DNA from: Chloroflexota bacterium
GTDB taxonomy: Bacteria; Chloroflexota; Anaerolineae; 4572-78; J111
DNA: 64,000 nucleotides
Direction of reading: 5' to 3'
Assembly (NCBI GenBank): GCA_016860845.1
Contig: BOKF01000046.1
Span: 1-64,000 of the forward strand
Shown here piece by piece: positions 1-64,000 of the stretch; within the stretch, counting starts at the first letter, position 1; every line of letters begins with the position of its first letter. Made by a program: the position numbers and the translations under genes. Below the pieces are notes generated by a model that saw nothing but the letters and a program-made list of their open reading frames with translations, was not told the DNA's origin and made no database searches.

Positions 1-2
1 CC

Positions 3-122
3 GCGGCCGCCCTGCACTTGGTGCGCTACTATCAAAAACGCAATCATGTCGCTTATCTGTCTCATCGTAAATCCAAATTGGCTCAACTTGGTCTCTCAGC
101 CGTGGTCAACATTGCGCTGTAA
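3..122 (+). CDS. 3' end of an unidentified gene (cut by the window edge)
   Basis: An open frame runs from the first bases of the window to a TAA at 120-122, giving the last 39 residues of a protein. The end is basic and then hydrophobic ([17 protein letters not shown], then a short apolar tail). Nothing in these residues identifies a family. The frame is short, so it could be chance, but it ends 23 bases before the convergent stop of the next gene, which is a normal gene-end spacing here. Confidence 0.35.
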
Positions 123-145
123 TATTAATTATAACACAAAATAGC

Positions 146-3124
146 TTATTGCTCTATCTTAACTGGCTGGGGCAGAATTACTCGTGTTTCGCCGGTAGTG
201 AGGGATAGGCGGGGAAACGCGGGATCGGCGGCGTTGTATAGCCCAACTTCTATGGAGTAGTTACCGGGGGAGAGGTCGGCCGGCAGGGTCAAGGTGATGG
301 GATCGGCGATGATTTCACCGGGAACCCAGCCCTGGGTCGGTTTGGCCGGAATATGGTCGGCGTTGACGACAACCGTTTCGTCAGGGCCGAGCAGATGGGT
401 GAAGATGGTGTAATTTATGTCTAGCCGGCTATCGGCTCGCCAGTAAAGGGTCAGCGTTACTGACTCGCCGGGCGCGGCGCGGCAGCCGGCCTGACTCGCG
501 CCATCGTCGTTTGAGGCTGTTGAAGAGCGGCAATCCGCACCGATGAGGGTAGTCAGGCCGGAGAAGTCAGCATTGAGCGGCATATCCACTTCCGCGGGCG
601 GGGTGAAATTGCGGGTGGCCGGCAAAATTTCGAGCTGGCCAAAAGGAAAGCGTTCATCGTAAAAAAAGCCGTGAACATTGACCAGGTGAACTTGCAACTC
701 TGCCGGGCCGGGGGCGGCATCGGGGGGGATGTTGAGCCAGTATTGGCCCAGGACAACCTCACCCGGTTTCCAGCGCGGCAGGTTAAAGTTGCGGCTGGGA
801 GTTAGTGAGGAACCAACCCGATAACTCTGCTTCTTGGAATCAATGAGATCAAAGGCCACCGAAATGTCATCGTAATTAAATTGACCGGCCTGCCAGAGCA
901 GTTTAAGCAAAACGCGGTCGCCGGGTTCGGCGCGGGATTGAGATAATTCGCTGTGGTGTAAGGTGATAATGGGTGAGAAATCCACCAGCGGCGCCTCGGC
1001 CAGGGGCAGTGAATTATCATCGGGGCGAACGACGCGGCTGACGTTGATCGCATCAATCAGGCCGGTCCGCCGCCGAGGCCGGCCTTGTTCGTCCAGAATG
1101 TCCCAGCCGTTAAACCGTGCGGCGCTGTTATCGGCTGCAGATAGGCCCAGGCCAACTTCGGCCCAGTAAAGGCCCGGTGGGGTGCCGGCTTGCCAATCCA
1201 GAGGATGGCGGGTCATCACCAGTTGGCCGACTGGCCAGCGCGAGGGCGGATAGAGATAAGCGCCGGGCCGGCCTACAAATGTATTACGGCTCCATTCAAA
1301 GCCGTCCCGGTCGGTTAAACGGAGGGTTAAGAGCAAATCGTCCGGCAGGGGGCGGCGGGGTCGCCAAAAGAGGGCCAGGTCAGTATCACTTAGTTGGGTG
1401 ACTCCCACCAGGTCAACCTGGTTGGCAAAGTTGTAGCCAGCCTCGGTTTCAGCACCACTTTCTGAGGGGGCCGGCGATGTATTGGTTGAGTCTGGTAAAG
1501 GGGTGCGAAGGACCGGCCGCTCAATGGGGCTTTCGTGAAGCAGCATTATTTTGTCGGGATCGAGCCGCCAATGTTCCAGGCGCACGCCCTGGAAGTCGCC
1601 GGCGTCGTGCGGGCGTTCGCCAACCCGGTCAAGCCAAAAGGGGACAACCCCATTGGGATCAATCACTTCATCCTGCCAACTGACCAACCACACCCCGCTT
1701 TTGTTTTGCAGCGCCTCGGCCATTTCGGTGGAGATGCTCAAAGCGGTGACGCGATTGATGTCCAATCGTTCCAGGCGAGGGAGGGGCGTCCAGTCTTGCC
1801 AGCCGTAGTAATAGGCCCAGACCGGATACATATGGCCGGAACTGAGTAAGACCGTTTCGCCGGGGGCGCTGCGCTCGCGGACAAACTGGGCCAGGGCCTG
1901 AAAGTCGTCTTTGGCAAAGCGCGGGTCGGTGAACCAGTTAGATAGGCTGAAAAGAGAAGTCGCCAGGATGAGCGCGTAAAAAAGTGTAAAAAAGAGAGTG
2001 TGAAGCATGGAACGTAAATTATTTAAGATAAAGCGGGCCAGGTCAAACTGGGATAGGGCAGCGGCCACGAGCAGGGCGAAGGCGGGCCAGGCCAGCAGGG
2101 TATAGCGCGGGTTGAATTTGGGTGACTGATAAGAGAGCATCAAGATGAGGATGACGGGCAGGCAGAGCCAGAGGAGTAGGAAGATGGATGATGGAAGATA
2201 GTAGATAGGAGATAGATCAGATTCTTGAGACCTTGTCTTGCTGACTTGTCCGTAGATAAAGCTGACGATAAGGAGGAGTAAATAGCCCAGAGCCAGCCAG
2301 AGGCCGGTTTGCTCAAACACGGTTTCGCCGGCGATAAAACTGATGAGAACTTTGCGCAAGGCTTCGTGGAGTTTGAGCGCGCCGGGCCAATAGCTGGGGT
2401 CGTCGCCCAGGCGGGCCAGGAGAATCCAGAACCAGGGGGCAAAAAGAAGGGCGATGAGACCAAAAACTTGCAGCAACTGCCAGCCCAGCGCTTTGGGAAA
2501 GCCTCGCCGCCAGAGGCTGAAAAGACCATAGAGACCGTGGGCGATCAACAGAAATGCGGCGAAATAATGGGTGTAGAGAGCGGCGGCAGCGGTCAAGGCA
2601 TATAAAAAGGATGAAGGATGAAGGCGGAAGGATGAATTATAACTGGCGGAGAGGGAGGGTAAAGGGTGGAGGATTCTGAGGAATAAGTAGCTGGCCAGGG
2701 TAGCCTCGAAGACCAGCAGGGTGTACATGCGCGCTTCCTGAGCGTAATAAACCATCACCGGCGAAATGGCGAGCAGGGCGGCGGCAAGATGAGGCGTGGA
2801 GGATGGACGCTGCGGGGAGGTTGCGAAAAGGCAACGGGCCAGGATATAAATCAGGGGAACGGTCAGAACGCCGAAAATAACTGAAGGAAAACGCAGCGCC
2901 CACTCGCTGGAGCCAAAAAGGGCGTCAGTTTCCCAGATGAGCAAGTAATAAAGAGGGGGTTGAATGTCGGCGGCGGTCCATTGGATGAGTTCGCCGGGCG
3001 GCTTTTGGGAAAGGAACCAGGTGACGCCTTCGTCGTACCAAAGGCTTTGCTCACCCAACAGCGCCAGCCGCAGGGCCAGGGCAATTAAAATAACGACCAG
3101 TAACCCCAGACGATCTTTGCTCAT
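146..3124 (-). CDS. GT39-like (PMT/ArnT-type) GT-C membrane glycosyltransferase with C-terminal beta-sandwich modules
   Basis: Large polytopic protein, about 992 residues from the start chosen at 3124 (MSKDRLGLLV); the frame is open 19 codons further upstream without a good start context. The N-terminal half has about ten membrane helices. The first extracytoplasmic loop carries WYDEG, the acidic D-E pair typical of GT39 enzymes, which transfer sugars from polyprenol-phosphate donors outside the membrane. The C-terminal 450 residues are soluble and hold three copies of a roughly 110-residue module; the last has the pattern YWRA..NYTIF.HL, GWVPGE, LPADLSPG, VGLYN. The same module occurs in five other proteins of this window. 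It is the last gene of a minus-strand run that starts at 9554. Donor and acceptor are unknown. Two stretches encoded by 7-bp repeats (near 2200 and 2620) lie in the membrane part. Confidence 0.85.
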   Translation of the reverse strand: MSKDRLGLLVVILIALALRLALLGEQSLWYDEGVTWFLSQKPPGELIQWTAADIQPPLYYLLIWETDALFGSSEWALRFPSVIFGVLTVPLIYILARCLFATSPQRPSSTPHLAAALLAISPVMVYYAQEARMYTLLVFEATLASYLFLRILHPLPSLSASYNSSFRLHPSSFLYALTAAAALYTHYFAAFLLIAHGLYGLFSLWRRGFPKALGWQLLQVFGLIALLFAPWFWILLARLGDDPSYWPGALKLHEALRKVLISFIAGETVFEQTGLWLALGYLLLLIVSFIYGQVSKTRSQESDLSPIYYLPSSIFLLLWLCLPVILILMLSYQSPKFNPRYTLLAWPAFALLVAAALSQFDLARFILNNLRSMLHTLFFTLFYALILATSLFSLSNWFTDPRFAKDDFQALAQFVRERSAPGETVLLSSGHMYPVWAYYYGWQDWTPLPRLERLDINRVTALSISTEMAEALQNKSGVWLVSWQDEVIDPNGVVPFWLDRVGERPHDAGDFQGVRLEHWRLDPDKIMLLHESPIERPVLRTPLPDSTNTSPAPSESGAETEAGYNFANQVDLVGVTQLSDTDLALFWRPRRPLPDDLLLTLRLTDRDGFEWSRNTFVGRPGAYLYPPSRWPVGQLVMTRHPLDWQAGTPPGLYWAEVGLGLSAADNSAARFNGWDILDEQGRPRRRTGLIDAINVSRVVRPDDNSLPLAEAPLVDFSPIITLHHSELSQSRAEPGDRVLLKLLWQAGQFNYDDISVAFDLIDSKKQSYRVGSSLTPSRNFNLPRWKPGEVVLGQYWLNIPPDAAPGPAELQVHLVNVHGFFYDERFPFGQLEILPATRNFTPPAEVDMPLNADFSGLTTLIGADCRSSTASNDDGASQAGCRAAPGESVTLTLYWRADSRLDINYTIFTHLLGPDETVVVNADHIPAKPTQGWVPGEIIADPITLTLPADLSPGNYSIEVGLYNAADPAFPRLSLTTGETRVILPQPVKIEQ
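2604..2636. repeat. 7-bp tandem repeat inside a coding region
   Basis: About four to five copies of AAGGATG-like heptamers (AAGGATG, AAGGATG, AAGGCGG, AAGGATG) lie inside the GT39-like gene and encode part of a loop and helix start (SSFRLHPSSFLYAL). The same heptamer order recurs in the intergenic spacer at 16673-16697. Confidence 0.8.
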
Positions 3125-3270
3125 AGCGCAGCCCATGCTACCACAGAGGCAGTGAGGTGACAAGATGAAGGTTTGTCTCAAAAATTAGGCGTTTTGCAGG
3201 ACAAGTTGCCCGCTTCGCGCGCCCTACATGACGGGGAAGCCGGAACGCCCCTGCGAGATGAGGTGAGAAA

Positions 3271-5838
3271 CTACTTGATTTGAATTTGGCCCAGGGTGAA
3301 GGTATCACTGCCATTGGACAGGGGCAGCCGTTGCAGGGTCCGCCCATCATAAAGACCCACCTGTAAAGTATATTCACCTGGAGGAAGATCAGCCGGGAGA
3401 TTGAGCCGGTGGCTGTCGAGGTGCGGTTGGTGGAGGGGCCAGTGGGAGGTGGATTGGGGGGTCAGCCAAGTCGGGTAAGCATCGTTTTGGGCTACCAGGC
3501 GACCATCGCCGGCCAGAAGGTGGAGAAAAACGGTATAATCGGCCTGAGGAGGCTGACCGGCGGTCCACTGGAGCAGAACGGTCAGGGTTGCGCCGGGGTG
3601 AAGGTCAGTCTGGCTGAGGTGGAAACCGGTCAACCGGATCGCCGGACCAAAACTGGCTTCTACCGCAGTGAGTGAGGTCAGGGAGAGCGCGGCTGGCTGC
3701 CGGGCTAAAGTTAGCCCGAAGCGTTCAAAGGTAGCTAATTGAACCCAACGGCCAGAGTCAAATCGCTGCATCTCGGCTGAGGCAGCGGTAATCGGAAAGC
3801 GTTGGCCGGGATCGGCAAAACTGCTTTCCGGCCCAACTGCGAGGCCCAGGTGAAAGATGTCGGGTAAAAGTTGAGGGAGAGTCTCGGTCACAACAATTTC
3901 GCCGGACTGCCAGGTTGCGGGCGGATACCAGAGGGCAGCGATCATGGGAACCTGGGTCGGATCGCTTAAGAGCTGGCCGGTATCATCGTAAATCAGCGGC
4001 CAGAGCCGCACATCTTTAGGCAGGGCGTCCAAAGCTTGCCAGTAAAATTTAACAGTAACGCCGTTGTCCGGGTCATCGTGGATATCATAACCCAACAGCC
4101 GCAGTTGGTTTTCGCCAAAAGTGAGGTGGGTGGGGTAGGTGGGCAGAGAGGTGGGCCGGAGGAAGTCGTAGAAAGAACAGGGGAGTTGGCCTTTGACAGG
4201 TGTAGAAAAAGCAGAGGAGCAGGCCGCATCCTGAGCTTGTTGAGGGGGGAGCAGGTTGCGCTCTGAACTTGTCAAAGGCGGAGTGGGGACGACGGCCAGA
4301 GATTTTTGGGCCAAAATAAGGCCCTGGTCGGCCTTGAGTGGACTCCAGTCGGAGTAGAGCAAATTCATAAGTTTGGCATAAGCATCGTTAGGATGAACGC
4401 CGGGAATATCGGTGACATCAACCAGCAGATAATTAGCTTCTTGAACCGTGGGAAAGACATAAATCACCTGCCGGTGCGCCAGATGCGGATGAATCGCCGC
4501 GCTGGCCGAGACCACCGCATCTTTGGGGATTTGGGCCAGGAAATCGGGCAGCCGGACCGCAGCCGGGCGTAAAGGGTAAATTTCCCTGCGGGCAGAAAGG
4601 GGGGTCCAGCCATGATTAACGTGATAGCCCAACATCCAGGCCAGGAGCCACAGCAAAACAGCGATCAGGGTTGTGGTTTTGAGAGATTGACCATTCTCTT
4701 CGTGTAACGAAATATTATTGATAAGACGGCGCAAGCCATATATCGCAGCCAGGATGAAGGCGACAACCAGAGGCGCGGAGTAATGCTGCTCACCGGAGTA
4801 TTGGCCGGGGAAGTTGCTGAACAGATTAGCGATTAAGACCGGCAAGCCAAGAATGAGCAGTTCCGGGGCCAGGAGAGGCAGAAAACCAACCGCTGCCAGC
4901 AGGCCGAGCAGATACTGCCAGCGAGCAGGATCTTGCAGCAGGGACAGTACACTTGTAGGAGTGTAGCGGCTGGCCAGATAAATGGGGCCGGCCGTGCCAA
5001 AATACTGCCGGGCCAGCGGCGCGACGATGACAAAAGTGGCGATGAGGAACCAGAGCGTGCTGATGAGGATAAGAATGAAGCCATGAATGACCGCCGACCG
5101 CCGACCATCGACTGCCGGCACTTTCAGAGACGATGCAGCGGTCAGCCGTCGGCGGCCGGCGGTCGTTACTAGCCACAGCCCCAGCATCGCCGTCAGGGGG
5201 GGCAGGGTTTCCTTGGTAGTCATCGCGATGATGGCCCAGAACCCCATCCAACCCCAGCGGCGCTCCGTGGCGTACCAAAAGGCAAACAGCAGGGGCGTCA
5301 CCACAAACGGATCGGCGTGAAAATCGGCGACGTTGGCGGCTTGCAGGTGGGGAAAGAGGAGGTAGGCGGCAGCGAAGGTGAGAGCGGCCCAGGAGGGGGA
5401 TTGTGAATTGTCAATGGTCAATTGCCAATTGTTAATTGTTAATTGTCGTTTAGCAATCCAGAAGACGGGCAGCGCGCCAAGAGCTAGGGCGATGGACTGG
5501 GCAATGAGCAGGATGCGCACATCGTCCCACAGGAAAAAGAGCAGGGCCAGGGGCACCAGGATGGGTTCAAAATGTTCGGCCAGGCGGGGCTGCTGATGGT
5601 CGCCCCAGGTCAGCTCCATGAACCCGCCGGGACCACGGACGGTGTTCCACATCGGCTGGTCAATCAGCGACAGGTCGGCGGCGTAGGAGTGCAGGGTGTT
5701 GTGGCGGTTGATTGTGTACCAGGAGAAGTAGACGGCGTAAGCGAGGATGAAGAGGGCGAGGAGGAGGGAGGGGGGATGAAGCCTGAGGCGTAAGTTTGAA
5801 GGCAATGACGAATTTGACACAGATTTTACTTCATTCAA
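3271..5838 (-). CDS. DUF2079 polytopic membrane protein with C-terminal beta-sandwich modules
   Basis: About 855 residues. The N-terminal half is a multi-helix membrane domain of the DUF2079 family, a GT-C-like family of unknown substrate; the conserved early loop reads ADLSLIDQPMWNTVRG. The C-terminal third contains two copies of the module shared by the large membrane proteins here (DYTVFLHLL, LPADLPPGEYTLQVGLYD in the last copy). The frame opens with TTG at 5838, nine bases after the stop of the cNMP-binding gene, with no convincing ribosome site, so the exact start is uncertain but translational coupling is likely. The coding region is interrupted, without loss of frame, by three repeat blocks (4230-4278, 5089-5116, 5406-5447). 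Function is inferred only as surface glycan transfer. Confidence 0.8.
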   Translation of the reverse strand: MNEVKSVSNSSLPSNLRLRLHPPSLLLALFILAYAVYFSWYTINRHNTLHSYAADLSLIDQPMWNTVRGPGGFMELTWGDHQQPRLAEHFEPILVPLALLFFLWDDVRILLIAQSIALALGALPVFWIAKRQLTINNWQLTIDNSQSPSWAALTFAAAYLLFPHLQAANVADFHADPFVVTPLLFAFWYATERRWGWMGFWAIIAMTTKETLPPLTAMLGLWLVTTAGRRRLTAASSLKVPAVDGRRSAVIHGFILILISTLWFLIATFVIVAPLARQYFGTAGPIYLASRYTPTSVLSLLQDPARWQYLLGLLAAVGFLPLLAPELLILGLPVLIANLFSNFPGQYSGEQHYSAPLVVAFILAAIYGLRRLINNISLHEENGQSLKTTTLIAVLLWLLAWMLGYHVNHGWTPLSARREIYPLRPAAVRLPDFLAQIPKDAVVSASAAIHPHLAHRQVIYVFPTVQEANYLLVDVTDIPGVHPNDAYAKLMNLLYSDWSPLKADQGLILAQKSLAVVPTPPLTSSERNLLPPQQAQDAACSSAFSTPVKGQLPCSFYDFLRPTSLPTYPTHLTFGENQLRLLGYDIHDDPDNGVTVKFYWQALDALPKDVRLWPLIYDDTGQLLSDPTQVPMIAALWYPPATWQSGEIVVTETLPQLLPDIFHLGLAVGPESSFADPGQRFPITAASAEMQRFDSGRWVQLATFERFGLTLARQPAALSLTSLTAVEASFGPAIRLTGFHLSQTDLHPGATLTVLLQWTAGQPPQADYTVFLHLLAGDGRLVAQNDAYPTWLTPQSTSHWPLHQPHLDSHRLNLPADLPPGEYTLQVGLYDGRTLQRLPLSNGSDTFTLGQIQIK
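4230..4278. repeat. Paired CCTGAGCTTGT-type repeats inside a coding region
   Basis: CCTGAGCTTGTTGAGG (4230-4245) and CTGAACTTGTCAAAGG (4263-4278) are variants of the element CCTGAGCTTGTCGAAGG that also lies between genes at 62631-62647. Here the DNA is translated as a Gln/Pro-rich linker in the DUF2079 protein. Confidence 0.6.
5089..5116. repeat. 7-bp tandem repeat (GACCGCC type) inside a coding region
   Basis: Four heptamers (GACCGCC, GACCGCC, GACCATC, GACTGCC) in the DUF2079 gene, encoding the hydrophilic loop VPAVDGRRSAV. Related GGCGGTC-like sequence continues to about 5165. Confidence 0.75.
5406..5447. repeat. 7-bp tandem repeat (AATTGTC type) inside a coding region
   Basis: Six consecutive heptamers (AATTGTC, AATGGTC, AATTGCC, AATTGTT, AATTGTT, AATTGTC). 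Total 42 bp, exactly 14 codons, so the frame is kept. It encodes QLTINNWQLTIDNSQ, a polar insertion between membrane helices of the DUF2079 protein. Confidence 0.85.
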
Positions 5839-5847
5839 GTAAAGAGA

Positions 5848-6618
5848 TTATTCCTCTGACGGCTTCCGTTCCTTTGCCGCCCGTTCCTCACGAAGTTTTC
5901 GCGCCGTCGTTTGGAGATGTTCAAAGAACTCGGTCTCGGTCAGTTCTTTGACCGCGCGCTGGCGTTTGACCTCGTCAATCTCGATGATAAGCTGCTCCAC
6001 CTGCTGCTTGAGGTCTTCTTCGCGTTTTTTCACCCCCTCGACCATCTTGAAAAAGGAGGATAGAAAGGCGCTGGCGCGGGCCTGGTAGGTGAGATCGGTA
6101 TTGACAATCGTGGACTGGCTCTCTTCGACCCGCCGCTGAACAAAATCATAGTTGCCGGCGGCGATGTGCTGCGACCAAACGATGGTTTCTTCGATATAGG
6201 CATTGGCAAAGCGGAGCCGGTCGGACATGTCGCGCAGGAAGGAAAGGGCCAGGAGGGGATATTCATTCAACAGGGCCAGCACCGCATCATACTTTACCTC
6301 CAGCACCTCGGCGGGGCTGATGGCGACCATCGAATTGGAGCGGGGTTTTTGATCAATCAGCGACATCTCGCCGACAAGCTGGCCCGGGCCGCACTGGTTG
6401 AGGATCACTTCTTCCCCCTGGGGACCTTCGGCCACAATCTTGATCCAGCCGGTGCGGATGACAAAGAGGGAATCGCTGTCGTCGCCCTTGTGTACCAGGA
6501 AGTCACCCCTGGCCAAGCTCAAAATTTTGACCCGCTCCGACAATTTTGCCAGAACTGCCGGGGGAGCGCCCTTAAAGAGCGGCAGCCGCTCCAGATAGTT
6601 CAATAGCTTGGGGTCCAT
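5848..6618 (-). CDS. Cyclic-nucleotide-binding (Crp-type) domain protein with coiled-coil tail
   Basis: 256 residues. Residues about 12-130 form a cNMP-binding beta-roll: LPLFKGAPPAVLAKL at the start, GDFLVHKGDDSDSLFVI, and the phosphate-binding cassette region GQLVGEMSLIDQKPRS, which keeps the glycine, glutamate and arginine expected for ligand binding. The helix-turn-helix of Crp/Fnr regulators is absent. The C-terminal 100 residues are predicted helical and highly charged (KKREEDLKQQVEQL, ARKLREERAAKER), so a coiled coil. It may therefore be a signalling or scaffold protein and not a transcription factor. It has a strong ribosome site (GGGAGGA) and is followed after nine bases by the DUF2079 gene, which suggests a link to surface glycan production. 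Confidence 0.85.
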   Translation of the reverse strand: MDPKLLNYLERLPLFKGAPPAVLAKLSERVKILSLARGDFLVHKGDDSDSLFVIRTGWIKIVAEGPQGEEVILNQCGPGQLVGEMSLIDQKPRSNSMVAISPAEVLEVKYDAVLALLNEYPLLALSFLRDMSDRLRFANAYIEETIVWSQHIAAGNYDFVQRRVEESQSTIVNTDLTYQARASAFLSSFFKMVEGVKKREEDLKQQVEQLIIEIDEVKRQRAVKELTETEFFEHLQTTARKLREERAAKERKPSEE

Positions 6619-6659
6619 CCTTATCCTCCCGCTGCTTGTGTATCATACCACACTTCCGG

Positions 6660-9554
6660 CTATGGCTCAATAACCTCGACTTTTATCCACTCCACCTCTG
6701 CTCCTATTTGTGGCTCGGTCAGGCCCAGCCCGGTGGTTACGCCGGCAGGGTGCAGTGCATCGAATACCTCATACGTTTCTCCAGGAGGAGTTCGGATGAA
6801 GGCGTGGCTGCAGCGAAAACAGCCGCGCAAGTCCCGCCTGGCCCCAACAGCTTGCAGGGCGTGGACGGCCTCTTCGCTCAGATTGGCGCTGGCCTCGTCG
6901 GCGGCAGCAGCGGCGATGAGGGAATCGGGAGGCGAGGCCGCGAGGAAACGGGCCAAAGCGCTGGAGGCACTAAGATCCAGGTGGGTGTCAAAATGGGCGG
7001 CCTGGAACGTGCCGCTGGGATGGATAACAGCAATATTGTAGCCGCGCTGGTTGGGCGAAACTTCACGGCCATTGACGAAAATGTGACCAAAATCGCCAAC
7101 CTCCTCACCTGCGCTGAGGACGGTTACCTCTGGCGGCCAGACTTCAGTTTGGTCGCCAGGGAAGGGTATCGTCATCGCTTCGGTAAAATGCAGCCAGACC
7201 TCATTCAAGCCGGAGTGAGCGACACCGGCCGGCAGGTCGAATGATAATTCCTGCCACTCCGGGCCAACCTTCTGAGGGGAGGACTGCCAGCCCTTCAATT
7301 CAATGAACAGAGACTGGGCAGAACCTTGATAGACTTCCGGCAGGCGCAGCCGGAAGGTGAGTCGTTGCGAGGCGCCGGTGAGCGGCAGCAGCAGCCGGGC
7401 ATCGCGGCGTTGGGCGGTGATGGGCTGGCCGGCGGTCAAAAGGCCCCAGCCTTCGCCAAAATAGAGGGGAGCCAGCGGTGAGGACGTATCAACCCGGAGT
7501 CCAGGCTGAAGTCCAGATCTCTCGGTTGCTCTCACCCGGTAGATTTTAATGGCCGGCTCGTCGTGAATCTTTTCGACAGGCAAAACCTTTTCGATATAGG
7601 GCAGGATGGCCTGTTCGGTTACAGTGACGTTTTTCTGCCCATCGAATTTATCGTACTGGTAAGGCCGGACGACGATGTATTTGATATTGAAAAAGGTTAA
7701 TACGTCGGCAGCGATAGCCCTATCCGCTTCCCATCGTTCCGGGGGAAGAGGGTGACCAGTTTCCAGGGCCAGCAGCGAGTTGATGACCGGGGCGTTTGTA
7801 AAGTATTGAAACTTGAATTCGGGGTTGCGGCTGGTGTTGCCTTGCAGCAGGCGTTTTTGGTGAGCGGTCTGGTAAAATTGGCCAAACATAAACTGGGTTG
7901 TCAAGGCTCCGGTGATGCGGAATCCGTTGCGCCAGGCAAAGGGAATATCCAGCACGGTGACATCATCCGGGTCGGCGGCAATGGCTTGATAGGCCGGTGG
8001 AACTCGCATGTCGGACTGGGGAAGGGGGATGGAGAGGTGTTCAAAGAGAAAGAGGAGGGTGAGGATAAAGGATAGAAGATAGAAGCTGGAAGATGGACGT
8101 CTGGTTGCTAGCTGTTGACGTTGCGCCCATTGGCCGATTTGCACCAGGGCAAAAGCAGCGACGACGCTCAAACTCAACAGCAGCATCACGCTGTAGCGGC
8201 TGGGATAGCGATTGCCTTTGAAAAAAGGGAGACTTTGCAGCAAGCTGAAGGGACCGGGCAGGCCGGTGGGGTAGCCGTTGATCGTGACGACCGGGCCGAG
8301 GCAGAGCAGGGCAAAAATAAGCGCGGCGATCAGCCAGAATCGCAGTTCGGCCCGGCGAAAGCCGGTAAATAGGGCGACCAGCAGCAGGCCCAGCAAAACA
8401 AAGCCCAGGTAAATGTGCTGCCCTTTGTCAAAGGCTTGGATGCTGGTCTGGCTAATCAAGTTGCCCAGTACGGGCTGGCGCATGGTTGGAATGACAAAGC
8501 CCAGCAAATCGGCGCTGAAAGCATCGGCAAAGCCGCCGCCCTCGACCAGAAAATCACCTTCAGCCCGCAAATCGGGCAGCATTTGGGCCAGGATCGGGCT
8601 GAGGCCGAGGGTGAAAGTGGAGCATAGGATAAGAGCAGCGCGGAGGTGGGGCAGAAGTGAATGAGAATAGGGGAGCAGAGGAGCAGGGGAGCAGGGGGAA
8701 CGGGGCCGCTTATTTAAATCGAAAATCGGAAATCGAAAATCCAAAATCGAGTAGAGCCAATACAGGGCCAGAAAAACCAGCAGAAACGAGGCGTAAGTCA
8801 GTTCCGCCCAGGCTTGCAGGGTTAAAAAAAGGCCGGCCATCAAAACGTTCTTGAGGCGTCGCGGATTGTGCCGGGTGCGCAGGATGTACAGAACGGCGAA
8901 GGGGATCCAATGACTGCTGGCAATATTGAATTGGCCCAAAGCGACGTAGAAGAGTTTGCTGCTGGCAAACGCATAGAAGAGACCGGCCAGGGCAGCACAC
9001 GTCCAAAGAAGCAGGGGACTGCCAGGGCGGAGCACCAGGCGGGGGGAGCGGGGGAGCGGGGGAGGGATTTCTCCCCTGCCCCCCTGCTCCTCTGCTCCCT
9101 CGCTTACCATCCCGCTCTCGGTCACCGGCTTCTGGTCTGTCGTCGCCAGAACGTATCGCGCCAGCAAAAATGCGCCGTAGCCGCCGGCAGTGAAAGTGAA
9201 GAACATATGCAAATTGCTGGCGGTTACGACGCCAAAATTGAGGGTTAGCGGCAGGGTGGTAACGGCATTCAACACGGTTAAGGTGTAAAAGGCCAGGTTG
9301 ATGCCAAGAGGATAAAACATGAAATCCGTGTAGAAAGGATTCTGGCCGCTGTTGAGCAGCGCGTATTTGACCCACCACAGGTTCCAGGCCAGGGCCGGGT
9401 CGTCGCCGCCATCGCCGGGCAGGTGAGTGGTCAGGTGGAGAAGGATTGGCCAGGTTAAAATTATCGCTAATAGAAAATAGCTCAACAGAAGGAGGATATG
9501 GCGAGGCAGTTCGAAATTATCTTTAGTTTTTTTTTGAGGCGGGTTATCGGCCAA
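6660..9554 (-). CDS. Large polytopic membrane protein (YfhO/GT-C-like)
   Basis: About 964 residues, TTG start at 9554. The first membrane helix is followed by a loop with DGGDDPALAWNLWW, then about ten further helices, a layout seen in GT-C-like and YfhO-like proteins. The soluble C-terminal part starts near residue 520 (LDIPFAWRNG) and ends in a beta-rich domain that differs from the shared module of the other five giants. It heads the minus-strand run 9554 to 146. The coding region has at least four short tandem repeat blocks, including one that encodes a membrane helix (SSSFYLLSFILTLLFLF) and a proline/arginine-rich loop. Substrate unknown; membrane glycan or lipid-linked sugar transfer is an inference. 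Confidence 0.75.
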   Translation of the reverse strand: MADNPPQKKTKDNFELPRHILLLLSYFLLAIILTWPILLHLTTHLPGDGGDDPALAWNLWWVKYALLNSGQNPFYTDFMFYPLGINLAFYTLTVLNAVTTLPLTLNFGVVTASNLHMFFTFTAGGYGAFLLARYVLATTDQKPVTESGMVSEGAEEQGGRGEIPPPLPRSPRLVLRPGSPLLLWTCAALAGLFYAFASSKLFYVALGQFNIASSHWIPFAVLYILRTRHNPRRLKNVLMAGLFLTLQAWAELTYASFLLVFLALYWLYSILDFRFPIFDLNKRPRSPCSPAPLLPYSHSLLPHLRAALILCSTFTLGLSPILAQMLPDLRAEGDFLVEGGGFADAFSADLLGFVIPTMRQPVLGNLISQTSIQAFDKGQHIYLGFVLLGLLLVALFTGFRRAELRFWLIAALIFALLCLGPVVTINGYPTGLPGPFSLLQSLPFFKGNRYPSRYSVMLLLSLSVVAAFALVQIGQWAQRQQLATRRPSSSFYLLSFILTLLFLFEHLSIPLPQSDMRVPPAYQAIAADPDDVTVLDIPFAWRNGFRITGALTTQFMFGQFYQTAHQKRLLQGNTSRNPEFKFQYFTNAPVINSLLALETGHPLPPERWEADRAIAADVLTFFNIKYIVVRPYQYDKFDGQKNVTVTEQAILPYIEKVLPVEKIHDEPAIKIYRVRATERSGLQPGLRVDTSSPLAPLYFGEGWGLLTAGQPITAQRRDARLLLPLTGASQRLTFRLRLPEVYQGSAQSLFIELKGWQSSPQKVGPEWQELSFDLPAGVAHSGLNEVWLHFTEAMTIPFPGDQTEVWPPEVTVLSAGEEVGDFGHIFVNGREVSPNQRGYNIAVIHPSGTFQAAHFDTHLDLSASSALARFLAASPPDSLIAAAAADEASANLSEEAVHALQAVGARRDLRGCFRCSHAFIRTPPGETYEVFDALHPAGVTTGLGLTEPQIGAEVEWIKVEVIEP
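8071..8097. repeat. 7-bp-like repeat encoding a membrane helix segment
   Basis: GATAGAA/GATGGAA-type heptamers (AAGGATAGAAGATAGAAG, then GCTGGAAGATGG). On the minus strand they encode PSSSFYLLSFIL, the start of a predicted transmembrane helix. Compare the repeat-encoded helices near 2200 and 26064-26112. Confidence 0.6.
8671..8694. repeat. 8-bp tandem repeat (GGGAGCAG) inside a coding region
   Basis: Three octamers (GGGAGCAG, AGGAGCAG, GGGAGCAG), 24 bp or 8 codons, encoding part of the loop CSPAPLLPYS on the minus strand. Confidence 0.7.
8717..8751. repeat. 7-bp tandem repeat (AATCGAA type) inside a coding region
   Basis: Five heptamers (AATCGAA, AATCGGA, AATCGAA, AATCCAA, AATCGAG) encoding ILDFRFPIFDL on the minus strand. 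The same heptamer family forms the intergenic array at 37061-37095. Confidence 0.8.
9041..9102. repeat. GC-rich short repeat inside a coding region
   Basis: GGGGAGCG-type direct repeats followed by their approximate complement (CTCCCCTGC, CCCCTGCTCC) give a hairpin-prone block inside the membrane protein gene. It encodes a Glu/Gly-rich then Pro/Arg-rich loop. Confidence 0.6.
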
Positions 9555-9655
9555 AAACGGGACGACCTTAAAGGTACGGTGTCGAAAATTCCAAATCTAA
9601 ATTCGATTGTACCACCTGCAAGGGGGCACGGCAATTATTAAGGGAGATGCTTGTG

Positions 9656-9664
9656 TGGTATAAT
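9656..9664 (+). promoter_or_regulatory. Extended -10 promoter for the 124-residue unknown gene
   Basis: TGGTATAAT is a perfect extended -10 element (TGn-TATAAT). No good -35 is visible 17 bp upstream, as is common for extended -10 promoters. The expected transcript start near 9671 leaves a 5' leader of about 60 bases. Confidence 0.55.
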
Positions 9665-9733
9665 CGAGACCCAGTTTTACTCCCCACTAAATTCACTCAT
9701 CTGGGCCAACAAAAATTTAAAAGGAGACCGTCT

Positions 9734-10108
9734 ATGTTGCTTGTCGAAGAACAGAAGAAAATTGCTTCACTCATCAACGCGATTATTGATATCCCGCTTG
9801 TTTCTGAGGAAATGGAACAGGTTATCTTTGAACATGCCGTGGCTGTTATTGATGCCGCCCTTGATGATATTTTGCCGGAAGTTTTTGGTGGCCTGCTGCG
9901 CGACGCCGGCAAGGGGATTGACAAAGATCACGCCCGTGATTTTGCTTTGCGGCTGTCGGTGGCCGTTAATAAAAGGGTCAACCTGCCTTATCTGAATGAG
10001 GAGCAAGAAGGCCGGCTGATTCAGACGGTCATTGACCCGATTGTGAAAGCCATGATTGATGGCAAGCGGCTTGACGCTATCTTGCCCGCTTATGCTCAGG
10101 CGGAATAA
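9734..10108 (+). CDS. Small helical protein of unknown function
   Basis: 124 residues from the ATG at 9734, chosen because AAGGAGA lies eight bases upstream; the frame is open for 29 more codons with no ribosome site. The protein is predicted all-helical and acidic, with no membrane segment, no cysteine and no recognisable catalytic motif (MLLVEEQKKIASLIN at the start, VNLPYLNEEQEGRLIQTV later). I do not recognise the family. It stands alone with its own promoter between the divergent giant membrane protein gene and the convergent OsmC gene. Immediately downstream is a 71-bp palindromic repeat element. Confidence 0.75.
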   Translation: MLLVEEQKKIASLINAIIDIPLVSEEMEQVIFEHAVAVIDAALDDILPEVFGGLLRDAGKGIDKDHARDFALRLSVAVNKRVNLPYLNEEQEGRLIQTVIDPIVKAMIDGKRLDAILPAYAQAE

Positions 10109-10113
10109 TATAT

Positions 10114-10184
10114 GGGACGCGGATTAAACGGGTCGAACGGATTTAAGTCATTCTTATCCGAAAGATCTGTCGTATCCGCGTCCC
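10114..10184. repeat. 71-bp palindromic dispersed element, copy 1
   Basis: Imperfect palindrome beginning GGGACGCGGATTAAACGG and ending GTATCCGCGTCCC, followed by a conserved tail (ATTCCCCACGAGTCTTA). A second copy with the same tail is at 32892-32961. Both lie directly after or at the 3' end of a gene. Confidence 0.8.
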
Positions 10185-10222
10185 ATTCCCCACGAGTCTT
10201 ACTGTGAGAGTTATCCTGTGGT

Positions 10223-10256
10223 AAAGAAAAAGGCGCTTTCGCGGGGAAAGCGCCTT
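10223..10256 (-). terminator. Intrinsic terminator of the OsmC gene
   Basis: AAGGCGCTTTC (10230-10240) and GAAAGCGCCTT (10246-10256) form an 11-bp stem with a 5-base loop. On the minus strand the stem is followed by a T-rich run (TTTTCTTT), 20 bases after the OsmC stop. Confidence 0.85.
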
Positions 10257-10276
10257 AAAACCTTTATGGCTGATGC

Positions 10277-10705
10277 TCAGCTAATCAGCCTGGCGTTCAG
10301 CACAATTTCTGTCGCAGCCAGGGCCTTTGAAACCGGGCAGCCTTTTTTGGAGGCCTCAGCATGCTCCAAAAATGTTTTCTCGTCAAGCCCCGGTACCTCA
10401 GCCTCGGTGTTAAGCTCGATTTTAGTGATCGTCGGGGCGTTATCCACCCTGCCCAAATGTACTTTAGCCGTGGTGTGGACCCGCTTCACCGTGTGACCCG
10501 CCCCACTCAACACGGCGCTGAGAAACATCGAGAAACAGCCGGCATGGGCCGCCCCGATCAACTCCTCGGGATTGGTCCCGGGTTCTTCTTCAAAACGTGT
10601 TTTAAAAGTGTAAGCTCCTTCAAAGGCGCCGCTGCCCAATTTCATGGTGCCGCGACCCTCTTGTAAATTACCCTCCCAAACAGCTTCTGCATTTCGGACT
10701 GGCAT
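10277..10705 (-). CDS. OsmC-type thiol peroxidase
   Basis: 142 residues, the usual OsmC length. These enzymes reduce organic hydroperoxides in the cytoplasm using two cysteines. Both are present: HAGCFSM near residue 56 and KGCPVSKAL near residue 125. The start MPVRNAEAVWEG and the region NPEELIGAAHAGC match the OsmC subfamily (osmotically inducible) and not Ohr. It has its own promoter and terminator, so it is a single-gene unit. Confidence 0.92.
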   Translation of the reverse strand: MPVRNAEAVWEGNLQEGRGTMKLGSGAFEGAYTFKTRFEEEPGTNPEELIGAAHAGCFSMFLSAVLSGAGHTVKRVHTTAKVHLGRVDNAPTITKIELNTEAEVPGLDEKTFLEHAEASKKGCPVSKALAATEIVLNARLIS

Positions 10706-10776
10706 ATTTGATCCTCCATAAAGTTTACTGAGATTTCCCCGGCAAGTGGGGAATCTTGGTTCGATTTTGAGGCTGT

Positions 10777-10804
10777 ATTATATCTCTCCCAGCCTGCCGG
10801 TCAA
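10777..10804 (-). promoter_or_regulatory. Sigma-70-type promoter for the OsmC gene
   Basis: Minus strand TTGACC (10804-10799), 16-bp spacer, TATAAT (10782-10777). It faces away from the response-regulator promoter at 10844. Confidence 0.65.
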
Positions 10805-10843
10805 GTGAGCGATTGTTAAGTGCTTTCATGCCGCAACCAGACA

Positions 10844-10872
10844 TTTAACCTCTATCAATTATGGGTTATAAT
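10844..10872 (+). promoter_or_regulatory. Promoter for the response-regulator pair
   Basis: TTTAAC (10844-10849), 17-bp spacer, perfect TATAAT (10867-10872), 48 bases before the start codon. Confidence 0.5.
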
Positions 10873-10920
10873 CAAAGAGGGAGAGGCCGGTGAATACATG
10901 GGCAAGCAAGGAGCGCCTCA

Positions 10921-11799
10921 ATGAGCAAAAAACACGTCCTGATTGTAGACGATGCCAAAGATATTCTCTTCCTGCTGATGCACAGTATCAAAAGGTTGGG
11001 GCCGGAATATGAGGTCACAACTGCTCACGACGGAGCAACAGCCCTGGAACTGATTCAAAAACAAAAATTTGACCTGATCATTACCGATTATATGATGCCC
11101 GGGATGACCGGGGTAGACCTGGCCCAGGTCGTGCGCAAAGTTTCGCCGGAAACACAAGTGGTGCTGATGACGGCCCACGACACCCGCGGCATGCGCAACA
11201 CCGTGGAGACGCTGCATCTTGGCGGATATTTGGGAAAACCCTTCACCGTGCCGGAGATTATGGAAGTGGTGCAGCGGGCGATCTCCCAGACTCATCAAGC
11301 AGTGGAAACACCTCACCCGGATACAGCCGGTCTGAGCTTGAATCGGGCCGTGGACGAGCGTCTGGAAGTCCTGCGCAGCAAAACCGGCGCTCACTTTGTC
11401 CTGTTAGTCAGCGCCAGCGGCCACCCCCTCCGCGTTGTTGGAGAAACCAACCGGGCCAAGACTTCCCGTTTGGCTGCTTTTGTGGCGGCTAACTTCCTGG
11501 CTGTGACCGAACTGGCCAGCCTCCTGGGCGATAATGAGTCGATCTTCAAATCAAGTTATTACGAAGGGAGTAAATATAATATTTATGCTTATGACATCAA
11601 CGGAGAGTTTCTGCTAGCCGTGGTTTTTGGCACGCAGGGAAAACCCGGTACGATTTGGTTTTATACCAAACAGGCCGGCGTAGAGTTAGCTGAGTTGTTG
11701 GCTAAAGTCACTCAAGGCGCAGCAACGGACGACAACAGCATTAATGTGGCCGACGATTTTGCCGGCATGTTTGGGGGCGAGAAAGATAGTGACCATTAA
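10921..11799 (+). CDS. Response regulator fused to a roadblock/LC7-like domain (first of a tandem pair)
   Basis: 292 residues. Residues 1-120 are a receiver domain: LIVDDAKD holds the acidic pocket, IITDYMMPGMTG has the phospho-accepting Asp, MTAHD the conserved Thr/Ser, and GKPF the conserved Lys. After a linker, residues about 140-255 look like a roadblock/LC7 fold (VLLVSASGHPLRVVGE, then FKSSYYEGSKYNIYAYDI, LLAVVFG), a regulatory partner domain of small Ras-like GTPases such as MglA. There is no DNA-binding domain, so output is probably by protein interaction. It overlaps the next gene by one base (TAATG), and the two are paralogues. No GTPase or partner kinase lies beside them. Confidence 0.85.
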   Translation: MSKKHVLIVDDAKDILFLLMHSIKRLGPEYEVTTAHDGATALELIQKQKFDLIITDYMMPGMTGVDLAQVVRKVSPETQVVLMTAHDTRGMRNTVETLHLGGYLGKPFTVPEIMEVVQRAISQTHQAVETPHPDTAGLSLNRAVDERLEVLRSKTGAHFVLLVSASGHPLRVVGETNRAKTSRLAAFVAANFLAVTELASLLGDNESIFKSSYYEGSKYNIYAYDINGEFLLAVVFGTQGKPGTIWFYTKQAGVELAELLAKVTQGAATDDNSINVADDFAGMFGGEKDSDH

Positions 11800-12617
11800 T
11801 GACCAATAAGCGGGTCTTGATTGTTGATAATGATAAAGACATCAGTTTGATGCTCCAGCACAGCCTACGGCTGCTGGGACCTGAGTATGAAGTTGTTACC
11901 GTAACCGATAGTGTGACCGCCATCAGCTTGATTGAAAAAGAGTCATTCGCCGTGGTCATTACCGATTACATGATGCCGGTGATGACGGGTATAGACTTGG
12001 CCCTGGTAGTGCGTCGTATCTCCCCGGACACGCAGGTTATTTTGATGACGGCCTATGGCTCCACTAATTTGCGTGATACCAGCAAATTCCTGGGCCTTGA
12101 TGGCTTTCTGGACAAGCCTTTTCCCCTGGAACAAGTCCAGGAGATTGTTAAACGGGCGGTAGCCCAGACTCGCGACCAGGAACCACCGCCGCTACCCCCG
12201 CCCGATAAACCTCGACTATCGCAAGCCGTTTATGAGCTATTGCGGACGTTGCAAAATAATTCGGGCGTACGCTGCGTGTTGCTCATTACCGCCGATGGCC
12301 GCCCGCTGCAGGTTGTCGGCCAAACCGCCGGTTTTGAAGTGGCCAGTGTCAGCGCCCTGGTGGCTGCCAACTTTCTGGCTGCGGCTGAACTGGCTAAACT
12401 GGTCGGCAACCTGACCATCTTCAAATCCAGCTATTACGAGGGCGAGAACTATAATATTTATGCCCATGATGTGAATGAAAAATTGTTGTTAGCCATCGTT
12501 TTTGACGCCCGGCAAAAACCCGGCTCAGTCTGGTTCTATACCAAACACGCGGCCAGCAGTCTCGCTAAATTGTTAAGCCAGGCTGCTGCCTCCTCCCCTG
12601 CCCCTAACCAGGCTTAA
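11799..12617 (+). CDS. Response regulator fused to a roadblock/LC7-like domain (second of a tandem pair)
   Basis: 272 residues. Same architecture as the gene before it: receiver domain with LIVDNDKD, VITDYMMPVMTG, MTAYG and DKPF, then a proline-rich linker (PPPLPPPDKPR) and a roadblock/LC7-like domain with the conserved FKSSYYEGENYNIYAHDV. The receiver pocket has DND in place of DDA of the first copy; the phospho-accepting Asp remains. Its ATG overlaps the upstream stop, so the two products are probably made in equal amounts and may form heterodimers, the usual state of roadblock proteins. The stop lies nine bases from the convergent stop of the Cas4-like gene. Confidence 0.85.
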   Translation: MTNKRVLIVDNDKDISLMLQHSLRLLGPEYEVVTVTDSVTAISLIEKESFAVVITDYMMPVMTGIDLALVVRRISPDTQVILMTAYGSTNLRDTSKFLGLDGFLDKPFPLEQVQEIVKRAVAQTRDQEPPPLPPPDKPRLSQAVYELLRTLQNNSGVRCVLLITADGRPLQVVGQTAGFEVASVSALVAANFLAAAELAKLVGNLTIFKSSYYEGENYNIYAHDVNEKLLLAIVFDARQKPGSVWFYTKHAASSLAKLLSQAAASSPAPNQA

Positions 12618-12626
12618 CCCACTTCT

Positions 12627-13181
12627 TCATACCTCGTTCCATCTGATCAAAGCATCATCACAGACATAAGCGAAACCACACGCCGCGCATCTGCCGGGCT
12701 GCTGGTGGCTGCGCCCAACGGTTTCCGCCAGACGGGCCTGGCGCATCGCGGCCATTGTCTCCAGCAATTCGTGGCGAAGCTCCGGGGTAAAATCAACTTC
12801 GTACAGGGCATCGGCGTATTTGAGCAGCCCGTGAGGTGGGGTGCGCCCGGTCGTTTCTTCAACTAACAGACAGTAAGCGGCTAATTGCAGCAAGTGGCCC
12901 AAATAAGGGACTTGCGGAGCCTTGCTAGATTTAACTTCCACAGGGATGATTCCTGCTTCGGTTTCGATCAGATAATCCGGTTTGCCCCTGAGCTGGTAGG
13001 TTTTGGTGTAGAAAGGCTGTGGGTTGGGGCGCCAATCGGCGCTGTCGGCGTAAACCAGCCGGCCCGCCGGGACTCCACTTTCCAGGCGCAGCCGCCTGGA
13101 ACGAGTCGAGGCCAGCCAGCCGAAAAAAAGTAAGATCAGAGCCAGCGTAAAAAGCCAGAGCATATTACCATCAGATGTCAT
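12627..13181 (-). CDS. Cas4/RecB-like nuclease, C-terminal half, membrane-anchored
   Basis: 184 residues. A transmembrane helix (LWLFTLALILLFFGWLA) is followed by a PD-(D/E)XK nuclease core: GKPDYL (Asp69), IPVEVKSSK (Glu82, Lys84), QLAAY (Gln99-Tyr103, the RecB/Cas4 motif), and a C-terminal cysteine group CAACGFAYVC (165, 168, 174). In Cas4 these three cysteines bind a 4Fe-4S cluster with a fourth near the N-terminus. That fourth cysteine and the catalytic histidine are missing here but occur in the upstream gene (13332-13613). The first ATG at 13181 lies inside a MITE-like arm; the internal ATG at 13163 (MLWLFTL) lies outside it and may be the native start. Probably cuts or trims DNA at the membrane; no CRISPR array or cas1/cas2 is present. 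Confidence 0.8.
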   Translation of the reverse strand: MTSDGNMLWLFTLALILLFFGWLASTRSRRLRLESGVPAGRLVYADSADWRPNPQPFYTKTYQLRGKPDYLIETEAGIIPVEVKSSKAPQVPYLGHLLQLAAYCLLVEETTGRTPPHGLLKYADALYEVDFTPELRHELLETMAAMRQARLAETVGRSHQQPGRCAACGFAYVCDDALIRWNEV

Positions 13182-13327
13182 TTCGAGGCCAAAGGCCGAG
13201 AAATCTCCAGAGCGTAACGGTTAAAAGTTGTAGCTGGATAAAATTTATGGGCAAAGCCAACCATTTATCAGCCACTTGTTGAATAAGACAAGGTATTGGA
13301 GATTTCTCCCTTCGGTCGAAATGACAT
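13175..13327. mobile_element. MITE-like element (153 bp) between the two Cas4-like halves
   Basis: Imperfect terminal inverted repeats of about 30 bp: ATGTCATTTCGA... ending GAGAAATCTCC (13175-13208), and GGAGATTTCTCCC... ending TCGAAATGACAT (13298-13327). No coding capacity. The length is a multiple of three, and both flanking Cas4-like frames are in the same register across it, though stops lie inside the element and a TAA lies just outside it. Confidence 0.75.
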
Positions 13328-13331
13328 ATTC

Positions 13332-13613
13332 TTATTGTAGTAAGTACCCTAACAAAGCCATAGCCAGCAGGATTATTCCCCCAGCGAACAAAAAAACGCT
13401 GGCTTGACGCCAGCGTAGAGCCGCCCGAACTTGATAGCTGTGGTGGCGATGAGTTTGGATACCGTGAGCCAGGACAGCTTGATTGTTAGCCGGGATTTGT
13501 TTAATTGTGCCCAGCCACCAGGAGCGATGGCAAAAACTGTACTGGTTCAGCTCACTGGCCCGGATTAAGGGCAGGCTTTCAGCCGGGTCGGGAGGTGAGG
13601 GAGGCGCAGCCAT
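13332..13613 (-). CDS. Cas4-like N-terminal half (Cys/His motif) with C-terminal membrane helix
   Basis: 93 residues. The region IRASELNQYSFCHRSWWLG resembles the N-terminal segment of Cas4 and related RecB-family nucleases; Cys28 would be the first cluster cysteine. AHGIQTHRHH (His50-His58) resembles the GxxxH helix that supplies the catalytic histidine. The protein ends in a transmembrane helix (VFLFAGGIILLAMALLGYLL) and stops. The remaining nuclease motifs are in the gene 150 bp downstream, which begins with its own membrane helix. Together the two carry a complete Cas4 residue set, so they probably act as one enzyme of two chains, or derive from one gene split by insertion. It starts one base after the translin stop, so it is in the translin operon. 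Confidence 0.7.
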   Translation of the reverse strand: MAAPPSPPDPAESLPLIRASELNQYSFCHRSWWLGTIKQIPANNQAVLAHGIQTHRHHSYQVRAALRWRQASVFLFAGGIILLAMALLGYLLQ

Positions 13614-13614
13614 A

Positions 13615-14322
13615 TTAATCGCCTGACTCGCCGGCCCACTCGTCGCCGGGCTGGGGAATATTCAAGGTATCGCTCATGCCGATGCGCTGCTCAAACTGGC
13701 TCAGGGCAGCCCGCATCGCTTCCTGGCGTACCGCTGTAGTGACGTCGCCGCGGGTGCGTTCCAGCACGCCGCGGACCATGTCGGTGTTGCGGCGCAATCC
13801 GCCCGTAATCGCGTCAGAGAAGTCAACCGTGACCAGAACGCTGTAAATCTCGTCCATACTGCTCAGAGTACGTTCGGCCAGAACCACGTTGCCCCGGCGC
13901 AGCGCGTCGAGGGCAAAGCGGCGCAGTTCCCCGGCCGCCTCGGCCAGACCGTTGAGATAAGCGGCATATTCCACGTTTAACGCCTCGGGGGCGGGCAACG
14001 GCTCTTCCAAAATAACGGCGCGGGTAATGTGCGCCTCGGCCAGCTCTTTCAAGGCATCCTGAGTATAGCCAGCGTAGTAAACATCGGGGTAGTTCTGGGC
14101 GTCGGTAATCATTTGGGCGGCAATATCGCGCGCCGTTTGCAGCAGGGCCTGTGCCTCCCCGTCATCCCCCCGTTGCGTCGCCCGAATCGAGTTGGCGCAG
14201 TGGCGGATAAGTTCCCGTGAACGGGCTAGAGTATCGTTACGAACCGTGCTTTTGGCTTCAAAAGTCTGATTGATGCGATCAATGATTAATTGTAGCTGTT
14301 GCAAGGGAGTCTCCTCAGGCAA
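13615..14322 (-). CDS. Translin-family protein
   Basis: 235 residues, close to the family length. The C-terminal half carries the translin signature: EYAAYLNGLAEAAGELRRF, GNVVLAERTLSSMDEIY, LRRNTDMVRGVLERTRGD. Translins are all-helical ring-forming nucleic-acid-binding proteins; with the partner TRAX they form the C3PO endoribonuclease in eukaryotes, and archaeal members can cleave RNA. Bacterial members are uncommon. The catalytic acidic residues of TRAX cannot be assigned by eye. Its stop is one base from the start of the Cas4-like N-terminal half, so co-translation is likely. Upstream is ssb, separated by a terminator. The neighbourhood points to single-stranded nucleic-acid processing. 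Confidence 0.85.
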   Translation of the reverse strand: MPEETPLQQLQLIIDRINQTFEAKSTVRNDTLARSRELIRHCANSIRATQRGDDGEAQALLQTARDIAAQMITDAQNYPDVYYAGYTQDALKELAEAHITRAVILEEPLPAPEALNVEYAAYLNGLAEAAGELRRFALDALRRGNVVLAERTLSSMDEIYSVLVTVDFSDAITGGLRRNTDMVRGVLERTRGDVTTAVRQEAMRAALSQFEQRIGMSDTLNIPQPGDEWAGESGD

Positions 14323-14360
14323 GCGCCATACGCCGTCAAGGCGCGGGACAATTAAGGTAA

Positions 14361-14395
14361 ATAAAAAAGCCGCCCTTCGATCAACAGGGCGGCTT
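14361..14395 (-). terminator. Intrinsic terminator of ssb
   Basis: AAGCCGCCCT (14367-14376) and AGGGCGGCTT (14386-14395) form a 10-bp stem; on the minus strand it is followed by TTTTTTAT. It separates ssb from the translin operon, so translin needs its own promoter or read-through. Confidence 0.88.
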
Positions 14396-14426
14396 CATGG
14401 TGCTACACAGTTATTTTATTGTCAAA

Positions 14427-14846
14427 TCAAAATGGAATTTCGTCCTCAGTCAAACCCGGATCTTCGGCGGGAGCGCCCGGTCCACTATTACTGTAACTGC
14501 CGCCGCTATCGCCGCCTCGACCACCCAAGAACTTGATTTCATACGCAGTGACTTCATAGGAGCCGTGAGGTTTGCCGTCTTGCCCGGTCCAAATGTTGAT
14601 TTCCGGCTTCAATCGGCCTTCAACCAACACCTGGCGGCCCTTACTGAGATATTGGTTACAAGTTTCAGCTTGTTTACCCCAGACGGTCACTCGAAACCAG
14701 GTGGTTTCTTCCTGAGGTTGCCCGTCATTTCCAACCCACTTACGATTGGTAGCCACTCTAAAATTGGTCACCGCCTGGCCTGAAGGGGTATAACGCATTT
14801 CGGGGTCACTCCCTAAGTTGCCCACTATTGTCAACTTTTGGTACAT
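14427..14846 (-). CDS. ssb: Single-stranded DNA-binding protein
   Basis: 139 residues. OB-fold of about 105 residues with the bacterial SSB start (YQKLTIVGNLGSDPEMRYTPSG), FRVATNRKW and WFRVTVWGKQAE. A Gly/Ser-rich linker follows and the acidic tip ends EDEIPF, which recruits replication and repair enzymes. Acts as a homotetramer on ssDNA. It has its own promoter and terminator and is flanked by the ECF operon and the translin/Cas4 genes; a second ssb elsewhere in the genome cannot be excluded. Confidence 0.95.
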   Translation of the reverse strand: MYQKLTIVGNLGSDPEMRYTPSGQAVTNFRVATNRKWVGNDGQPQEETTWFRVTVWGKQAETCNQYLSKGRQVLVEGRLKPEINIWTGQDGKPHGSYEVTAYEIKFLGGRGGDSGGSYSNSGPGAPAEDPGLTEDEIPF

Positions 14847-14897
14847 TTCTAATCTCCTTTATTAGAATAGTGAGAATAAATGTTCTATTGTGCCCTT

Positions 14898-14926
14898 ATC
14901 TTAATCCAAAAGTTAAAAATTGTCAA
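14898..14926 (-). promoter_or_regulatory. Sigma-70-type promoter of ssb
   Basis: Minus strand TTGACA (14926-14921), 17-bp spacer, TAAGAT (14903-14898). The -35 box overlaps the end of the upstream terminator stem. Confidence 0.7.
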
Positions 14927-14944
14927 CCCCCAGAAATTGGGGGT
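14923..14944 (-). terminator. Terminator of the ECF operon, abutting the ssb -35 box
   Basis: AACCCCC and GGGGGTT form a stem with a 7-base loop, directly after the last ECF gene. On the plus strand it is followed by TTTT, so it may work in both directions. Confidence 0.55.
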
Positions 14945-14945
14945 T

Positions 14946-15764
14946 TTAAGAGCGGGTTGAGATTTTTTTATGATGATAAGCCGCTAAAAATCCTTCTGCC
15001 GTATAGACTACCTGCCCTAATTCCAGGCGGCTGGCCAAACGGGCCAGTTGAGGCGGCTGGACGTAGGTACTCTCCAAAATTTCTTCTTGCGCAAAAACGC
15101 TTTCGGCGGGGCCGTCAAGCAGCACCTGGCCCTGGCCCATGACGATGATTCGTTCAAAATTTTCGGCCACAAAATCAATGTCGTGACTGATGGCAATGAC
15201 GGTTTTGCCTCGCTCCCGCAGACGCCGGATGAGGCCGGCCAGATGCTGCACGCTGCGATGATCCTGGCCGGTGGTTGGCTCGTCGAGGACAATGACCGGC
15301 GTATCCATGGCCAGGATGGCGGCAATCGCCACTCGTTTGCGCCAGGTCGGGGTCAAATCATAGGGATTGACCTCGACTTTGTCCGTTAGGTCCAAAAGGG
15401 CCAGGGCTTCGTCTACCTGGGCTTCAATACGCTCCGGGGGAAGGCCAAGATTGGTGGGACCAAATTTAACCTCATCGCGGACATTGCCCTTAAAGAGCTG
15501 ATCGTCGGGGTTTTGAAAAACGTAGCCTACTCGCGCCGCCAGTTTCGCCACCGACGTTTCATGAGTAAGCCAATCGCCGATGCGGACAGCGCCACGAGTG
15601 GGCTGCAGCAACCCGTTGAGGTGACGCACCAGGGTCGTTTTGCCGGCGCCGTTCTGGCCGACAATAGCCGCCTGCTCACCCGGCTCAAGAGTCAACGACA
15701 CATCGCGCAGGGCCTCAACACCGGAGGGGTAGGTGAAGTGTAAGTTGTCAATCCAAATCTGCAT
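14946..15764 (-). CDS. ecfA2: ECF transporter ATPase with degenerate signature motif
   Basis: 272 residues. Walker A GQNGAGKTT, Q-loop FQNPDDQLF (the ECF-type Q motif), Walker B VIVLDEPTTG and the H-loop SHDID are intact. The ABC signature, normally LSGGQ, reads LTPTWRKRVAIA here. In a heterodimer of two ATPases such a change disables one of the two composite ATP sites, because each signature acts on the Walker A of the partner. The partner gene (15792-16664) has a normal LSGGQQQR. Last gene of the nucleoside hydrolase-S-T-A-A' unit, 27 bases after its partner. Confidence 0.9.
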   Translation of the reverse strand: MQIWIDNLHFTYPSGVEALRDVSLTLEPGEQAAIVGQNGAGKTTLVRHLNGLLQPTRGAVRIGDWLTHETSVAKLAARVGYVFQNPDDQLFKGNVRDEVKFGPTNLGLPPERIEAQVDEALALLDLTDKVEVNPYDLTPTWRKRVAIAAILAMDTPVIVLDEPTTGQDHRSVQHLAGLIRRLRERGKTVIAISHDIDFVAENFERIIVMGQGQVLLDGPAESVFAQEEILESTYVQPPQLARLASRLELGQVVYTAEGFLAAYHHKKISTRS

Positions 15765-15791
15765 GAGGAAGTACTCGAAAAATCATCTGGG

Positions 15792-16664
15792 TTAATCTAC
15801 GTTCATCTGTGGACCGATGAGAGCAGCTTTAAGGCCCGTCTCTGCTTCTTCCAGCGTCACCGGCAAAGGCTGTCCAACCGGCCAGCCACCTTCCGCTTTA
15901 ACCTGGCGGGCCACGCTGGTGTAGCGAGTTTGGCCGATGTGATAGATTTCCAACAGCGGCGAGGTCAGAACCTCGGCGGGAGAGCCGCTTAGAACCAATT
16001 GGCCGTCGGCCAGCACCAGCACCCGGTCGGCAAAGGCAGCGACCCACTCCAGCTTGTGTTCGGCCATGATGACTGTCATGCCCTCCCGGCTCAACTCGCG
16101 GATAACGGCGAAAACCTCGCGGCTGCCCAGCGGGTCAAGCTGGGAGGTTGGCTCATCCAGGACCAGTACTTGCGGCTCCATCACCAGCATCGAGGCCAAA
16201 GCCACGCGCTGCTGTTGGCCTCCAGACAGGGCGTAGGGCGAGCGGTCGGCCATGTCGGCGATGCCGGTCATAGCCATAGCCCGTTCGATGCGCGGAGGCA
16301 TCTCCTCACGGGGCACGCCCAGGTTTTCCAGGCCAAAGGCAATTTCATCGTAGACGCTAAATTTGGCCCCGGAAATTTGATTGAAAGGATTCTGAAAAAC
16401 CAGCCCGCTGACCAGCACAATATCTTCCAGGTGATGGTCTTTGGTTTCCAGGCCGGCCACGTGGACCCGCCCGGCCAGCTCGCCCTGGAAAAAGTGGGGC
16501 ACAAAGCCGGTCAGGGTGTAACAGAGAGTGGATTTGCCCGCGCCGTTGGCTCCAATCACGGCCACAAACTCGCCGCTCTCCACCTGGAGCGACAGATCGG
16601 CTAGGGCCGGCTGCTTGGTGTGGGGGTAGCGGTAGGTTAGATTCTCGATTTCGATGATGGCCAT
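15792..16664 (-). CDS. ecfA1: ECF transporter ATPase (canonical)
   Basis: 290 residues. Walker A GANGAGKST, Q-loop FQNPFNQI, signature ALSGGQQQRVALA, Walker B VLVLDEPTSQLD and switch AEHKLEWV are all complete. It would pair with the second ATPase to energise vitamin or nucleoside uptake through EcfT and the S component. The C-terminal 60 residues after the ATPase core are a short ECF-type extension. A 40-base spacer to ecfT includes a 7-bp tandem repeat. Confidence 0.93.
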   Translation of the reverse strand: MAIIEIENLTYRYPHTKQPALADLSLQVESGEFVAVIGANGAGKSTLCYTLTGFVPHFFQGELAGRVHVAGLETKDHHLEDIVLVSGLVFQNPFNQISGAKFSVYDEIAFGLENLGVPREEMPPRIERAMAMTGIADMADRSPYALSGGQQQRVALASMLVMEPQVLVLDEPTSQLDPLGSREVFAVIRELSREGMTVIMAEHKLEWVAAFADRVLVLADGQLVLSGSPAEVLTSPLLEIYHIGQTRYTSVARQVKAEGGWPVGQPLPVTLEEAETGLKAALIGPQMNVD

Positions 16665-16672
16665 AGCACCTC

Positions 16673-16697
16673 AAGGATGAAGGCGGAAGGATGAAGG
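16673..16697. repeat. 7-bp tandem repeat (AAGGATG type) between ecfT and ecfA1
   Basis: AAGGATG, AAGGCGG, AAGGATG, AAGGATG: the same heptamer order as the coding block at 2604-2636. It overlaps the spacer where the ribosome site of ecfA1 would be. Confidence 0.8.
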
Positions 16698-16704
16698 ATG
16701 AACG

Positions 16705-17481
16705 TCATAACCAAAATCTTGATCCAAGAGCCAATAGAGTCAGGACAATCAGGCCCCCCCGAAGGGCGTTTTGGCCCGGCGAGTCAGGAATTTGCAGCAG
16801 GCTGGTCTTGGTGCGTTTGGCCTTAAAGGCGCGGGCTTCCAGGGCGATGGCCCGTTCTTCTACGTCTACCAACGAGCCAAAGACCAGTGGGCCGACCAGC
16901 GGCAGCAAGGCGCTGAAGCGCCGGCGCAGGCTGCCCTGCGTTTCCAGGCCGCGCGAGCGCTGGGCGTCAATGATGGTATTGGCCTTGTTGCGCATTTGCG
17001 GGAGAATTTGCAGGGTGCTGACGATGATGTAGGTCAGTGAGGGCGACACCCCCCGCTGGGTCAGGGCGGTCATCAAGGCGCTGGGGTGAGTGCTGAGGAG
17101 CAATAACAGAAACGAGCCAACCATGTTCATAATCCGGCTGGCGGTGACATAGGCAAACTGCACACCTTCCAGCTTGACCGAAAAAATCCAGAAGCTAAAC
17201 AGGACTGTTTTGCCGCCCGGATAGAAGAGGCTATGCATGGCAAACAAGAAAGCGGTCAGCGGTAGAATCAGGCGAAAGGTGGTGCGGATAAATTCTCGGC
17301 TGATGTTGCCCCAAAGGCTGAGCGGCAGCAGGATAAGGACAAAAATAAGCGTGGCCGTCCAGTAGCCAGGCCCCAAAAAGCCGATCAGGATCAGGCTGAA
17401 GGTCAGGGTCAGCTTGGTCAGAGGATTGAGGCGATGGAGCGGGCTGTCGCGATGGATATAAAAACTGAGTTTATCCTGCAA
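16705..17481 (-). CDS. ecfT: ECF transporter transmembrane component
   Basis: 258 residues. Five to six membrane helices and the coupling region ends in AQRSRGLE, one of the two Ala-Arg-Gly-type helices by which EcfT couples to both ATPases. The N-terminus (HRDSPLHRLNPLTKL) is the usual EcfT start. It links the S component to the ATPases. Upstream, the S component gene is 85 bp away. Confidence 0.92.
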   Translation of the reverse strand: MQDKLSFYIHRDSPLHRLNPLTKLTLTFSLILIGFLGPGYWTATLIFVLILLPLSLWGNISREFIRTTFRLILPLTAFLFAMHSLFYPGGKTVLFSFWIFSVKLEGVQFAYVTASRIMNMVGSFLLLLLSTHPSALMTALTQRGVSPSLTYIIVSTLQILPQMRNKANTIIDAQRSRGLETQGSLRRRFSALLPLVGPLVFGSLVDVEERAIALEARAFKAKRTKTSLLQIPDSPGQNALRGGLIVLTLLALGSRFWL

Positions 17482-17565
17482 AAGAGAAACCTCCGCTTGG
17501 GAGTAAAAATTACCCCCATCGTCAAGGGCCGAGGGGCGGGGGTGTCAGCGGCTGGGTCCTATGGC

Positions 17566-18162
17566 TCAAGGGATGACATTATCTGAACGGGAAAATCGCG
17601 AGAGGTAGCGCAGTGATAACCCCCGCGTAATAAGCCAGGCGAACAAACAGGTTAGAATCTTGTCGAGCGGCTCTACCAAAAAATTGGTGGTCAGAACTGC
17701 ATTAAACAGCTCCTGGCCGGTTTGCAGTAAATAGGCGGTGATGAAGGTTGAGCCGCTGCTGGTGATGCCGCCAAATAGGTAGACGCCGATGGGGGTTGAG
17801 ACAATCACCGCCGCCAGCGCCACAAAAAAACCGGCGATAATGACTTTCCACCAGACCTTGAACAGGCCAAAATTGGCGCAAATACCGGCGACCAGGCCGA
17901 TGGCCGCCGCCACCGGAAACCAGGGCAGCGCGCCGGGGTCAACAATCAGGCCCCAGATAATATTCGACAAGGCCCCGGTGAGCGCGCCGGCCCACGGCCC
18001 GGCCAGCACTGCGACCAGCACCGTCCCAATCGAATCCAGGAAGACCGGCAGCTTGAGCAGAACCACAATTTGGCCGATGACTATGTTAATGGCAATTGCC
18101 ACCGGGATGAGGACTAGGGTGATGGTGCTGAAATCCCTTTTTAATTGTGCTGCAACACTCAT
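17566..18162 (-). CDS. ECF transporter substrate-binding S component
   Basis: 198 residues with about six membrane helices, the S-component size. The region VFLDSIGTVLVAVLAGPWAG is a conserved S-component stretch, and GGITSSGSTFITAYL follows in a later loop. These integral membrane proteins bind the substrate and topple in the membrane when EcfT and the ATPases fire. Substrate is not evident from sequence; the adjacent nucleoside hydrolase suggests a nucleoside or base. Ribosome site AAAGGGG lies upstream of the start at 18162. Confidence 0.85.
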   Translation of the reverse strand: MSVAAQLKRDFSTITLVLIPVAIAINIVIGQIVVLLKLPVFLDSIGTVLVAVLAGPWAGALTGALSNIIWGLIVDPGALPWFPVAAAIGLVAGICANFGLFKVWWKVIIAGFFVALAAVIVSTPIGVYLFGGITSSGSTFITAYLLQTGQELFNAVLTTNFLVEPLDKILTCLFAWLITRGLSLRYLSRFSRSDNVIP

Positions 18163-18263
18163 GGTTTATCCCCTTTCTTTTTTTATGATAATAGTGTTTG
18201 ATTAACACTTTCTTGCTGGGAAAGCATACACCCAACAGTCAAATGACGCCAATTTTACACACT

Positions 18264-18312
18264 GGAGTGACAAAGCAAAGCTTTGTCTGTCAAAGCACAG
18301 CTTTGACACTCC
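18264..18312. repeat. Cruciform-like double hairpin repeat
   Basis: GGAGTG and CACTCC enclose two hairpins (GACAAAGC/GCTTTGTC and TCAAAGC/GCTTTGA), giving a three-way structure. It sits directly after the nucleoside hydrolase stop and could stabilise or attenuate the transcript into the ECF genes. No T-run follows, so it is not a clear terminator. Confidence 0.6.
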
Positions 18313-19269
18313 TCAGTTTAAACGGCGGGCCAGCGCCTCGATGCGCTCCAAAAATAACTCGATGAAGCGGCGCGCCTGAACTTTGAGCGCCACCTGCATA
18401 TTGGGCGGCTTGGACCACATATCGTAGAAGTCAGCCATTGTTTTGCCCAGAGACAACTCGCTGTATAAATCTACGGTGACGTGCAGCGGGCGGGTCTCGA
18501 CCAGATCGGGGGCAAAGGTCAAGGCCAATGCCAGCGGGTCGTTGATGACGCAGCCCTGAATACCCTGGTACTCGTCGTGGAACTCCATGTAGAAGCGGGT
18601 AGCCTCGGCGACAAAGCGGGTGATAGGGGAGTCAAAGGCCAGCAAACGCTCCACATCGGCCTGGGTCAGGATACATTGATAGGTCACGTCGAGCGGCACG
18701 AGGGTCAGGGGCAGGCCGGAATGGTAAATGATGTGCGCGGCGTGTGGGTCAACGTAGACATTGAACTCGGCCAGGGGTGTAGTGTTGCCTTCGTGGCGGA
18801 GGGCGCCGCCCATGATAATCACCTCGTGGATGGCTTGCAGCAGGGCCGGCTCCCGGCGAATCGCCAGGGCCAGGTTGGTCAGCGGCCCAATTGCGACCAC
18901 GGTAATTTCCCCAGGTGCGGCCATAACCCGCTCGATGAGCAGGTCCACGGCATGTTGGCCGGCGGGGGAGTGGCGAGGGGGTGGGAGCTGGGCATAGCCG
19001 AGGCCGGTCTGGCCGTGCGTTTCCGGCGCGGTCAGCAGGGGTTGCAGCAGGGGGCGATCCAGGCCGGGCGCAACGGAAATGTCTCCCGCTCCGGCCAGTT
19101 CCAGCACGCTCAGCGCATTGCTGACGCCCTGGGCCGTGGAGCAGTTGCCCATTACCACAGTCAAGGCTTCCAGGTTTATTTCGGGTGAGGCCAGGGCCAG
19201 TAGAATGGCTAAAGCATCATCAATACCCGGATCGGTATCCAGGATGACTCGTTTGGCTCCTCCGGCCAT
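18313..19269 (-). CDS. Inosine-uridine-preferring nucleoside hydrolase
   Basis: 318 residues from the ATG at 19269, chosen because GGGGAG lies upstream; the frame is open 18 codons further. The N-terminus holds ILDTDPGIDDALA, the calcium- and ribose-binding signature of the family, and the C-terminal NDPLALAL supplies the last calcium ligand. The enzyme splits purine or pyrimidine nucleosides into base and ribose in the cytoplasm. Which residues set base preference cannot be read by eye. It heads the ECF transporter genes, which suggests nucleoside salvage: uptake and then hydrolysis. Confidence 0.92.
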   Translation of the reverse strand: MAGGAKRVILDTDPGIDDALAILLALASPEINLEALTVVMGNCSTAQGVSNALSVLELAGAGDISVAPGLDRPLLQPLLTAPETHGQTGLGYAQLPPPRHSPAGQHAVDLLIERVMAAPGEITVVAIGPLTNLALAIRREPALLQAIHEVIIMGGALRHEGNTTPLAEFNVYVDPHAAHIIYHSGLPLTLVPLDVTYQCILTQADVERLLAFDSPITRFVAEATRFYMEFHDEYQGIQGCVINDPLALALTFAPDLVETRPLHVTVDLYSELSLGKTMADFYDMWSKPPNMQVALKVQARRFIELFLERIEALARRLN

Positions 19270-19459
19270 ACTGTCTCCCCATACGGTAAATCTCTCAATT
19301 CGAGAGGCAGCGCATTCTAACATAAGTTAGCCGAGATGTCCAGCAAAAACAAGGGAGGGTCAGGGCGCAGGCGCAGAGCAAAGAGTTGCATAATTGGACT
19401 CCTTCTATTACTGTTGTGCATCAAACGAGCTTTTGACCAATGAATATCTTGAAGCGTGA

Positions 19460-19498
19460 TGCGTGGTGCGTGGTAATTTTACGACCACGCACCACGCA
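19460..19498. repeat. Perfect 15-bp inverted repeat built of GCGTGGT units
   Basis: TGCGTGGTGCGTGGT (19460-19474) pairs with ACCACGCACCACGCA (19484-19498); each arm is two heptamers (TGCGTGG). It lies 22 bases before the transporter start, so the hairpin would be in or near its leader. Confidence 0.75.
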
Positions 19499-19520
19499 CC
19501 ACAAAAGGGTGTAAAATCTA

Positions 19521-20243
19521 GTGGAATTTAGAGATCGCGCTTACAAATACTACGACTTCATCATGGCCTTTTTTGTGGCCGTGCTGCTGATCAGCAATAT
19601 TGCTTCGGCGGCCAAAATTGTAGACTGGGGAGTCAGCCTGTTTGGCCTGCCGCTGGCCTTTGATGCCGGGACGCTTCTTTTTCCGGTCAGCTATATTTTT
19701 GGCGATATTTTGACTGAAGTGTACGGGTATAAAAAATCGCGGCGGGTCATCTGGGCCGGTTTTGGCGCGGCCGGGCTAATGTCCCTGACGTTCTGGCTGG
19801 TGGGGCTGCTGCCGGGGGAGCGGGCCTGGCAGGAGTATGCCGGGCAGGCCGCCTACGAGGCTATTTTGGGAGGTGTAGCCTCCGGCGGGATTGTCGTTGC
19901 CAGCCTGGCGGCTTACTTTGCCGGGGAATTCTCCAACAGCTTCGTGCTGGCTAAAATGAAAGTCGCTACCCAGGGGCGCTGGTTGTGGCTGCGGACCATC
20001 GGCAGCACACTGGTGGGCGAAGGCATTGACACGATCAGCTTTGTGCTTATCGCTGTGCTGTTTGGCGTCTTTCCCTGGGAAATTGCACTCAGTCTGATAA
20101 CGGCTAACTATATTTTTAAGGTCGGGATCGAGGCGCTTTTCACCCCTCTAACCTACGCCATTGTCGGCTTCCTGAAGCGCGCCGAACAGGAAGATTACTA
20201 CGACCGGGAGACTAATTTTAACCCGTTTTCCTTAACGCCGTAA
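19521..20243 (+). CDS. yhhQ: Queuosine precursor transporter (YhhQ/VUT family)
   Basis: 240 residues with six to seven membrane helices. The regions AAKIVDWG, FPVSYIFGDILTEVYGY and the later GEGIDTISFVLIAVLFG are hallmarks of this family, which imports 7-deazaguanine precursors (preQ0/preQ1) for tRNA queuosine. GTG start at 19521. It stands alone on the plus strand between two minus-strand units. Confidence 0.92.
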   Translation: MEFRDRAYKYYDFIMAFFVAVLLISNIASAAKIVDWGVSLFGLPLAFDAGTLLFPVSYIFGDILTEVYGYKKSRRVIWAGFGAAGLMSLTFWLVGLLPGERAWQEYAGQAAYEAILGGVASGGIVVASLAAYFAGEFSNSFVLAKMKVATQGRWLWLRTIGSTLVGEGIDTISFVLIAVLFGVFPWEIALSLITANYIFKVGIEALFTPLTYAIVGFLKRAEQEDYYDRETNFNPFSLTP

Positions 20244-20249
20244 AAAATT

Positions 20250-20340
20250 ACGCAGAGAAACACGGAGAAGATACAGAGCTTCGCGGAGATTTCTCTGTGA
20301 TTCTTTGTGCTTGCTCTGCGAAACTCTGTGTTCCCGCTTT
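20250..20340. repeat. Nested inverted repeat of ACAGAG/CTCTGTG type, copy 1
   Basis: A-rich half (GCAGAGAAACACGGAGAAG, then ACAGAG) followed by its approximate complement (TTTCTCTGTG, CTCTGTGTTCCC). A related element is at 43998-44087. It lies between convergent gene ends. Confidence 0.6.
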
Positions 20341-20377
20341 ACCGATTTGATTTTGAACTTTCGTCACTTCGGACTCC

Positions 20378-21412
20378 CTACCCCTCGAAGAGTGAAATCG
20401 CGGCCGGATCGAGCCAGAGTGTGATTTGGTTATCAGTGGATGATAAAGGTGTTCGGGGCATTTCAAAAGTGAGAATCTGACCGGCTACCGATAGAGTCAT
20501 CTGATAAAAGCGGCCCCGAAAGAGCGAAGCCACTACATCCCCGGTTAAGGCTATATCACTGACCGGCTCCAGCGAGGCCGCTTCCGGCCGGATCAGGACG
20601 GTCACCGGCGTTCCCGGCGGATACTGCTCCGCCGCCCGAAGCGACCAGACACCCAACGCGGTCTCGACCCGCCCCTCTGGCTGGCAGACGCCGGGCAGCA
20701 AGTTGGTGAAGCCCAAAAATTGGGCCACAAAAGGTGTCGCCGGCTGGTAATAGAGCTGCTCCGGCGGGCCATCCTGCTCGATCCGCCCCCGGTTCATGAC
20801 CACTACCCGGTCGGCCACAGCGAAAGCCTCGGTTTGGTCGTGGGTCACATAAATGGAGGTCAGCCCCAGCCCCTTGAGAATCTGGCGGATTTCCAGCATC
20901 AACCGCTCCCGCAGCGCCCGGTCTAAGGCTCCCAGCGGTTCATCGAGCATCAGCAGGCGCGGGCCGGGGGCCAGACTGCGAGCCAGGGCCACCCGCTGCC
21001 GTTCGCCTCCCGATAGGCTGTCCACGTTCCGCCGCTCAAAGCCGGCCAGCCCGACCAGAGCCAGCATCTCCTGGACTCTGGCCTGAATCGCCTCTGCTCG
21101 CGGCCACTGCTGCAAGCCAAAGGCAACATTCTGCCCGACGTTTTTATGGGGAAAGAGGGCAAATTCCTGGAACATCAGCCCAAACCCGCGCTGGTGAGGC
21201 GGCACGGCGGAAATATCCTGCCCCTCAAAATAGACATGGCCGCTGTCCGGCGTTTCCAGTCCGGCAATCAACCGGAGCAGCGTCGTTTTGCCGCAGCCGG
21301 AAGGGCCAAGCAGGCACAAAATCTGGCCCTCGTCAAGAGCCAGACTGACCTCAACGAGGGCCGGGATATTGGCAAAAGATTTGGAGAGATAGTCAACTTC
21401 AAGCAGGGACAG
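20378..21412 (-). CDS. ABC transporter ATPase (spermidine/iron/molybdate-type), orphan, non-ATG start
   Basis: The ATPase core has Walker A GPSGCGKTT, Q-loop FQEFALFPHK, signature LSGGERQRVALA, Walker B LLMLDEP and H-loop THDQTEA. A C-terminal TOBE-type domain follows (RPEAASLEPV). This matches importers of the PotA/FbpC/ModC group. An ATG-type start at 21319 would fall inside Walker A, so the true start is upstream: the same frame is open and reads LLEVDYLSKSFANIPALVEV, the normal ABC N-terminus. The best candidate is CTG at 21412, seven bases after GGAG. About 344 residues. No permease or binding-protein gene is adjacent, so the partner is unknown. CTG starts are rare, so sequence error or a frameshift is also possible. 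Confidence 0.8.
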   Translation of the reverse strand: MSLLEVDYLSKSFANIPALVEVSLALDEGQILCLLGPSGCGKTTLLRLIAGLETPDSGHVYFEGQDISAVPPHQRGFGLMFQEFALFPHKNVGQNVAFGLQQWPRAEAIQARVQEMLALVGLAGFERRNVDSLSGGERQRVALARSLAPGPRLLMLDEPLGALDRALRERLMLEIRQILKGLGLTSIYVTHDQTEAFAVADRVVVMNRGRIEQDGPPEQLYYQPATPFVAQFLGFTNLLPGVCQPEGRVETALGVWSLRAAEQYPPGTPVTVLIRPEAASLEPVSDIALTGDVVASLFRGRFYQMTLSVAGQILTFEMPRTPLSSTDNQITLWLDPAAISLFEG

Positions 21413-21419
21413 AGGGTTA

Positions 21420-21497
21420 CTCCGAGTATGTCCCCTTGCCGGGAGCTGACCATTGCCGCAGGGGCAATGCTGTCGTTGAGATTGCTTTTAGCGCCAT
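21420..21497 (-). CDS. Short upstream ORF (leader peptide candidate, 25 residues)
   Basis: ATG at 21497 follows an excellent ribosome site (AAAGGAGGT, 7 bases away). The 25-codon frame (MALKAISTTALPLRQW...) ends with TAA overlapping the GGAG used by the ABC gene downstream. This is the layout of a coupled leader peptide. It may also be the true start of the ABC gene displaced by a frameshift. Confidence 0.35.
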
Positions 21498-21613
21498 ACA
21501 ATTTACCTCCTTTGGAGGGATTCTACTTCATTACTGAAAAAGGTCAATAGCATGAGCGGCGATACTATATGCTTCACGTATGTAGGAGTTCAGCCGGTTA
21601 CGTCAAGTGGGAA

Positions 21614-21641
21614 TAAAAAACGTCCCATCTACGTGGGACGT
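21614..21641 (-). terminator. Intrinsic terminator of the CBM48 gene
   Basis: ACGTCCCA (21620-21627) and TGGGACGT (21634-21641) form a stem; on the minus strand TTTTTTATT follows. It lies 28 bases after the stop codon. Confidence 0.88.
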
Positions 21642-21668
21642 CTCTTTGGCGCGATAATCGCTTTAGGT

Positions 21669-21971
21669 TTAGTTGTTGTAGGTCACAACAACCGAGTTTT
21701 CGCCGTCAATGTTGTTGGGCACATACTTGTCGGCCTGGGGGTCGTTATACCACTCCCCATCGTTTACCAAATACCGGTACTGGTATTCGTGGTTTTGCTC
21801 TACTTCAACAGTGGCTTTCCAGACACCCTTAACCTTACTCATTGGGTTCTTGCTGGCATCCCAGCCGTTGAACTCGCCGACCACGCTGGCTCGCTTGGCG
21901 GCCACATCGTCCGGCAAGTAGAACGTCACCTGGCAACTCTTTTTGGATTTGATGAATTTTTTGTTTAACAT
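21669..21971 (-). CDS. Stand-alone CBM48 / isoamylase N-terminal-like glycogen-binding domain protein
   Basis: 100 residues from the ATG at 21971, chosen for the GGAGGT just upstream. The whole protein is one early-set beta-sandwich of the CBM48/AMPK-beta type: VTFYLPDDVAAKRASVVGEFNGWD, then GVWKATVEVEQ, YQYRYLVNDGEWYNDPQADKY. The tryptophans of GEFNGWD and NDGEW are those that stack on glucans in this fold. No catalytic domain is attached. It may target glycogen or act as a regulatory subunit of another enzyme. It has its own ribosome site and terminator. Confidence 0.88.
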   Translation of the reverse strand: MLNKKFIKSKKSCQVTFYLPDDVAAKRASVVGEFNGWDASKNPMSKVKGVWKATVEVEQNHEYQYRYLVNDGEWYNDPQADKYVPNNIDGENSVVVTYNN

Positions 21972-22044
21972 TTTACCTCCTGCTACGGTCAACGTCATTC
22001 TTCTTACTCATCGCCGTTGATTCTAAGGGGCTGACGCTTTGGTG

Positions 22045-22062
22045 GATTATTAACGAATAATC
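22045..22062. promoter_or_regulatory. Palindrome GATTATT-AACG-AATAATC in a divergent promoter region
   Basis: Seven-base arms around a 4-base centre, between the CBM48 gene and the plus-strand membrane protein gene. A possible operator; no regulator is identified. Confidence 0.35.
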
Positions 22063-22132
22063 ACTATAACTGAAGCCTTTAGCTTTGGCAAATCTTTGCC
22101 CTTCGATTCAATTTTTGCCAACTCTGCCTAGA

Positions 22133-22160
22133 TTGACTATCATACCTTTTAGTCTATAGC
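22133..22160 (+). promoter_or_regulatory. Candidate promoter for the 22-31 kb membrane protein genes
   Basis: TTGACT (22133-22138), 16-bp spacer, TATAGC (22155-22160). Confidence 0.4.
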
Positions 22161-22188
22161 CCGCCCATCTCGCGGCGGGCTGGTTTTT
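22158..22188 (+). terminator. Hairpin plus T-run in the leader (attenuator candidate)
   Basis: AGCCCGCC (22158-22165) and GGCGGGCT (22174-22181), then GGTTTTT. It is placed 15 bases before the TTG start of a plus-strand gene, with only a divergent gene upstream, so it would act on that gene's own transcript. Confidence 0.45.
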
Positions 22189-22203
22189 GGTTGGGAGTCA
22201 TCT

Positions 22204-25200
22204 TTGTCTTCACCGCAAACTGAACTACGCTGGACTCGCTGGCTGGAATGGGCCATCCTGATTGCCATTGTGGCCCTGGCCGCCTTTTTGCGTTACTGGC
22301 GACTTGAAGAAGTCCCGCCCGGCTTCAACTCCGACGAAGCCGTTGGGGCGATGGGCGGGCTGACCACCTTGCGCGAGGGTCTGCGCTACTCCTATGAAGG
22401 CCAGGGCGGCGGCGGCGCCCTCGGATTTTATTTTGTGGCCGCCTCTTTTTATCTCTTTGGACCCTCTATTGCTGCCGCACGAGGGATTGCCGCCTGGGCC
22501 GGGGTGGTCAGCGTGTTTGCCAATTATTGGGCGGTTCGAGAAGTGTTTCGGCTCGAAGGGTTGACCCGCGCCCGTATTTTAGCAGGACTCTCCACCCTGG
22601 GCCTGGCACTGTCGCTCTGGCACATGCAGGCCAGCCGGGTCGTCTTTGCCGGCATTGGCGTCCCTTTTCTTATGCTGCCCTCGGTCTACTTCCTGTGGCT
22701 GGGGCTGAATCAGACCCCCCTCCCCTCTCAGGGGAGGGGTTGGGGGAGGGGTCGGCTGTGGCCTTTTGTCGTCAGCGGCATCTTCCTGGGGGCATTGATG
22801 TACATTTACCTGTCCGGCATCTTCGCCCCCCTGTTTTATGCGGCGTTCTTCATCGCCCAGTGGCTGCTGGTCAAACTCTGGCAAAAATTACCACAGATTT
22901 CATTTCTAAATATCAATCTAAAATCCACGCCCGTCAGACGGGCAGTCCAAAATCTAAAATCCCTTCTCCCACCCGAAGCCTACCTGACCAGCCGCTTTTG
23001 GCAGCTCTTTGCCACCGGCCTGACCGCGGCGCTGCTGTTATTACCCCTCGTCTATGTACTGCTCGCCCGGCCCGAACTGGAGCCGGGCACAACCCGGGCC
23101 AGCCAGGCGATTTTCCTTAACCCCCAAATCAATCGAGGCGATCCCTGGGGCTTGCTCTGGCGCAGCATTATTGGGAACTTTGGCGCGTACGGGATCTCTC
23201 TAAGTTGGTTCACCGGCCAGCCACCGGCCCTGAGTATCCCTGCCCCGGTGGCCCTTTGTGTCTTTCTGGGTTTTCTCGTCGCCCTGTGGCACGGCTTGCG
23301 CGGGCGAGCAGTTTATCTCTTTGTCCTGCTCTGGTTCGTGATGATGCTCCTGCCCAGTATTTTCTCGCCCGATGTTATCCCGCACAATCTTCGTACCATT
23401 GGCGCAACGACGCCCGTTTACGTCTTCGCGGCTATTTTTGTGGTCTGGCTTTTTGAGCTGATGTGGACCTTGGGCCAGCGTTGGCTACAACCTCGATTGG
23501 GACCCGTAACCTTCCCTTGGCTCGCCCGCGGACTCACCTTAGCCTTGGCCTTAGCCTTAGCCTGGACTTTCTGGCAAACCAGCGCCCACAGCTTTTACCA
23601 ATACTTTTACCTTTTCCCCAAAACCAATGACGCCCAGGCCGCCTACCACGTCTACGCGGTCAAGATGGCCGAGGAAATCAACCGTGAGCCGAGCGCCGAG
23701 GTGGCTTTTATTCTGCCTCGCAACACCGCTGCCGGCGATATTGCCCGTAACTTTACCACCGATTTTCTGACCGAGCTGGCCCAACCGCCAGCGGCCCATT
23801 ACTGGGTGGTTGATAACGAAGCCACCTTGCCCGCCGATTTGACCGCCGCCGCGGCCCGGCATAGTACTCTGCGCGTGGTCAAGTGGAAAACCTCCAAGCA
23901 TACCGGGGCCGATCCCAAGCAGGTCATACCCTACTACCTGGAAAAATTCGGCCACTATGATCGGACCGACACCTTTGAGTTCTTCGATATTGACACCTAC
24001 GTGCTGGACACGCCCTCTCCCGATTTTAGCGCGGCAGAAAAATTAGAGCCAGCGTCTCTTGATTTTGGCGGCCAGCTTCGCCTGAGCGGCTATGCCCTGG
24101 GTGACGCCGGTGATGCGGCCCACGTAGCCGACCCCCAGGCTCGCAGCAACGACCTGCTCTGGCTGCGCCTGGCCTGGCAAAAAACGGCGAATCAACCCGA
24201 AAATCTCAAGGTTTCGGTCCAGATTTATACGGGGGCCGGCCAACTGGTTACCCAGATTGACAAGCTGCTCCAGAGCAACATCCTCCAGGTTGGCAGTGCC
24301 AGGTGGCCCCTGGACGCTCACGAGGATACCTATTTTCTCATTCCTATCCCACCCGCCACCCCGCCCGGCTCCTACGCCCTGCGGCTGGCCGTTTATGGGG
24401 AAGAGTCGCTGGCCCGGCTGCCGGTAGCCAATGCCAGCGCAGTCGAAGGGGGGGCGGTCGCTCTCACTGATTTTACCGTAATGCCGGCCCTGCAACCGGC
24501 TGACCCTGCCGACCTCAAACTGGCTTTGCCGATCAAACAAGAGTTGCTGCCCGGTCTGACCCTGGTGGGTTTTGAAACCCTGCCCGGCAAAACCGTTCGC
24601 TCCGGCGACGAGGTGGGCGCTTCGCTCATCTGGAAAAGTGGTGATGCGCCGCTGGCGGACAAGCTGGACATGTCCTTTGCAGTGAAAGCTGCCACCGGCG
24701 ACGACGAATGGCCCCTATCCGTACCGGTGGGGTTGGCCGGAGACTACCCCACCAACCGCTGGCAGCCGGGCGACGTGCTGCGCGGCTGGCTGACCGCCCG
24801 TATCCCGCCCACCCTTGAACCTGGCTTGTATAAATTGAGGCTCCGCCTGACTTCTGCCGGTAAACCTGACGCAGAGGTCGAGGTCCTGCCCATTGGCGAT
24901 TTTCAAATTGAAGGCTGGCCGCGCAATTTCGACCCGCCGCAGCCGCACGTTGAAATCGGCGCCAACTTTAATGGTCAAGCGACCCTCGTTGGTCTTGATA
25001 TTAATAATCCAGAGTCCAAAGTCGAAAATCTAAAACCGGGCGACACGCTCACGGCCCAACTCTACTGGCGGGCCGAGGCTGAGTTTGAGCAGAATTACAC
25101 CGCTTTCGTCCACCTGATTGGTCCAGATGGGCTGCTCTACGGTCAGGTTGACCAGCCTCCCGGCGCGGGCGCATTTCCTACCACCGGCTGGCTCCCCGGC

Positions 25201-25380
25201 GAGTACATCGCCGACGCTTATGCTATTCCCGTTGCGCCCGATGCTCCTTCGGGCGATTACCATGTCGAAATTGGTCTGTATGACCCCGACACTGGCCAGC
25301 GTCTGCCGGTGTCCGGCCCGGATTGCCCATCCACGCCTTGTGATGATAAAGTATTACTGCCCGGCCTGGCGGTGAAGTAA
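22204..25380 (+). CDS. GT39/GT-C-type membrane glycosyltransferase with three C-terminal modules
   Basis: 1058 residues, TTG start with GGGAG upstream. About ten membrane helices in the first 450 residues; the first outer loop has PPGFNSDEAVGAMGG, with the acidic D-E pair of GT-C enzymes. From about residue 620 on, three copies of the shared extracytoplasmic module follow; the last reads LYWRAEAEFEQNYTAFVHL, TTGWLPGEYIADAY, SGDYHVEIGLYDP. Two repeats are translated within it: a CCCCTCCCCT palindrome (22719-22760) giving LPSQGRGWGRGR, and an AAATCTAAAATC block near 22921-22965. The stop overlaps the next ATG (TAATG), so the two are translationally coupled. Confidence 0.85.
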   Translation: MSSPQTELRWTRWLEWAILIAIVALAAFLRYWRLEEVPPGFNSDEAVGAMGGLTTLREGLRYSYEGQGGGGALGFYFVAASFYLFGPSIAAARGIAAWAGVVSVFANYWAVREVFRLEGLTRARILAGLSTLGLALSLWHMQASRVVFAGIGVPFLMLPSVYFLWLGLNQTPLPSQGRGWGRGRLWPFVVSGIFLGALMYIYLSGIFAPLFYAAFFIAQWLLVKLWQKLPQISFLNINLKSTPVRRAVQNLKSLLPPEAYLTSRFWQLFATGLTAALLLLPLVYVLLARPELEPGTTRASQAIFLNPQINRGDPWGLLWRSIIGNFGAYGISLSWFTGQPPALSIPAPVALCVFLGFLVALWHGLRGRAVYLFVLLWFVMMLLPSIFSPDVIPHNLRTIGATTPVYVFAAIFVVWLFELMWTLGQRWLQPRLGPVTFPWLARGLTLALALALAWTFWQTSAHSFYQYFYLFPKTNDAQAAYHVYAVKMAEEINREPSAEVAFILPRNTAAGDIARNFTTDFLTELAQPPAAHYWVVDNEATLPADLTAAAARHSTLRVVKWKTSKHTGADPKQVIPYYLEKFGHYDRTDTFEFFDIDTYVLDTPSPDFSAAEKLEPASLDFGGQLRLSGYALGDAGDAAHVADPQARSNDLLWLRLAWQKTANQPENLKVSVQIYTGAGQLVTQIDKLLQSNILQVGSARWPLDAHEDTYFLIPIPPATPPGSYALRLAVYGEESLARLPVANASAVEGGAVALTDFTVMPALQPADPADLKLALPIKQELLPGLTLVGFETLPGKTVRSGDEVGASLIWKSGDAPLADKLDMSFAVKAATGDDEWPLSVPVGLAGDYPTNRWQPGDVLRGWLTARIPPTLEPGLYKLRLRLTSAGKPDAEVEVLPIGDFQIEGWPRNFDPPQPHVEIGANFNGQATLVGLDINNPESKVENLKPGDTLTAQLYWRAEAEFEQNYTAFVHLIGPDGLLYGQVDQPPGAGAFPTTGWLPGEYIADAYAIPVAPDAPSGDYHVEIGLYDPDTGQRLPVSGPDCPSTPCDDKVLLPGLAVK
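22719..22760. repeat. GC-rich palindrome inside a coding region
   Basis: CCCCTCCCCT, then AGGGGAGGGG and GGGGGAGGGG, a hairpin-prone block that encodes the basic loop PLPSQGRGWGRGR between two membrane helices. Confidence 0.6.
22921..22948. repeat. 28-bp palindromic element, coding copy
   Basis: TCCACGCCC-GTCAGAC-GGGCAGTCC-like element inside the GT-C gene, encoding STPVRRAVQN. A second copy, in the opposite orientation, lies in the spacer at 37013-37038. Confidence 0.65.
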
Positions 25381-27644
25381 TGGCGACGCGATCACAACCC
25401 ATTCATCCTCGCCTCCTCGCCTCTTCGTCTCTTCGCCTCCTGGCTGCTTCGCCTCCTCGCCTCTTACTCCCTATCCTAATGCTGGCCAACTTCACCTATT
25501 TCGGCCTGTACGCCAGCCAGCGTCATTTGGCCTTTGAAACCGGCGCTTTCGACGTGGGTGTTTACACCCAGCCCTTATGGAATTTCATCCACGGGCGCGA
25601 TTTTGCAGTTTCCATCATCGAAGATAACGGGCCTATCCGCTGGGCTACTCATGTAGAACCCATCCTGTTCCTCATTGCGCCCCTTTACGCCCTCTGGCCC
25701 GACCCGCGCACGCTGCTGTGGCTGCAAGTCGCCGGGATGAGCCTGGCGGCGCTGCCGCTCTATGCTCTGGCCGCCCGCCGCCTGCACAGCGAGTGGATCG
25801 CCCTGGTTGTCGTCCTGGCTTATTTTTTGATGCCCGCCACCGAAGCCGTCACCCTGTTCGACTTCCATGCCGTCACCTTTGCCCCGCTCTTTCTCTTCTC
25901 AGCCATCTACTTTTTGGAACGCGCCCTGGCAGGGCAGGGAGTAAGCTTCTGGCTGTGGCCGGAGGAACAAATCGGCGAATCAGCGAGTCAGCGAATGGCG
26001 AACACTCCACTAAGCACAGATCAGGCAATAGCCAGTGACCAGGGAACTTCATCTTTTCAGTCTGCCATCCGCCATCCGCCATCTGCTATCCTCTATCTTC
26101 TATCTTCTATCTTCTTCCTCCTCGCTCTCTCCACCAAAGAAGACATCTCGCTACACGTGTTTATGATCGGCCTGTACCTGGTGGTGCTGCGCCGTAGGTG
26201 GTGGGAAGGGGGTCTGCTGGTGGTGGTTGGCCTGGCCTGGTTTTATGTCACGTTTCAGGTGATCATTCCGGCTTACCGGACGGCGGGAGGACAATCTATC
26301 TATGCGGCCTGGTTTGAAACGCTGGGTCACACCCCGCTGGAAATTGCGCTCTCGCCTTTGACCAAACCCGATCAAGTTCTGGCCCTGATCTTTCGCCCCG
26401 GCAGCTTCCCGGCGCTGGGAATGATAACCGTTCCCCTGGCCCTGCTGCCCTGGCTTGGCTTGCCCCTCTTCGTCCTGGCGGCCCCGTCGCTGGCCTTTTC
26501 CCTGTTGAGCCAAAACCCAACCCTCCGTCAGCTCGAAACCTGGCACTACGCCGCCCCCATGCTGCCTTTTGTGATGTTGGGCGCAATTGATGGCCTGGCT
26601 CGCGCCAATTATTGGATGTCACGTATCAAGTATCAGCTTTCAAATGAGGAAAATCACGCATCACGCATCACATATCACGCCTCACGCCTCCCGCCTTACC
26701 TCTTCCCCCTTCTCCTCCTCATCACCTCTCTCACCTACCACAACCTGCGCGGCTACTCTCCTTTCGCACAACTATCTGAGTGGCCGGAGGTGACGCCGCA
26801 TCACCAGTTGGGCCGCGAGTTGGCGGCGACCATCCCTGGCGATGCCAGCGTCCTCGCCCAGGCCCAACTTGTGCCTTATGTCGCCCATCGCTACAAACTC
26901 GGCATTTGGAGCGGCCCCCTTTTAACCGATTACGACACCATCTGGCTCGACCTCAGCCATCCCAAATTTCCCAACCGTTTCAACGCCCATGGCGACTTGC
27001 TGACCGGCCTGACCATTGAGCCGGAGTTTGGCTTTGCCGCCGCCACAGATGGCTACCTCCTGCTCAAAAAAGGCGCGCCGCGTATCCCTATCCCGGCTGA
27101 GCTTTTCACCTTCACCCAGTTTGACCGGTTACCCGCTGCGGCGCAGCCCTTCGAGGCCACCTTTGGCGATGCCTTCAAGCTGGTCGGCGTTAAGCCGGAA
27201 GTGCGCCGCCTGGCGACTTCGGAAACGGAGCCGCAGGTGGTGCTCTATTTTGAGGTTCTGCAGCAGCCTAGTGAGGATTATCACCTGTTTCTCTATCTGC
27301 TCGACAGCGCCGGCCAGACTATCGGCGCGACCGACTACCCGCAGCCGGCCCTCTTCTGGTGGCCGACCTCGCGCTGGCAGGCCGGCGACCGGCGCCAGGT
27401 ACGCGTCAATACCATCCCCTGGTGGACCGGCGATAAAAGCGATTTTGCCTATGCCCTTGGCCTGAGCCGCAGCAATGACCCCTGGGATGTATCAGCCCGT
27501 TTGCCTGTCACCCTGGGCAGCGAGGCCAATCATCCTGCCGGTGCGCAAATCCTGGATGGCGGCACTCTGCTCACCCTCACTGCCTTCCATCGTTTTGCCG
27601 GTCTCCCTTACCCCAAACCGCTGACCGAAATAGGGAGTAAGTAG
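25380..27644 (+). CDS. DUF2079 polytopic membrane protein
   Basis: 754 residues. Multi-helix DUF2079 domain with the conserved TGAFDVGVYTQPLWNFIHG and VTLFDFHAVTFAPLF. It is a paralogue of the gene at 3271-5838. The C-terminus carries one divergent copy of the shared module (EDYHLFLYLLDSAGQT, TSRWQAGDR). The N-terminal extension RLLASSSLRLLAASPPRLLL is encoded by an 8-bp tandem repeat (25407-25462). Two more repeats, at 26064-26112 and 26653-26694, encode a membrane helix and a basic loop. The start overlaps the previous stop and the stop codon (27642-27644) sits in a heptamer array. A surface-glycan role is inferred. Confidence 0.82.
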   Translation: MATRSQPIHPRLLASSSLRLLAASPPRLLLPILMLANFTYFGLYASQRHLAFETGAFDVGVYTQPLWNFIHGRDFAVSIIEDNGPIRWATHVEPILFLIAPLYALWPDPRTLLWLQVAGMSLAALPLYALAARRLHSEWIALVVVLAYFLMPATEAVTLFDFHAVTFAPLFLFSAIYFLERALAGQGVSFWLWPEEQIGESASQRMANTPLSTDQAIASDQGTSSFQSAIRHPPSAILYLLSSIFFLLALSTKEDISLHVFMIGLYLVVLRRRWWEGGLLVVVGLAWFYVTFQVIIPAYRTAGGQSIYAAWFETLGHTPLEIALSPLTKPDQVLALIFRPGSFPALGMITVPLALLPWLGLPLFVLAAPSLAFSLLSQNPTLRQLETWHYAAPMLPFVMLGAIDGLARANYWMSRIKYQLSNEENHASRITYHASRLPPYLFPLLLLITSLTYHNLRGYSPFAQLSEWPEVTPHHQLGRELAATIPGDASVLAQAQLVPYVAHRYKLGIWSGPLLTDYDTIWLDLSHPKFPNRFNAHGDLLTGLTIEPEFGFAAATDGYLLLKKGAPRIPIPAELFTFTQFDRLPAAAQPFEATFGDAFKLVGVKPEVRRLATSETEPQVVLYFEVLQQPSEDYHLFLYLLDSAGQTIGATDYPQPALFWWPTSRWQAGDRRQVRVNTIPWWTGDKSDFAYALGLSRSNDPWDVSARLPVTLGSEANHPAGAQILDGGTLLTLTAFHRFAGLPYPKPLTEIGSK
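25407..25462. repeat. 8-bp tandem repeat (CCTCGCCT) encoding the protein N-terminus
   Basis: Seven consecutive octamers (CCTCGCCT x2, CTTCGTCT, CTTCGCCT, CCTGGCTG, CTTCGCCT, CCTCGCCT), 56 bp, in the DUF2079 gene. The reverse complement of the same octamer is expanded inside glnE (61902-61972). Confidence 0.85.
26064..26112. repeat. Seven exact heptamers encoding a membrane helix
   Basis: GCCATCC, GCCATCC, GCCATCT, GCTATCC, TCTATCT, TCTATCT, TCTATCT: 49 bp without interruption. It encodes AIRHPPSAILYLLSSIF, the entry to a predicted transmembrane helix of the DUF2079 protein. Confidence 0.9.
26653..26694. repeat. 7-bp tandem repeat (ATCACGC type) inside a coding region
   Basis: Six heptamers (ATCACGC, ATCACGC, ATCACAT, ATCACGC, CTCACGC, CTCCCGC), 42 bp or 14 codons, encoding HASRITYHASRLPP. 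The same heptamer forms the N-terminus of the next gene. Confidence 0.88.
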
Positions 27645-27704
27645 TAGGTAGTAGGTAGTAGGTAGTATGGATCACGCATCACGCATCACGCATTACGCAT
27701 TATC
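27644..27704. repeat. Two abutting 7-bp arrays spanning a gene boundary
   Basis: GTAGGTA x3 (27644-27664), then GATCACG, CATCACG, CATCACG, CATTACG, CATTATC (27670-27704). The arrays include the last base of the DUF2079 stop codon, the whole spacer, the flank of the next ATG (27667) and its first 13 codons. Confidence 0.9.
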
Positions 27705-30700
27705 CTTCATTCAAAATCCTGACCGTTTCATTAGCTTCTGCCTTTTCCTCACCGGCTTTTACGTTTACACCGCTACCCTGGCCCCAACGGTGCTGGAAGG
27801 TGACGCCGCCCTGTTTCAATACACCCCTAATGTATTGGGAGTGACTTACCCCACCGGCTACCCGCTTTACATTTTGCTGGGTAAACTGTGGCTGACCCTC
27901 TTCCCCTTCGGCGAGATGGCCTGGCGCATGAATCTCTTCTCGGCCCTCTGCTCCGCCGCCGCCCTGCCGCTGATTTACGGGACGGCCCGCCGATTGCTGG
28001 CCCCACCCATCTCCCTGGCTCCAGGTGAAAGAGGCGAAGCGGGACAGTCCCTACTTCCTAGAATTGCCGCTCTTGCCGCCGTGCTGACCTTCGCCACCCT
28101 GCCCACTTTCTGGCGCTGGTCCACCGAAAGCAAAATCTACACCCTGAATATCCTTCTCTTCAGCGGCGTTCTATACACGCTCGCTTTGGCTTACAGCCAA
28201 CGGCAAGTACCTGGTGGCAGATATCAGGGGTCAAGCAATTTGTCTAATGTTTCAACCTTCAACCTTCAACCTTCAACCTTTATGACTCACGCTTCCCCCC
28301 TCACCCTCTCCGCCCTCCTCCTCGGCCTGCAAATCGCCGTCCACAGCACCACCGTCCTGCTTATCCCCGGCCTGCTGCTCTTTGCCTGGCTTAACTGCCA
28401 ACCCTACCTATCCCATAAAAAAAAGCTTATTTCTTATTTCTTATTTCTCATTCTCCCCGTCCTGCTCTATCTTTACATCCCGCTCCGCGCCGAGGGACTG
28501 ATTGCCCGCTATGGCCGCGACGAAGCCATCATGCACGGCCTGCTGGCCGATTTCTACCATTCCGGTCCGGCCGGCTGGATACGCTACTTCACTGCCGCCG
28601 ATTTTACCGGTGGGGTGGTTACCAATTGGGGCCTGGTCCCACGGCAGTTTTTAACCGTCTACCTGCCTCTTCTCCGCGACGAGTTTACCCCGTTGGGTAT
28701 CGGCCTGGGTGTGGTGGGTGGTCTGGCCCTGGCGCTCACGCGGCCTCGCCTGTTCTGGCCGCTGTTTTTGATCTATGCTGCCCCCATCCCCTTTGTCCTG
28801 ACCTACGGCCAGGGCGAGCAGTCAGCCTTTTTGTTACCGTCGTTTCTCATTTTTTCTCTCTTTACCGGCTATAGCCTCATCCTCGTCCAACAACTCCTGA
28901 CCAAACTTCACGCCTCAGCGCGAAGCCTCCCCTTGGGACGCCTCACGCCTCACGCCTCACGCCTTCTTCCCCTGCTTCTCTTCCTCGGCCTCATCCCCGC
29001 CTTCTTCCTCCCTCAGATTCGCTACAACGTTAATTGGCTCAAGGCCAAGTGGGATCGCTCGATCTACCAGGAATGGGCCGACGCTCTGGCCCATCCGCTG
29101 ACGCCGGGCGCCGCCGTGCTGGCTCACTGGGGGGATTTGACCTCCTTTTGGTACATGCAGCACGCCGAAGGCCGCCGGTCCGACCTGCGCGGCCTCTACC
29201 CGCCGACCGAGGAAATTGTCGCCAACTACCTGAGTCAGGGCGGCGATTTGTACATCGCCGGGCCGCTGCAAGGCTGGGCGGCCGGAATCGAAGATCGTTA
29301 CCAATTATTACCCTGGGGGCGGCTGGTGCGGATTGCTCCCAAAGAGGCCGATCCACGCAGCCTGCTGCCGGCCCTGCCGCATACCAGTGAAGCTGTTTTT
29401 GAGGGCAAATTACGCCTGTTGGGGGCCGATTTCGCGCCTCAGGCAGTGGACGGCCAGCCCTATGAGGTCACGCTGACCTGGCAGACCCTGGCCGAGTTGC
29501 CCCCGGAGACGACGATTTCGCTCCGGTTGAGTCAAGGCAGCATGATTGCCGCCCAATCGGATGATGCCCTACTCAGCGGCTGGTTCCCTCGCCCTGATTT
29601 GCCGTCGGGGCAGTCCGTTTTAAGCTATGTACCCATCCCTATTCCGCAGGGGACACTGCCCGGCCAGTACCGGCTGCAGCTCGTCACCTATATCAGTTAC
29701 AAGCATCCCTGGCCCCTCGCCGATGGCAGTCCCCTCCTCGATCTTGGCCCGGTCGAACTGACTGTATCTCCCGCCGGTACTCAACCCAATGCCGCGCCCC
29801 TTAATCCCACCTCTGGCTACGATTTCAACGGCGAAATTGAACTGGCTGATTATGAATATACCGTCACCCGGGTGGGTCAGGGCAAGGGGTTTGGGGTAAA
29901 GTTATTATGGCAAGCGCAGATCAAACCGGCTGACAATTACACCCTGCTGGCCGAATTGGTAGATGCGAGCGGCAACGTTCTCAGGCGCGTGGAGCATCTG
30001 CCGGTGGGCGGGCGCACGGCGACCGGCAGTTGGCAGCCGGGCCAATTTGTGCGGGACCAGGTGGATTTAGTTTTGCCTGCCAGCGCCCCGGTTGGCCCGC
30101 AGGCGGTGCGGGTCCGCTTGAGCTGGCTGCGCCCGGATGGCTCCAAATTAAAAGTGCGCTGGTGGCTGCTGCCGATGGGAGAGAGTCTTAATTTGAATTG
30201 GCTGGAGGTGACGGAAAAAGAGGGGCGCGTTTTTGAAGCGCCTGAAGTACAACAGCCCGTTGGCGCTAATTTGGACAACAAGGTGAAGTTGCTGGGCTAT
30301 AACACCTCGCTGTTAAAGGAGTCCAGCCCCCCCTCTGGACTCCAGTGGAGCCGGCAGCAGTGCGCGGCCAGGGCCGAAGCCTGCCTGGTTCACTTTGATT
30401 TTTACTGGCAGGGGTTGAGCGAAATGGAGCAGCTTTACTTCGTTTTTTTGCATTTGGTGGACGGTCAGGGCCGGATTGTGGCCCAGCAGGACAAGGGGCC
30501 GGGCCTGCGCGGCAAAGAGCCGACCACCAGTTGGCTGCCCGGCGAAATCATCGCCGACCCGGTGGACCTGACCTTACCCCCTGATTTGTCCCCTGGCCCA
30601 TACACCCTGCGCCTGGGCATGTACCTGCCCTCCGCCCCAAACGGCCCGCGCCTGCCGGTTTTGGATCAGACAGGTCAACCCGCCGGCGATTTTGTCGAGA

Positions 30701-30726
30701 TTGGAACGATAGCGGTGACGCCGTAA
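27667..30726 (+). CDS. DUF2723 (TMEM260-like) membrane protein with three C-terminal modules
   Basis: 1019 residues. The region TLAPTVLEGDAALFQYTPNVLGV, TYPTGYPLYILLGKL is the DUF2723 signature; the family includes TMEM260, an O-mannosyltransferase in animals, and is a GT-C fold. About ten membrane helices, then a soluble half with three copies of the shared module (last copy: FYWQGLSEMEQLYFVFLHL, TTSWLPGEIIADP, LSPGPYTLRLGMYL). The first 14 residues (MDHASRITHYALSF) are translated from a heptamer array, so the present start codon may be a by-product of repeat expansion; no ribosome site is visible there. Last gene of the 22-31 kb run. Confidence 0.85.
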   Translation: MDHASRITHYALSFIQNPDRFISFCLFLTGFYVYTATLAPTVLEGDAALFQYTPNVLGVTYPTGYPLYILLGKLWLTLFPFGEMAWRMNLFSALCSAAALPLIYGTARRLLAPPISLAPGERGEAGQSLLPRIAALAAVLTFATLPTFWRWSTESKIYTLNILLFSGVLYTLALAYSQRQVPGGRYQGSSNLSNVSTFNLQPSTFMTHASPLTLSALLLGLQIAVHSTTVLLIPGLLLFAWLNCQPYLSHKKKLISYFLFLILPVLLYLYIPLRAEGLIARYGRDEAIMHGLLADFYHSGPAGWIRYFTAADFTGGVVTNWGLVPRQFLTVYLPLLRDEFTPLGIGLGVVGGLALALTRPRLFWPLFLIYAAPIPFVLTYGQGEQSAFLLPSFLIFSLFTGYSLILVQQLLTKLHASARSLPLGRLTPHASRLLPLLLFLGLIPAFFLPQIRYNVNWLKAKWDRSIYQEWADALAHPLTPGAAVLAHWGDLTSFWYMQHAEGRRSDLRGLYPPTEEIVANYLSQGGDLYIAGPLQGWAAGIEDRYQLLPWGRLVRIAPKEADPRSLLPALPHTSEAVFEGKLRLLGADFAPQAVDGQPYEVTLTWQTLAELPPETTISLRLSQGSMIAAQSDDALLSGWFPRPDLPSGQSVLSYVPIPIPQGTLPGQYRLQLVTYISYKHPWPLADGSPLLDLGPVELTVSPAGTQPNAAPLNPTSGYDFNGEIELADYEYTVTRVGQGKGFGVKLLWQAQIKPADNYTLLAELVDASGNVLRRVEHLPVGGRTATGSWQPGQFVRDQVDLVLPASAPVGPQAVRVRLSWLRPDGSKLKVRWWLLPMGESLNLNWLEVTEKEGRVFEAPEVQQPVGANLDNKVKLLGYNTSLLKESSPPSGLQWSRQQCAARAEACLVHFDFYWQGLSEMEQLYFVFLHLVDGQGRIVAQQDKGPGLRGKEPTTSWLPGEIIADPVDLTLPPDLSPGPYTLRLGMYLPSAPNGPRLPVLDQTGQPAGDFVEIGTIAVTP
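28251..28278. repeat. 7-bp tandem repeat (TTCAACC) inside a coding region
   Basis: Four identical TTCAACC heptamers (28 bp) in the DUF2723 gene, encoding part of STFNLQPSTF in a loop. Confidence 0.88.
28937..28964. repeat. 7-bp tandem repeat (CACGCCT) inside a coding region
   Basis: GACGCCT followed by three CACGCCT, encoding RLTPHASRLL before a membrane helix of the DUF2723 protein. Confidence 0.85.
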
Positions 30727-30738
30727 GGTCACTACTCA

Positions 30739-30811
30739 GGTGACTGGCACTTTTCTCCTTTTAAGACGATTGAGAACAGCAAAATTTAGGACTAATCAAG
30801 TGCCAGTCACC
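30739..30811. repeat. 14-bp inverted repeat between convergent genes
   Basis: GGTGACTGGCACTT (30739-30752) and AAGTGCCAGTCACC (30798-30811), perfect complements with a 45-base AT-rich centre. It sits between the convergent stops of the DUF2723 and DinB genes and could be a small MITE or a two-way terminator. Confidence 0.7.
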
Positions 30812-30830
30812 TTTAGTCTGAGCAGTTACC

Positions 30831-31355
30831 TTATTTCTTCTGAGCTATCTCGTGGGCAATAAAGTAGGGCCGCCAGGGACCACAGCCGGCAATGAAGAGC
30901 TGCATCAGCGCCTGTTCAGCTTGAACCGTATGCATCAAGTCGTGACCGGCCCATTCATGCAGCAGTTCGGCCAGGGTAACGAGGCCCAACTCGGCGTGGC
31001 GGGCGGTGCGTGAGAAATCTGAAAGCGTTACCTGGTTTAACAGAGCTAGGTTGGCGGCGCGCGTTTCGGCAAACTGGGCCGCCACTGCGGTGGGCGACTG
31101 GCTGCCGGCCTGGACCGTGCCCTGGGCATCGGGATCAAAAGCCGCAAAATCCTGTCCGGCCAACAGACCCTGGACCCGCACGGGAAAGACCAGCCGTTCC
31201 GCATCGAGCAGATGCTGCAAACAGTTCAGCGCCGACCATTCACCAGGTGCGGAGGGCCGGGTGAGCAGCTCGACCGGGAGCGCTTCGGTCAAGCTCAACC
31301 ACCGCGCCGGGGTCGAAGATAGAACGGCGTGAATGGATTGTAACAAATTATCCAT
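30831..31355 (-). CDS. DinB-family four-helix protein
   Basis: 174 residues with a GGAGG ribosome site. Metal-binding histidines of the DinB_2 fold are placed as usual: NCLQHLLDAER (His near residue 47), and HEWAGHDLMHTVQ near residue 133. Members are metal-dependent thiol or hydrolase enzymes, or damage-induced proteins of unknown activity. A second, distant DinB-fold gene lies at 53050. Its convergent position to the DUF2723 gene suggests independent expression. Confidence 0.85.
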   Translation of the reverse strand: MDNLLQSIHAVLSSTPARWLSLTEALPVELLTRPSAPGEWSALNCLQHLLDAERLVFPVRVQGLLAGQDFAAFDPDAQGTVQAGSQSPTAVAAQFAETRAANLALLNQVTLSDFSRTARHAELGLVTLAELLHEWAGHDLMHTVQAEQALMQLFIAGCGPWRPYFIAHEIAQKK

Positions 31356-31383
31356 ACTGCTGCCTCCTGTATCGTTATATGGC

Positions 31384-32808
31384 CTAATCAGTCTTCTCCG
31401 CTGCAGCGAGGTTGCCCTGCCACTGATCCCACTGACCTAGCCCATCATAGGCCGCGTATTTGTAGGAGTCGGACAGGGTGGGATAATTGTAAACGGCCAT
31501 GATGAAGGCATCAATGGTCTGGCCGCTGGCTAGGGCATGCGCGCCGATATGCACCAGTTCCGCCGACATCTCGCCGATGTGATGGACCCCCAGCAGCTTC
31601 TTATCGCCCGGCGAAAAGATCAACTTGACCATGCCATGCACTTCGCCGATAATTTGCCCGCGCGGGTTATTGGCGTAATAAGCCCGCCCGACCAGGTAGG
31701 GAATCTGCTTGGCGATGCACTCGTCTTCGCTTAAACCGACCATCGAGATTTCGGGGATGGTGTAGATGGCGTAAGGCAGTACCGGCGAGACCCGTTCTTT
31801 GTAGTGCAAATTGAAGGCATGGACCATGGCTACACGCGCCTGTTCCATCGAAGTGGAGGCCAGGGCCGGGAAGCCGATAACATCGCCGGCGGCGTAGATG
31901 TTCGGAATGTTGGTCTGGTAATGCTCGTTGACGCGAATCAGCCCGCGTTCGCCCAGGACCACGCCGAGCGCCTCCAGGCCCAGCCCTTCGACATTGCTCT
32001 GCCGTCCAGCGGCAAATATGGCGATGTCGCAGTCGAGGTCGGCGCCGCTCTTTAGCTGTAAATGGACCTGGCCTTCACGGATCTCAGTTTTAGTCACCCG
32101 TTCATTGAAAATAAAGCGCAGGCCTAGTTGAGTGAGTTGAGTTTCCAGGTGCGCAGCGATTTCGTCGTCAACGACGGGGAGCAAACGATCCCGCGACTCG
32201 ACCAGCGTGACCTGGACGCCCAGGGCGGTGAAGAGCGAAGCGTATTCACAGCCAATCACTCCGCCGCCAACCACGGCCATGCACTTGGGGATGAACTTCA
32301 TATTCAAAATCGAATCCGAATCGTAAATCAGCTCGTGGTCAAACGGCACATCCGGGGGGTGGAAGGGCGACGAGCCGGTGGCGATAAGGATAAACTCGGC
32401 GTTGAGATCGCGGATTTCGCCGTTGGGGGTCTGCACTCGCACCGTGTGCGGGTCAACAAGGCTGCCGCTGCCCCAGACGATTTCGACCTTGTGCCGGGCC
32501 AGGTTTTGCTCGATGATCTGCCGTTCCTGGGTGACAACCACCTGCTCGCGGTGCATAAAATCGTGGACGGTTAGCCCTTCCTTGAGCGAATAGTCAATTC
32601 CGTAGAGGCCGCGCTGGCGCAGCCCGGAAAAGTAAAGCGCCGTTTCCCGCAGGGTTTTGGAGGGAATCGTGCCGGTGTTGAGCGCCGACCCACCCAGGCG
32701 CGGCGCGCGTTCCACCAGGGCTACCCGCTTGCCAAAATAAGCCGCTTGCACTGCCCCTTTCTCTCCCGCCGGTCCAGACCCAATCACTACCAGGTCATAA
32801 TCAGCCAT
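31384..32808 (-). CDS. sthA: Si-specific NAD(P)+ transhydrogenase-like flavoprotein
   Basis: 474 residues from the ATG at 32808 (ribosome site GGGAGG); the frame is open 12 codons upstream. Two-dinucleotide-binding-domain FAD protein: GSGPAGEKGAVQAAYFGKR for FAD, VVGGGVIGCEYASLF for NAD(P), ATGSSPF and the ISMVGLSEDE region of the dimer interface. The segment after the first fold reads GGSALNTGTIPSKTLRE: the redox-active cysteine pair of lipoamide dehydrogenase and glutathione reductase is absent, as in SthA. It would exchange hydride between NADPH and NAD+ in the cytoplasm. No neighbour indicates another role. Confidence 0.88.
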   Translation of the reverse strand: MADYDLVVIGSGPAGEKGAVQAAYFGKRVALVERAPRLGGSALNTGTIPSKTLRETALYFSGLRQRGLYGIDYSLKEGLTVHDFMHREQVVVTQERQIIEQNLARHKVEIVWGSGSLVDPHTVRVQTPNGEIRDLNAEFILIATGSSPFHPPDVPFDHELIYDSDSILNMKFIPKCMAVVGGGVIGCEYASLFTALGVQVTLVESRDRLLPVVDDEIAAHLETQLTQLGLRFIFNERVTKTEIREGQVHLQLKSGADLDCDIAIFAAGRQSNVEGLGLEALGVVLGERGLIRVNEHYQTNIPNIYAAGDVIGFPALASTSMEQARVAMVHAFNLHYKERVSPVLPYAIYTIPEISMVGLSEDECIAKQIPYLVGRAYYANNPRGQIIGEVHGMVKLIFSPGDKKLLGVHHIGEMSAELVHIGAHALASGQTIDAFIMAVYNYPTLSDSYKYAAYDGLGQWDQWQGNLAAAEKTD

Positions 32809-32891
32809 AACGTTCCTCCCATTAACGTCGTAGACGGTAAACACGAGATAACTTTCATCATAAGGGCTTGAGTCATTGAAGCCTCACTATT

Positions 32892-32961
32892 GGACGTGGA
32901 TTAAACGGATCAAACGGATTTAAGTCATTTTTATCCGAAAAATCCGTCGAATCCGCGTCCC
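32892..32961. repeat. 71-bp palindromic dispersed element, copy 2
   Basis: Starts GGACGTGGATTAAACGGAT and ends ATCCGTCGAATCCGCGTCC; the arms are almost perfect complements. The shared tail ATTCCCCACGAGTCTTA follows. Copy 1 is at 10114-10184. The tail reaches the stop codon of the sensor kinase gene. Confidence 0.8.
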
Positions 32962-32987
32962 ATTCCCCACGAGTCTTATCGTGAAGA

Positions 32988-35582
32988 TTATCTACTACGT
33001 TGTTTTTTTGACATTGTTATGCCCATTAAACCCAGGGGTATCTTATTCTGCCTCGGTGTTAAAGGGGGCAGATAAGCGGTTACTGTTGTCCCCTGGCCGG
33101 CCTGGCTGTTTAGCGCAATATGGCCATCGTGTTGTTGGATAATCCCTAACACCTGCGATAAGCCTAACCCTGACCCCCGGCCAACTTCCTTGGTCGTAAA
33201 GAACGGCTCAAAAATATGGGGCAGTACCTCCGGTGGAATCCCGCTGCCGGTATCCGTGACGGTGAGGCACGTCCAGTCACCCTCAACGGCCTGGTGGCAC
33301 GCGACACACCTTGCTTCGCCTTGCGCTTCAACCCTTGATAAAGTAACCTGTAGGTCTCCCGCAACCGGCATGGCGTCTCTGGCGTTGAGCACCAGATTGG
33401 TGAGCATTTGTTGTATTTGAGTTGGATCGGCTTCAATCAGATAGTCACCGGGCTCGATCTCCAGGCTGAGCCGAATTGTTTCCGGGAGGGTCTCTTCCAA
33501 AGACTTAACAATTTCTTTGATGAAAGGACCCAGATCAAGCTGTCTCGGCCGGCGGATGGATTTATGGCTGAAATCTAGAATCTGGCGGACCAGGTACGTC
33601 GCCCGCTGCCCTGAGGTAACAATTTTTTCCAGGTCTGCTCGCACTGATGCTGATATGTCTGGGGACATGCGCAGCAATTCGGCGTAACCCAGCATGCTGG
33701 TTAGAATGTTGTTGAAATCGTGGGCAATACCCGCGGCCAGTTGCCCCACTGCCGCCAATCGCTCCTGCTGCACCATTTTTTCCTGGGTCTGTTTAAGTTC
33801 CGCCAATGCTTCTTGCAGCCGCTGATTGCTCTCCTGCAGCGCTTCCTCTGCCTGCTTGCGTTTAGTGATATCGCGGGCAATGCCCTCAAGCTCAACCAGA
33901 TTTCCCGCTTGGTCATAAATGAGGACATTGCGCTGTTCCGTCCAGATGATGGCGCCGTCCTTACGCACCCAGCGCAGAACGAGCGGTCCATCGTAACCGG
34001 ACTCGCCCTGAGCAGCGGCTCCCAACAGGGGACGATCGTCGGGATGAACCAGTTTGAAGCCCAGATCCGGGTCAGCATAGTGTTCTTCGGGCGTGTAGCC
34101 GGTGATCTCGGTCGCCGCCGGGCTGACGTATTCAAAGCCGCGCTCGGGCAGAATACGATAGCGGTAAATAATGTCTTGTGCGTTTTGCGCCAGCCGCTGA
34201 AAACGCTGCTCACTCGCCCGCAGCGCTTCTTCTGTTTGTTTGCGTTCGGCAATTTCAGCGGTCAGGCTCTCCAACATTTGCTGCAACTGTCCGGCCATTT
34301 TGTTAAATGACCGGGTTAGGGCGCTTATTTCGCCAATCCGGCCCTCGTAATTAACAGGCTGGGTCCACCTGCCTTGAGTCAGGGCCTGGGCCGAAGCACT
34401 AAGCTGGCTAATTGGCCGGGTTATTCGCTGGGCGGCAATAATGCCGGCGATGACGGCGGCAGCCAAAGCGGCGACCACCAGGAAAGCGGTGGTGCGATTA
34501 TTGGCGTTGATTTGCGCCATAAAATCCGCTTCGGGGATGACCACCACAACGAGCCAGTCAAGGCCGTACTCATTCTTAACGGGCGACACTTGCAGAAAAT
34601 GGCGCTGCCCTTCAATCATAAACTCCAACTGCCGCGTCCCGGCGATGTAATGATAATCGCCAAACTGTTTGGCCAGGGATTGAGCGGCATTACTAATGAG
34701 GGGGCTGCTGCTTTCGCCGGCGTAAAGCCGGCGTTGCGCTGGCTCCCCCTCTACTTGGGTGAATGGTTTTTCAGCGGCTGAGGAGGCAACCAATAAGCCG
34801 GAGCGCTCCATAATAAAAGCCTGGCCCGTTTTACCGATCTCGAGGCTCTGCAAAAAATTGCTGAGGTGCGACAAAAAAAGGTCAACCGAAACTACTCCCA
34901 GCAAATTTTGTTGTTCATCATACACCGGGCGGCTGGCCGCGATGGCCATATCTTGCCCCGTGAACAGAATATAGACATCACTCCAGGTTGCAGCCCCTTT
35001 TTTAACAGCGCCGCTGTACCAGGGACGCGTCCGTGCGTCAAAATTAGGGACAGTGGCCAGCAGTTCAGCTTGATTTCCCTGGCTGTCCGTGGCGTATTTC
35101 CTGAACGGGCCGCTCACAAACCCGTCGGTGACAATAACATACAGAGAGCCTGCGGCTCCTTCACGTCCGGCATTTACCAGTCCTCCTGCTGTGTTGCCAA
35201 AATAAATACTGGTCACCGAATCAAAAATTTGAATTTGCTCCCAAAAATGGCGTTGCAGAGCGTTGGCGTCACTGGCCTTAAGCAAGCCCTGGCGCAGAGC
35301 ATTGGCGTTGACTTGATTGATTTGGTGCGGTATATCCAGAAAAGTAACCAGGTGTTCCTCGATCCGGGCGCTTAGTTCACCCTGCAATTGGTGCGCCACA
35401 TCATTCACCGCTTGTTGCCCGTTTCGAAATGAGAGATAGCCCGCCAGCGCCACAGCCAACACCACCAGCACGACAAACGGCGCAATGAGCATGACTCGTA
35501 AGGGAATTTTTAGAGATGGTTTGTTCTGTGTGGAGGATGGCATTCTCATTGCTTCGAATTTGTGGTCATTTGGCGCTACCAC
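32988..35582 (-). CDS. Sensor histidine kinase (dCache-HAMP-PAS-HisKA-HATPase)
   Basis: 864 residues. Two membrane helices (near residues 30 and 380) flank a 330-residue extracytoplasmic dCache-like sensor with RPWYSGAVKKG and VYDEQQNLLGVVSVD. A HAMP domain (ITRPISQLSASAQAL), a coiled coil, a PAS domain with PAC (YVSPAATEITGYTPEE, ARDITKRKQ), then the phospho-acceptor helix AAGIAHDFNNILTSMLGY and a catalytic domain with N box NLVLNARDAM, DTGSGIPPE and GRGSGLGLS. An unusual CVACHQ...C insertion sits in the catalytic domain. No response regulator is adjacent, so it is an orphan. Start is uncertain: GTG at 35582 or the ATGs 12-14 codons in. Confidence 0.9.
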   Translation of the reverse strand: MVAPNDHKFEAMRMPSSTQNKPSLKIPLRVMLIAPFVVLVVLAVALAGYLSFRNGQQAVNDVAHQLQGELSARIEEHLVTFLDIPHQINQVNANALRQGLLKASDANALQRHFWEQIQIFDSVTSIYFGNTAGGLVNAGREGAAGSLYVIVTDGFVSGPFRKYATDSQGNQAELLATVPNFDARTRPWYSGAVKKGAATWSDVYILFTGQDMAIAASRPVYDEQQNLLGVVSVDLFLSHLSNFLQSLEIGKTGQAFIMERSGLLVASSAAEKPFTQVEGEPAQRRLYAGESSSPLISNAAQSLAKQFGDYHYIAGTRQLEFMIEGQRHFLQVSPVKNEYGLDWLVVVVIPEADFMAQINANNRTTAFLVVAALAAAVIAGIIAAQRITRPISQLSASAQALTQGRWTQPVNYEGRIGEISALTRSFNKMAGQLQQMLESLTAEIAERKQTEEALRASEQRFQRLAQNAQDIIYRYRILPERGFEYVSPAATEITGYTPEEHYADPDLGFKLVHPDDRPLLGAAAQGESGYDGPLVLRWVRKDGAIIWTEQRNVLIYDQAGNLVELEGIARDITKRKQAEEALQESNQRLQEALAELKQTQEKMVQQERLAAVGQLAAGIAHDFNNILTSMLGYAELLRMSPDISASVRADLEKIVTSGQRATYLVRQILDFSHKSIRRPRQLDLGPFIKEIVKSLEETLPETIRLSLEIEPGDYLIEADPTQIQQMLTNLVLNARDAMPVAGDLQVTLSRVEAQGEARCVACHQAVEGDWTCLTVTDTGSGIPPEVLPHIFEPFFTTKEVGRGSGLGLSQVLGIIQQHDGHIALNSQAGQGTTVTAYLPPLTPRQNKIPLGLMGITMSKKQRSR

Positions 35583-35687
35583 CCTGGTAGACCCAAACCC
35601 CGGCGCTAATTTTTGCGCTCATATGGGAGTATAGTCTAGCACACTTTGCCCTCCCGAACAATCTCCCCAAGGGGAGCTTCAGCCAAA

Positions 35688-35762
35688 GAAAACAGCCCCT
35701 AACCTTGACGGTCAGGGGCTGCCCTGTTGGACATCCGTCCCATTTGCCAGGACATTATACCA
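35688..35762 (-). ncRNA. Candidate small RNA or attenuated leader of the sensor kinase
   Basis: The minus strand has an extended -10 TGGTATAAT (35762-35754), then a hairpin GGAC-GGAT-GTCC, then a 12-bp terminator stem (CAGCCCCTGACC with GGTTAGGGGCTG, 35721-35693) followed by TTTTCTTT. The predicted product is about 60 bases. It may be a free small RNA, or a leader that ends transcription before the kinase gene at 35582. No -35 is convincing. Confidence 0.4.
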
Positions 35763-35806
35763 TAAAATAATGAGAGTTAGGTAGATTGTCAATGTAATGG
35801 ATAACT

Positions 35807-35835
35807 TTGACTTTTGCCCTCGTTAGGGTTATGAT
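35807..35835 (+). promoter_or_regulatory. Sigma-70-type promoter of the glycan cluster
   Basis: TTGACT (35807-35812), 17-bp spacer, TATGAT (35830-35835); leader of about 60 bases to the ATG at 35901. Confidence 0.65.
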
Positions 35836-35900
35836 TTGACCTTGTTTTGCAAAGGTGGGGAGACGCTGCCCAACGTCTCCCTTTTGTTTGTGGGGAAGAA

Positions 35901-37013
35901 ATGTCTCTTGAAAAGTACCCTTTTATCCCCGTAGCCGAGCCGCTGCTGGGGGATAAAGAACTGGCCTATGTGACCGACTGCGTTAAAAGCGGCTGGGTAT
36001 CGTCGCTGGGCAAATATGTGCGTGATTTTGAAAGCCGCTTTGCTGCCTATTGCGACACACAGTATGGCGTTGCCGCCTTCAACGGCACGGTGGCGCTGCA
36101 TCTGCTGGCGGCAACCCTCAACCTCGGCCCCGGCGACGAAATCATCATGCCTGGCCTGACCTACGTAGCTACCGCTAATGCCATCCGCTACACTGGGGCC
36201 ACGCCCGTGTTTGTCGACTCCGAGCGTGAGACCTGGAACATTGATCCCGCGGCTGTCGAGGCGGCCATTACCCCCCGCACCAAAGCCATCGTCGCCGTGC
36301 ATCTCTACGGTCACCCGGCCGATATGGACCCGCTGCGGGCCATCGCCGACCGGTATGGCCTCTGGCTGCTGGAAGATGCCGCCGAAGCTCACGGCGCGCG
36401 CTACAAGGGCCGGCGCGTCGGCGGACTGAGTGACGCGGCTATTTTTAGCTTTTACGGTAACAAAATCATCACCACCGGCGAGGGCGGCATCATCGTCACC
36501 AACAACCCGGCCTGGGCCGAGCGCGCGTTTTTCCTGGAAAACCAGGGTCGCTACCCGGAGAATCCCTACTTTCACCCGGAGGTGGCTTTCAACTACCGCA
36601 TGACCAACATCCAGGCGGCCATCGGCCTGGCCCAACTGGAGCGGATCGAAGAGTTGCTGGCCATTCGCTGCCGCAACGCCGCCCACTACCAGCGCCGCCT
36701 GGCCGAGATTCCCGGCCTGACCCTGCCGCCCCAGATGCCCTGGGCCGAAAATGTCTTCTGGATGTACTCGGTCATCGTCGAAGATGAGTTCGGCCTGACC
36801 CGCGACGAGCTGGGCCGCCAATTGCGCGAGCAAGGCATCGAGACCCGTCCCTTCTTCTACCCCGTCCACACCCTGCCCATGTACCAGACCGGCCAATCCC
36901 TGCCCATCGCCGAGGAACTTTCGCGGCGAGGCTTGAACCTGCCCTCCGGCGCAACGCTCACCCCGGAGCAGGTAGATTACGTTTGCGATACCATAGCCAA
37001 TTTTAGATTTTAG
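35901..37013 (+). CDS. DegT/DnrJ/EryC1-family PLP aminotransferase
   Basis: 370 residues from the ATG at 35901, which follows GGGGAAG; the frame is open upstream without a start signal. Typical sugar aminotransferase: IPVAEPLLGDKELAYV and VSSLGKYVRDFE at the start, FNGTVALHLL, GDEIIMPGLTYVATANAI, LEDAAEAHGA, and SFYGNKIITTGEGG with the lysine that binds PLP. It converts a nucleotide-linked keto sugar to an amino sugar. First gene of a glycan cluster with the formyltransferase, DPM1-like and GT-C genes downstream. Confidence 0.93.
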   Translation: MSLEKYPFIPVAEPLLGDKELAYVTDCVKSGWVSSLGKYVRDFESRFAAYCDTQYGVAAFNGTVALHLLAATLNLGPGDEIIMPGLTYVATANAIRYTGATPVFVDSERETWNIDPAAVEAAITPRTKAIVAVHLYGHPADMDPLRAIADRYGLWLLEDAAEAHGARYKGRRVGGLSDAAIFSFYGNKIITTGEGGIIVTNNPAWAERAFFLENQGRYPENPYFHPEVAFNYRMTNIQAAIGLAQLERIEELLAIRCRNAAHYQRRLAEIPGLTLPPQMPWAENVFWMYSVIVEDEFGLTRDELGRQLREQGIETRPFFYPVHTLPMYQTGQSLPIAEELSRRGLNLPSGATLTPEQVDYVCDTIANFRF

Positions 37014-37038
37014 ACTGCCCTCTGAGGGGCGTGGATTT
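37013..37038. repeat. 28-bp palindromic element, intergenic copy
   Basis: GACTGCCC-TCTGA-GGGGCGTGGA, the inverse of the coding copy at 22921-22948. It begins at the last base of the aminotransferase stop codon. Confidence 0.6.
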
Positions 37039-37060
37039 TAGATTGACGATTAGTTAAGAC

Positions 37061-37095
37061 AATCGTAAATCGTAAATCCAAAATCGTAAATCCAA
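37061..37095. repeat. 7-bp tandem repeat (AATCGTA/AATCCAA)
   Basis: AATCGTA, AATCGTA, AATCCAA, AATCGTA, AATCCAA. It is directly upstream of the formyltransferase start and replaces any visible ribosome site. Same family as the coding array at 8717-8751. Confidence 0.82.
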
Positions 37096-37104
37096 AATGA
37101 GAAG

Positions 37105-37914
37105 ATGCGCATCGTCATTCTTACCTACGAGAGTCTTTTTTCCAACCTGATGACCGAGCGGCTGCTCAAGAAATTTCCGGGGCAGGTGACGGGCATTGTT
37201 CGTTCCGACTGTTTGATCTACGGCAAAAGCCTGCCGGCGGGATTGCTCTACTTACTGCGGCGCAGCGGTCTGCGTTTTGTTGGGCGCAAAGCGCTGGAGC
37301 TGTTCCAGAGCCGGGCCACGGCCATTGCCTTCCGGCTGCTGGGCCGGACGCCCAAAATTAACTCGCTGCGCGACATGCGCCGGCTGTACGCCGTGCCGGT
37401 TATCGGTTCGACCGACGTGAACGAGAAAGAAACCTTCGACCAGATCCAGGCCTGGCAGCCCGACCTGGTCCTCTCCATCTACCTCAACCAGCTCATCAAA
37501 AAGCCGCTGATTGACCTGCCGCGCTGCGGTGTGCTCAACATTCACCCGGCCTTGCTGCCGCGCCACCGTGGCCTGTTTCCCTATTTCTGGGTCATCGCCA
37601 ACAGAGAAAAGGAAACCGGCGTGACCGTCCACTGGGTGGATGAAAAATTCGATACCGGCCAGGTGCTGCTGCAAGAAAAAATCGCCGTCACCCCCGCCGA
37701 CACCATCCTGTCCCTCTCATACCAGAGTTCGGTCGTCGGTGCGGAGATGCTGGTCAAGGCGGTCAACCTGGTTGCCGCGGGCAGCCCGCCCCGCCTGCCC
37801 CAGGATACCAGCCAGGCCAGCTACCACACTTGGCCCCGGCCCGCCGACCAGCGCCGCTTTCGTCAACAGGGCGGGAAGTATGGGACGATTTTTGAGTTGT
37901 GGAAGTATATGTGA
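37105..37914 (+). CDS. Formyltransferase-family enzyme (probable sugar N-formyltransferase)
   Basis: 269 residues, shorter than methionyl-tRNA formyltransferase (about 310) and without its C-terminal domain. The catalytic region is intact: NIHPALLPRHRGLFPYFW supplies the Asn and His, and HWVDEKFDTGQVLLQE the Asp of the hydrolase/formyltransferase fold that uses 10-formyl-tetrahydrofolate. The position after a DegT aminotransferase suggests transfer of a formyl group to the new amino sugar, as in VioF- or QdtF-type pathways. The residues that bind the nucleotide sugar cannot be checked by eye. No dedicated ribosome site is visible because a repeat array abuts the ATG. Confidence 0.82.
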   Translation: MRIVILTYESLFSNLMTERLLKKFPGQVTGIVRSDCLIYGKSLPAGLLYLLRRSGLRFVGRKALELFQSRATAIAFRLLGRTPKINSLRDMRRLYAVPVIGSTDVNEKETFDQIQAWQPDLVLSIYLNQLIKKPLIDLPRCGVLNIHPALLPRHRGLFPYFWVIANREKETGVTVHWVDEKFDTGQVLLQEKIAVTPADTILSLSYQSSVVGAEMLVKAVNLVAAGSPPRLPQDTSQASYHTWPRPADQRRFRQQGGKYGTIFELWKYM

Positions 37915-37989
37915 GGGAGTAGGAAGTAAGGAGTAGGGAGTAAGGAAACTCTTTCCCCTACTTCCTACTTCCTACTTCCTACTCCCTGT
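37914..37989. repeat. Facing 7-bp arrays forming an inverted repeat
   Basis: GTAGGAAG/AAGGAGT-type heptamers on the left and CTACTTC x4 on the right are mutual complements, so the whole spacer between the formyltransferase and GT2 genes can fold as a long hairpin. Confidence 0.8.
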
Positions 37990-37991
37990 TT

Positions 37992-38708
37992 ATGAAAGCA
38001 TCCATCATTCTGCCCACCTACAAAGAAAAAGATAACATCGTCGAGCTGATCGGGGCCATTTTTGCCGCGCTGGAGCCGTGCGCCCTGGCTTACGAAGTGG
38101 TCGTGGTGGACGACAACAGCCCCGACGGCACCGCCGAGGCCGTGCGCCGGAACTTCGGCGGCGATTCGCGGGTCAAGCTCTTTGTCCGCACCGAAGAGCG
38201 CGGCCTGGCCACGGCCATCCGTTACGGGATTGACCATTCCGACGGCGAGGTGGTCGTCTCGATGGACACCGACTTCAACCACGACCCCCAAATTCTGCCG
38301 CAGATGATCAAATTCCTGGACCATTACGACATCATCATCGGCTCGCGCTTTGTCATGGCCGGCGGCATGGAGGACCGGTTTCGACAATTTTCCAGCCTGG
38401 TTTATAATTACGCCATCCGTCTCCTCTTCGGCACGCCCGTCCACGACAACCTGAGCGGCTTCTTCTCCATTCACCGCCACAAGCTGGAGGCGCTGGACCT
38501 GGACCAAATTTATTACGGCTACGGCGACTACTTTATCCGGCTGCTGATGGTCGCCCACAAGCGCGGTTACAAGATGCTGGAAATCCCGGTTTTTTACCGG
38601 CTGCGCCTGCACGGCCACAGCAAAACCCAATTTCTGTCTATCTTGACCCAATACAGCCGGGCGCTGTTGGCCTTGCGCTTAAAATTATGGACGGGAAGGA
38701 TGCGATGA
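37992..38708 (+). CDS. GT2 polyprenol-phosphate sugar transferase (DPM1-like)
   Basis: 238 residues, no C-terminal membrane helices, so a soluble DPM1-type enzyme. Family signatures: SIILPTYKEKDNIVEL, VVDDNSPDGTAE, and MDTDFNHDPQ with the metal-binding acidic triad, then GSRFV and NLSGFFSIHRH. It moves mannose or a related sugar from a nucleotide donor to polyprenol phosphate on the inner membrane face. The product is the donor that GT-C transferases use outside. It overlaps the next gene by 4 bp (ATGA), a direct link to that GT-C protein. Confidence 0.9.
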   Translation: MKASIILPTYKEKDNIVELIGAIFAALEPCALAYEVVVVDDNSPDGTAEAVRRNFGGDSRVKLFVRTEERGLATAIRYGIDHSDGEVVVSMDTDFNHDPQILPQMIKFLDHYDIIIGSRFVMAGGMEDRFRQFSSLVYNYAIRLLFGTPVHDNLSGFFSIHRHKLEALDLDQIYYGYGDYFIRLLMVAHKRGYKMLEIPVFYRLRLHGHSKTQFLSILTQYSRALLALRLKLWTGRMR

Positions 38709-41422
38709 GCCAGGAACGAAGCACCCCCCCTGCAAGCGGGGAGCAAGAGGACAAAGTTCAGGCCGCACTCTCGGCCTCAGCCCAACAGGGCTTGACCCCC
38801 GATGTGGAGTTTGACAATCTGCCCGAACCCCTGCCCGAACTGGACGAAGGGCCTGAACCTGAGCCGGTAGACGACATCCAGGATGCTCTGACTGAAGCGG
38901 CCCAGGAGGGCGCGGCGACGGAGCTGGATTTTGATGAGCTGCCCCCTCCCTCCGCTTCGCGTCCCTCCCCTTTGGGGGGGATTAAGGGGGGGCTGTCCGA
39001 CCCTGAACCCTTAAAGGATGAAGATATGGGGGAGCTGGATTTTGACGACCTGCCCGAACCCCTGCCCGAACTGGACGAAGGCCCCCAGCCCGGCCCAGTG
39101 GACGACATCCAGGGGGCGCTGATTCAGGCGGCCCAGGCCGGCGTGCGCACCGAAGTGGACCTGGATGAACTGCCCGAACCTGGCCTGTCCGGCCCGCAGA
39201 AAGTCATTCGATTCAAGCAGCGTGATACTGTGACCAAGCCCACGCCCCGCCTCAGCCCCTCGCCCGAAGCGGTGGCGTGGCCCGGTTTTGCCCCCGCCGT
39301 GGCCAAGACGACCGAGTTCTGGATGCTGCTGACCCTCTTTGTCTCCTTCCGGCTGTTGACCCTGTTTTTGCTGCGGCCCGGCGGCTACCTGCGGGACTGG
39401 TCGGATTTTGACACCTATTTCGGTATTGCCGGGCTGTCGGATTATGGCCTGTATCCTTTTTTGAACTTCTGGCTGGAATGGCCGCCGCTGGTGCCCTGGC
39501 TGGCCGTCGGCGTGTACCGCCTGTCGCTGCTTTTATCGCCCTGGAGCGACGACCCGCGCCTGTGGTTCATCCTGATTTTGGGCAGCGTCTTTGTCCTCTT
39601 TGAAGCCGGCAATTTCGTCCTGATCTACCGCCTGGCCCGGCGGCTCTTCGTCGCCCACGATACGGTCAGCCGGGTGCTGTGGCTGTATGTCGGGCTGTTC
39701 CCGCCGGTTTATGCCATGCTCGGCTTTTTTGACGGCCTGGCCCTGTTTTTTATGCTGCTGGCCCTGGAACTGTTGTTGCAGGAGCGGCGCATGCTCTCGG
39801 CGGTCAGCGTCGGCGTCGGCTTTATGGTCAAGATCATCCCCATCCTAATCCTGCCGGTGGCCCTGCGGCGCTTGTGGGATCAGTACCGGGAAAAAGAGTC
39901 CGAAGCGCGGGTGGAGTTGGGCCTGTACGCGGTTGTGTTTGGCCTGACCGTTGCTGTGCTGCTGGCGCCTTTTCTGCTCCGTGGCCCGCAGTGGGTCCGG
40001 GCCTCGGCCCAATCCATGCTCGGCCGCTCCTCCTGGGAAACCGTCTGGGCCGTGGCCGAAGGCTATTACGGTTTTGGCCGGGTCGGCGGCGACCGGCTGA
40101 AAACGCTGGCCCAGATGACTGAAGCGGGCGAGAGTTTTGCCATCCACGAAGGCGGGCTGCCCTGGTGGCTGATCACCCTGGCCTTTGCCGGCGTCTACAC
40201 TTACCTCTTCACCCGCCCCGCCGATACCAGCCGGCCGCGCCCGCTGCTGGCCTTCGCCGGGCTGACCGTCGCCATTTTCCTGCTCTACACCAAGGGCTAC
40301 AGCCCCCAATTCCTGGTCTATCTGCTGCCCTTTATCGTGCTGCTCTTCCCCGATAGCCGGGGGCTAACCTACGCCCTCATCCTGACCGGCCTCAACGTGT
40401 TGGAACAGCCGGTTTATTTTGTCTTATTACCCCAGGCAAGCTGGCTGCTGACGTTTATTGTCATTGCCCGGTTTGGCATGACCCTGCTGGTGGCGCTGGA
40501 ATTTGCCACTGCCATCTGGCCGCTGGAGCAGCGCTGGCCCGGCCTGACGACCGTTCAGTCCAAAGTGCCCCAATATTTGGGGGGATTGGCCCTGCTGGCG
40601 CTGCTCGTCCTCATTCCGTTCCTGCTGCGGAGCTATCAAGCGGAACGGCTGGCCGGCAGCCCCATCGCTGCCTTTGTCAACTTTATCAAAGTACAGACGA
40701 GAAACATCGAGAATATCCAGCCTGGCCCGCTGGGTAAACCCCGCCTCTTGCTGAGCGATCAGGCGGCCTACCGCCAGCTTTACCCGTACCTGCACAACGA
40801 CTTTGATCTACAGTTGACCGACGGCGCGGCCAAAAAGTATCCCGGCGCACCCCGCGTGGTGGATTTGCTGCAAGGGTTGGATACCATCTGGGTCCTGCCG
40901 ACCGGCCCCCAGGAGCGGGTCCTGAGCAGCGCCGTCTCCGGGCGCGGCCAGGCCCTGGCGACCTTTGTCTTTGAAGGGCTGGGCACGACCTCCCTGTATG
41001 GCTTTCAGGCCAATATTCCGCCGTTTATTGCCCCGGCCCGTTTCAGCAGCGGCATCGAACTGCTGACCCATGAGGTCGAGGTCGAGCGCAATGCGGTCAA
41101 CGTCACCCTCTACTGGCGGGCGCTGAACAGCCAGAGCCAGGATTACAAGGTGTTTACCCAGTTGCTCGACGCGCAGGGGCAGCGCGTCGCCGGGCATGAC
41201 GGTGTTCCGGCCAACGGGGCTGACCCAACGAACGAATGGCCCGTAGGAGCCGTCCGCGCCGATGCCCACCGGATTGAGTTGCCGCCTGACCTGCCCCCTG
41301 GCGAATACAGCCTGATCACCGGCCTGTACAATGATTTTGGCGACCGGCTGCGGGCCATCGCGCCGAATGGGTATACCTTTGCCAATCAAGCGGTGCCTCT
41401 GGAAACGATACGCTTGCCATAA
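38705..41422 (+). CDS. GT-C-like membrane protein with acidic repeat N-terminus
   Basis: About 905 residues from the ATG at 38705, which overlaps the previous stop. The first 180 residues are cytoplasmic, acidic and built of three repeats of the pattern DIQxALxxAAQxGxxTExDFDELPEP joined by LPELDEGPxP. Then comes a membrane domain of ten or more helices with an early outer loop (GGYLRDWSDFDTYFG) carrying acidic residues as in GT-C mannosyltransferases. The C-terminus carries one copy of the shared module (LYWRALNSQSQDYKVFTQLL, TNEWPVG, PPGEYSLITGLYND). Likely uses the polyprenol-linked sugar made by the gene before it. The acidic repeat may recruit a partner. Confidence 0.85.
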   Translation: MSQERSTPPASGEQEDKVQAALSASAQQGLTPDVEFDNLPEPLPELDEGPEPEPVDDIQDALTEAAQEGAATELDFDELPPPSASRPSPLGGIKGGLSDPEPLKDEDMGELDFDDLPEPLPELDEGPQPGPVDDIQGALIQAAQAGVRTEVDLDELPEPGLSGPQKVIRFKQRDTVTKPTPRLSPSPEAVAWPGFAPAVAKTTEFWMLLTLFVSFRLLTLFLLRPGGYLRDWSDFDTYFGIAGLSDYGLYPFLNFWLEWPPLVPWLAVGVYRLSLLLSPWSDDPRLWFILILGSVFVLFEAGNFVLIYRLARRLFVAHDTVSRVLWLYVGLFPPVYAMLGFFDGLALFFMLLALELLLQERRMLSAVSVGVGFMVKIIPILILPVALRRLWDQYREKESEARVELGLYAVVFGLTVAVLLAPFLLRGPQWVRASAQSMLGRSSWETVWAVAEGYYGFGRVGGDRLKTLAQMTEAGESFAIHEGGLPWWLITLAFAGVYTYLFTRPADTSRPRPLLAFAGLTVAIFLLYTKGYSPQFLVYLLPFIVLLFPDSRGLTYALILTGLNVLEQPVYFVLLPQASWLLTFIVIARFGMTLLVALEFATAIWPLEQRWPGLTTVQSKVPQYLGGLALLALLVLIPFLLRSYQAERLAGSPIAAFVNFIKVQTRNIENIQPGPLGKPRLLLSDQAAYRQLYPYLHNDFDLQLTDGAAKKYPGAPRVVDLLQGLDTIWVLPTGPQERVLSSAVSGRGQALATFVFEGLGTTSLYGFQANIPPFIAPARFSSGIELLTHEVEVERNAVNVTLYWRALNSQSQDYKVFTQLLDAQGQRVAGHDGVPANGADPTNEWPVGAVRADAHRIELPPDLPPGEYSLITGLYNDFGDRLRAIAPNGYTFANQAVPLETIRLP

Positions 41423-41440
41423 AATCGGACCAAGTCGCTA

Positions 41441-41469
41441 TTGATTGTCATAAAGATAAGTGGTACAAT
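41441..41469 (+). promoter_or_regulatory. Promoter of the V4R gene
   Basis: TTGATT (41441-41446), 17-bp spacer, TACAAT (41464-41469), with TG before the -10. Confidence 0.65.
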
Positions 41470-41511
41470 GCCTGTTAAAGTTATCCGCTATTTATCATCT
41501 GGATAGGCAGA

Positions 41512-42138
41512 ATGGCTCTGGAACTGAGCGGCTTTTACTACCCCAACAAAATGGCCCGGATTTACGTGCTTTCCATCGAAGAGACAATTGGCTCTGAAGC
41601 GATGCAGAAAGTTTATGACCTGGCCGGCGTGCCGCCTGAGCTATACCCTCCCCCCAATAATTTTGCCAAAACCTTTGATTTTGCCTACTACGCCGGGATC
41701 GGCGCCGCCCTGGAAAAGATGTACGGCTTGCGGGGCGAACGAGGTCTGGCTTTGCACGCCGGGCGCGCCTCTTTTTCCGGCGGGCTGGCCGAGTTCGGTG
41801 CAGTCATCGGCGTGAGCGAACTCTCCTTCAAAGCGATTCCCTTGCGGGCCAAATTGAAAGTCGGGCTGAAGGCCCTGGCCGAAACCTTTTCCAAGTTCAG
41901 CGATGTGCTGGCCGATGTGACGGAAGCTGACGATCATTTTATTTACACTATTCGTCGTTGTCCCGGCTGTTGGGGCCGCAGCAGCGACCGGCCCATCTGC
42001 TACAATGCCGTCGGTGTTATCGAGGACGGCCTGCGCTGGCTGAGTGATGGTAAAAGCTTTGCCGTCGAAGAAGTAAAATGCCGGGCTGCCGGCGATGAAG
42101 CTTGTGTCTTCCATATCCGCAAAGACCCGCTCAATTAA
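41512..42138 (+). CDS. V4R (4-vinyl reductase-like) domain protein
   Basis: 208 residues. The C-terminal part has the V4R small-molecule-binding domain: CPGCWGRSSDRPICYNAVGVIEDGLRW and EVKCRAAGDEACVFHI, with the cysteines that bind metal in this fold. The N-terminal part (FYYPNKMARIYVLSIEE) is family-specific. V4R domains occur in a bacteriochlorophyll reductase subunit and in many sensor proteins. No photosynthesis gene is near, so a ligand sensor is more likely. It has its own promoter and lies 95 bp before a Ser/Thr kinase gene, a possible sensor-kinase pair. Confidence 0.82.
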   Translation: MALELSGFYYPNKMARIYVLSIEETIGSEAMQKVYDLAGVPPELYPPPNNFAKTFDFAYYAGIGAALEKMYGLRGERGLALHAGRASFSGGLAEFGAVIGVSELSFKAIPLRAKLKVGLKALAETFSKFSDVLADVTEADDHFIYTIRRCPGCWGRSSDRPICYNAVGVIEDGLRWLSDGKSFAVEEVKCRAAGDEACVFHIRKDPLN

Positions 42139-42162
42139 GCGGCCTCGAAATTCAAAATCTGC

Positions 42163-42191
42163 TTGACATTCCCCCCAACCCAACATACAAT
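42163..42191 (+). promoter_or_regulatory. Strong sigma-70-type promoter of the Ser/Thr kinase gene
   Basis: Perfect TTGACA (42163-42168), 17-bp spacer, TACAAT (42186-42191); 5' leader about 35 bases. Confidence 0.75.
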
Positions 42192-42233
42192 CAGTTATTC
42201 TAACACGCACTGATCCAAAACGGAGCATTAAAG

Positions 42234-43952
42234 GTGCTAACTCCCGGTCAAAAGCTCTTTGAGTATGAGATTATCCGTCCTCTTGGGCAAGGGGGCTTTG
42301 CCGCCGTCTTCGAGGCGCACGACCGGGTGCTGGACCGCCGGGTGGCGATCAAGCAGTTGCTGTTGGATAAAGTGACTGACGAAAAGGCGGTCAAGCGTTT
42401 TCTCCAGGAAGCGCGGATTGCCGCCGCCCTGGAACATCCCAATGTCGTCTCCATCTACGCCATGCGGGCTGAGGACAAACAATTTTACATCATCATGGAA
42501 TATCTCTCCGGCGGCAGCCTGCGCGACCTGCTCACTCGAGAGGGTAAACTGCCGGTGGAGCAGGCGGTCTACCTGGCGACCGGTATCTGTGAGGGCCTGG
42601 CCAAATTCCACGTTAAAGGGATTGTCCACCGTGACATCAAAGCGGAAAATATTTTGCTCACCGCCGATGGCCGGCCCAAGGTGGCCGATTTTGGCATTGC
42701 CCACGTCCCCGAAGCGGCCGGTGGCCTGGGGCTGACCCAGGTGGGCTTTCAACCGAGTACCCTGCTCTACAGTTCGCCGGAGCAGGTGCGGGGGGAAGTG
42801 GTGGATGCGCGCAGCGATGTCTACCAGATTGGCGAGCTGCTCTACTATATGCTCGCCGGGCGGCATTATATTGATATTGGGGCACTGGAGAAGCAGGCGA
42901 TTACGGCGGGCGGCACCAACCAGTTTCGCTCGCAGGCCAAGTTGTACGAACTTTTGGAGCGGGCCATTTGTGAGGAGATGCCAGCCGGGTTGGCCCAACT
43001 CTGGCGTGAGGTCGGCGCGCTGGCCGAAGTGGTCGAAACGGCGCTGCTGAAAAACAAAGGCGACCGCTTCAAAGACGCGGCTGAATTTGCTGCTACCCTC
43101 AAAACCCTCAGCATCAATACCACGCCCGTCACCACCGAAGCGGGCGAATTGGTCATTCAAGACTCGCGGGCTTACAACAAACGCGGCTTGGCTTACGTCA
43201 GCACCCGCAATTATGAGCAGGCAATGGTAGATTTTAGCAAAGCCATTGCCCTTGACCCCGACTATGCCGAGGCTTACAACAACCGCAGCACTGCCCACCT
43301 GTTGATGGACAATTTTGGACAGGCCGTGGTGGACTGTACCCAGGCCCTGAAGCTGGCCCCCGATTTTGTGGCCGCTTACGTCAATCGCGGGATTGCTTTA
43401 ACCGGTCTGCGGGAGTACGAGCAGGCCCTGGCCGACTACAACAAAGCCCTGGAGCTGGCCCCGCAGAATGTCTACGCTTATTACAACCGGGCCAATACCT
43501 ACCTCTGGATGGATAAATATAAGGAAGCGATTGGGGATTACAATCAAACGATTGCCTTGAAGCCGGAATTTGTGGCGGCTTATGTCAATCGCGGCTTGGT
43601 TCACGGCGAACTCAAGCATTTTCAAGAGGCGCTGGCCGATTATACTCAGGCCATCGAATTAAACCCGGATTATGTTTATGCCTATTATAACCGGGCCAAT
43701 CTGCACCGCGAGCTGAACAACCACCAGCAGGCCATTGCCGATTACAGTAAAGTGGTTGAACTCAACCCGGAGCATCGCTATGTTTACGAGAATCGGGGTG
43801 ATCTGTATGCCGTCATGGGCGACGAGGATCGGGCTTCCGACGATTATACCAAGATCATTATCCAAACCTCTTCCATCCATCCCAAACGTCTGAGCGTTGC
43901 CCGCAGCATGCTGATGCCGGCGACCCCGCTCGACTTCCTCACACGAGAATAG
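42234..43952 (+). CDS. Ser/Thr protein kinase (Hanks type) with TPR repeats
   Basis: 572 residues, GTG start. Kinase domain to about residue 285: glycine loop GQGGFAAVFEA, catalytic Lys in VAIKQLL, HRDIKAENILL with the catalytic Asp, DFGIAH and SPEQVRGE, ARSDVYQIG. From about residue 300 to 560 there are seven tetratricopeptide repeats (AYNNRSTAHLLMDNFGQAVVD is one example). There is no membrane helix, so it is cytoplasmic. Such kinases phosphorylate regulators or recruit them through the TPRs. It has a strong separate promoter. The V4R gene upstream is a possible input. Confidence 0.93.
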   Translation: MLTPGQKLFEYEIIRPLGQGGFAAVFEAHDRVLDRRVAIKQLLLDKVTDEKAVKRFLQEARIAAALEHPNVVSIYAMRAEDKQFYIIMEYLSGGSLRDLLTREGKLPVEQAVYLATGICEGLAKFHVKGIVHRDIKAENILLTADGRPKVADFGIAHVPEAAGGLGLTQVGFQPSTLLYSSPEQVRGEVVDARSDVYQIGELLYYMLAGRHYIDIGALEKQAITAGGTNQFRSQAKLYELLERAICEEMPAGLAQLWREVGALAEVVETALLKNKGDRFKDAAEFAATLKTLSINTTPVTTEAGELVIQDSRAYNKRGLAYVSTRNYEQAMVDFSKAIALDPDYAEAYNNRSTAHLLMDNFGQAVVDCTQALKLAPDFVAAYVNRGIALTGLREYEQALADYNKALELAPQNVYAYYNRANTYLWMDKYKEAIGDYNQTIALKPEFVAAYVNRGLVHGELKHFQEALADYTQAIELNPDYVYAYYNRANLHRELNNHQQAIADYSKVVELNPEHRYVYENRGDLYAVMGDEDRASDDYTKIIIQTSSIHPKRLSVARSMLMPATPLDFLTRE

Positions 43953-43997
43953 CGCAGACCCTAACCCGGACGAGTCGGAACCAAAAAGGAACATAGA

Positions 43998-44087
43998 GTT
44001 ACACAGAGATTCTACAGGAGACACACGGAGAAGTTCTAAGAATGCCTCTGTGAAACCCTGTGACTTCTCCGTGTCTCTCTGTGTAAC
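43998..44087. repeat. Nested inverted repeat of ACAGAG type, copy 2
   Basis: Outer arms GTTACACAGAGA (43998-44009) and TCTCTGTGTAAC (44076-44087); inner arms ACACGGAGAAG (44023-44033) and CTTCTCCGTGT (44064-44074), all perfect. Related to the element at 20250-20340. It lies in the spacer before the unknown gene at 44125. Confidence 0.8.
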
Positions 44088-44124
44088 AACTTCTTGCTCA
44101 CTGTTAGAGTTTGAATTGGCCACA

Positions 44125-45144
44125 ATGAGCCTCTTTAATCGTCTCAAAAGTTTATTCCAGCTCTCCCCACCTGCTGGTGACTCAAGCGCACCACTCCCCC
44201 CGCTGACTTATTCCTCCCCGGTTTTGACGTACCCCGCCGGTGTTTATACCATCCCCACCCTCGTCGTTAGCTATTTTCCAGCCAGAAATGGCTGGCTTGA
44301 CCGGCGTATAACCGGCGACGTTGAGGCTTCGCTCGACGTGATCCGCCGCCACACCGAGCAGACCACCCGGCGCGTGGTCGAGGCGCTGGAGCTGGGCAGT
44401 ATTTATCACGGTTACAAGGATGTGGCAGCCCTGCCCAGCCTGCGTTACCAACTGCTCGAAACGATGGAATTTCTGGAACCCCTGCCAACTTACCACAAAG
44501 CGGGTCATCGGGTGCCGATGACTGATTACAACGCCATTATGCGCCGGATTGATATTCGCCATTGGGTGGAGGAGCGCGGCGTTAAAGAAGTCTGGCTGTG
44601 GGGCTATCACGGCGGGGTGATTGACCTGTGGGAGTCGAATATGGCCGGGCCGTACGGCGATATCAGCAACAGCGACCGGGATCGGCACGATTTGCCGGTT
44701 TTGAGTCAAACCTACACCGTTTACCATTACAACTATGGCCGTGGCCCCTCGGAAGCGGTCGAAGATCATATTCACCAGATTGAGGCGGTGCTGAGGCATA
44801 TTGACCCCCACCTGTTCTGGGATAAGTTTGTGGGCCGGGTGGGTGAAGGGCGCTGCGGCTGGGCCCACTATCCGCCCAACGGCGAGCGTGATTATGATTG
44901 GGCCAACCCCAAATACATTTTGACCGACATCGAGGATTGGACGCCGGAGGGAGGCGGTCCCAAGCAGCGGCTCAACTGTAACCGTTGGCGGGGCGACAGC
45001 CTGACCTGGTTCATTTATTGGATGCAAAATCTGCCCGGAGCCAACAATAGCTTGACCTATCGCGGCCGCCCGCTGACCAACTGGTGGGCCTTTATCGGCG
45101 ATTTTGATGGAGCCATAGCTAGAAGATTGGGTTTGGTTCAGTAA
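44125..45144 (+). CDS. Unknown conserved-looking protein
   Basis: 340 residues from the ATG at 44125 (MSLFNRLKSLF); the frame is open 25 codons upstream, but that stretch is encoded by the repeat element and so is probably not coding. I do not recognise the family. It is rich in Trp, His and Tyr: EVWLWGYHGGVIDLWESN, then YTVYHYNYGRGPSEAVEDH, and a motif-rich C-terminus CGWAHYPPNGERDYDW, LTWFIYWMQNLPG. The spread of charged and aromatic residues suggests an enzyme, perhaps secreted, but no signal peptide is seen. Confidence 0.75.
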   Translation: MSLFNRLKSLFQLSPPAGDSSAPLPPLTYSSPVLTYPAGVYTIPTLVVSYFPARNGWLDRRITGDVEASLDVIRRHTEQTTRRVVEALELGSIYHGYKDVAALPSLRYQLLETMEFLEPLPTYHKAGHRVPMTDYNAIMRRIDIRHWVEERGVKEVWLWGYHGGVIDLWESNMAGPYGDISNSDRDRHDLPVLSQTYTVYHYNYGRGPSEAVEDHIHQIEAVLRHIDPHLFWDKFVGRVGEGRCGWAHYPPNGERDYDWANPKYILTDIEDWTPEGGGPKQRLNCNRWRGDSLTWFIYWMQNLPGANNSLTYRGRPLTNWWAFIGDFDGAIARRLGLVQ

Positions 45145-45178
45145 GGGCTGCGACGCACTTTGTTTTTTGGCTAACTGA

Positions 45179-45817
45179 TTATTTCCCGTGCTGCAGGGAC
45201 AGCCCTAACCAGATATACCAGGCCGGATGAACCACAAAACCGGCTGCCAGCACCGGCCAGAGCAGGATGGGATTAGCCGGGTTAAGGATAATCAGCCGGG
45301 CCAGGTAAATCACAAGGAACAGGATGGCCAGAGTGTAACCTAAATAACGAAGTCCCGAGGGAAATTCTTCGTTGTGGCCCATCAGCCAGGCAACGACCAG
45401 CAGCCCAAGCCCCATCACGCCAAAGGTGAGCAGGCCGCGCGGATCAATTTGGCTGGGCAGGTCAGCCGGGGCCGAGGCCGGCGGGTTGAGGAGATTGGCC
45501 AGATCGTAGCCGCCGTGAATGGCCGCGCCCAAAGTCCCCAGACTGGTCAGGAGCAGAGCATACAGGGCAAAAGCAGGGTCGCTTGCTTGCAGGCGTTGAT
45601 AGGCTCCATTCAAAGCCAGCATCGAAAGCAGCCCACCTGTCAACAAGAAGATGGCGCTGAGCAGGACGCCTGTCTCCGGGGCGCTGCGGCTGATGATGAC
45701 AAATGACACGGCGTATAGAAAATGGACAATCCCGGCCAGGATAGCCGCCGTCCCGGCCAATTTTTCAAATGAAACCGATCGTTCAGCAGTGTTGCCAGCA
45801 GCAGACAGTGATGACAT
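45179..45817 (-). CDS. Polytopic membrane protein of unknown function
   Basis: 212 residues with six predicted membrane helices and GGAGG upstream of the start. No catalytic motif is seen; a His-containing helix (GIVHFLYAVSFVI) and short loops resemble small bacterial membrane proteins of the DUF4386 kind, but this is not certain. It is the last gene of the minus-strand SnoaL/BtaA-like cluster and may be its transporter or membrane anchor. Confidence 0.7.
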   Translation of the reverse strand: MSSLSAAGNTAERSVSFEKLAGTAAILAGIVHFLYAVSFVIISRSAPETGVLLSAIFLLTGGLLSMLALNGAYQRLQASDPAFALYALLLTSLGTLGAAIHGGYDLANLLNPPASAPADLPSQIDPRGLLTFGVMGLGLLVVAWLMGHNEEFPSGLRYLGYTLAILFLVIYLARLIILNPANPILLWPVLAAGFVVHPAWYIWLGLSLQHGK

Positions 45818-45900
45818 TTTTTCCTCCGTACTGAAATAATAGGCGCCACCCCACCGATGAACCGGGTGGCGCCGGTCTCTGAAATCTTTCGAGGGTCAGG

Positions 45901-46329
45901 TTAAGCGGCTTGTGGGGCCGGAATGGCTCCAAGCTGCATCAGCAAGCCCACATCGTCGTCATGCCGCCAAAATTCGGCAATTTTACCATCGGCCATGCGG
46001 AAGACCTCGATCCCGTTGACCGAAACGTCCCGGCCGGTCGGGGCCAGGTGCATGAACTGGCCGGTATGCTTGGCGATGTGAGTATGGACCACGGCTACCA
46101 AATTCCCTTCAGCCAAGATGTGATGGACTTTGACGCGATGGCCGGGAAAAGCGGCGTCAAACATCCCCAGCAGTTGTCTGAAAGCGGCTCTACCGGTAAC
46201 AGTCCCCATAAACGGGTCGTGGACGATCACATCGCTGGCATAAATCTCGTCAATGACGCTTTTCTTCTCCTGGTTGAGCAGTTCGTCATAGACGCGCATC
46301 ACGGTAGCTTTGTTTTGTTCGGCTGACAT
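45901..46329 (-). CDS. SnoaL-like protein 1 (ester cyclase / NTF2 fold)
   Basis: 142 residues. SnoaL-like polyketide cyclase fold: [86 protein letters not shown]. The pocket His and Asp residues of the family are present. These proteins catalyse aldol-type cyclisation, hydrolysis or other reactions on small molecules, and many have no known role. Fourth of four SnoaL-like genes in this run. Its start has an AGAGGTGA ribosome site. Confidence 0.88.
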
Positions 46330-46383
46330 AAAATCACCTCTTTCGCTTTTGAAATTTAGATTAACAATAAAATTGGATTACAC

Positions 46384-46791
46384 TTATCCATGCGCGGGCG
46401 CAACTCCAAGCTGTTGCAGCAGCCCCAAAAAATCTGACTGGCTCCAGCGCTCCACACATTTGCCATCACCAAAGCGCATGATTGTACTGCCGGTTATCTT
46501 CACTTGTTTGCCGGTGGGGGGGATGCCCATCATGTTACCCTGGTGTGTGCCAGTCAGGATAAAGTTACAGGCAACTTTATCCCCTTCGGCGATGACATCA
46601 CCAAGCACTAATTGATTGCCGGGAAAAGCTATCCAGAAGTCTTCGTAGAACTTCTTGATCGGGTCTAAACCCACGCCAACGCCGGGATAATTGCAGTCGA
46701 GATCGTAAAGCTGGAGATAGGCGTTTAGATCCCCCTTGTTCCAATTTTCAACTGCCCGGTGTAAAGCAGCTTTGTTTTCCTCGGTTGACAT
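46384..46791 (-). CDS. SnoaL-like protein 2
   Basis: 135 residues from the ATG at 46791 (MSTEENKAALHRAVENWNKG); the frame is open 14 codons upstream, but GGAGG is placed for this start. Same SnoaL-like fold: DPIKKFYEDFWIAFPGNQL, IPPTGKQVKITGSTIMRFGDGK, VERWSQSDFLGLLQQLGV. The C-terminal LLQQLGVAPAHG recurs in the neighbours, so the copies are paralogues. Confidence 0.88.
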   Translation of the reverse strand: MSTEENKAALHRAVENWNKGDLNAYLQLYDLDCNYPGVGVGLDPIKKFYEDFWIAFPGNQLVLGDVIAEGDKVACNFILTGTHQGNMMGIPPTGKQVKITGSTIMRFGDGKCVERWSQSDFLGLLQQLGVAPAHG

Positions 46792-46833
46792 GAAGTAACC
46801 TCCTTTTTGAGTTAGGTTTGTTTGAATTGCCAA

Positions 46834-47256
46834 TTACTGCCCCGGCGTGGGAACCACCCCCAGTTGTTGCAGCATACCCAGCGTGTCCCAATTGGCCCGC
46901 TGTTCAGTTACTTTGCCATTGGCAACAGTCAGGATGCTGATGCCGGTCACCGTGGCCTGTTTGCCGGTGGCGGGCATGCCCATCAATGGGCCGGTGTTGG
47001 TGCCGCGAGCTGTCCAGCGGCAGACCACTTTATCGCCTTCGCCGATCAGGTCATCCACGGTCATTTGAAGATCAGGGTAAATGCCCCGATACATGCCGAC
47101 GAGCTGCTTATAGCCTTCCGGCCCGGCGGGAAGGGGAGGCGTGCCGGGGTCGTGATTGGTAAAGTTGGCGGCAATAAATTTATCGGCTGCAGCCAGATTG
47201 TTATTATTGAAACCCTCCAGAAACTGGCGGGCAATGGCTTTATTTTCGGTTGGCAT
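46834..47256 (-). CDS. SnoaL-like protein 3
   Basis: 140 residues, ribosome site AAGGAGAA. SnoaL-like: NHDPGTPPLPAGPEGYKQLV, YRGIYPDLQMTVDDLIGEGDKVVCRWTARG, MPATGKQATVTGISILTVANGKV, then WDTLGMLQQLGVVPTPG. Closest by eye to copies 2 and 4. Start and stop spacings of about 30-45 bp suggest one transcript with its neighbours. Confidence 0.9.
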   Translation of the reverse strand: MPTENKAIARQFLEGFNNNNLAAADKFIAANFTNHDPGTPPLPAGPEGYKQLVGMYRGIYPDLQMTVDDLIGEGDKVVCRWTARGTNTGPLMGMPATGKQATVTGISILTVANGKVTEQRANWDTLGMLQQLGVVPTPGQ

Positions 47257-47283
47257 GAGTCATTCTCCTTTGCTTAATTGGGT

Positions 47284-47577
47284 TTAACTTTGAACACTCA
47301 CTTCATAGCTTTGGCGTGCGGGCGGCGCGGCGAAGAGGTCTTTGAACTTACTGACCTGTTCCTGATAGTAGCCGCTCTTTTCGTTGGCATCGGCATCCGC
47401 TTCACTCTCCCAAAAACCGATGGCAAGGCCCTTGCCGGTGGCCCGGTCGGTAAGGAGATACATTTCCTTAAAGCCTTGCTGGGCCTTGGCCGCTGGAATA
47501 ACACTCTCCGCAAAAAGCTTGATAGCGTCGTCGAGCCGGTCAAGTTTCATTTGAGTCACAGTTACTCTGGCAAACAT
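47284..47577 (-). CDS. ABM-type monooxygenase-like ferredoxin-fold protein
   Basis: 97 residues. Dimeric alpha/beta barrel of the antibiotic biosynthesis monooxygenase type: MFARVTVTQMKLDRLDDAIKLFAES at the start, KAQQGFKEMYLLTDRATGKGLAIGFWESEADADA in the middle. Such proteins include cofactor-free monooxygenases, heme-degrading enzymes and non-enzymatic stress proteins. It lies between SnoaL-like 3 and the BtaA-like gene. Confidence 0.82.
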   Translation of the reverse strand: MFARVTVTQMKLDRLDDAIKLFAESVIPAAKAQQGFKEMYLLTDRATGKGLAIGFWESEADADANEKSGYYQEQVSKFKDLFAAPPARQSYEVSVQS

Positions 47578-47628
47578 AATTAGTTTTTTCTCCTATCTTG
47601 CAATAAATTGAATAAAAATGGGGAAGAC

Positions 47629-48735
47629 TCACCCACAAAAGCCAACGGCAAGGGTCCGAAACCACGGCCCGCGCTCGACCTGTTGGAGGTGAGCATTGAA
47701 CTCTTCATCCAGGCGCAGTTGCTGCGCCATCACCCCTATGATCATAGACCTGCCTGTGGCGGTGCGGGCTAACAGAGCGCCGCCCAAGGTCAGGCAGCTT
47801 TTAGCCAGGGCCACGACTGCGCCGAACTGCTCCTCGCTCATCCAATCGGCGATGTTCGAGATGCTGATCAGGTCAAACGGCCCCTCAATATCGGCCAGAA
47901 GCCCCATCTGCTCGACGATGTTGCCGGGGTACAGGCGCAGCCGCTCCTGGGTGCCCAACCGGCGTAGGACTGCCTGCCCTTCGGTTTGTAAGTAAAGCGG
48001 GAAGCCTTCTTCGCCGGCGGTGGTCGCATATGTATTAGCGAAGGCTGTGGTGAGAAAGGGGTTCCGTTCCGGGTGAAGCTGCCGGAGCGCCTGAAAATGG
48101 CATTCGCCCAAATAGCCGGAAATGCCGGCAATTTTGGCCGCCAGGCCCTCGCTCGGCAAGCCGAAAAGGTTATGGATGTAGGGGGGTGTCAGTAAGTCTG
48201 TGTAGACTTGCTTCCAGGCAGGCAGCTCGTCATCCTGGAGGGGGTGGTGCAGCGGGTCGAAACCGGCTGCCCGGAGCCGCTCCTGGATGTCGTGCATACA
48301 GACATCATTGCGGCCAACGTGATGCAGGCCAAAGGCGATTTCTTGGTTACGACGACTATCCCAAAAGGCACGGCTTTGTTCCGGCAGGTGAGAGCGCACC
48401 TGATCGTACAGCGCCAGCCGTTCAGCTTCACCATTGGTACGAGGGCTGGCTGGATCAGCACCGAGCAAACACAGTTGCTCGTCACGGGTCAGATGTTCAA
48501 GAGCGGTGCGTCTTAACTCGCACAGGTGGAGTTGAGCCAGGTTGAGGTCCACCGCATCTACCCTGGCGACCGTGTCTTGGGTGAGCAGGCTTAAGACATT
48601 CTCACCCGAAGAAGCAACCAGCAGGCCGCGCAGGGGTGTACCCCGGTAAATCCGGTGCAGAACTGCCAGTTCGGTTTGATAATCTTCATTCTGGACAGAA
48701 TAGAAGACATCACTTTTGAAGGGGGGATTAACCAT
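47629..48735 (-). CDS. BtaA-like (DUF3419) S-adenosylmethionine aminocarboxypropyl transferase
   Basis: 368 residues. Start FYSVQNEDYQTELAVLHRIY, SAM-binding-type LVASSGENVLSLL and VDAVDLNLAQLHLCELRR are as in BtaA, which transfers the 3-amino-3-carboxypropyl group of SAM to diacylglycerol in betaine-lipid synthesis. Here no BtaB methyltransferase follows, so the acceptor may differ. C-terminal region: DLISISNIADWMSEEQF, then LTLGGALLARTATGR. It is within the SnoaL-like run, with AAGGAGAG as ribosome site. Confidence 0.82.
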   Translation of the reverse strand: MVNPPFKSDVFYSVQNEDYQTELAVLHRIYRGTPLRGLLVASSGENVLSLLTQDTVARVDAVDLNLAQLHLCELRRTALEHLTRDEQLCLLGADPASPRTNGEAERLALYDQVRSHLPEQSRAFWDSRRNQEIAFGLHHVGRNDVCMHDIQERLRAAGFDPLHHPLQDDELPAWKQVYTDLLTPPYIHNLFGLPSEGLAAKIAGISGYLGECHFQALRQLHPERNPFLTTAFANTYATTAGEEGFPLYLQTEGQAVLRRLGTQERLRLYPGNIVEQMGLLADIEGPFDLISISNIADWMSEEQFGAVVALAKSCLTLGGALLARTATGRSMIIGVMAQQLRLDEEFNAHLQQVERGPWFRTLAVGFCG

Positions 48736-48835
48736 AGCCCTCTCTCCTTTGAGACAACAGACCCATATAAAATCCGCACCAACTTCATCGGGGGCTAGTG
48801 GAACAACAGGTGGAATGAAGCAATTAACGTTTCTG

Positions 48836-48866
48836 CGGAGTCCAAAAGCTATCCTTTTGGACTCCG
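48836..48866. repeat. 13-bp perfect inverted repeat between SnoaL-like 4 and the BtaA-like gene
   Basis: CGGAGTCCAAAAG (48836-48848) and CTTTTGGACTCCG (48854-48866), loop CTATC. No T-run. It could be an mRNA stabiliser between two genes of one transcript. A related GGAGTCCAG/CTGGACTCC hairpin lies inside the DUF2723 gene near 30319-30342. Confidence 0.75.
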
Positions 48867-48873
48867 AGTGAGT

Positions 48874-49299
48874 TTATAACTCCGGCAGCAGGCCGATGGC
48901 CCGCAGCGCTCCGGCTACATCCCAAACAAACAAGCTGTGGGTAATCTGGCAATCGTGGATGGTAAAAAAGGTCGTCCCGCGTATCTTGACTTCCCGGCCG
49001 GTAGGGGGAATGTTCATCAAGCGGCCCTGGTGAGTGCCCCGGCCAATCCAGGCCAGGGCAGCCCGGTGATCCTGGACGACGAGTGACTCCAGGGTAATGT
49101 GCAAATCGGGGAAGGTTTGCAGGTAGAGGGCCATCGTCTGGCGAATATCTTCACGCCCGCGTCGCGGGGCGGCAAAGGCAACATCTATGCCCTCATACTC
49201 CGGGGCATAAAACGAGACAATCCGGTCCAGATCATGGCTATTCCAGGCAGCGACTAAATCTGTAACCAGGCGGGTGGTTTCTTGAGACATCTCCGGCAC
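48874..49299 (-). CDS. SnoaL-like protein 4 (first gene of the cluster)
   Basis: 141 residues. ATRLVTDLVAAWNSHDLDRIV-type start, REDIRQTMALYLQTFPDLHITLESL, IPPTGREVKIRGTTFFTIHDCQI, and a C-terminal AGALRAIGLLPEL. It is the most upstream gene of the SnoaL/ABM/BtaA-like set. An attenuator-like hairpin with a T-run ends about 7 bases before its ribosome-site region (49306-49339). Confidence 0.88.
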   Translation of the reverse strand: MPEMSQETTRLVTDLVAAWNSHDLDRIVSFYAPEYEGIDVAFAAPRRGREDIRQTMALYLQTFPDLHITLESLVVQDHRAALAWIGRGTHQGRLMNIPPTGREVKIRGTTFFTIHDCQITHSLFVWDVAGALRAIGLLPEL

Positions 49300-49305
49300 T
49301 CCAAA

Positions 49306-49339
49306 TAAAAAACTACGACTAACAATTGTTAGCCGTAGT
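49306..49339 (-). terminator. Attenuator-like hairpin in the leader of the SnoaL cluster
   Basis: A 28-bp near-perfect palindrome (49312-49339, 13 of 14 pairs: ACTACG, G or A, CTAACAA and its complement) is followed on the minus strand by TTTTTTATTT and then the GGAG of the first gene. That is the form of an intrinsic terminator, placed where it would stop transcription just before the coding region. Confidence 0.6.
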
Positions 49340-49778
49340 CTAACTCAATCCGCTGTTCAGTTTCCAGACCAAAAAGTGCTCACTTTTTGCTCATTTTGGG
49401 GGAAGGCTGAGTCAACGTATTGATTGCACAATCAGAAGCACTTTCGTACAAAAACTCGATTTTTCGCAACTTTTTTCGCTGTCAAACTGAACATAACGAG
49501 GCAAGCCTTCTGATATTTCGGTGATAAAAAACCCGATCAGTAATTTTATGACAACTTTTAGGGTTTATGATTGCAGTTTTGAGCCAGGAGGACCAATAAG
49601 TTGACCATAACTGACAATTTTTAAGCGTCTTGCCGCCAAATTCCGTGATTTCGGTATTATGAAAAGTGTCGAAATTTTGAGTTTTTCAACGATTTACCCT
49701 GTGATTGCGCAATCACTACGTCAAAGCTAAGGCTGAGGAATCCAAACCATTATCTTAGCCTCAGCCTTAGCCTTCTTC
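49340..49778. other. Long spacer between the SnoaL cluster and the STAND gene, with two TGATTGCNCAATCA palindromes
   Basis: 479 bases in total without a gene (49300-49778). TGATTGCACAATCA (49421-49434) and TGATTGCGCAATCA (49702-49715) are near-identical 14-bp palindromes 281 bp apart. A stem GCTAAGGCTGAGG/CCTCAGCCTTAGC (49726-49771) follows the STAND stop and probably terminates it. AT-rich sequence at 49440-49700 holds no evident gene and no clear promoter. Confidence 0.5.
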
Positions 49779-51893
49779 CTATAGACCGCCAATCTCGCGC
49801 TGCCACAAGAGTTGGGTCAGTTGCTCCATGCCGGTTTTTAAGTGGCGGCGGTAGGTGCTGAAGGGTAAATCCAACAATTCGGCGGCCTGTTCTTGAGTGG
49901 GAGCGGGCTGAAAGTAGGTATGTTGAAGGGCATCGTAGAATTTACGCTGGCGTGGCGACGCATGCAACTTTTCGGCGGCTTCTTTAACCGCTGCCTGCAA
50001 AACGGTGACTCGCCTGGTTTCGTCGGCGCTGGCGCTGACCTGCTCGGCTACCAACCGCGACCAGAGCAGCGGATTGTAGCGCAGCGTGTCGGAGCGGGTC
50101 GCCCGAAAATCGCGCAAAAGATGGCGCACGGCCTCTTCAAATTCGGGCTGGCTCAAGACCACCAGGGAGGGCCTGACCGGCGGAGCGGGCGGTTGAGGCG
50201 TGGTCGCAATTTCTCGCTGGGCCAGCAAGTCCAGCCAGGCGATAGGGGGCACGGCCCGCCAATCATGGCCGTAAACGCCGTAGGGCCGCCCGCCAACCTC
50301 AAAATCCGCCTCCGGCAGGCGGGCCAGGTCGGCATAGCCAAAGATGGGCAGCCAGAAATCAGGCTCGCGGCAAGGCAAAAAGGTAAAAGCCAGGCCGGGT
50401 GTGGTGAGATAATGTTGGACCATCGTAATGAAAATATGGCTTTGCCCGGTCGAGACGGCCTGGTAGGTATCGCTGGCCATCCAGAAACGAAAGAGAGTAG
50501 CCCTCTCGCCGGACCGCAGCGGGGCGTGGCGCTGTAAATACTGCCAGGCAGCTTGTGTGGCCGGATCAAACTGTAAATCTTCGGGGCTGGCGCGGTTTAA
50601 GGCTAACAACATTAACAGACCGGCTGGTTGTTGGCGGGGGTCGCGAAAAACAAGTATGTTCTGTGGCTGGCGGGCGAACCAATGCGCCGCCAGTTGCGCC
50701 GACTCTGCGCCTTCGTGCTGCCGCACCATCTCCAGCAGAACGGGCCAGTCAGGGTCGCGGGCAATATCGGTAATCAGCCCGGCCTGCTCCGACCACTGGG
50801 CCTGGAGTTGGATAAAAAAGGGCCGCACCACCGGATTGTCGCGGTGCAGGTACAGGTATTCAACCAGAATGGCCTGCTGCTCCTGGCTGCTGGCCTGCTG
50901 CAAGCGGTTGGCGTAATAGGTCCTGGCGCGGTGGTGCAGTTGGGCATACCAGTCGGGGTTGCGCCAGCGCAAATCGGCCAGCAGGGTTTCACGGGCCAGG
51001 TCGTGGGGAAAGAGTCCGGTCGGGCCGGATTCGATGCAGGACAGGCCGCGCAGCCACTCGAACAGTTCATGGGCATCGGGCGTGGCCAGCATGGCCGCCA
51101 GCAGCGCCTCGGTGGTCAGGTGGACCAGGGCGCAGGCTTCCAGGGCGGCCCGGTGGGCCGGGCCGGGAACTTTTTGCACCAACTGCTCCAACAGAACTTT
51201 AATGACATCCGGGGCCACCTCCGGTTTGAACGTTCCCAGAGCGCCGCCACGCTGGGCAAAAACATCGGCCACCAGCGACAGGGCCAGGGGATGGCCGTAG
51301 GTAAAATTCAAAATAGCTTGATGCTGTTCCGGCGGAATGTCTCGTTTGGTGAGATAAGCCCGGCTCTCTTCGGGGCTAAAGTTGCGCAGCGGCAGCACGC
51401 GGACCAGGCTCTGCCAGCCCGAGTCGGCGGACCAGGCCGGCGCGGGTGGGTATTGGCCGGCCATGACCACGAACACGTCCTCGGGCAACTGCGGCAAAAA
51501 TACCTCACGCAGCCAGGAGTCCAGCGGGGCCAGCTTTTCATAGGTATCAATCAAGATAACGTGGCGTTGGGACCAACCGGCCATGTGCTGCAGGGGCGCC
51601 TCGGGCGGGACCAAGCCCATCGCCGTCTGCAAGGCTGTTAGAAAAGATTCAGGGGCTGGCTCGATATCGCGGGCATCGAGCCGCAGCGAGGGAATGTTCG
51701 CTTCATTGCACAGGTAGGCAAACTCGCCGAGCAGAGAAGTCTTGCCCACCCCACCGGGACCAAAGATGTATAAAATGTAGAAAGGCAAGTCGGCGGCGGT
51801 CACCGCCGCTTGAAACAGCGCCCGTTCAGCTTCCCGGCCCGCAAAGCGGCGATGACGCGCTAAAGTGAGACGATCTGCCAGTCTCGACGACAT
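49779..51893 (-). CDS. STAND-type AAA ATPase with C-terminal helix-turn-helix-like region
   Basis: 704 residues. The N-terminus has an AAA/STAND ATPase: Walker A FGPGGVGKTSLL, RLDARDIEPA, Walker B-like HVILIDTYEKL, and the winged-helix-type segment after it. The middle is helical and repeat-like (about residues 300-560). The last 60 residues (PTQEQAAELLDLPFSTYRRHLKTGME) look like a sigma-region-4/HTH segment, as in MalT-like transcription activators. The STAND cycle is ligand- and ATP-gated oligomerisation. It lies upstream of the SnoaL/BtaA-like genes in the same direction and may control them. Start at 51893. Confidence 0.85.
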   Translation of the reverse strand: MSSRLADRLTLARHRRFAGREAERALFQAAVTAADLPFYILYIFGPGGVGKTSLLGEFAYLCNEANIPSLRLDARDIEPAPESFLTALQTAMGLVPPEAPLQHMAGWSQRHVILIDTYEKLAPLDSWLREVFLPQLPEDVFVVMAGQYPPAPAWSADSGWQSLVRVLPLRNFSPEESRAYLTKRDIPPEQHQAILNFTYGHPLALSLVADVFAQRGGALGTFKPEVAPDVIKVLLEQLVQKVPGPAHRAALEACALVHLTTEALLAAMLATPDAHELFEWLRGLSCIESGPTGLFPHDLARETLLADLRWRNPDWYAQLHHRARTYYANRLQQASSQEQQAILVEYLYLHRDNPVVRPFFIQLQAQWSEQAGLITDIARDPDWPVLLEMVRQHEGAESAQLAAHWFARQPQNILVFRDPRQQPAGLLMLLALNRASPEDLQFDPATQAAWQYLQRHAPLRSGERATLFRFWMASDTYQAVSTGQSHIFITMVQHYLTTPGLAFTFLPCREPDFWLPIFGYADLARLPEADFEVGGRPYGVYGHDWRAVPPIAWLDLLAQREIATTPQPPAPPVRPSLVVLSQPEFEEAVRHLLRDFRATRSDTLRYNPLLWSRLVAEQVSASADETRRVTVLQAAVKEAAEKLHASPRQRKFYDALQHTYFQPAPTQEQAAELLDLPFSTYRRHLKTGMEQLTQLLWQREIGGL

Positions 51894-51961
51894 GCCTCTT
51901 CACCCCCCTTATTCTTTGGGCTTGCCTGCTCATCCATCTGCTCGAAGCTATAACTGGCTTC

Positions 51962-51989
51962 ATTATACTCTAAATTGAGTGCGATGCAA
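51962..51989 (-). promoter_or_regulatory. Promoter of the STAND gene
   Basis: Minus strand TTGCAT (51989-51984), 16-bp spacer, perfect TATAAT (51967-51962); leader about 65 bases. Confidence 0.6.
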
Positions 51990-52026
51990 TAGGCAAACTC
52001 GAGGTGAGTTTCTCCTGTCTATCCCC

Positions 52027-52062
52027 AAAAAAGAAGTGACCCGCTTTTTGGCGGGTCACTTC
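52027..52062 (-). terminator. Intrinsic terminator of the EamA operon
   Basis: GAAGTGACCCGC (52033-52044) and GCGGGTCACTTC (52051-52062) are perfect 12-bp arms. On the minus strand a T6 run follows. Confidence 0.9.
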
Positions 52063-52117
52063 CCATCCACTTCAATTTCATTACCCAAAAAGGAGCATCG
52101 CGACCACCCGTTGCCGG

Positions 52118-53035
52118 TTAAGGTCTGACTGCCACATTGGTTGACCTTTGCCAAACAGCCAGCCGGAATACGCCGTTGACAATCATCACCCCCAGCAGGA
52201 TGAGCGCACAGCCGAGGTAGGCATTCCAGCCCAACTGCTCGTTGAGAATCACGACCCCCAAAATCACCCCAAAAACAGGTACAAGGTAAGTGACCATCGA
52301 AACGTAGGTAGCGCTGGTCCGCTCCATAATGCGATAGTAAACCAAAAAGGCCAGGCCGGTGCCAAAAGCACCCAGGGCCAGGAGTGAACCCAGGGCCGGC
52401 CACGAGGGCGCCGCCAGGCTGAAAGGTTGTTCCAGCACCAGGGATAGCGGCATCACAAACAGGGCTGCCAGGAGCAGTTGCGCGGTTGGAGCAACCAGCG
52501 GCGGCAATCCCCGCAGATTTCGGCGGCCATAGACAATGGCAATCCCATAGCAAAGAGACGCGACCGCCACGGCGATTAGTCCCCAGGTGGTGGCCTTCAC
52601 GCCGCCCAGTAACGAGGGACCAATCAGCAGCGCCAGGCCGCTAAAGCCAATGAACGTGCCGAGGGTCTTGGTTGGGGTCAGCCGGTCGTCGCTGGTAAAC
52701 ATGTGGGCCAGCAGCAGCGTGAAGAGCGGCGTAGTTCCGTTCAGGATGGCCGCCAGGGCGCTGTCAATGTACTGTTCGCCCCAGCCAAAGAGGAGAAAGG
52801 GGATCGCATTTTGGACAATCGCAGCAAAAGCAAAGTGCAGCCACACCCGGCCCAGCGGTGGTAAATTACGCCCTTGCAGCCGTAAGATCCCGTACAAAAG
52901 GAAGCCGCCTATCCCCACGCGGCCCAGCACGATGGTTAGCGGCGGAATCTCCGCCACGGCGACTTTGATGAACAGAAAGGATGGCCCCCACAAAGCCGCC
53001 AGAACCAACAATAGCAAAAAGTTTTTCCACTTCAT
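52118..53035 (-). CDS. EamA-family drug/metabolite transporter
   Basis: 305 residues, ten predicted membrane helices in two EamA repeats; first repeat LLLLVLAALWGPSFLFIKVAV, second with PLVAPTAQLLLAALF and VTYLVPVFGVILGVVILNEQL, the family signature near the end. It exports amino acids or other metabolites. Last gene of the Lrp-DinB-EamA run, 14 bases after DinB. With an Lrp/AsnC regulator as first gene, amino-acid export is a plausible guess. Confidence 0.9.
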   Translation of the reverse strand: MKWKNFLLLLVLAALWGPSFLFIKVAVAEIPPLTIVLGRVGIGGFLLYGILRLQGRNLPPLGRVWLHFAFAAIVQNAIPFLLFGWGEQYIDSALAAILNGTTPLFTLLLAHMFTSDDRLTPTKTLGTFIGFSGLALLIGPSLLGGVKATTWGLIAVAVASLCYGIAIVYGRRNLRGLPPLVAPTAQLLLAALFVMPLSLVLEQPFSLAAPSWPALGSLLALGAFGTGLAFLVYYRIMERTSATYVSMVTYLVPVFGVILGVVILNEQLGWNAYLGCALILLGVMIVNGVFRLAVWQRSTNVAVRP

Positions 53036-53049
53036 TCAATGTACCTCAC

Positions 53050-53532
53050 TTAAGATTGTTTTACCCAGGCAGCGTAGTTTCCTCGCATCTGGGCCAGATG
53101 CTCAGGAATGTGTCGTTCGTAGATATCCAGCCAGTCATCGAGCGTCATCACGCCGTTTTCGGGGTGGTAGACCGTGTTGGCCCAAACCGCTTCGGGCAGC
53201 GAGCGGATCAGTTTGTAGGTGTTGTGCCGTAGCCATTTGAACAATTCCAGGGCATCCGTGGTGCTCTGCTGGTGATACTCTAATCGGGCGGCCCATCCTT
53301 CTTCATCGTAAGCCATCACCTGCTGGCCCGGCTCGGCAATGAAACGACGGCAGCGGATGTAGCTGTTGGCTTCACTATCGGTGATGTGGACGATAATCTC
53401 GTGGATGGTCCAGAGATGGGGGGCGGGCCTGAAATGCCACATCTCCACCGGGAACTGCTTTAAGCCCTCGGTTAGCAGGTCGTGAGCCTGCCCGTAAGAC
53501 TCAATCTTTTGCGCTCGCGTTGGGTGGGTCAC
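53050..53532 (-). CDS. DinB-family protein (second copy)
   Basis: 160 residues, GTG start with AAAGGGGG upstream. DinB_2-type metal-binding fold: LWTIHEIIVHITDSEA (His and Asp ligands), DDWLDIYERHIPEHLAQM (His ligands), and YIRCRRFIAEPGQQVMAYDEEGWA. It is distinct from the DinB gene at 30831. Activity unknown; DinB enzymes include thiol-dependent transferases. It lies between Lrp and the EamA transporter in one operon. Confidence 0.88.
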   Translation of the reverse strand: MTHPTRAQKIESYGQAHDLLTEGLKQFPVEMWHFRPAPHLWTIHEIIVHITDSEANSYIRCRRFIAEPGQQVMAYDEEGWAARLEYHQQSTTDALELFKWLRHNTYKLIRSLPEAVWANTVYHPENGVMTLDDWLDIYERHIPEHLAQMRGNYAAWVKQS

Positions 53533-53546
53533 AAAAAAACCCCCTT

Positions 53547-54053
53547 TCAGTAAATGCCTATCAGGTGATTGTCTTCAGCGCTATCATGGCTACAAGGCAC
53601 AATGGGTGAACTTTCTTTAAAAGTTGACAGCACAATACTGGTGACGGAGCTTGAAACGGTGGCTTTGGAGCGAATTTTTTCAATCAACCTTTCCAACTCT
53701 TTAGGACTGGCGGTACGAACCTTTAAGATATAACAATCCTCACCCGCCACCCCATGACATTCCAGCACATCCGGTTCGGTTCGGCAAGCTTCCAGCACGC
53801 TGCGTTTGGTTTCAACATAACCCTCAGGCGTGATGCCGACCGTCAGCCGGATAAAAGCCATAATCGGTTTACCCACAGCCTCGGCATTCACCACCGCCAC
53901 ATAGCCTTTGATGACGCCTTTTTTCTCCAGTTTTCTAACCCGCTCGTGTACGGTTGAAGCGGTCAGGCCCACTTTTTCGGCCAGGGCGGCGTTGGAGAGG
54001 TGAGCGTCTTCCTGAAGCAGTAAGATTATCTGGCGATCAATATCGTCAATCAT
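53547..54053 (-). CDS. Lrp/AsnC-family transcription regulator
   Basis: 168 residues. N-terminal winged HTH (IDRQIILLLQEDAHLSNAAL, EKVGLTASTVHERVRKLEKKG) and C-terminal RAM ligand-binding domain (IMAFIRLTVGITPEGYVETK, CHGVAGEDCYILKVRT). Lrp-like proteins bind amino acids and wrap DNA as octamers. The first gene of the Lrp-DinB-EamA unit, likely controlling it and itself through the palindrome upstream. Slightly longer than usual because of a C-terminal tail. Confidence 0.92.
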   Translation of the reverse strand: MIDDIDRQIILLLQEDAHLSNAALAEKVGLTASTVHERVRKLEKKGVIKGYVAVVNAEAVGKPIMAFIRLTVGITPEGYVETKRSVLEACRTEPDVLECHGVAGEDCYILKVRTASPKELERLIEKIRSKATVSSSVTSIVLSTFKESSPIVPCSHDSAEDNHLIGIY

Positions 54054-54074
54054 TCGGTATAAGCCTTATTTAGC

Positions 54075-54087
54075 CGTAAAATTTACG
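54075..54087. promoter_or_regulatory. Palindrome CGTAAA-A-TTTACG, candidate Lrp operator
   Basis: Perfect 6-bp arms around one base, between the minus-strand -10 (54099-54104) and the Lrp start at 54053. Lrp/AsnC proteins usually repress their own gene from such sites. Confidence 0.5.
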
Positions 54088-54098
54088 TATAACAGTGA

Positions 54099-54104
54099 AT
54101 TATA
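54099..54104 (-). promoter_or_regulatory. -10 element of the Lrp-DinB-EamA operon
   Basis: Perfect TATAAT on the minus strand, preceded by TG one base off the extended position. No good -35 is seen. Confidence 0.4.
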
Positions 54105-54364
54105 CAGGAAATATTACGGGATAACGCCTATTTTGTCAATAGACCAATTTTGTTGATTCTGTCAGGCCAATTAATGCTTTTTACCGCCTGCTTTTGCCAT
54201 GATAACCGGAATGAAGCCTAAAAACCACCCGCTTCTTGCTCTCTTTCCGTGCCATATAGCCCGTACTCCAGCGGTGGGTCCCATTTTGGGGGAAAGACCG
54301 CAGAGGTTTCAAAAACCTCTGCGGTTTGCCTAAAATTTGGACAGGCCCGTACCCCAGAACTAAT
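54105..54364. other. Spacer between the Lrp and tRNA genes
   Basis: About 260 bases (350 between genes). It contains no gene I can support. A minus-strand open frame (54181-54405) has a basic tail but no start signal and crosses a repeat and the tRNA promoter. The one clear element is the CCGCAGAGGT hairpin at 54297-54325. Confidence 0.5.
54297..54325. repeat. CCGCAGAGG palindrome, copy 1
   Basis: ACCGCAGAGGTTT-CAA-AAACCTCTGCGGT, a perfect 13-bp stem. Copy 2 at 63575-63605 has a 15-bp stem. Confidence 0.8.
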
Positions 54365-54393
54365 TTGCCCATCCAGCCCGAAAATGCTAAAAT
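54365..54393 (+). promoter_or_regulatory. Promoter of tRNA-Gln
   Basis: TTGCCC (54365-54370), 17-bp spacer, TAAAAT (54388-54393), 12 bases before the tRNA. Confidence 0.55.
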
Positions 54394-54405
54394 AACTGGC
54401 ATCAA

Positions 54406-54476
54406 TGGGGAGTCGTCTAATGGTAGGACTGCAGATTCTGGATCTGCCTGTTGGGGTTCGAATCCCTGCTCCCCAG
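54406..54476 (+). tRNA. tRNA-Gln (anticodon CTG)
   Basis: Acceptor TGGGGAG (54406-54412) pairs with CTCCCCA (54469-54475), discriminator G at 54476. D-loop with TCTAATGGTAGGA, anticodon stem GCAGA/TCTGC with loop TTCTGGA (anticodon CTG), and T-loop TTCGAAT. CCA is not encoded. An intrinsic terminator follows. Confidence 0.95.
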
Positions 54477-54488
54477 TATAAAAGTTCT

Positions 54489-54522
54489 GTAGGGCAAGAT
54501 AGCCTCTTGCCCTACTTTTTTT
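54489..54522 (+). terminator. Intrinsic terminator of tRNA-Gln
   Basis: GTAGGGCAAGA (54489-54499) and TCTTGCCCTAC (54505-54515) form an 11-bp stem, then T7. Confidence 0.92.
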
Positions 54523-54533
54523 AATAGAGCAGT

Positions 54534-55076
54534 ATGAGGCGAAGCGCTTATTGGTTAATATTTCTGGGCCTTTTGAGCTTGGCCGTAGCGGCGGTGATGG
54601 CTGTCCTGATCTACTTGTTGCTGACCCTGCCCGCCGCCACCGCCGAGCAAGCGACCCCTACCTTCACCCGTCCGGCGCTCACCCTGCCGACAGTGCCCTT
54701 GCCCACGGCCACACCTGGCCCGCCCCCTTCAGTCGAGGATGCGCTCTTTGCCGTGCAAAAACCTATCCAGGGGTCGGCTGATTGCAATACCACCGGCTTT
54801 AAAGGGACGGTAAGAGCAGGCAATGGCGACCGTTTGGCCGGTATCCAGGTGATTGTCTGGGAAGAAGGGGTGGGCCTAATTGCCGTAGACACCACCGACG
54901 CCGGGGGAGCTTACACGATTGAGCTTAACGATAAGCCATCTTCTCGTAAGTTCTGGGTCCAGGTTTATCAAAATGACGTGCCCGCGTCCGAACCGCTCTC
55001 CGTAGAAACGCAGGCCGATTGCCGGAAAGGCTATCAAATTTTCCAAATTAATTGGCGGGCGAAGAAAGAGGAATAA
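54534..55076 (+). CDS. Membrane-anchored protein with carboxypeptidase-regulatory-like domain
   Basis: 180 residues. An N-terminal membrane helix (YWLIFLGLLSLAVAAVMAVLIYLLL), a Pro/Thr-rich spacer (PTFTRPALTLPTVPLPTAT), and an outer beta-sandwich with the carboxypeptidase regulatory-like pattern (GFKGTVRAGNGDRLAGIQVIVW, TTDAGGAYTIEL). Two cysteines (SADCNTTGF and TQADCRKGY) may pair outside the membrane. Function unknown; surface display or binding. The start follows 11 bases after the tRNA terminator, so a separate promoter is needed but not evident. Confidence 0.8.
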   Translation: MRRSAYWLIFLGLLSLAVAAVMAVLIYLLLTLPAATAEQATPTFTRPALTLPTVPLPTATPGPPPSVEDALFAVQKPIQGSADCNTTGFKGTVRAGNGDRLAGIQVIVWEEGVGLIAVDTTDAGGAYTIELNDKPSSRKFWVQVYQNDVPASEPLSVETQADCRKGYQIFQINWRAKKEE

Positions 55077-55160
55077 CAGGTAGCAAGGTCGCAGGGTAGC
55101 AGTTAAGCTATTTGCATCCTTGTTACCCTGTTACTTTGCAACCCTGCTACCCTGTAAAGG
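55077..55160. repeat. CAGGGTAGCA/TGCTACCCTG repeat array
   Basis: GTAGCAAGG and CAGGGTAGCAG on the left face TTACCCTG, TTACTTTG, CAACCCTG, CTACCCTG on the right, so the spacer can fold back on itself. It lies upstream of the GNAT gene and would supply 18 extra codons if an upstream start were used. Confidence 0.7.
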
Positions 55161-55165
55161 ATTCT

Positions 55166-56173
55166 ATGCAAACTACTATCTACACCGACGCAACCGGTTT
55201 TGACCAATTGGCCCAGGAATGGGACGATTTGTTAGTTCGATCGGTGAATGCGCCCTTTTTTATGCGCTACATTTACCAACGTACCTGGTGGCAGTACCTG
55301 GGCAATGACGATCTGGTATTGATTGCCATCCGCACCGACGAGGGCCGCCTGATGGGCCTGGCCCCTCTCTACGGAGGGACGAACCAGGCCGGCCAGCGTG
55401 AGTTGAGTTTTGTGGGCTGCGTGGATGTATCCGATTATCTTGACTTGCTGGTGGACCGGGATTGTGTCGAGCCGGTTTATCTAGCCCTGCTCGACTGCCT
55501 GGCCAGTGACCGGGTAGCCTGGGACAAACTCTACCTGTGCAGCCTGCCCCACAATGCGATCACCCCGACCCGCCTGGCTAAAACTGCTCGCGGTCTTGGC
55601 TGGCACGCCGAAGTTCGCCAGCAGGATGTCTGCCCGGTAATTACCCTGCCCGGCGATTGGGAAGCCTACCTGGCCGGGATTGATAAAAAGCAGCGCCACG
55701 AGATTCGCCGCAAGATTCGGAAAATCGAAACCGAAGCGCAGACGCGCTGGTACGCGGTTGATTCGCGGGAGGGACTGGACGAGGCGATGGATGCCTTTAT
55801 CGAGCTGCACCAGAAATCCACCCGCGATAAAGAAGGTTTTTGGAATGAGGCCTTGATCCGCTTCTTCAAAGCCCTGGCGGCAGAACTCGCCAAGATTGGC
55901 TGGCTGAAACTGTACTTTATCGAGGTCAACGGTTCCAGGGCGGCCTCGATGCTCTGTTTTGACTACAATAACGAATTTCTGCTCTACAACTCCGGCTTTG
56001 ACCCCGAACAGTTTGCCAACCTCAGCCCCGGCAATGTCTTGACCGCCTATACCATCCAGGACGCCATTCGCCTCGGCCGCAGCCGCTATGATTTCCTGCG
56101 CGGCGACGAGATCTACAAATTCCGCTTCGGCGCGGTCGCCGAACCGGTGTATGATTTGGAGGTTTACCGGTAA
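55166..56173 (+). CDS. GNAT/FemAB-like acyltransferase (CelD/BcsL type)
   Basis: 336 residues from the ATG at 55166 (AAAGG upstream); the frame runs back into the repeat. Two GNAT-like lobes as in CelD/FemAB-like proteins: FDQLAQEWDDLLVRSVNAPFF and the C-terminal IDKKQRHEIRRKIRKIE, then RAASMLCFDYNNEFLLYNSGFDP, SPGNVLTAY. Members are found in cellulose, exopolysaccharide and peptidoglycan loci and move acyl or aminoacyl groups. It is 15 bases before a GT4 gene, so both may modify a surface or lipid glycan. Confidence 0.85.
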   Translation: MQTTIYTDATGFDQLAQEWDDLLVRSVNAPFFMRYIYQRTWWQYLGNDDLVLIAIRTDEGRLMGLAPLYGGTNQAGQRELSFVGCVDVSDYLDLLVDRDCVEPVYLALLDCLASDRVAWDKLYLCSLPHNAITPTRLAKTARGLGWHAEVRQQDVCPVITLPGDWEAYLAGIDKKQRHEIRRKIRKIETEAQTRWYAVDSREGLDEAMDAFIELHQKSTRDKEGFWNEALIRFFKALAAELAKIGWLKLYFIEVNGSRAASMLCFDYNNEFLLYNSGFDPEQFANLSPGNVLTAYTIQDAIRLGRSRYDFLRGDEIYKFRFGAVAEPVYDLEVYR

Positions 56174-56188
56174 TCAGGTGAGGGGGTA

Positions 56189-57442
56189 ATGATCAATCGT
56201 ATCGCTATGCTCAGCGTGCATACCTCGCCCCTGGCGACCCTTGGTGGCAAGGAAACCGGCGGGATGAATGTCTACGTGCGCGATTTGACCCAGGAACTGA
56301 GCCGCCGGGGCCTTGACGTGGACGTGTATACTCGCTCCCAGAACCCGGCCACGCCCCGAATTCAGCCGTTGGGCGAGCGGGGCCGGGTGATCCAGGTTAA
56401 GGCTGGGCCGGAACAGCCCTACAACAAAAATCTTATCTTCAACCACCTGGCCGAGTTCGAGGCCGGAGTGCAGGCGCAGGCTAAAACCGAGCATATCAGC
56501 TACGATATCATCTACGCTCACTATTGGCTCTCCGGTCTGGCCGCCAACACGCTGCGTCGCGCCTGGCGTATTCCGCTGACCCAAATGTTTCACACCCTGG
56601 CCGAGATGAAGAATCGGGTGGCCCAGACCCCGGCAGAACGTGACCCCGACCAGCGGGTCAACTGCGAAGGCGAAATTATGCGCTTCGCCGACCGGCTGAT
56701 TGCCGCAACTCCCCTGGAGAAAAACCAGATGACCTGGCTCTACGGCGCCGATGCCAAAAAAATCTCGATTGTGCCGCCGGGGGTAGACCTGGCCCGCTTC
56801 AAGCCAATGGACCCGCGCCAGGCCCGCGAATACCTGGGCGTGCCACCCGAAGACCAGATGTTGCTGTTTGTGGGCCGGATTCAGCCGCTCAAAGGGATTG
56901 ATACCTTGATTCGCGCCTTGGCCCTGGTCAAAAAGCGGGAGCCAGCCCTGGCCCGAAAAATCTGTGTCTCCATCATCGGCGGCGATCCAAACCCCGACTC
57001 GGAAGTGGAGCAGGCCGAATTTGAGCGGCTGGAGACGCTCCGGGCTGAATTAGGCATTGGCGATCTGGTCACGTTCCTGGGAGCCAAGGATCAGGATACG
57101 CTGGTCTACTACTACGCTGCCGCCGAAATGGTGGTCATGCCCTCGCATTACGAGTCGTTCGGCATGGTTGCCCTGGAAGCGATGGCCTGCGGCACGCCGG
57201 TGATCGCCTCAGATGTGGGCGGTTTGTCGTTTAGTATTGAGGATGGCTATAATGGTTATCGTGTACCCAACCGCGACCCCCAGGCGCTGGCCGACAAGAT
57301 CATTTTGCTGCTGAAACATCGCGTCTTGCGCGATCAATTGGGGGAACAAGCCCGCATGTGGGTCCAGCACTACAGTTGGGTCAATATCGCCGAGGAATTG
57401 TTAGAGGTTTTTGAGGACACGCTGCATCGTTTTGAACATTAA
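56189..57442 (+). CDS. GT4 glycosyltransferase (MshA/sucrose-phosphate-synthase-like)
   Basis: 417 residues. GT-B fold: the N-terminal loop GGKETGGMNVYVRDL binds the acceptor, and the C-terminal donor site has FVGRIQPLKGIDTLI, MPSHYESFGMVALEAMACGTPVIASDVGG with the E-x7-E pair. Close relatives are MshA (mycothiol) and sucrose-phosphate synthase; the acceptor here cannot be read. It follows the GNAT gene by 15 bases, and its stop overlaps the convergent URO-D gene by 4 bases. Confidence 0.92.
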   Translation: MINRIAMLSVHTSPLATLGGKETGGMNVYVRDLTQELSRRGLDVDVYTRSQNPATPRIQPLGERGRVIQVKAGPEQPYNKNLIFNHLAEFEAGVQAQAKTEHISYDIIYAHYWLSGLAANTLRRAWRIPLTQMFHTLAEMKNRVAQTPAERDPDQRVNCEGEIMRFADRLIAATPLEKNQMTWLYGADAKKISIVPPGVDLARFKPMDPRQAREYLGVPPEDQMLLFVGRIQPLKGIDTLIRALALVKKREPALARKICVSIIGGDPNPDSEVEQAEFERLETLRAELGIGDLVTFLGAKDQDTLVYYYAAAEMVVMPSHYESFGMVALEAMACGTPVIASDVGGLSFSIEDGYNGYRVPNRDPQALADKIILLLKHRVLRDQLGEQARMWVQHYSWVNIAEELLEVFEDTLHRFEH

Positions 57443-58482
57443 AATGCTGGACGTTCGTTATTCTCGTTCCCACGCTCCGCGTCAGTTTGGGAAAGAGAGG
57501 GGATAACCGTCCGATCAAGCTCGACAATAGCTTGCAGATTTTCCAGCGGCGTCTTGGGGGGAATAACACAAGCCGGGGCCAAAATCAAACGGCTCCCGCC
57601 TGTCTGCTCAATCGCCTCCCTGGCCTGAGCCGCAATGTCGGCCGGGGTACTCTGTTCCAGGGTCGTCAAGTCCAGGCCGGTGAGCAGGGTTTTGTTGGTC
57701 AGGGCCAGCGCTTCCGGGATGGAAGGGCCGGTTTCGTGATTATGCCAGCTAACGGCGTGGGCTGGATATTGATTGACCGTATCAAAGTGAGTATCGGCCC
57801 CGTGGAGATGCAGCACCAACGGCACCGGCTGCAATTTAACCCTCTCCAGAGCAATCAAATCATAGCGCACCACAAAGGTCTGGCACATCTCCTCGCTCAA
57901 CATTTCGGCCCGGGAAAGTTGGCTGGCGAAAAAGATGCCGTCTGCTCCGGCCTCCAGGGCCACATCGGCAAAACGAGAGGTTGTTTCGGCAATGGTGGCC
58001 AGGCCAATATGCACATCGGTGGGATAGTTTTGCAGATGGTCCAGCAGTGTATCCCCGGCCAGCTTGTAAGCAAGAGTCAGCGGGCTGAACACCGTCATCA
58101 GCACCGGCGCGTCTTCCTTATCCAGTTGGCTCGCCACCAGCTTGATGGCTTCCAGGGCCTGGCCATAGCTGCCAGCCGTTGAACTCAGAGTGGTCAGGTT
58201 GCGCCAATCTTCCGGCTTTTTGATGACCGGCTTTTTCAGAGTGGGAGGTTGGTCATCGTCCTTGGAGGGGTTGACCTGCGCCCCCCAGTCCTCGACTGCA
58301 TAAAAACCACTGGGCGTGAGCTTGATTAAATCAAAGTCATACCTTTTGTAAAAAGCAAGGGTCGCCGAAGCCAGGCCGGCCGGCGTTTGATCCTGCTTGT
58401 GAAAGTGCCGCCACAAACTTAAGGGTACCCGGTCAACGGGCTGACCTTCCAAAGCCGCATACACTCGCTCGCGTTTGTTCAC
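57439..58482 (-). CDS. Uroporphyrinogen decarboxylase (URO-D) family protein
   Basis: 347 residues, GTG start with AAGGAAG. TIM-barrel URO-D fold: RERVYAALEGQPVDRVPLSLWRH at the start, DAPVLMTVFSPLTLAYKLAG, EAGADGIFFASQLSR, VLHLHGADTHFD, RLILAPACVIPPKTPLENL near the end. The HGAD and the histidine-rich metal region fit the URO-D/methyltransferase superfamily. Heme-type HemE motifs (such as the substrate arginine run) are not clear, so it may be a corrinoid-dependent demethylase instead. No corrinoid protein is adjacent. Confidence 0.85.
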   Translation of the reverse strand: MNKRERVYAALEGQPVDRVPLSLWRHFHKQDQTPAGLASATLAFYKRYDFDLIKLTPSGFYAVEDWGAQVNPSKDDDQPPTLKKPVIKKPEDWRNLTTLSSTAGSYGQALEAIKLVASQLDKEDAPVLMTVFSPLTLAYKLAGDTLLDHLQNYPTDVHIGLATIAETTSRFADVALEAGADGIFFASQLSRAEMLSEEMCQTFVVRYDLIALERVKLQPVPLVLHLHGADTHFDTVNQYPAHAVSWHNHETGPSIPEALALTNKTLLTGLDLTTLEQSTPADIAAQAREAIEQTGGSRLILAPACVIPPKTPLENLQAIVELDRTVIPSLSQTDAERGNENNERPAF

Positions 58483-58520
58483 CAGCTACTTCCTTCTCCA
58501 TCCAAAAAATTGAAAACACC

Positions 58521-58612
58521 GTTCCCACGAAGATCAATAATAGCATAAAGTAATCAACTGTGAAAAAAAGGGTCTCATCGGAACTCGTGGGAACTTAGTA
58601 ACTGTCCAGAAA
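58521..58612. repeat. Inverted GTTCCCACGA/TCGTGGGAAC repeat
   Basis: Arms at 58521-58530 and 58603-58612 enclose an AT-rich centre. A similar GTTCCCACG half occurs near 57464. It lies in the spacer between the URO-D start and the glnE end. Confidence 0.6.
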
Positions 58613-58613
58613 T

Positions 58614-58658
58614 AACTTAGGAATTTCAGCGGGAAAAGCCGAGACAAATCCCTAAGTT
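58614..58658 (-). terminator. Possible terminator of glnE
   Basis: AACTTAGG (58614-58621) and CCTAAGTT (58651-58658), then ATTTCT on the minus strand; the loop is long (29 bases) and the T-run weak. Confidence 0.35.
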
Positions 58659-58679
58659 AAAAATGGCCGATTACTTAAG

Positions 58680-61600
58680 TTATCCCAATAGCCGGCTGCT
58701 GAGTTCCTGCACGCAGGCCAGGTGACGGCTCAGATGGTCGCGCAGTTGAGCTGTTTGGCGGCCATAATCCAGGCGGCGGGCCAGAAAAGCGAATTCCTCG
58801 CTATCGGCTGGGGGCACGGTCAGGTCTTTGGCATTGCCGCGGACCATGCGCAGCGCGTTAATTAAACGGCGTAAAAAAATGTGAGCCTCACGCAAGTGGT
58901 GGTAATCGTTGGGCGGGATGATGCCGGCGGCGGCCAAGGCCCGCACGGCTTCACGGGTATTGACCAGGCGCAGGCCAGGATTGGCCGGACCATGCGTAAT
59001 TTGCAAACCCTGCACCAGGTACTCCACGTCTACCAGCGCGCCGGGGCTAAACTTGGCGTTGATGGTCCCGGCGGTGACCAGATGTCTGACCTGCCGCTCG
59101 CGCATGGCCCGCATCGCCGCTGCATCAAAGGGCGCGCCGCTGTAGATCAGTTCATCCCGCAAGCGCACAATCTGACCGCCCAGGTCGGCGCTGCCGCCGA
59201 TGGGCCGCAGTTTGACCAGGGCCTGCCGTTCATACGGCCAGGCATCGCCGTCAGGTCCAAAGTAGCGCTGGAAGGCGTCCAGCGATACGGCCATGCTGCC
59301 GGCCTTGCCGTAGGGCCGCAGGCGCAGGTCCACCTCAAAGACCCCCTCCTGCCTGGCCCGAATAGCCTGGTTGACCTCCTGGACCAGCTTATCGTAAAAC
59401 TCGGCGGTCGTGATGACCCGCGGGCCGCCCGTCTGGCCGTTGCCGCTGTAAATAAACATCAGCTCAATGTCCGAAGCGAAGCCCAACTCCCGCCCCCCGG
59501 CTTTGCCCAGGGCGCAGATGCTCAAAATCGAGGGCTGACCGTTTTCCAGGTAAGGCGTTCCAAAGTGCGCCCGCAGCTCAGCCTCACAGATGCGGCAGGC
59601 CGCCTCAACCACCACCTCGGCCAGGTCGGTCAACTCTTGCGAGAACTGCCCAAATTTGGCAATGTGCCCCTGGATCTGGCGCATGTCAATCCGGAACATC
59701 TCCCGGTCCTTAAAGGCGTTCAGCACGGTGCGGCGAGCCTCCCCGGCGGCGGCTGTCTCCAGCGCGGCGTCCAACTCTGCCTGTAACTGCTCTTTGGACT
59801 TAGCCGTAGCTAACGCACCGACATCCCGGACCACCGGGAAGAGGTTGGCGTGCTGCATGCGCAGAAAATCGTTCCACAGGAAATCACTCACCCCCAGCAG
59901 CCGGGCCAGGGTATCCAGCACTTCCGGGCGTTCCAGCGAGGCCAGTTCGTCGGGCCAATCGGGCCGCATAAAGAGCTGGCCCAAAAATTCTCGAAAGTGC
60001 AGCAGGGCCAACTCCGGGTTGGGCGAGCGCGGCAGCAAGTGGGTAAAATGTTTGGTCAGCACAGTAGCGACCCGCAGTTCGCGCTGTTTCTGGGGGGAGG
60101 TGATTTTTTTGCCATGAGCGTCGCTGACGTAGAGCGTATCCCGGACTTGCTGGCCGACGGTGTCAACCATCATGCGGCTGATGTTGATCCGATTGAGCGC
60201 CAGGGCGTTGGTCAGCCCGTACAAAAAGCCGACCGTATCCGGGGCATCTATCCGCAGGACCGTGTGGTGAGCCGAACTCTCATTATCAATCTCGATATCA
60301 ATTGGATAAAGCCTTTGTGGAGCCGCCGTGCTTTCGCGCAGGGCATCACCCACGCGCCGGGCCAGCTCGCCCTGCGCTTCGCGTTGTTTGCCAGCGGCCA
60401 GTTGCTGCACCAACGACTCCAATTCCTGGGCATAGCTGGACCAGAACTCCGCTGAGGACGGGACAGCCCGCACGGTAAATTCGTCCACAATTTTTTTAAG
60501 GGTGTCACCCTGGCTAAGGGGCGGTGAAACATAACGCGATTGGGCTGAAGAACGCCGTCGTTTCCGGGGAGCCAGAGCAGGAGCCGGGCCGCTGGGTGGG
60601 TCGTAGGTAAAAACACGCCCATCTACAATGTCAATGCCGTGGACAAACAGCAGGCCGCAAATCAGGCTCAATTCGCCCAGATAATCATAGCCGACAATCG
60701 TTACCCGCCAGTGCTGCGTGTCGAGCGGTGTGGCTTCGACCTTGACCTGGTTCTGCTCATCCAACTGTTCCACGAGGCGGGTGTGGCGCTGAATGTCCTC
60801 ATCGCTAAAGGTGGCGGCGTAGGAGGGGTGCATGCGCACCAGATGCGGCACCACGTCGGGTATGGTTTGGGGTGAATTGGGATCAGTCATCGTTGACCTT
60901 CGCTCCTCCTCAAAATGGTGCTGGTAAATGGCTCGAATAACGGCGCTATGCTGCTGGTAGCGAGCCATAAATTTGCTCCCGGCCTCCGGCCCTTGAAAGC
61001 CCAGGCGGCGGGCCAGGTGTCCGAGCGCCTCGGCATCAGCGGGCAGGAGGTGAGTTTGCTGGTAGTGCATCAGTTGCAGATGGTGTTCCACCGTGCGCAG
61101 GAAAACGTAACCATCCCCCAGGGCGCGGTATTCGTCGGCGGAAAGCAGGCGGCTGGCTGCCAGCCGGGCTAAGGCATCGAGGGTTTTGGGGCTGCGCAGT
61201 TCAGGCTGCCGGCCGCCATGTTCGAGCTGTAAATATTGAACCACAAACTCAATATCGCGGATAGACCCCTGGCCCAGCTTGACCTCGCCCCATTCCTGGC
61301 CGCGCTGGCGCAGCCTGGCTTCTATCCGCTGTTTCAGCGCATGCACTTCCGTCCGGGCTACCGCCCCGTTTGAGTCAAAGATGAGTGGCTGCGCCCGGTG
61401 CAGAAACTCCTGGCCCATGGCCTGGCTGCCGGCAATGACCCGCGCTTTGAGCAGCGCCTGTTTTTCCCACAGGCTGGCGTGGTTGGCCAGGTAGGCCAGG
61501 TGTCCGTCCACCGAAGAAACCAGCGAGCCATCCCGGCCCCAGGGCCGCAGGCGCATATCTACCCGGTACAGAAAGCCCTCGCCGGTGACCCGCACCAGCA

Positions 61601-62441
61601 GGTCAATCAACCCCTGGCCCAGGGAACGGTAGGCCGGGGCATCGGCGGTGACCAGGAAGAGCAGGTCAATGTCGGAACTGTAGTTGAGTTCCTCCCCACC
61701 GAGTTTGCCCATGGCGATGACCACAAAATTATCCGGGGCCGGCCCGGATTGCTGACCGGCAACAGCCAGGCAAGCTTGCACCAGGCTGTCGGCCAGGTAG
61801 CTGAGCTGCTCGGTCACCGTCGGCAGGTCGGCCAGGCCCAACAGATCGCTCGCGCCGATGCGCAGCAGTTCCCGGCGCTGAAAGCGGCGCAGCGCGTCGA
61901 GAAGAGGCGAGGCGGCAGGGAGAAGAGGCGAGGATGCGGAGAGGCGAGGCGGCGAATCTTTCTTCGCTTCCTCGCTTCCTCCTCTTTTCGCCTCATCAAT
62001 CACGGCTTGAGCTTCTGCCAGCAGTTGGGCGGCGCTTTTGGGCCGGGTCAGGTGTTTGTAATGTGTAAGCTGGTCAAAATATTCGGGATGGCGCAGCAAT
62101 ATTTCGGTCAGGAATTGGCTGCCGGCAAAGAGAGTTGTCAGAATTTCCAGGGTGCGCGGATACCGGGCCAACTGCCGCAGCAAAGCCGGTTGGTCGGCGC
62201 TGTTGCCGATAAATCGCTCAAAATTAACCAGGGCGCGGTCGGGGCTGGCGGCATTATCCAGGGCAGGCAGCAGATAGGGCCAACAGGCCGCAAAGTCAGG
62301 CTGCCGGGCCAATCGTTGGAGGGTGCGCTGCGCAGCCGGCGGATCGGCAAACCTGATCGAGGCTGACCAGGGGGCTACATCTGCCTGACTCACCTGAGTC
62401 AGGGCCTGCTGGCCGGCCTGGGGGACAGTGCTTCTCATCAT
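58680..62441 (-). CDS. glnE: GlnE-type glutamine synthetase adenylyltransferase with two ACT domains between the catalytic halves
   Basis: 1253 residues, against about 950 for GlnE. N-terminal catalytic half with MGKLGGEELNYSSDIDLLFL (Asp pair near 257-259), C-terminal half with LGKAGGRELGFASDIELMFI (D-x-E) near 985-1000, both with the DLRLRPWGRDGSL/DLRLRPYGKAGSM motif. Between them are two ACT-type regions: WRVTIVGYDYLGELSLICGL (about 565-600) and VLRIDAPDTVGFLYGLTNAL (about 690-750), as in GlnD, which senses glutamine. So the protein may sense glutamine itself and adenylylate or deadenylylate glutamine synthetase. An 8-bp repeat array encodes a linker near residue 160. Start choice is uncertain: the -10 is only 10 bases before the ATG. 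Confidence 0.92.
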   Translation of the reverse strand: MMRSTVPQAGQQALTQVSQADVAPWSASIRFADPPAAQRTLQRLARQPDFAACWPYLLPALDNAASPDRALVNFERFIGNSADQPALLRQLARYPRTLEILTTLFAGSQFLTEILLRHPEYFDQLTHYKHLTRPKSAAQLLAEAQAVIDEAKRGGSEEAKKDSPPRLSASSPLLPAASPLLDALRRFQRRELLRIGASDLLGLADLPTVTEQLSYLADSLVQACLAVAGQQSGPAPDNFVVIAMGKLGGEELNYSSDIDLLFLVTADAPAYRSLGQGLIDLLVRVTGEGFLYRVDMRLRPWGRDGSLVSSVDGHLAYLANHASLWEKQALLKARVIAGSQAMGQEFLHRAQPLIFDSNGAVARTEVHALKQRIEARLRQRGQEWGEVKLGQGSIRDIEFVVQYLQLEHGGRQPELRSPKTLDALARLAASRLLSADEYRALGDGYVFLRTVEHHLQLMHYQQTHLLPADAEALGHLARRLGFQGPEAGSKFMARYQQHSAVIRAIYQHHFEEERRSTMTDPNSPQTIPDVVPHLVRMHPSYAATFSDEDIQRHTRLVEQLDEQNQVKVEATPLDTQHWRVTIVGYDYLGELSLICGLLFVHGIDIVDGRVFTYDPPSGPAPALAPRKRRRSSAQSRYVSPPLSQGDTLKKIVDEFTVRAVPSSAEFWSSYAQELESLVQQLAAGKQREAQGELARRVGDALRESTAAPQRLYPIDIEIDNESSAHHTVLRIDAPDTVGFLYGLTNALALNRINISRMMVDTVGQQVRDTLYVSDAHGKKITSPQKQRELRVATVLTKHFTHLLPRSPNPELALLHFREFLGQLFMRPDWPDELASLERPEVLDTLARLLGVSDFLWNDFLRMQHANLFPVVRDVGALATAKSKEQLQAELDAALETAAAGEARRTVLNAFKDREMFRIDMRQIQGHIAKFGQFSQELTDLAEVVVEAACRICEAELRAHFGTPYLENGQPSILSICALGKAGGRELGFASDIELMFIYSGNGQTGGPRVITTAEFYDKLVQEVNQAIRARQEGVFEVDLRLRPYGKAGSMAVSLDAFQRYFGPDGDAWPYERQALVKLRPIGGSADLGGQIVRLRDELIYSGAPFDAAAMRAMRERQVRHLVTAGTINAKFSPGALVDVEYLVQGLQITHGPANPGLRLVNTREAVRALAAAGIIPPNDYHHLREAHIFLRRLINALRMVRGNAKDLTVPPADSEEFAFLARRLDYGRQTAQLRDHLSRHLACVQELSSRLLG
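61902..61972. repeat. 8-bp-like tandem repeat (GAGGCGAG) inside glnE
   Basis: GAGGCGAG-type octamers (with GCGGCAGG, GATGCGGA variants) over about 70 bp. They encode DSPPRLSASSPLLPAASPLL in the GlnE N-terminal half. It is the reverse complement of the CCTCGCCT array at 25407-25462, so two unrelated proteins share similar peptides. Confidence 0.8.
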
Positions 62442-62451
62442 TGCGGCTGGT

Positions 62452-62480
62452 ATTATAACCGAAAGAGAGGCGGGAGTCCA
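62452..62480 (-). promoter_or_regulatory. Promoter of glnE (possibly leaderless)
   Basis: Minus strand TGGACT (62480-62475), 17-bp spacer, perfect TATAAT (62457-62452). The expected transcript start near 62445 is within 4-7 bases of the first ATGs (62441, 62438), so the mRNA may be leaderless. Confidence 0.5.
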
Positions 62481-62515
62481 AGCGTGGCTTGGGCTGGGGT
62501 GTGTTTGGATTTGGG

Positions 62516-62662
62516 GCCGAAAATCACCCTTCGATACGGGCTAACGCCCGCTTCGCGTCAGGATGATTTTCGGCTCATGATCGCATCCTGAGTAGCCTTG
62601 AACGGAGTGAAAGGCGTATCGAAGCTGTGTCCTGAGCTTGTCGAAGGGGATGCGATTAAGAA
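62516..62662. repeat. Composite inverted-repeat element with CCTGAGCTTGTCGAAGG
   Basis: GCCGAAAATCA and TGATTTTCGGC frame the first part; TCGCATCC and GGATGCGA frame the second, which holds CTTGAACGGAGTGAAAGG and CCTGAGCTTGTCGAAGG. This looks like one or two small MITE-like units between glnE and the VOC gene. Confidence 0.6.
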
Positions 62663-62677
62663 AACTTCGAATTGAAG

Positions 62678-63454
62678 TTAACTGCTCATCGTAATAATGG
62701 AGAACACCGCTCCCTGGGGATCTTGCAGTGTGGCAAAGCGGCCGGTTCCCGGCACATCCCGCGGCGGCACGAGGACCTGCCCGCCCAGCGATTTGGCCTT
62801 CTCGACGCTGGCATCGCAATCGTCTACGGCGAAGTAGACCATCCAGTGCGGCGGGACATCGCCCCATTCGGGGGTAATTTGGATCATACCCGCGCTCATT
62901 TGGTCTCCCTTGAAGAAGACGGTATAGAAGGTTCCACCCATGTCCTCCGTCTTACTTGTCCAGCCAAATAGTTGGGTGTAAAACTCGCCGGCTTTTTGGG
63001 TATCGCGGGTGGCGACCTCGTTCCAGCAGAGTGCACCCGTCTGGCCGATCAATCCCGCCCCGATATAACTCTTGGGTTGCCACACGCCCAGCACCGCGCC
63101 CGTTGGGTCTTGCACGATAGCCATGCGCCCCAGGTCCATCACATCCATCGCTTCGACCAGGGTCGTGCCCCCCAGTGCTTTAGCCCTGGCCGCGATGTCC
63201 TCGGCGCTGCTGGCCGAAACATAAGAGTTCCAGTGGGGCGGCATGCCCTGTTCCTCGGGGCCTTGTTGGTACAAGGCGGCCACGTCCTTCCCCTCGATCT
63301 GAAGCATGGTATAGGTCATATCCGGCCCAACCGGCATATCAACCGCCGTCCAGCCGAACAGTTGGGTGTAGAACCGCTTGGCTGCTGCCGCATCCGTCGT
63401 GCTCAGGTCAGTCCAGCAAAAAGTGCCGGGGGTATAAGCCGTCATCTCAGTCAT
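62678..63454 (-). CDS. Two-domain VOC (glyoxalase-like) protein
   Basis: 258 residues from the ATG at 63454, chosen for the AGGAGG upstream; the frame continues 36 codons further with no start signal. Two VOC half-barrel repeats: GTFCWTDLSTTDAAAAKRFYTQLFGW and GALCWNEVATRDTQKAGEFYTQLFGW, each with PTGAVLGVWQP- or PQGAVFSII-type ends. These metal-binding folds serve in lyases, dioxygenases and antibiotic resistance. This pattern (CFC-like) is common in Chloroflexota and Actinobacteria, with no assigned substrate. Confidence 0.88.
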   Translation of the reverse strand: MTEMTAYTPGTFCWTDLSTTDAAAAKRFYTQLFGWTAVDMPVGPDMTYTMLQIEGKDVAALYQQGPEEQGMPPHWNSYVSASSAEDIAARAKALGGTTLVEAMDVMDLGRMAIVQDPTGAVLGVWQPKSYIGAGLIGQTGALCWNEVATRDTQKAGEFYTQLFGWTSKTEDMGGTFYTVFFKGDQMSAGMIQITPEWGDVPPHWMVYFAVDDCDASVEKAKSLGGQVLVPPRDVPGTGRFATLQDPQGAVFSIITMSS

Positions 63455-63574
63455 TGGATTGCCTCCTGTTTTATAAAAGAACATTTGCTTGGAGAAAAAT
63501 CCTGCCGGGGAAAAGCGATGACAGGATGATAATATTATAGAACAAATGTTCAATTGCGTCAAATTCAGGGGGCT

Positions 63575-63605
63575 AACCGCAGAGGTCTTTAAGACCTCTG
63601 CGGTT
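63575..63605. repeat. CCGCAGAGG palindrome, copy 2
   Basis: AACCGCAGAGGTCTT, one base, AAGACCTCTGCGGTT: a perfect 15-bp stem between the partial ribulokinase and VOC genes. Copy 1 is at 54297-54325. Confidence 0.85.
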
Positions 63606-63697
63606 AAAAATTTGCGGTTTAGTTCTGTTGGTTATCTTGAAATAAGTGAATGAGCCAGGCGGTATTATTTCTGGTGGTGCGGCGGGCCTCATCTCTA

Positions 63698-64000
63698 TTA
63701 GACTAGACTCTGCTCCACAAACTCGCCTAACCGCAGATACTTTTTATACAGCTCATTATACCTTTCGACCCGTTCTTGTTCTGGCATATAGACCGATAGA
63801 AAGCCTTCACTCATGGCCGCCTGGGCGTCTTGCAGGGTGTCATAAATCCCTGCCGCGACCGCCGCATACATCGCCGCTCCTTTGGCGCAGGCCTGGGTTG
63901 ACGCGGAGACTGAAATGGACCTGTTTAAGACATCGGCCAGGATCTGCATGACAAACGGCGATTTCTGGGCAATTCCACCCACGGCAATAATCCGGTCCAC
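63698..64000 (-). CDS. araB: Ribulokinase (FGGY family), C-terminal part
   Basis: The last 100 residues of a FGGY sugar kinase; the 5' part lies outside the window. VGGIAQKSPFVMQILADVLNR and SASTQACAKGAAMYAAVAAG match the C-terminal lobe of L-ribulokinase, where the QACA/G-A region closes the ATP site, and YDTLQDAQAAM with the YMPEQERVERYNELYKKY end agree. It phosphorylates L-ribulose in arabinose use. The neighbours that would confirm this are outside the window. Confidence 0.85.
   Translation of the reverse strand: MDRIIAVGGIAQKSPFVMQILADVLNRSISVSASTQACAKGAAMYAAVAAGIYDTLQDAQAAMSEGFLSVYMPEQERVERYNELYKKYLRLGEFVEQSLV

Follow-up and report, generated by a model that had tools for sequence, protein, structure and literature searches.

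A Cas4-like nuclease that appears to be divided between two membrane-anchored proteins in many Chloroflexota

Genes and features of the locus

On its minus strand the window (the whole 64-kb stretch of DNA analysed here) carries ssb, a translin-like gene and two short ORFs, termed here the N-half and the C-half, with a MITE-like element in the spacer between the two halves:

14427–14846, minus strand: ssb, the upstream neighbour of the translin-like gene
13615–14322, minus strand: translin-like gene (ORF call), upstream of the N-half with 1 base between them
13332–13613, minus strand: N-half, the predicted N-subunit of 93 aa (ORF call and Cas4 profile matches)
13175–13327, no strand: MITE-like inverted-repeat element of 153 bp, inserted in the spacer between N-half and C-half
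12627–13181, minus strand: C-half as first called, 184 aa (ORF list)
12627–13163, minus strand: C-half, the predicted C-subunit, 178 aa from its likely native start (relatives)

The coordinates of these ORFs, including the single base between the translin-like gene and the N-half, agree with the initial annotation, and only the start of the C-half has been moved. The ATG at 13181 falls inside a terminal repeat of the MITE (arms 13175–13186 and 13316–13327) and the relatives begin at 13163 (13 compared, 172–181 aa, starting at or near this ATG), so that ATG 13163 is the likely native start, giving a predicted protein of 178 aa. C-half residues are numbered from this start; adding 6 gives the numbering used in the initial annotation.

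Elsewhere in the window, two tandem receiver-domain proteins (10921–12617, plus strand) converge on the C-half gene; the second also contains a Roadblock/LC7 domain (Pfam), and the first looks similar by eye. An apparent ECF-type transporter set, recognized by eye, occupies 14946–18162 (minus strand) and comprises two ABC ATPases together with T-type and small membrane proteins, while 58680–62441 (minus strand) encodes a 1253 aa protein that by eye resembles glutamine synthetase adenylyltransferase, its middle part containing ACT-like stretches.

Conserved residues and fold of the two halves

The C-half is recognizably a Cas4-like nuclease. It matches PF01930 with 37.4 bits, above the cut-off of 22.7, and TIGR00372 with 63.2 bits, slightly below the cut-off of 65, and the closest solved match to its profile is 8d3l_I residues 102–201 (E 8e-8). 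The invariant columns in an alignment of 42 C-halves include D63, E76, K78, Q93, Y97, C159, C162 and C168, and the protein thus bears the PD-(D/E)XK catalytic motif with QxxxY. A hydrophobic helix forms the N-terminus and the nuclease motifs follow it. The source annotation names the C-half proteins CRISPR-associated Cas4, and these proteins carry three conserved cysteines only (42 C-halves). Four conserved cysteines are described for all Cas4 members in the survey by Hudaiberdiev et al. (2017, PMC5704561).

The N-half gives weaker matches that fall at the start of the same profiles: 13.6 bits to PF01930 (profile positions 3–44) and 17.0 bits to TIGR00372 (positions 2–48), both sub-threshold. 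All eight PADLOC models that match it at E <= 0.01 are Cas4, and the best solved match to its profile is again 8d3l_I, here residues 6–54 (E 0.024). In the alignment of 39 N-halves (these and the 42 C-halves being a selection from 60 and 80 loci, respectively) invariance is confined to C28, W32, G51 and H55, of which C28 corresponds to the first Fe-S cysteine and G51-x3-H55 to the GxxxH motif; the hydrophobic helix is C-terminal.

The two halves cover complementary parts of the PADLOC Cas4 models; on PDLC01250, for example, the N-half aligns to positions 2–49 and the C-half to positions 51–167 of 168. From the invariant columns of both alignments, the Fe-S ligands divide 1+3 between the chains, and the active-site motifs are likewise distributed over both, which bears out the earlier claim that the Cas4 residue set is divided between the 93-residue and C-half genes; the four Fe-S cysteines are complete only across both chains, with one in the N-half and three in the C-half. 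A joint structure model has the whole Cas4 fold, with 8d3l and the Cas4 part of a Cas4/Cas1 fusion (7mi4) as its best solved structure matches; the chain modelled is a tethered read-through rather than two free chains, and the halves are paired in 6 of 77 rows.

The proposal that each half has its own transmembrane helix at the join also holds in the relatives. A hydrophobic segment (mean Kyte-Doolittle >= 1.6 over 19 residues) sits at the join in nearly all of them (N-halves 59/60, C-halves 79/80); the N-ORF of L002 has no such helix. The nuclease is therefore not a single soluble polypeptide of the kind seen in the solved Cas4 chains, being encoded by two genes with a hydrophobic helix in each. 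Positively charged residues are enriched on the nuclease side of the helix in 58/60 N-halves and 80/80 C-halves, a bias that is a weak test, the outer flanks being short (median 3 residues) or, in the C-halves, absent, and that is consistent with cytoplasmic soluble parts.

Compared with the known family (COG1468/PF01930/TIGR00372, including solo-Cas4), the split nuclease has in common the PD-(D/E)XK and QxxxY motifs, the Fe-S cysteine pattern as counted over both chains and the fold of the model, and differs in its two polypeptides, the 1+3 division of the cysteines, the membrane helix in each chain and the absence of identified cas genes beside it. Both halves find their best solved sequence match in type I-C Cas4 (8d3l). 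The Cas4 of 8d3l and 7mi4 is nonetheless soluble, one chain, and part of a Cas1-Cas2 complex, unlike the split nuclease. AdnA, EXO5, Dna2 and the Argonaute-associated Cas4 (ACE1) are less similar to it than Cas4 is, and none of them, compared by titles only, is titled a two-chain membrane protein. Solo-Cas4 is reported to be "present and monophyletic" in many Chloroflexi in the 2017 survey (PMC5704561), and the words "transmembrane", "split" and "translin" are absent from the main text of that paper. Our literature search, with bioRxiv and most subscription papers outside its range, turned up no account of a Cas4 that is made of two chains or anchored in a membrane, and no paper joining Cas4 and translin.

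Occurrence, linkage and fused forms

A scan of genome contigs gave 214 relatives of the C-half, from which the best 80 were kept. The titles of these 80 name Chloroflexota groups, except for L040 and L066 ("bacterium"), and the organisms named among the homologues listed are Chloroflexota. By HMM iteration, 60 of the 80 loci have a co-directional N-half upstream; of the 20 loci without one nearby, 17 have it elsewhere in the genome and none was seen in 3. Part of the 17 distant cases may be a single locus broken by assembly; the N-half of L084 lies near a contig end, and the C-half of L061 has under 1 kb of sequence upstream.

Co-occurrence was counted in 301 Chloroflexota genomes (C-half at >= 95 bits, N-half at E <= 0.001; raw counts ignoring phylogeny). 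Each half is present in 86 genomes, with both in 79, only the C-half in 7, only the N-half in 7 and neither in 208, and all 60 genomes whose C-half scores >= 190 bits also have an N-half. Five of the seven genomes scored as C-half only (G043, G145, G240, G292 and G299, with G285 and G312 left out) contain an N-type stretch in their loci. Among those scored as N-half only, G030, G059 and G097 have weaker C-type matches, G173, G235 and G302 have weak matches (21.8–23.1 bits) inside longer frames, and G083 has no C-type match. The halves lie within 1.5 kb of each other in 70 of the 79 genomes and apart in nine, two of which have 0.9 and 2.8 Mb between them on the same contig. Halves lying far apart, which the initial annotation had held would speak against a joint nuclease, thus do occur in 9/79 genomes, yet both are kept there, so that obligate linkage is refuted rather than partnership. 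Pattern matches to the halves in viral contigs (4 and 72) were followed up with tblastn, which confirmed none of them as a relative and so gave no sign of viral spread at that sensitivity.

One-chain fusions, in the order N-part, two hydrophobic helices, C-part, occur in two genomes (L112, 853–1911, plus strand; L116, 422–1411, minus strand). Among 120 listed of 438 homologues of the L116 protein there are at least 21 fused proteins of 320–339 aa and one of 276 aa, with Reticulibacter, Dictyobacter and Ktedonobacteraceae as hosts among the matches listed; nearly all of the other homologues listed are of C-half size (~182–202 aa). When the N-part of the L006 read-through, an ill-suited query, was used to look for fusions, it returned 1 candidate and nothing significant. 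On the tree the fused label requires 8 changes, at least 2 of them forced by well-supported branches. The residues D, E and K are kept in 2 of 21 distinct fusions (P0132, P0137) versus 31 of 34 split rows (tree, by eye), and GxxxH is by eye not retained in the aligned fusions; the N-rows of the mixed alignment (A4) were cut before the helix. The loss of catalytic residues in most of the fused Ktedonobacterial proteins (P0121–P0143) counts against a simple "active enzyme" reading.

Decayed copies were also seen. The copy in G030 (L105) has neither the D nor the E-x-K motif, and a second copy in genome G249 (L102, contig C30) has its C-part interrupted by a stop.

The profile matches, natural fusions, co-occurrence and structure model agree with the earlier claim that the genes supply two complementary pieces of a single Cas4-like fold, and we put the probability that they encode both subunits of one predicted Cas4-like (PD-(D/E)XK, Fe-S) nuclease at roughly 75%. 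Many Chloroflexota appear to carry this nuclease as two membrane-anchored proteins sharing one active site and one Fe-S cluster. As the conserved residues show, the N-subunit carries the GxxxH helix together with the first Fe-S cysteine, and the C-subunit the D, E-x-K and QxxxY motifs with the remaining three cysteines. The two hydrophobic helices may pair as a membrane hairpin with the soluble parts of both chains on the cytoplasmic face, where the halves would close into a complete Cas4 fold that holds the Fe-S cluster across the chains. If this is true, a Cas4-type nuclease would assemble its active site and Fe-S cluster from two membrane-anchored polypeptides, the presence of three of the four cysteines in C-half proteins annotated as CRISPR-associated Cas4 would be explained, and assays of these C-half proteins would require the partner gene.

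Neighbouring genes, alternative readings and putative role

Downstream of the C-half on the same strand lie NAD kinase in 36 and RecN in 29 of the 80 loci. A DUF3467 gene is found upstream on the same strand in 15/80 (e.g. L005, 2643–3215). The halves are separated by a further gene in 22 of 60 loci (e.g. L023, 4097–4897; L032, 4323–4967); this gene is an L,D-transpeptidase (YkuD) in 10 of them and a HEAT-like protein, with only sub-threshold Adaptin_N matches, in 12.

The translin-like protein of the window is by itself under the cut-offs of Pfam (22.1 versus 25.9) and NF011160 (262.8 versus 291), and it is the family that is assigned to translin/Trax by profile. The family profile matches the archaeal Trax-like AfTrax (3zc1) with 121.6 bits over profile positions 8–191; the likeness to AfTrax is that of this neighbouring family, a protein separate from the nuclease. 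E93, E96, E128 and E132, which may correspond to the catalytic residues of Trax-type RNases, are invariant in 25 sequences. The initial annotation proposed that translin and the two halves make up one system, and in an extended form translin, Cas4N and Cas4C would be one dedicated RNA/DNA-processing complex at the membrane. The fixed gene order is borne out: translin directly precedes the N-half in 24 of the best 80 loci, all in the order translin-N-C and mostly with an overlap or a gap of a few bases (ssb lies further upstream in 12 of the 24), and translin is present somewhere in 82 of the 86 genomes with a C-half. However, only 9 of the 75 genomes compared have translin and the N-half within 3 kb of each other, and translin also occurs in 85 of the 215 genomes that lack a C-half (167/301 in all). 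The linkage of translin to the split nuclease is lineage-specific and the translin family is widespread in the phylum, and we regard a dedicated complex as unlikely.

A second alternative is that the two proteins act in trans for CRISPR adaptation or some other defence system. Cas4 has an established part in adaptation as a nuclease (PMC5704561), and Cas1 is found more often where a C-half is present (66/86 genomes) than where it is absent (59/215; raw counts ignoring phylogeny), a correlation that may reflect either lineage or a real CRISPR link. Against this, 20 of the 86 C-half genomes show no Cas1, and where Cas1 shares a contig with the C-half among the matches listed (14 genomes) the two are separated by 34 kb to 3 Mb. 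Neither these contigs nor 10 neighbouring proteins of the window place the gene in a cas1/cas2 adaptation module like that of CAS-Cas4. The identified recurrent neighbours are instead ssb, NAD kinase, RecN and YkuD. The earlier statement that no CRISPR genes are near is upheld within the window, where a search for CRISPR-like repeat spacing found no repeat family over 64 kb and no Cas model is among the PADLOC matches (E <= 1e-5) of 10 neighbouring proteins. A role in CRISPR or defence is thus also improbable.

For the two-subunit nuclease we consider instead, with less certainty, a putative housekeeping role at the membrane, where it would act on the ends of single-stranded DNA, in repair or on incoming DNA, and probably not in CRISPR spacer acquisition. 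The proposed substrate and the repair or DNA-entry role are more speculative, being drawn from the ssb and recN neighbours and from Cas4 biochemistry. The two-subunit reading, if true, would locate a DNA nuclease at the membrane, with ssb or recN as its gene neighbour depending on the lineage, and would offer a simple two-gene test of a Cas4 role outside CRISPR, a question left open in the 2017 survey (PMC5704561). The split could itself be functional, with subunits inactive apart and active once they meet to hold the Fe-S cluster across the chains, giving a redox- or membrane-gated ssDNA nuclease throughout the phylum; this we offer tentatively and think rather doubtful.

It is still less probable that the N-ORF encodes an unrelated membrane protein with no more than a resemblance to the start of Cas4 and that the C-ORF is a self-sufficient solo-Cas4. 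The individually weak N-half matches (Pfam 13.6 bits; 8d3l_I E 0.024) and the nine genomes of 79 in which the genes are apart would fit such a reading, but the Cas4 cysteine and GxxxH are among the few columns invariant in the N-half, its PADLOC matches at E <= 0.01 are exclusively Cas4, natural fusions exist, the halves co-occur almost one to one, and the C-half has three conserved cysteines only.

As to how the two-gene arrangement arose, the initial annotation placed the MITE and both halves in one reading register and suggested that the element may have split one gene. The single frame is confirmed, with three in-frame stops that include that of the N-half itself; the splitting is contradicted. 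A recent break of one membrane Cas4 gene by the MITE into two pseudogene halves, for which the position of the element exactly between halves in one frame and the natural one-chain forms of Ktedonobacteria might speak, is almost certainly wrong, because in the closest relative (L001, 98% identical) the genes are separate without a MITE at this site, with 13 bases from N-half stop to C-half start and in different frames, no ORF holds both halves among the best 80 of 214 C-half relatives, and other loci have a further gene between the halves (22/60). On these sequence comparisons the two-gene form is the native one and is widespread in Chloroflexota, the MITE having entered the spacer later. The element belongs to an abundant repeat family, since its DNA has 51 dispersed matches in G001, the related genome that contains L001, and almost every one of them involves one or the other end of the element.
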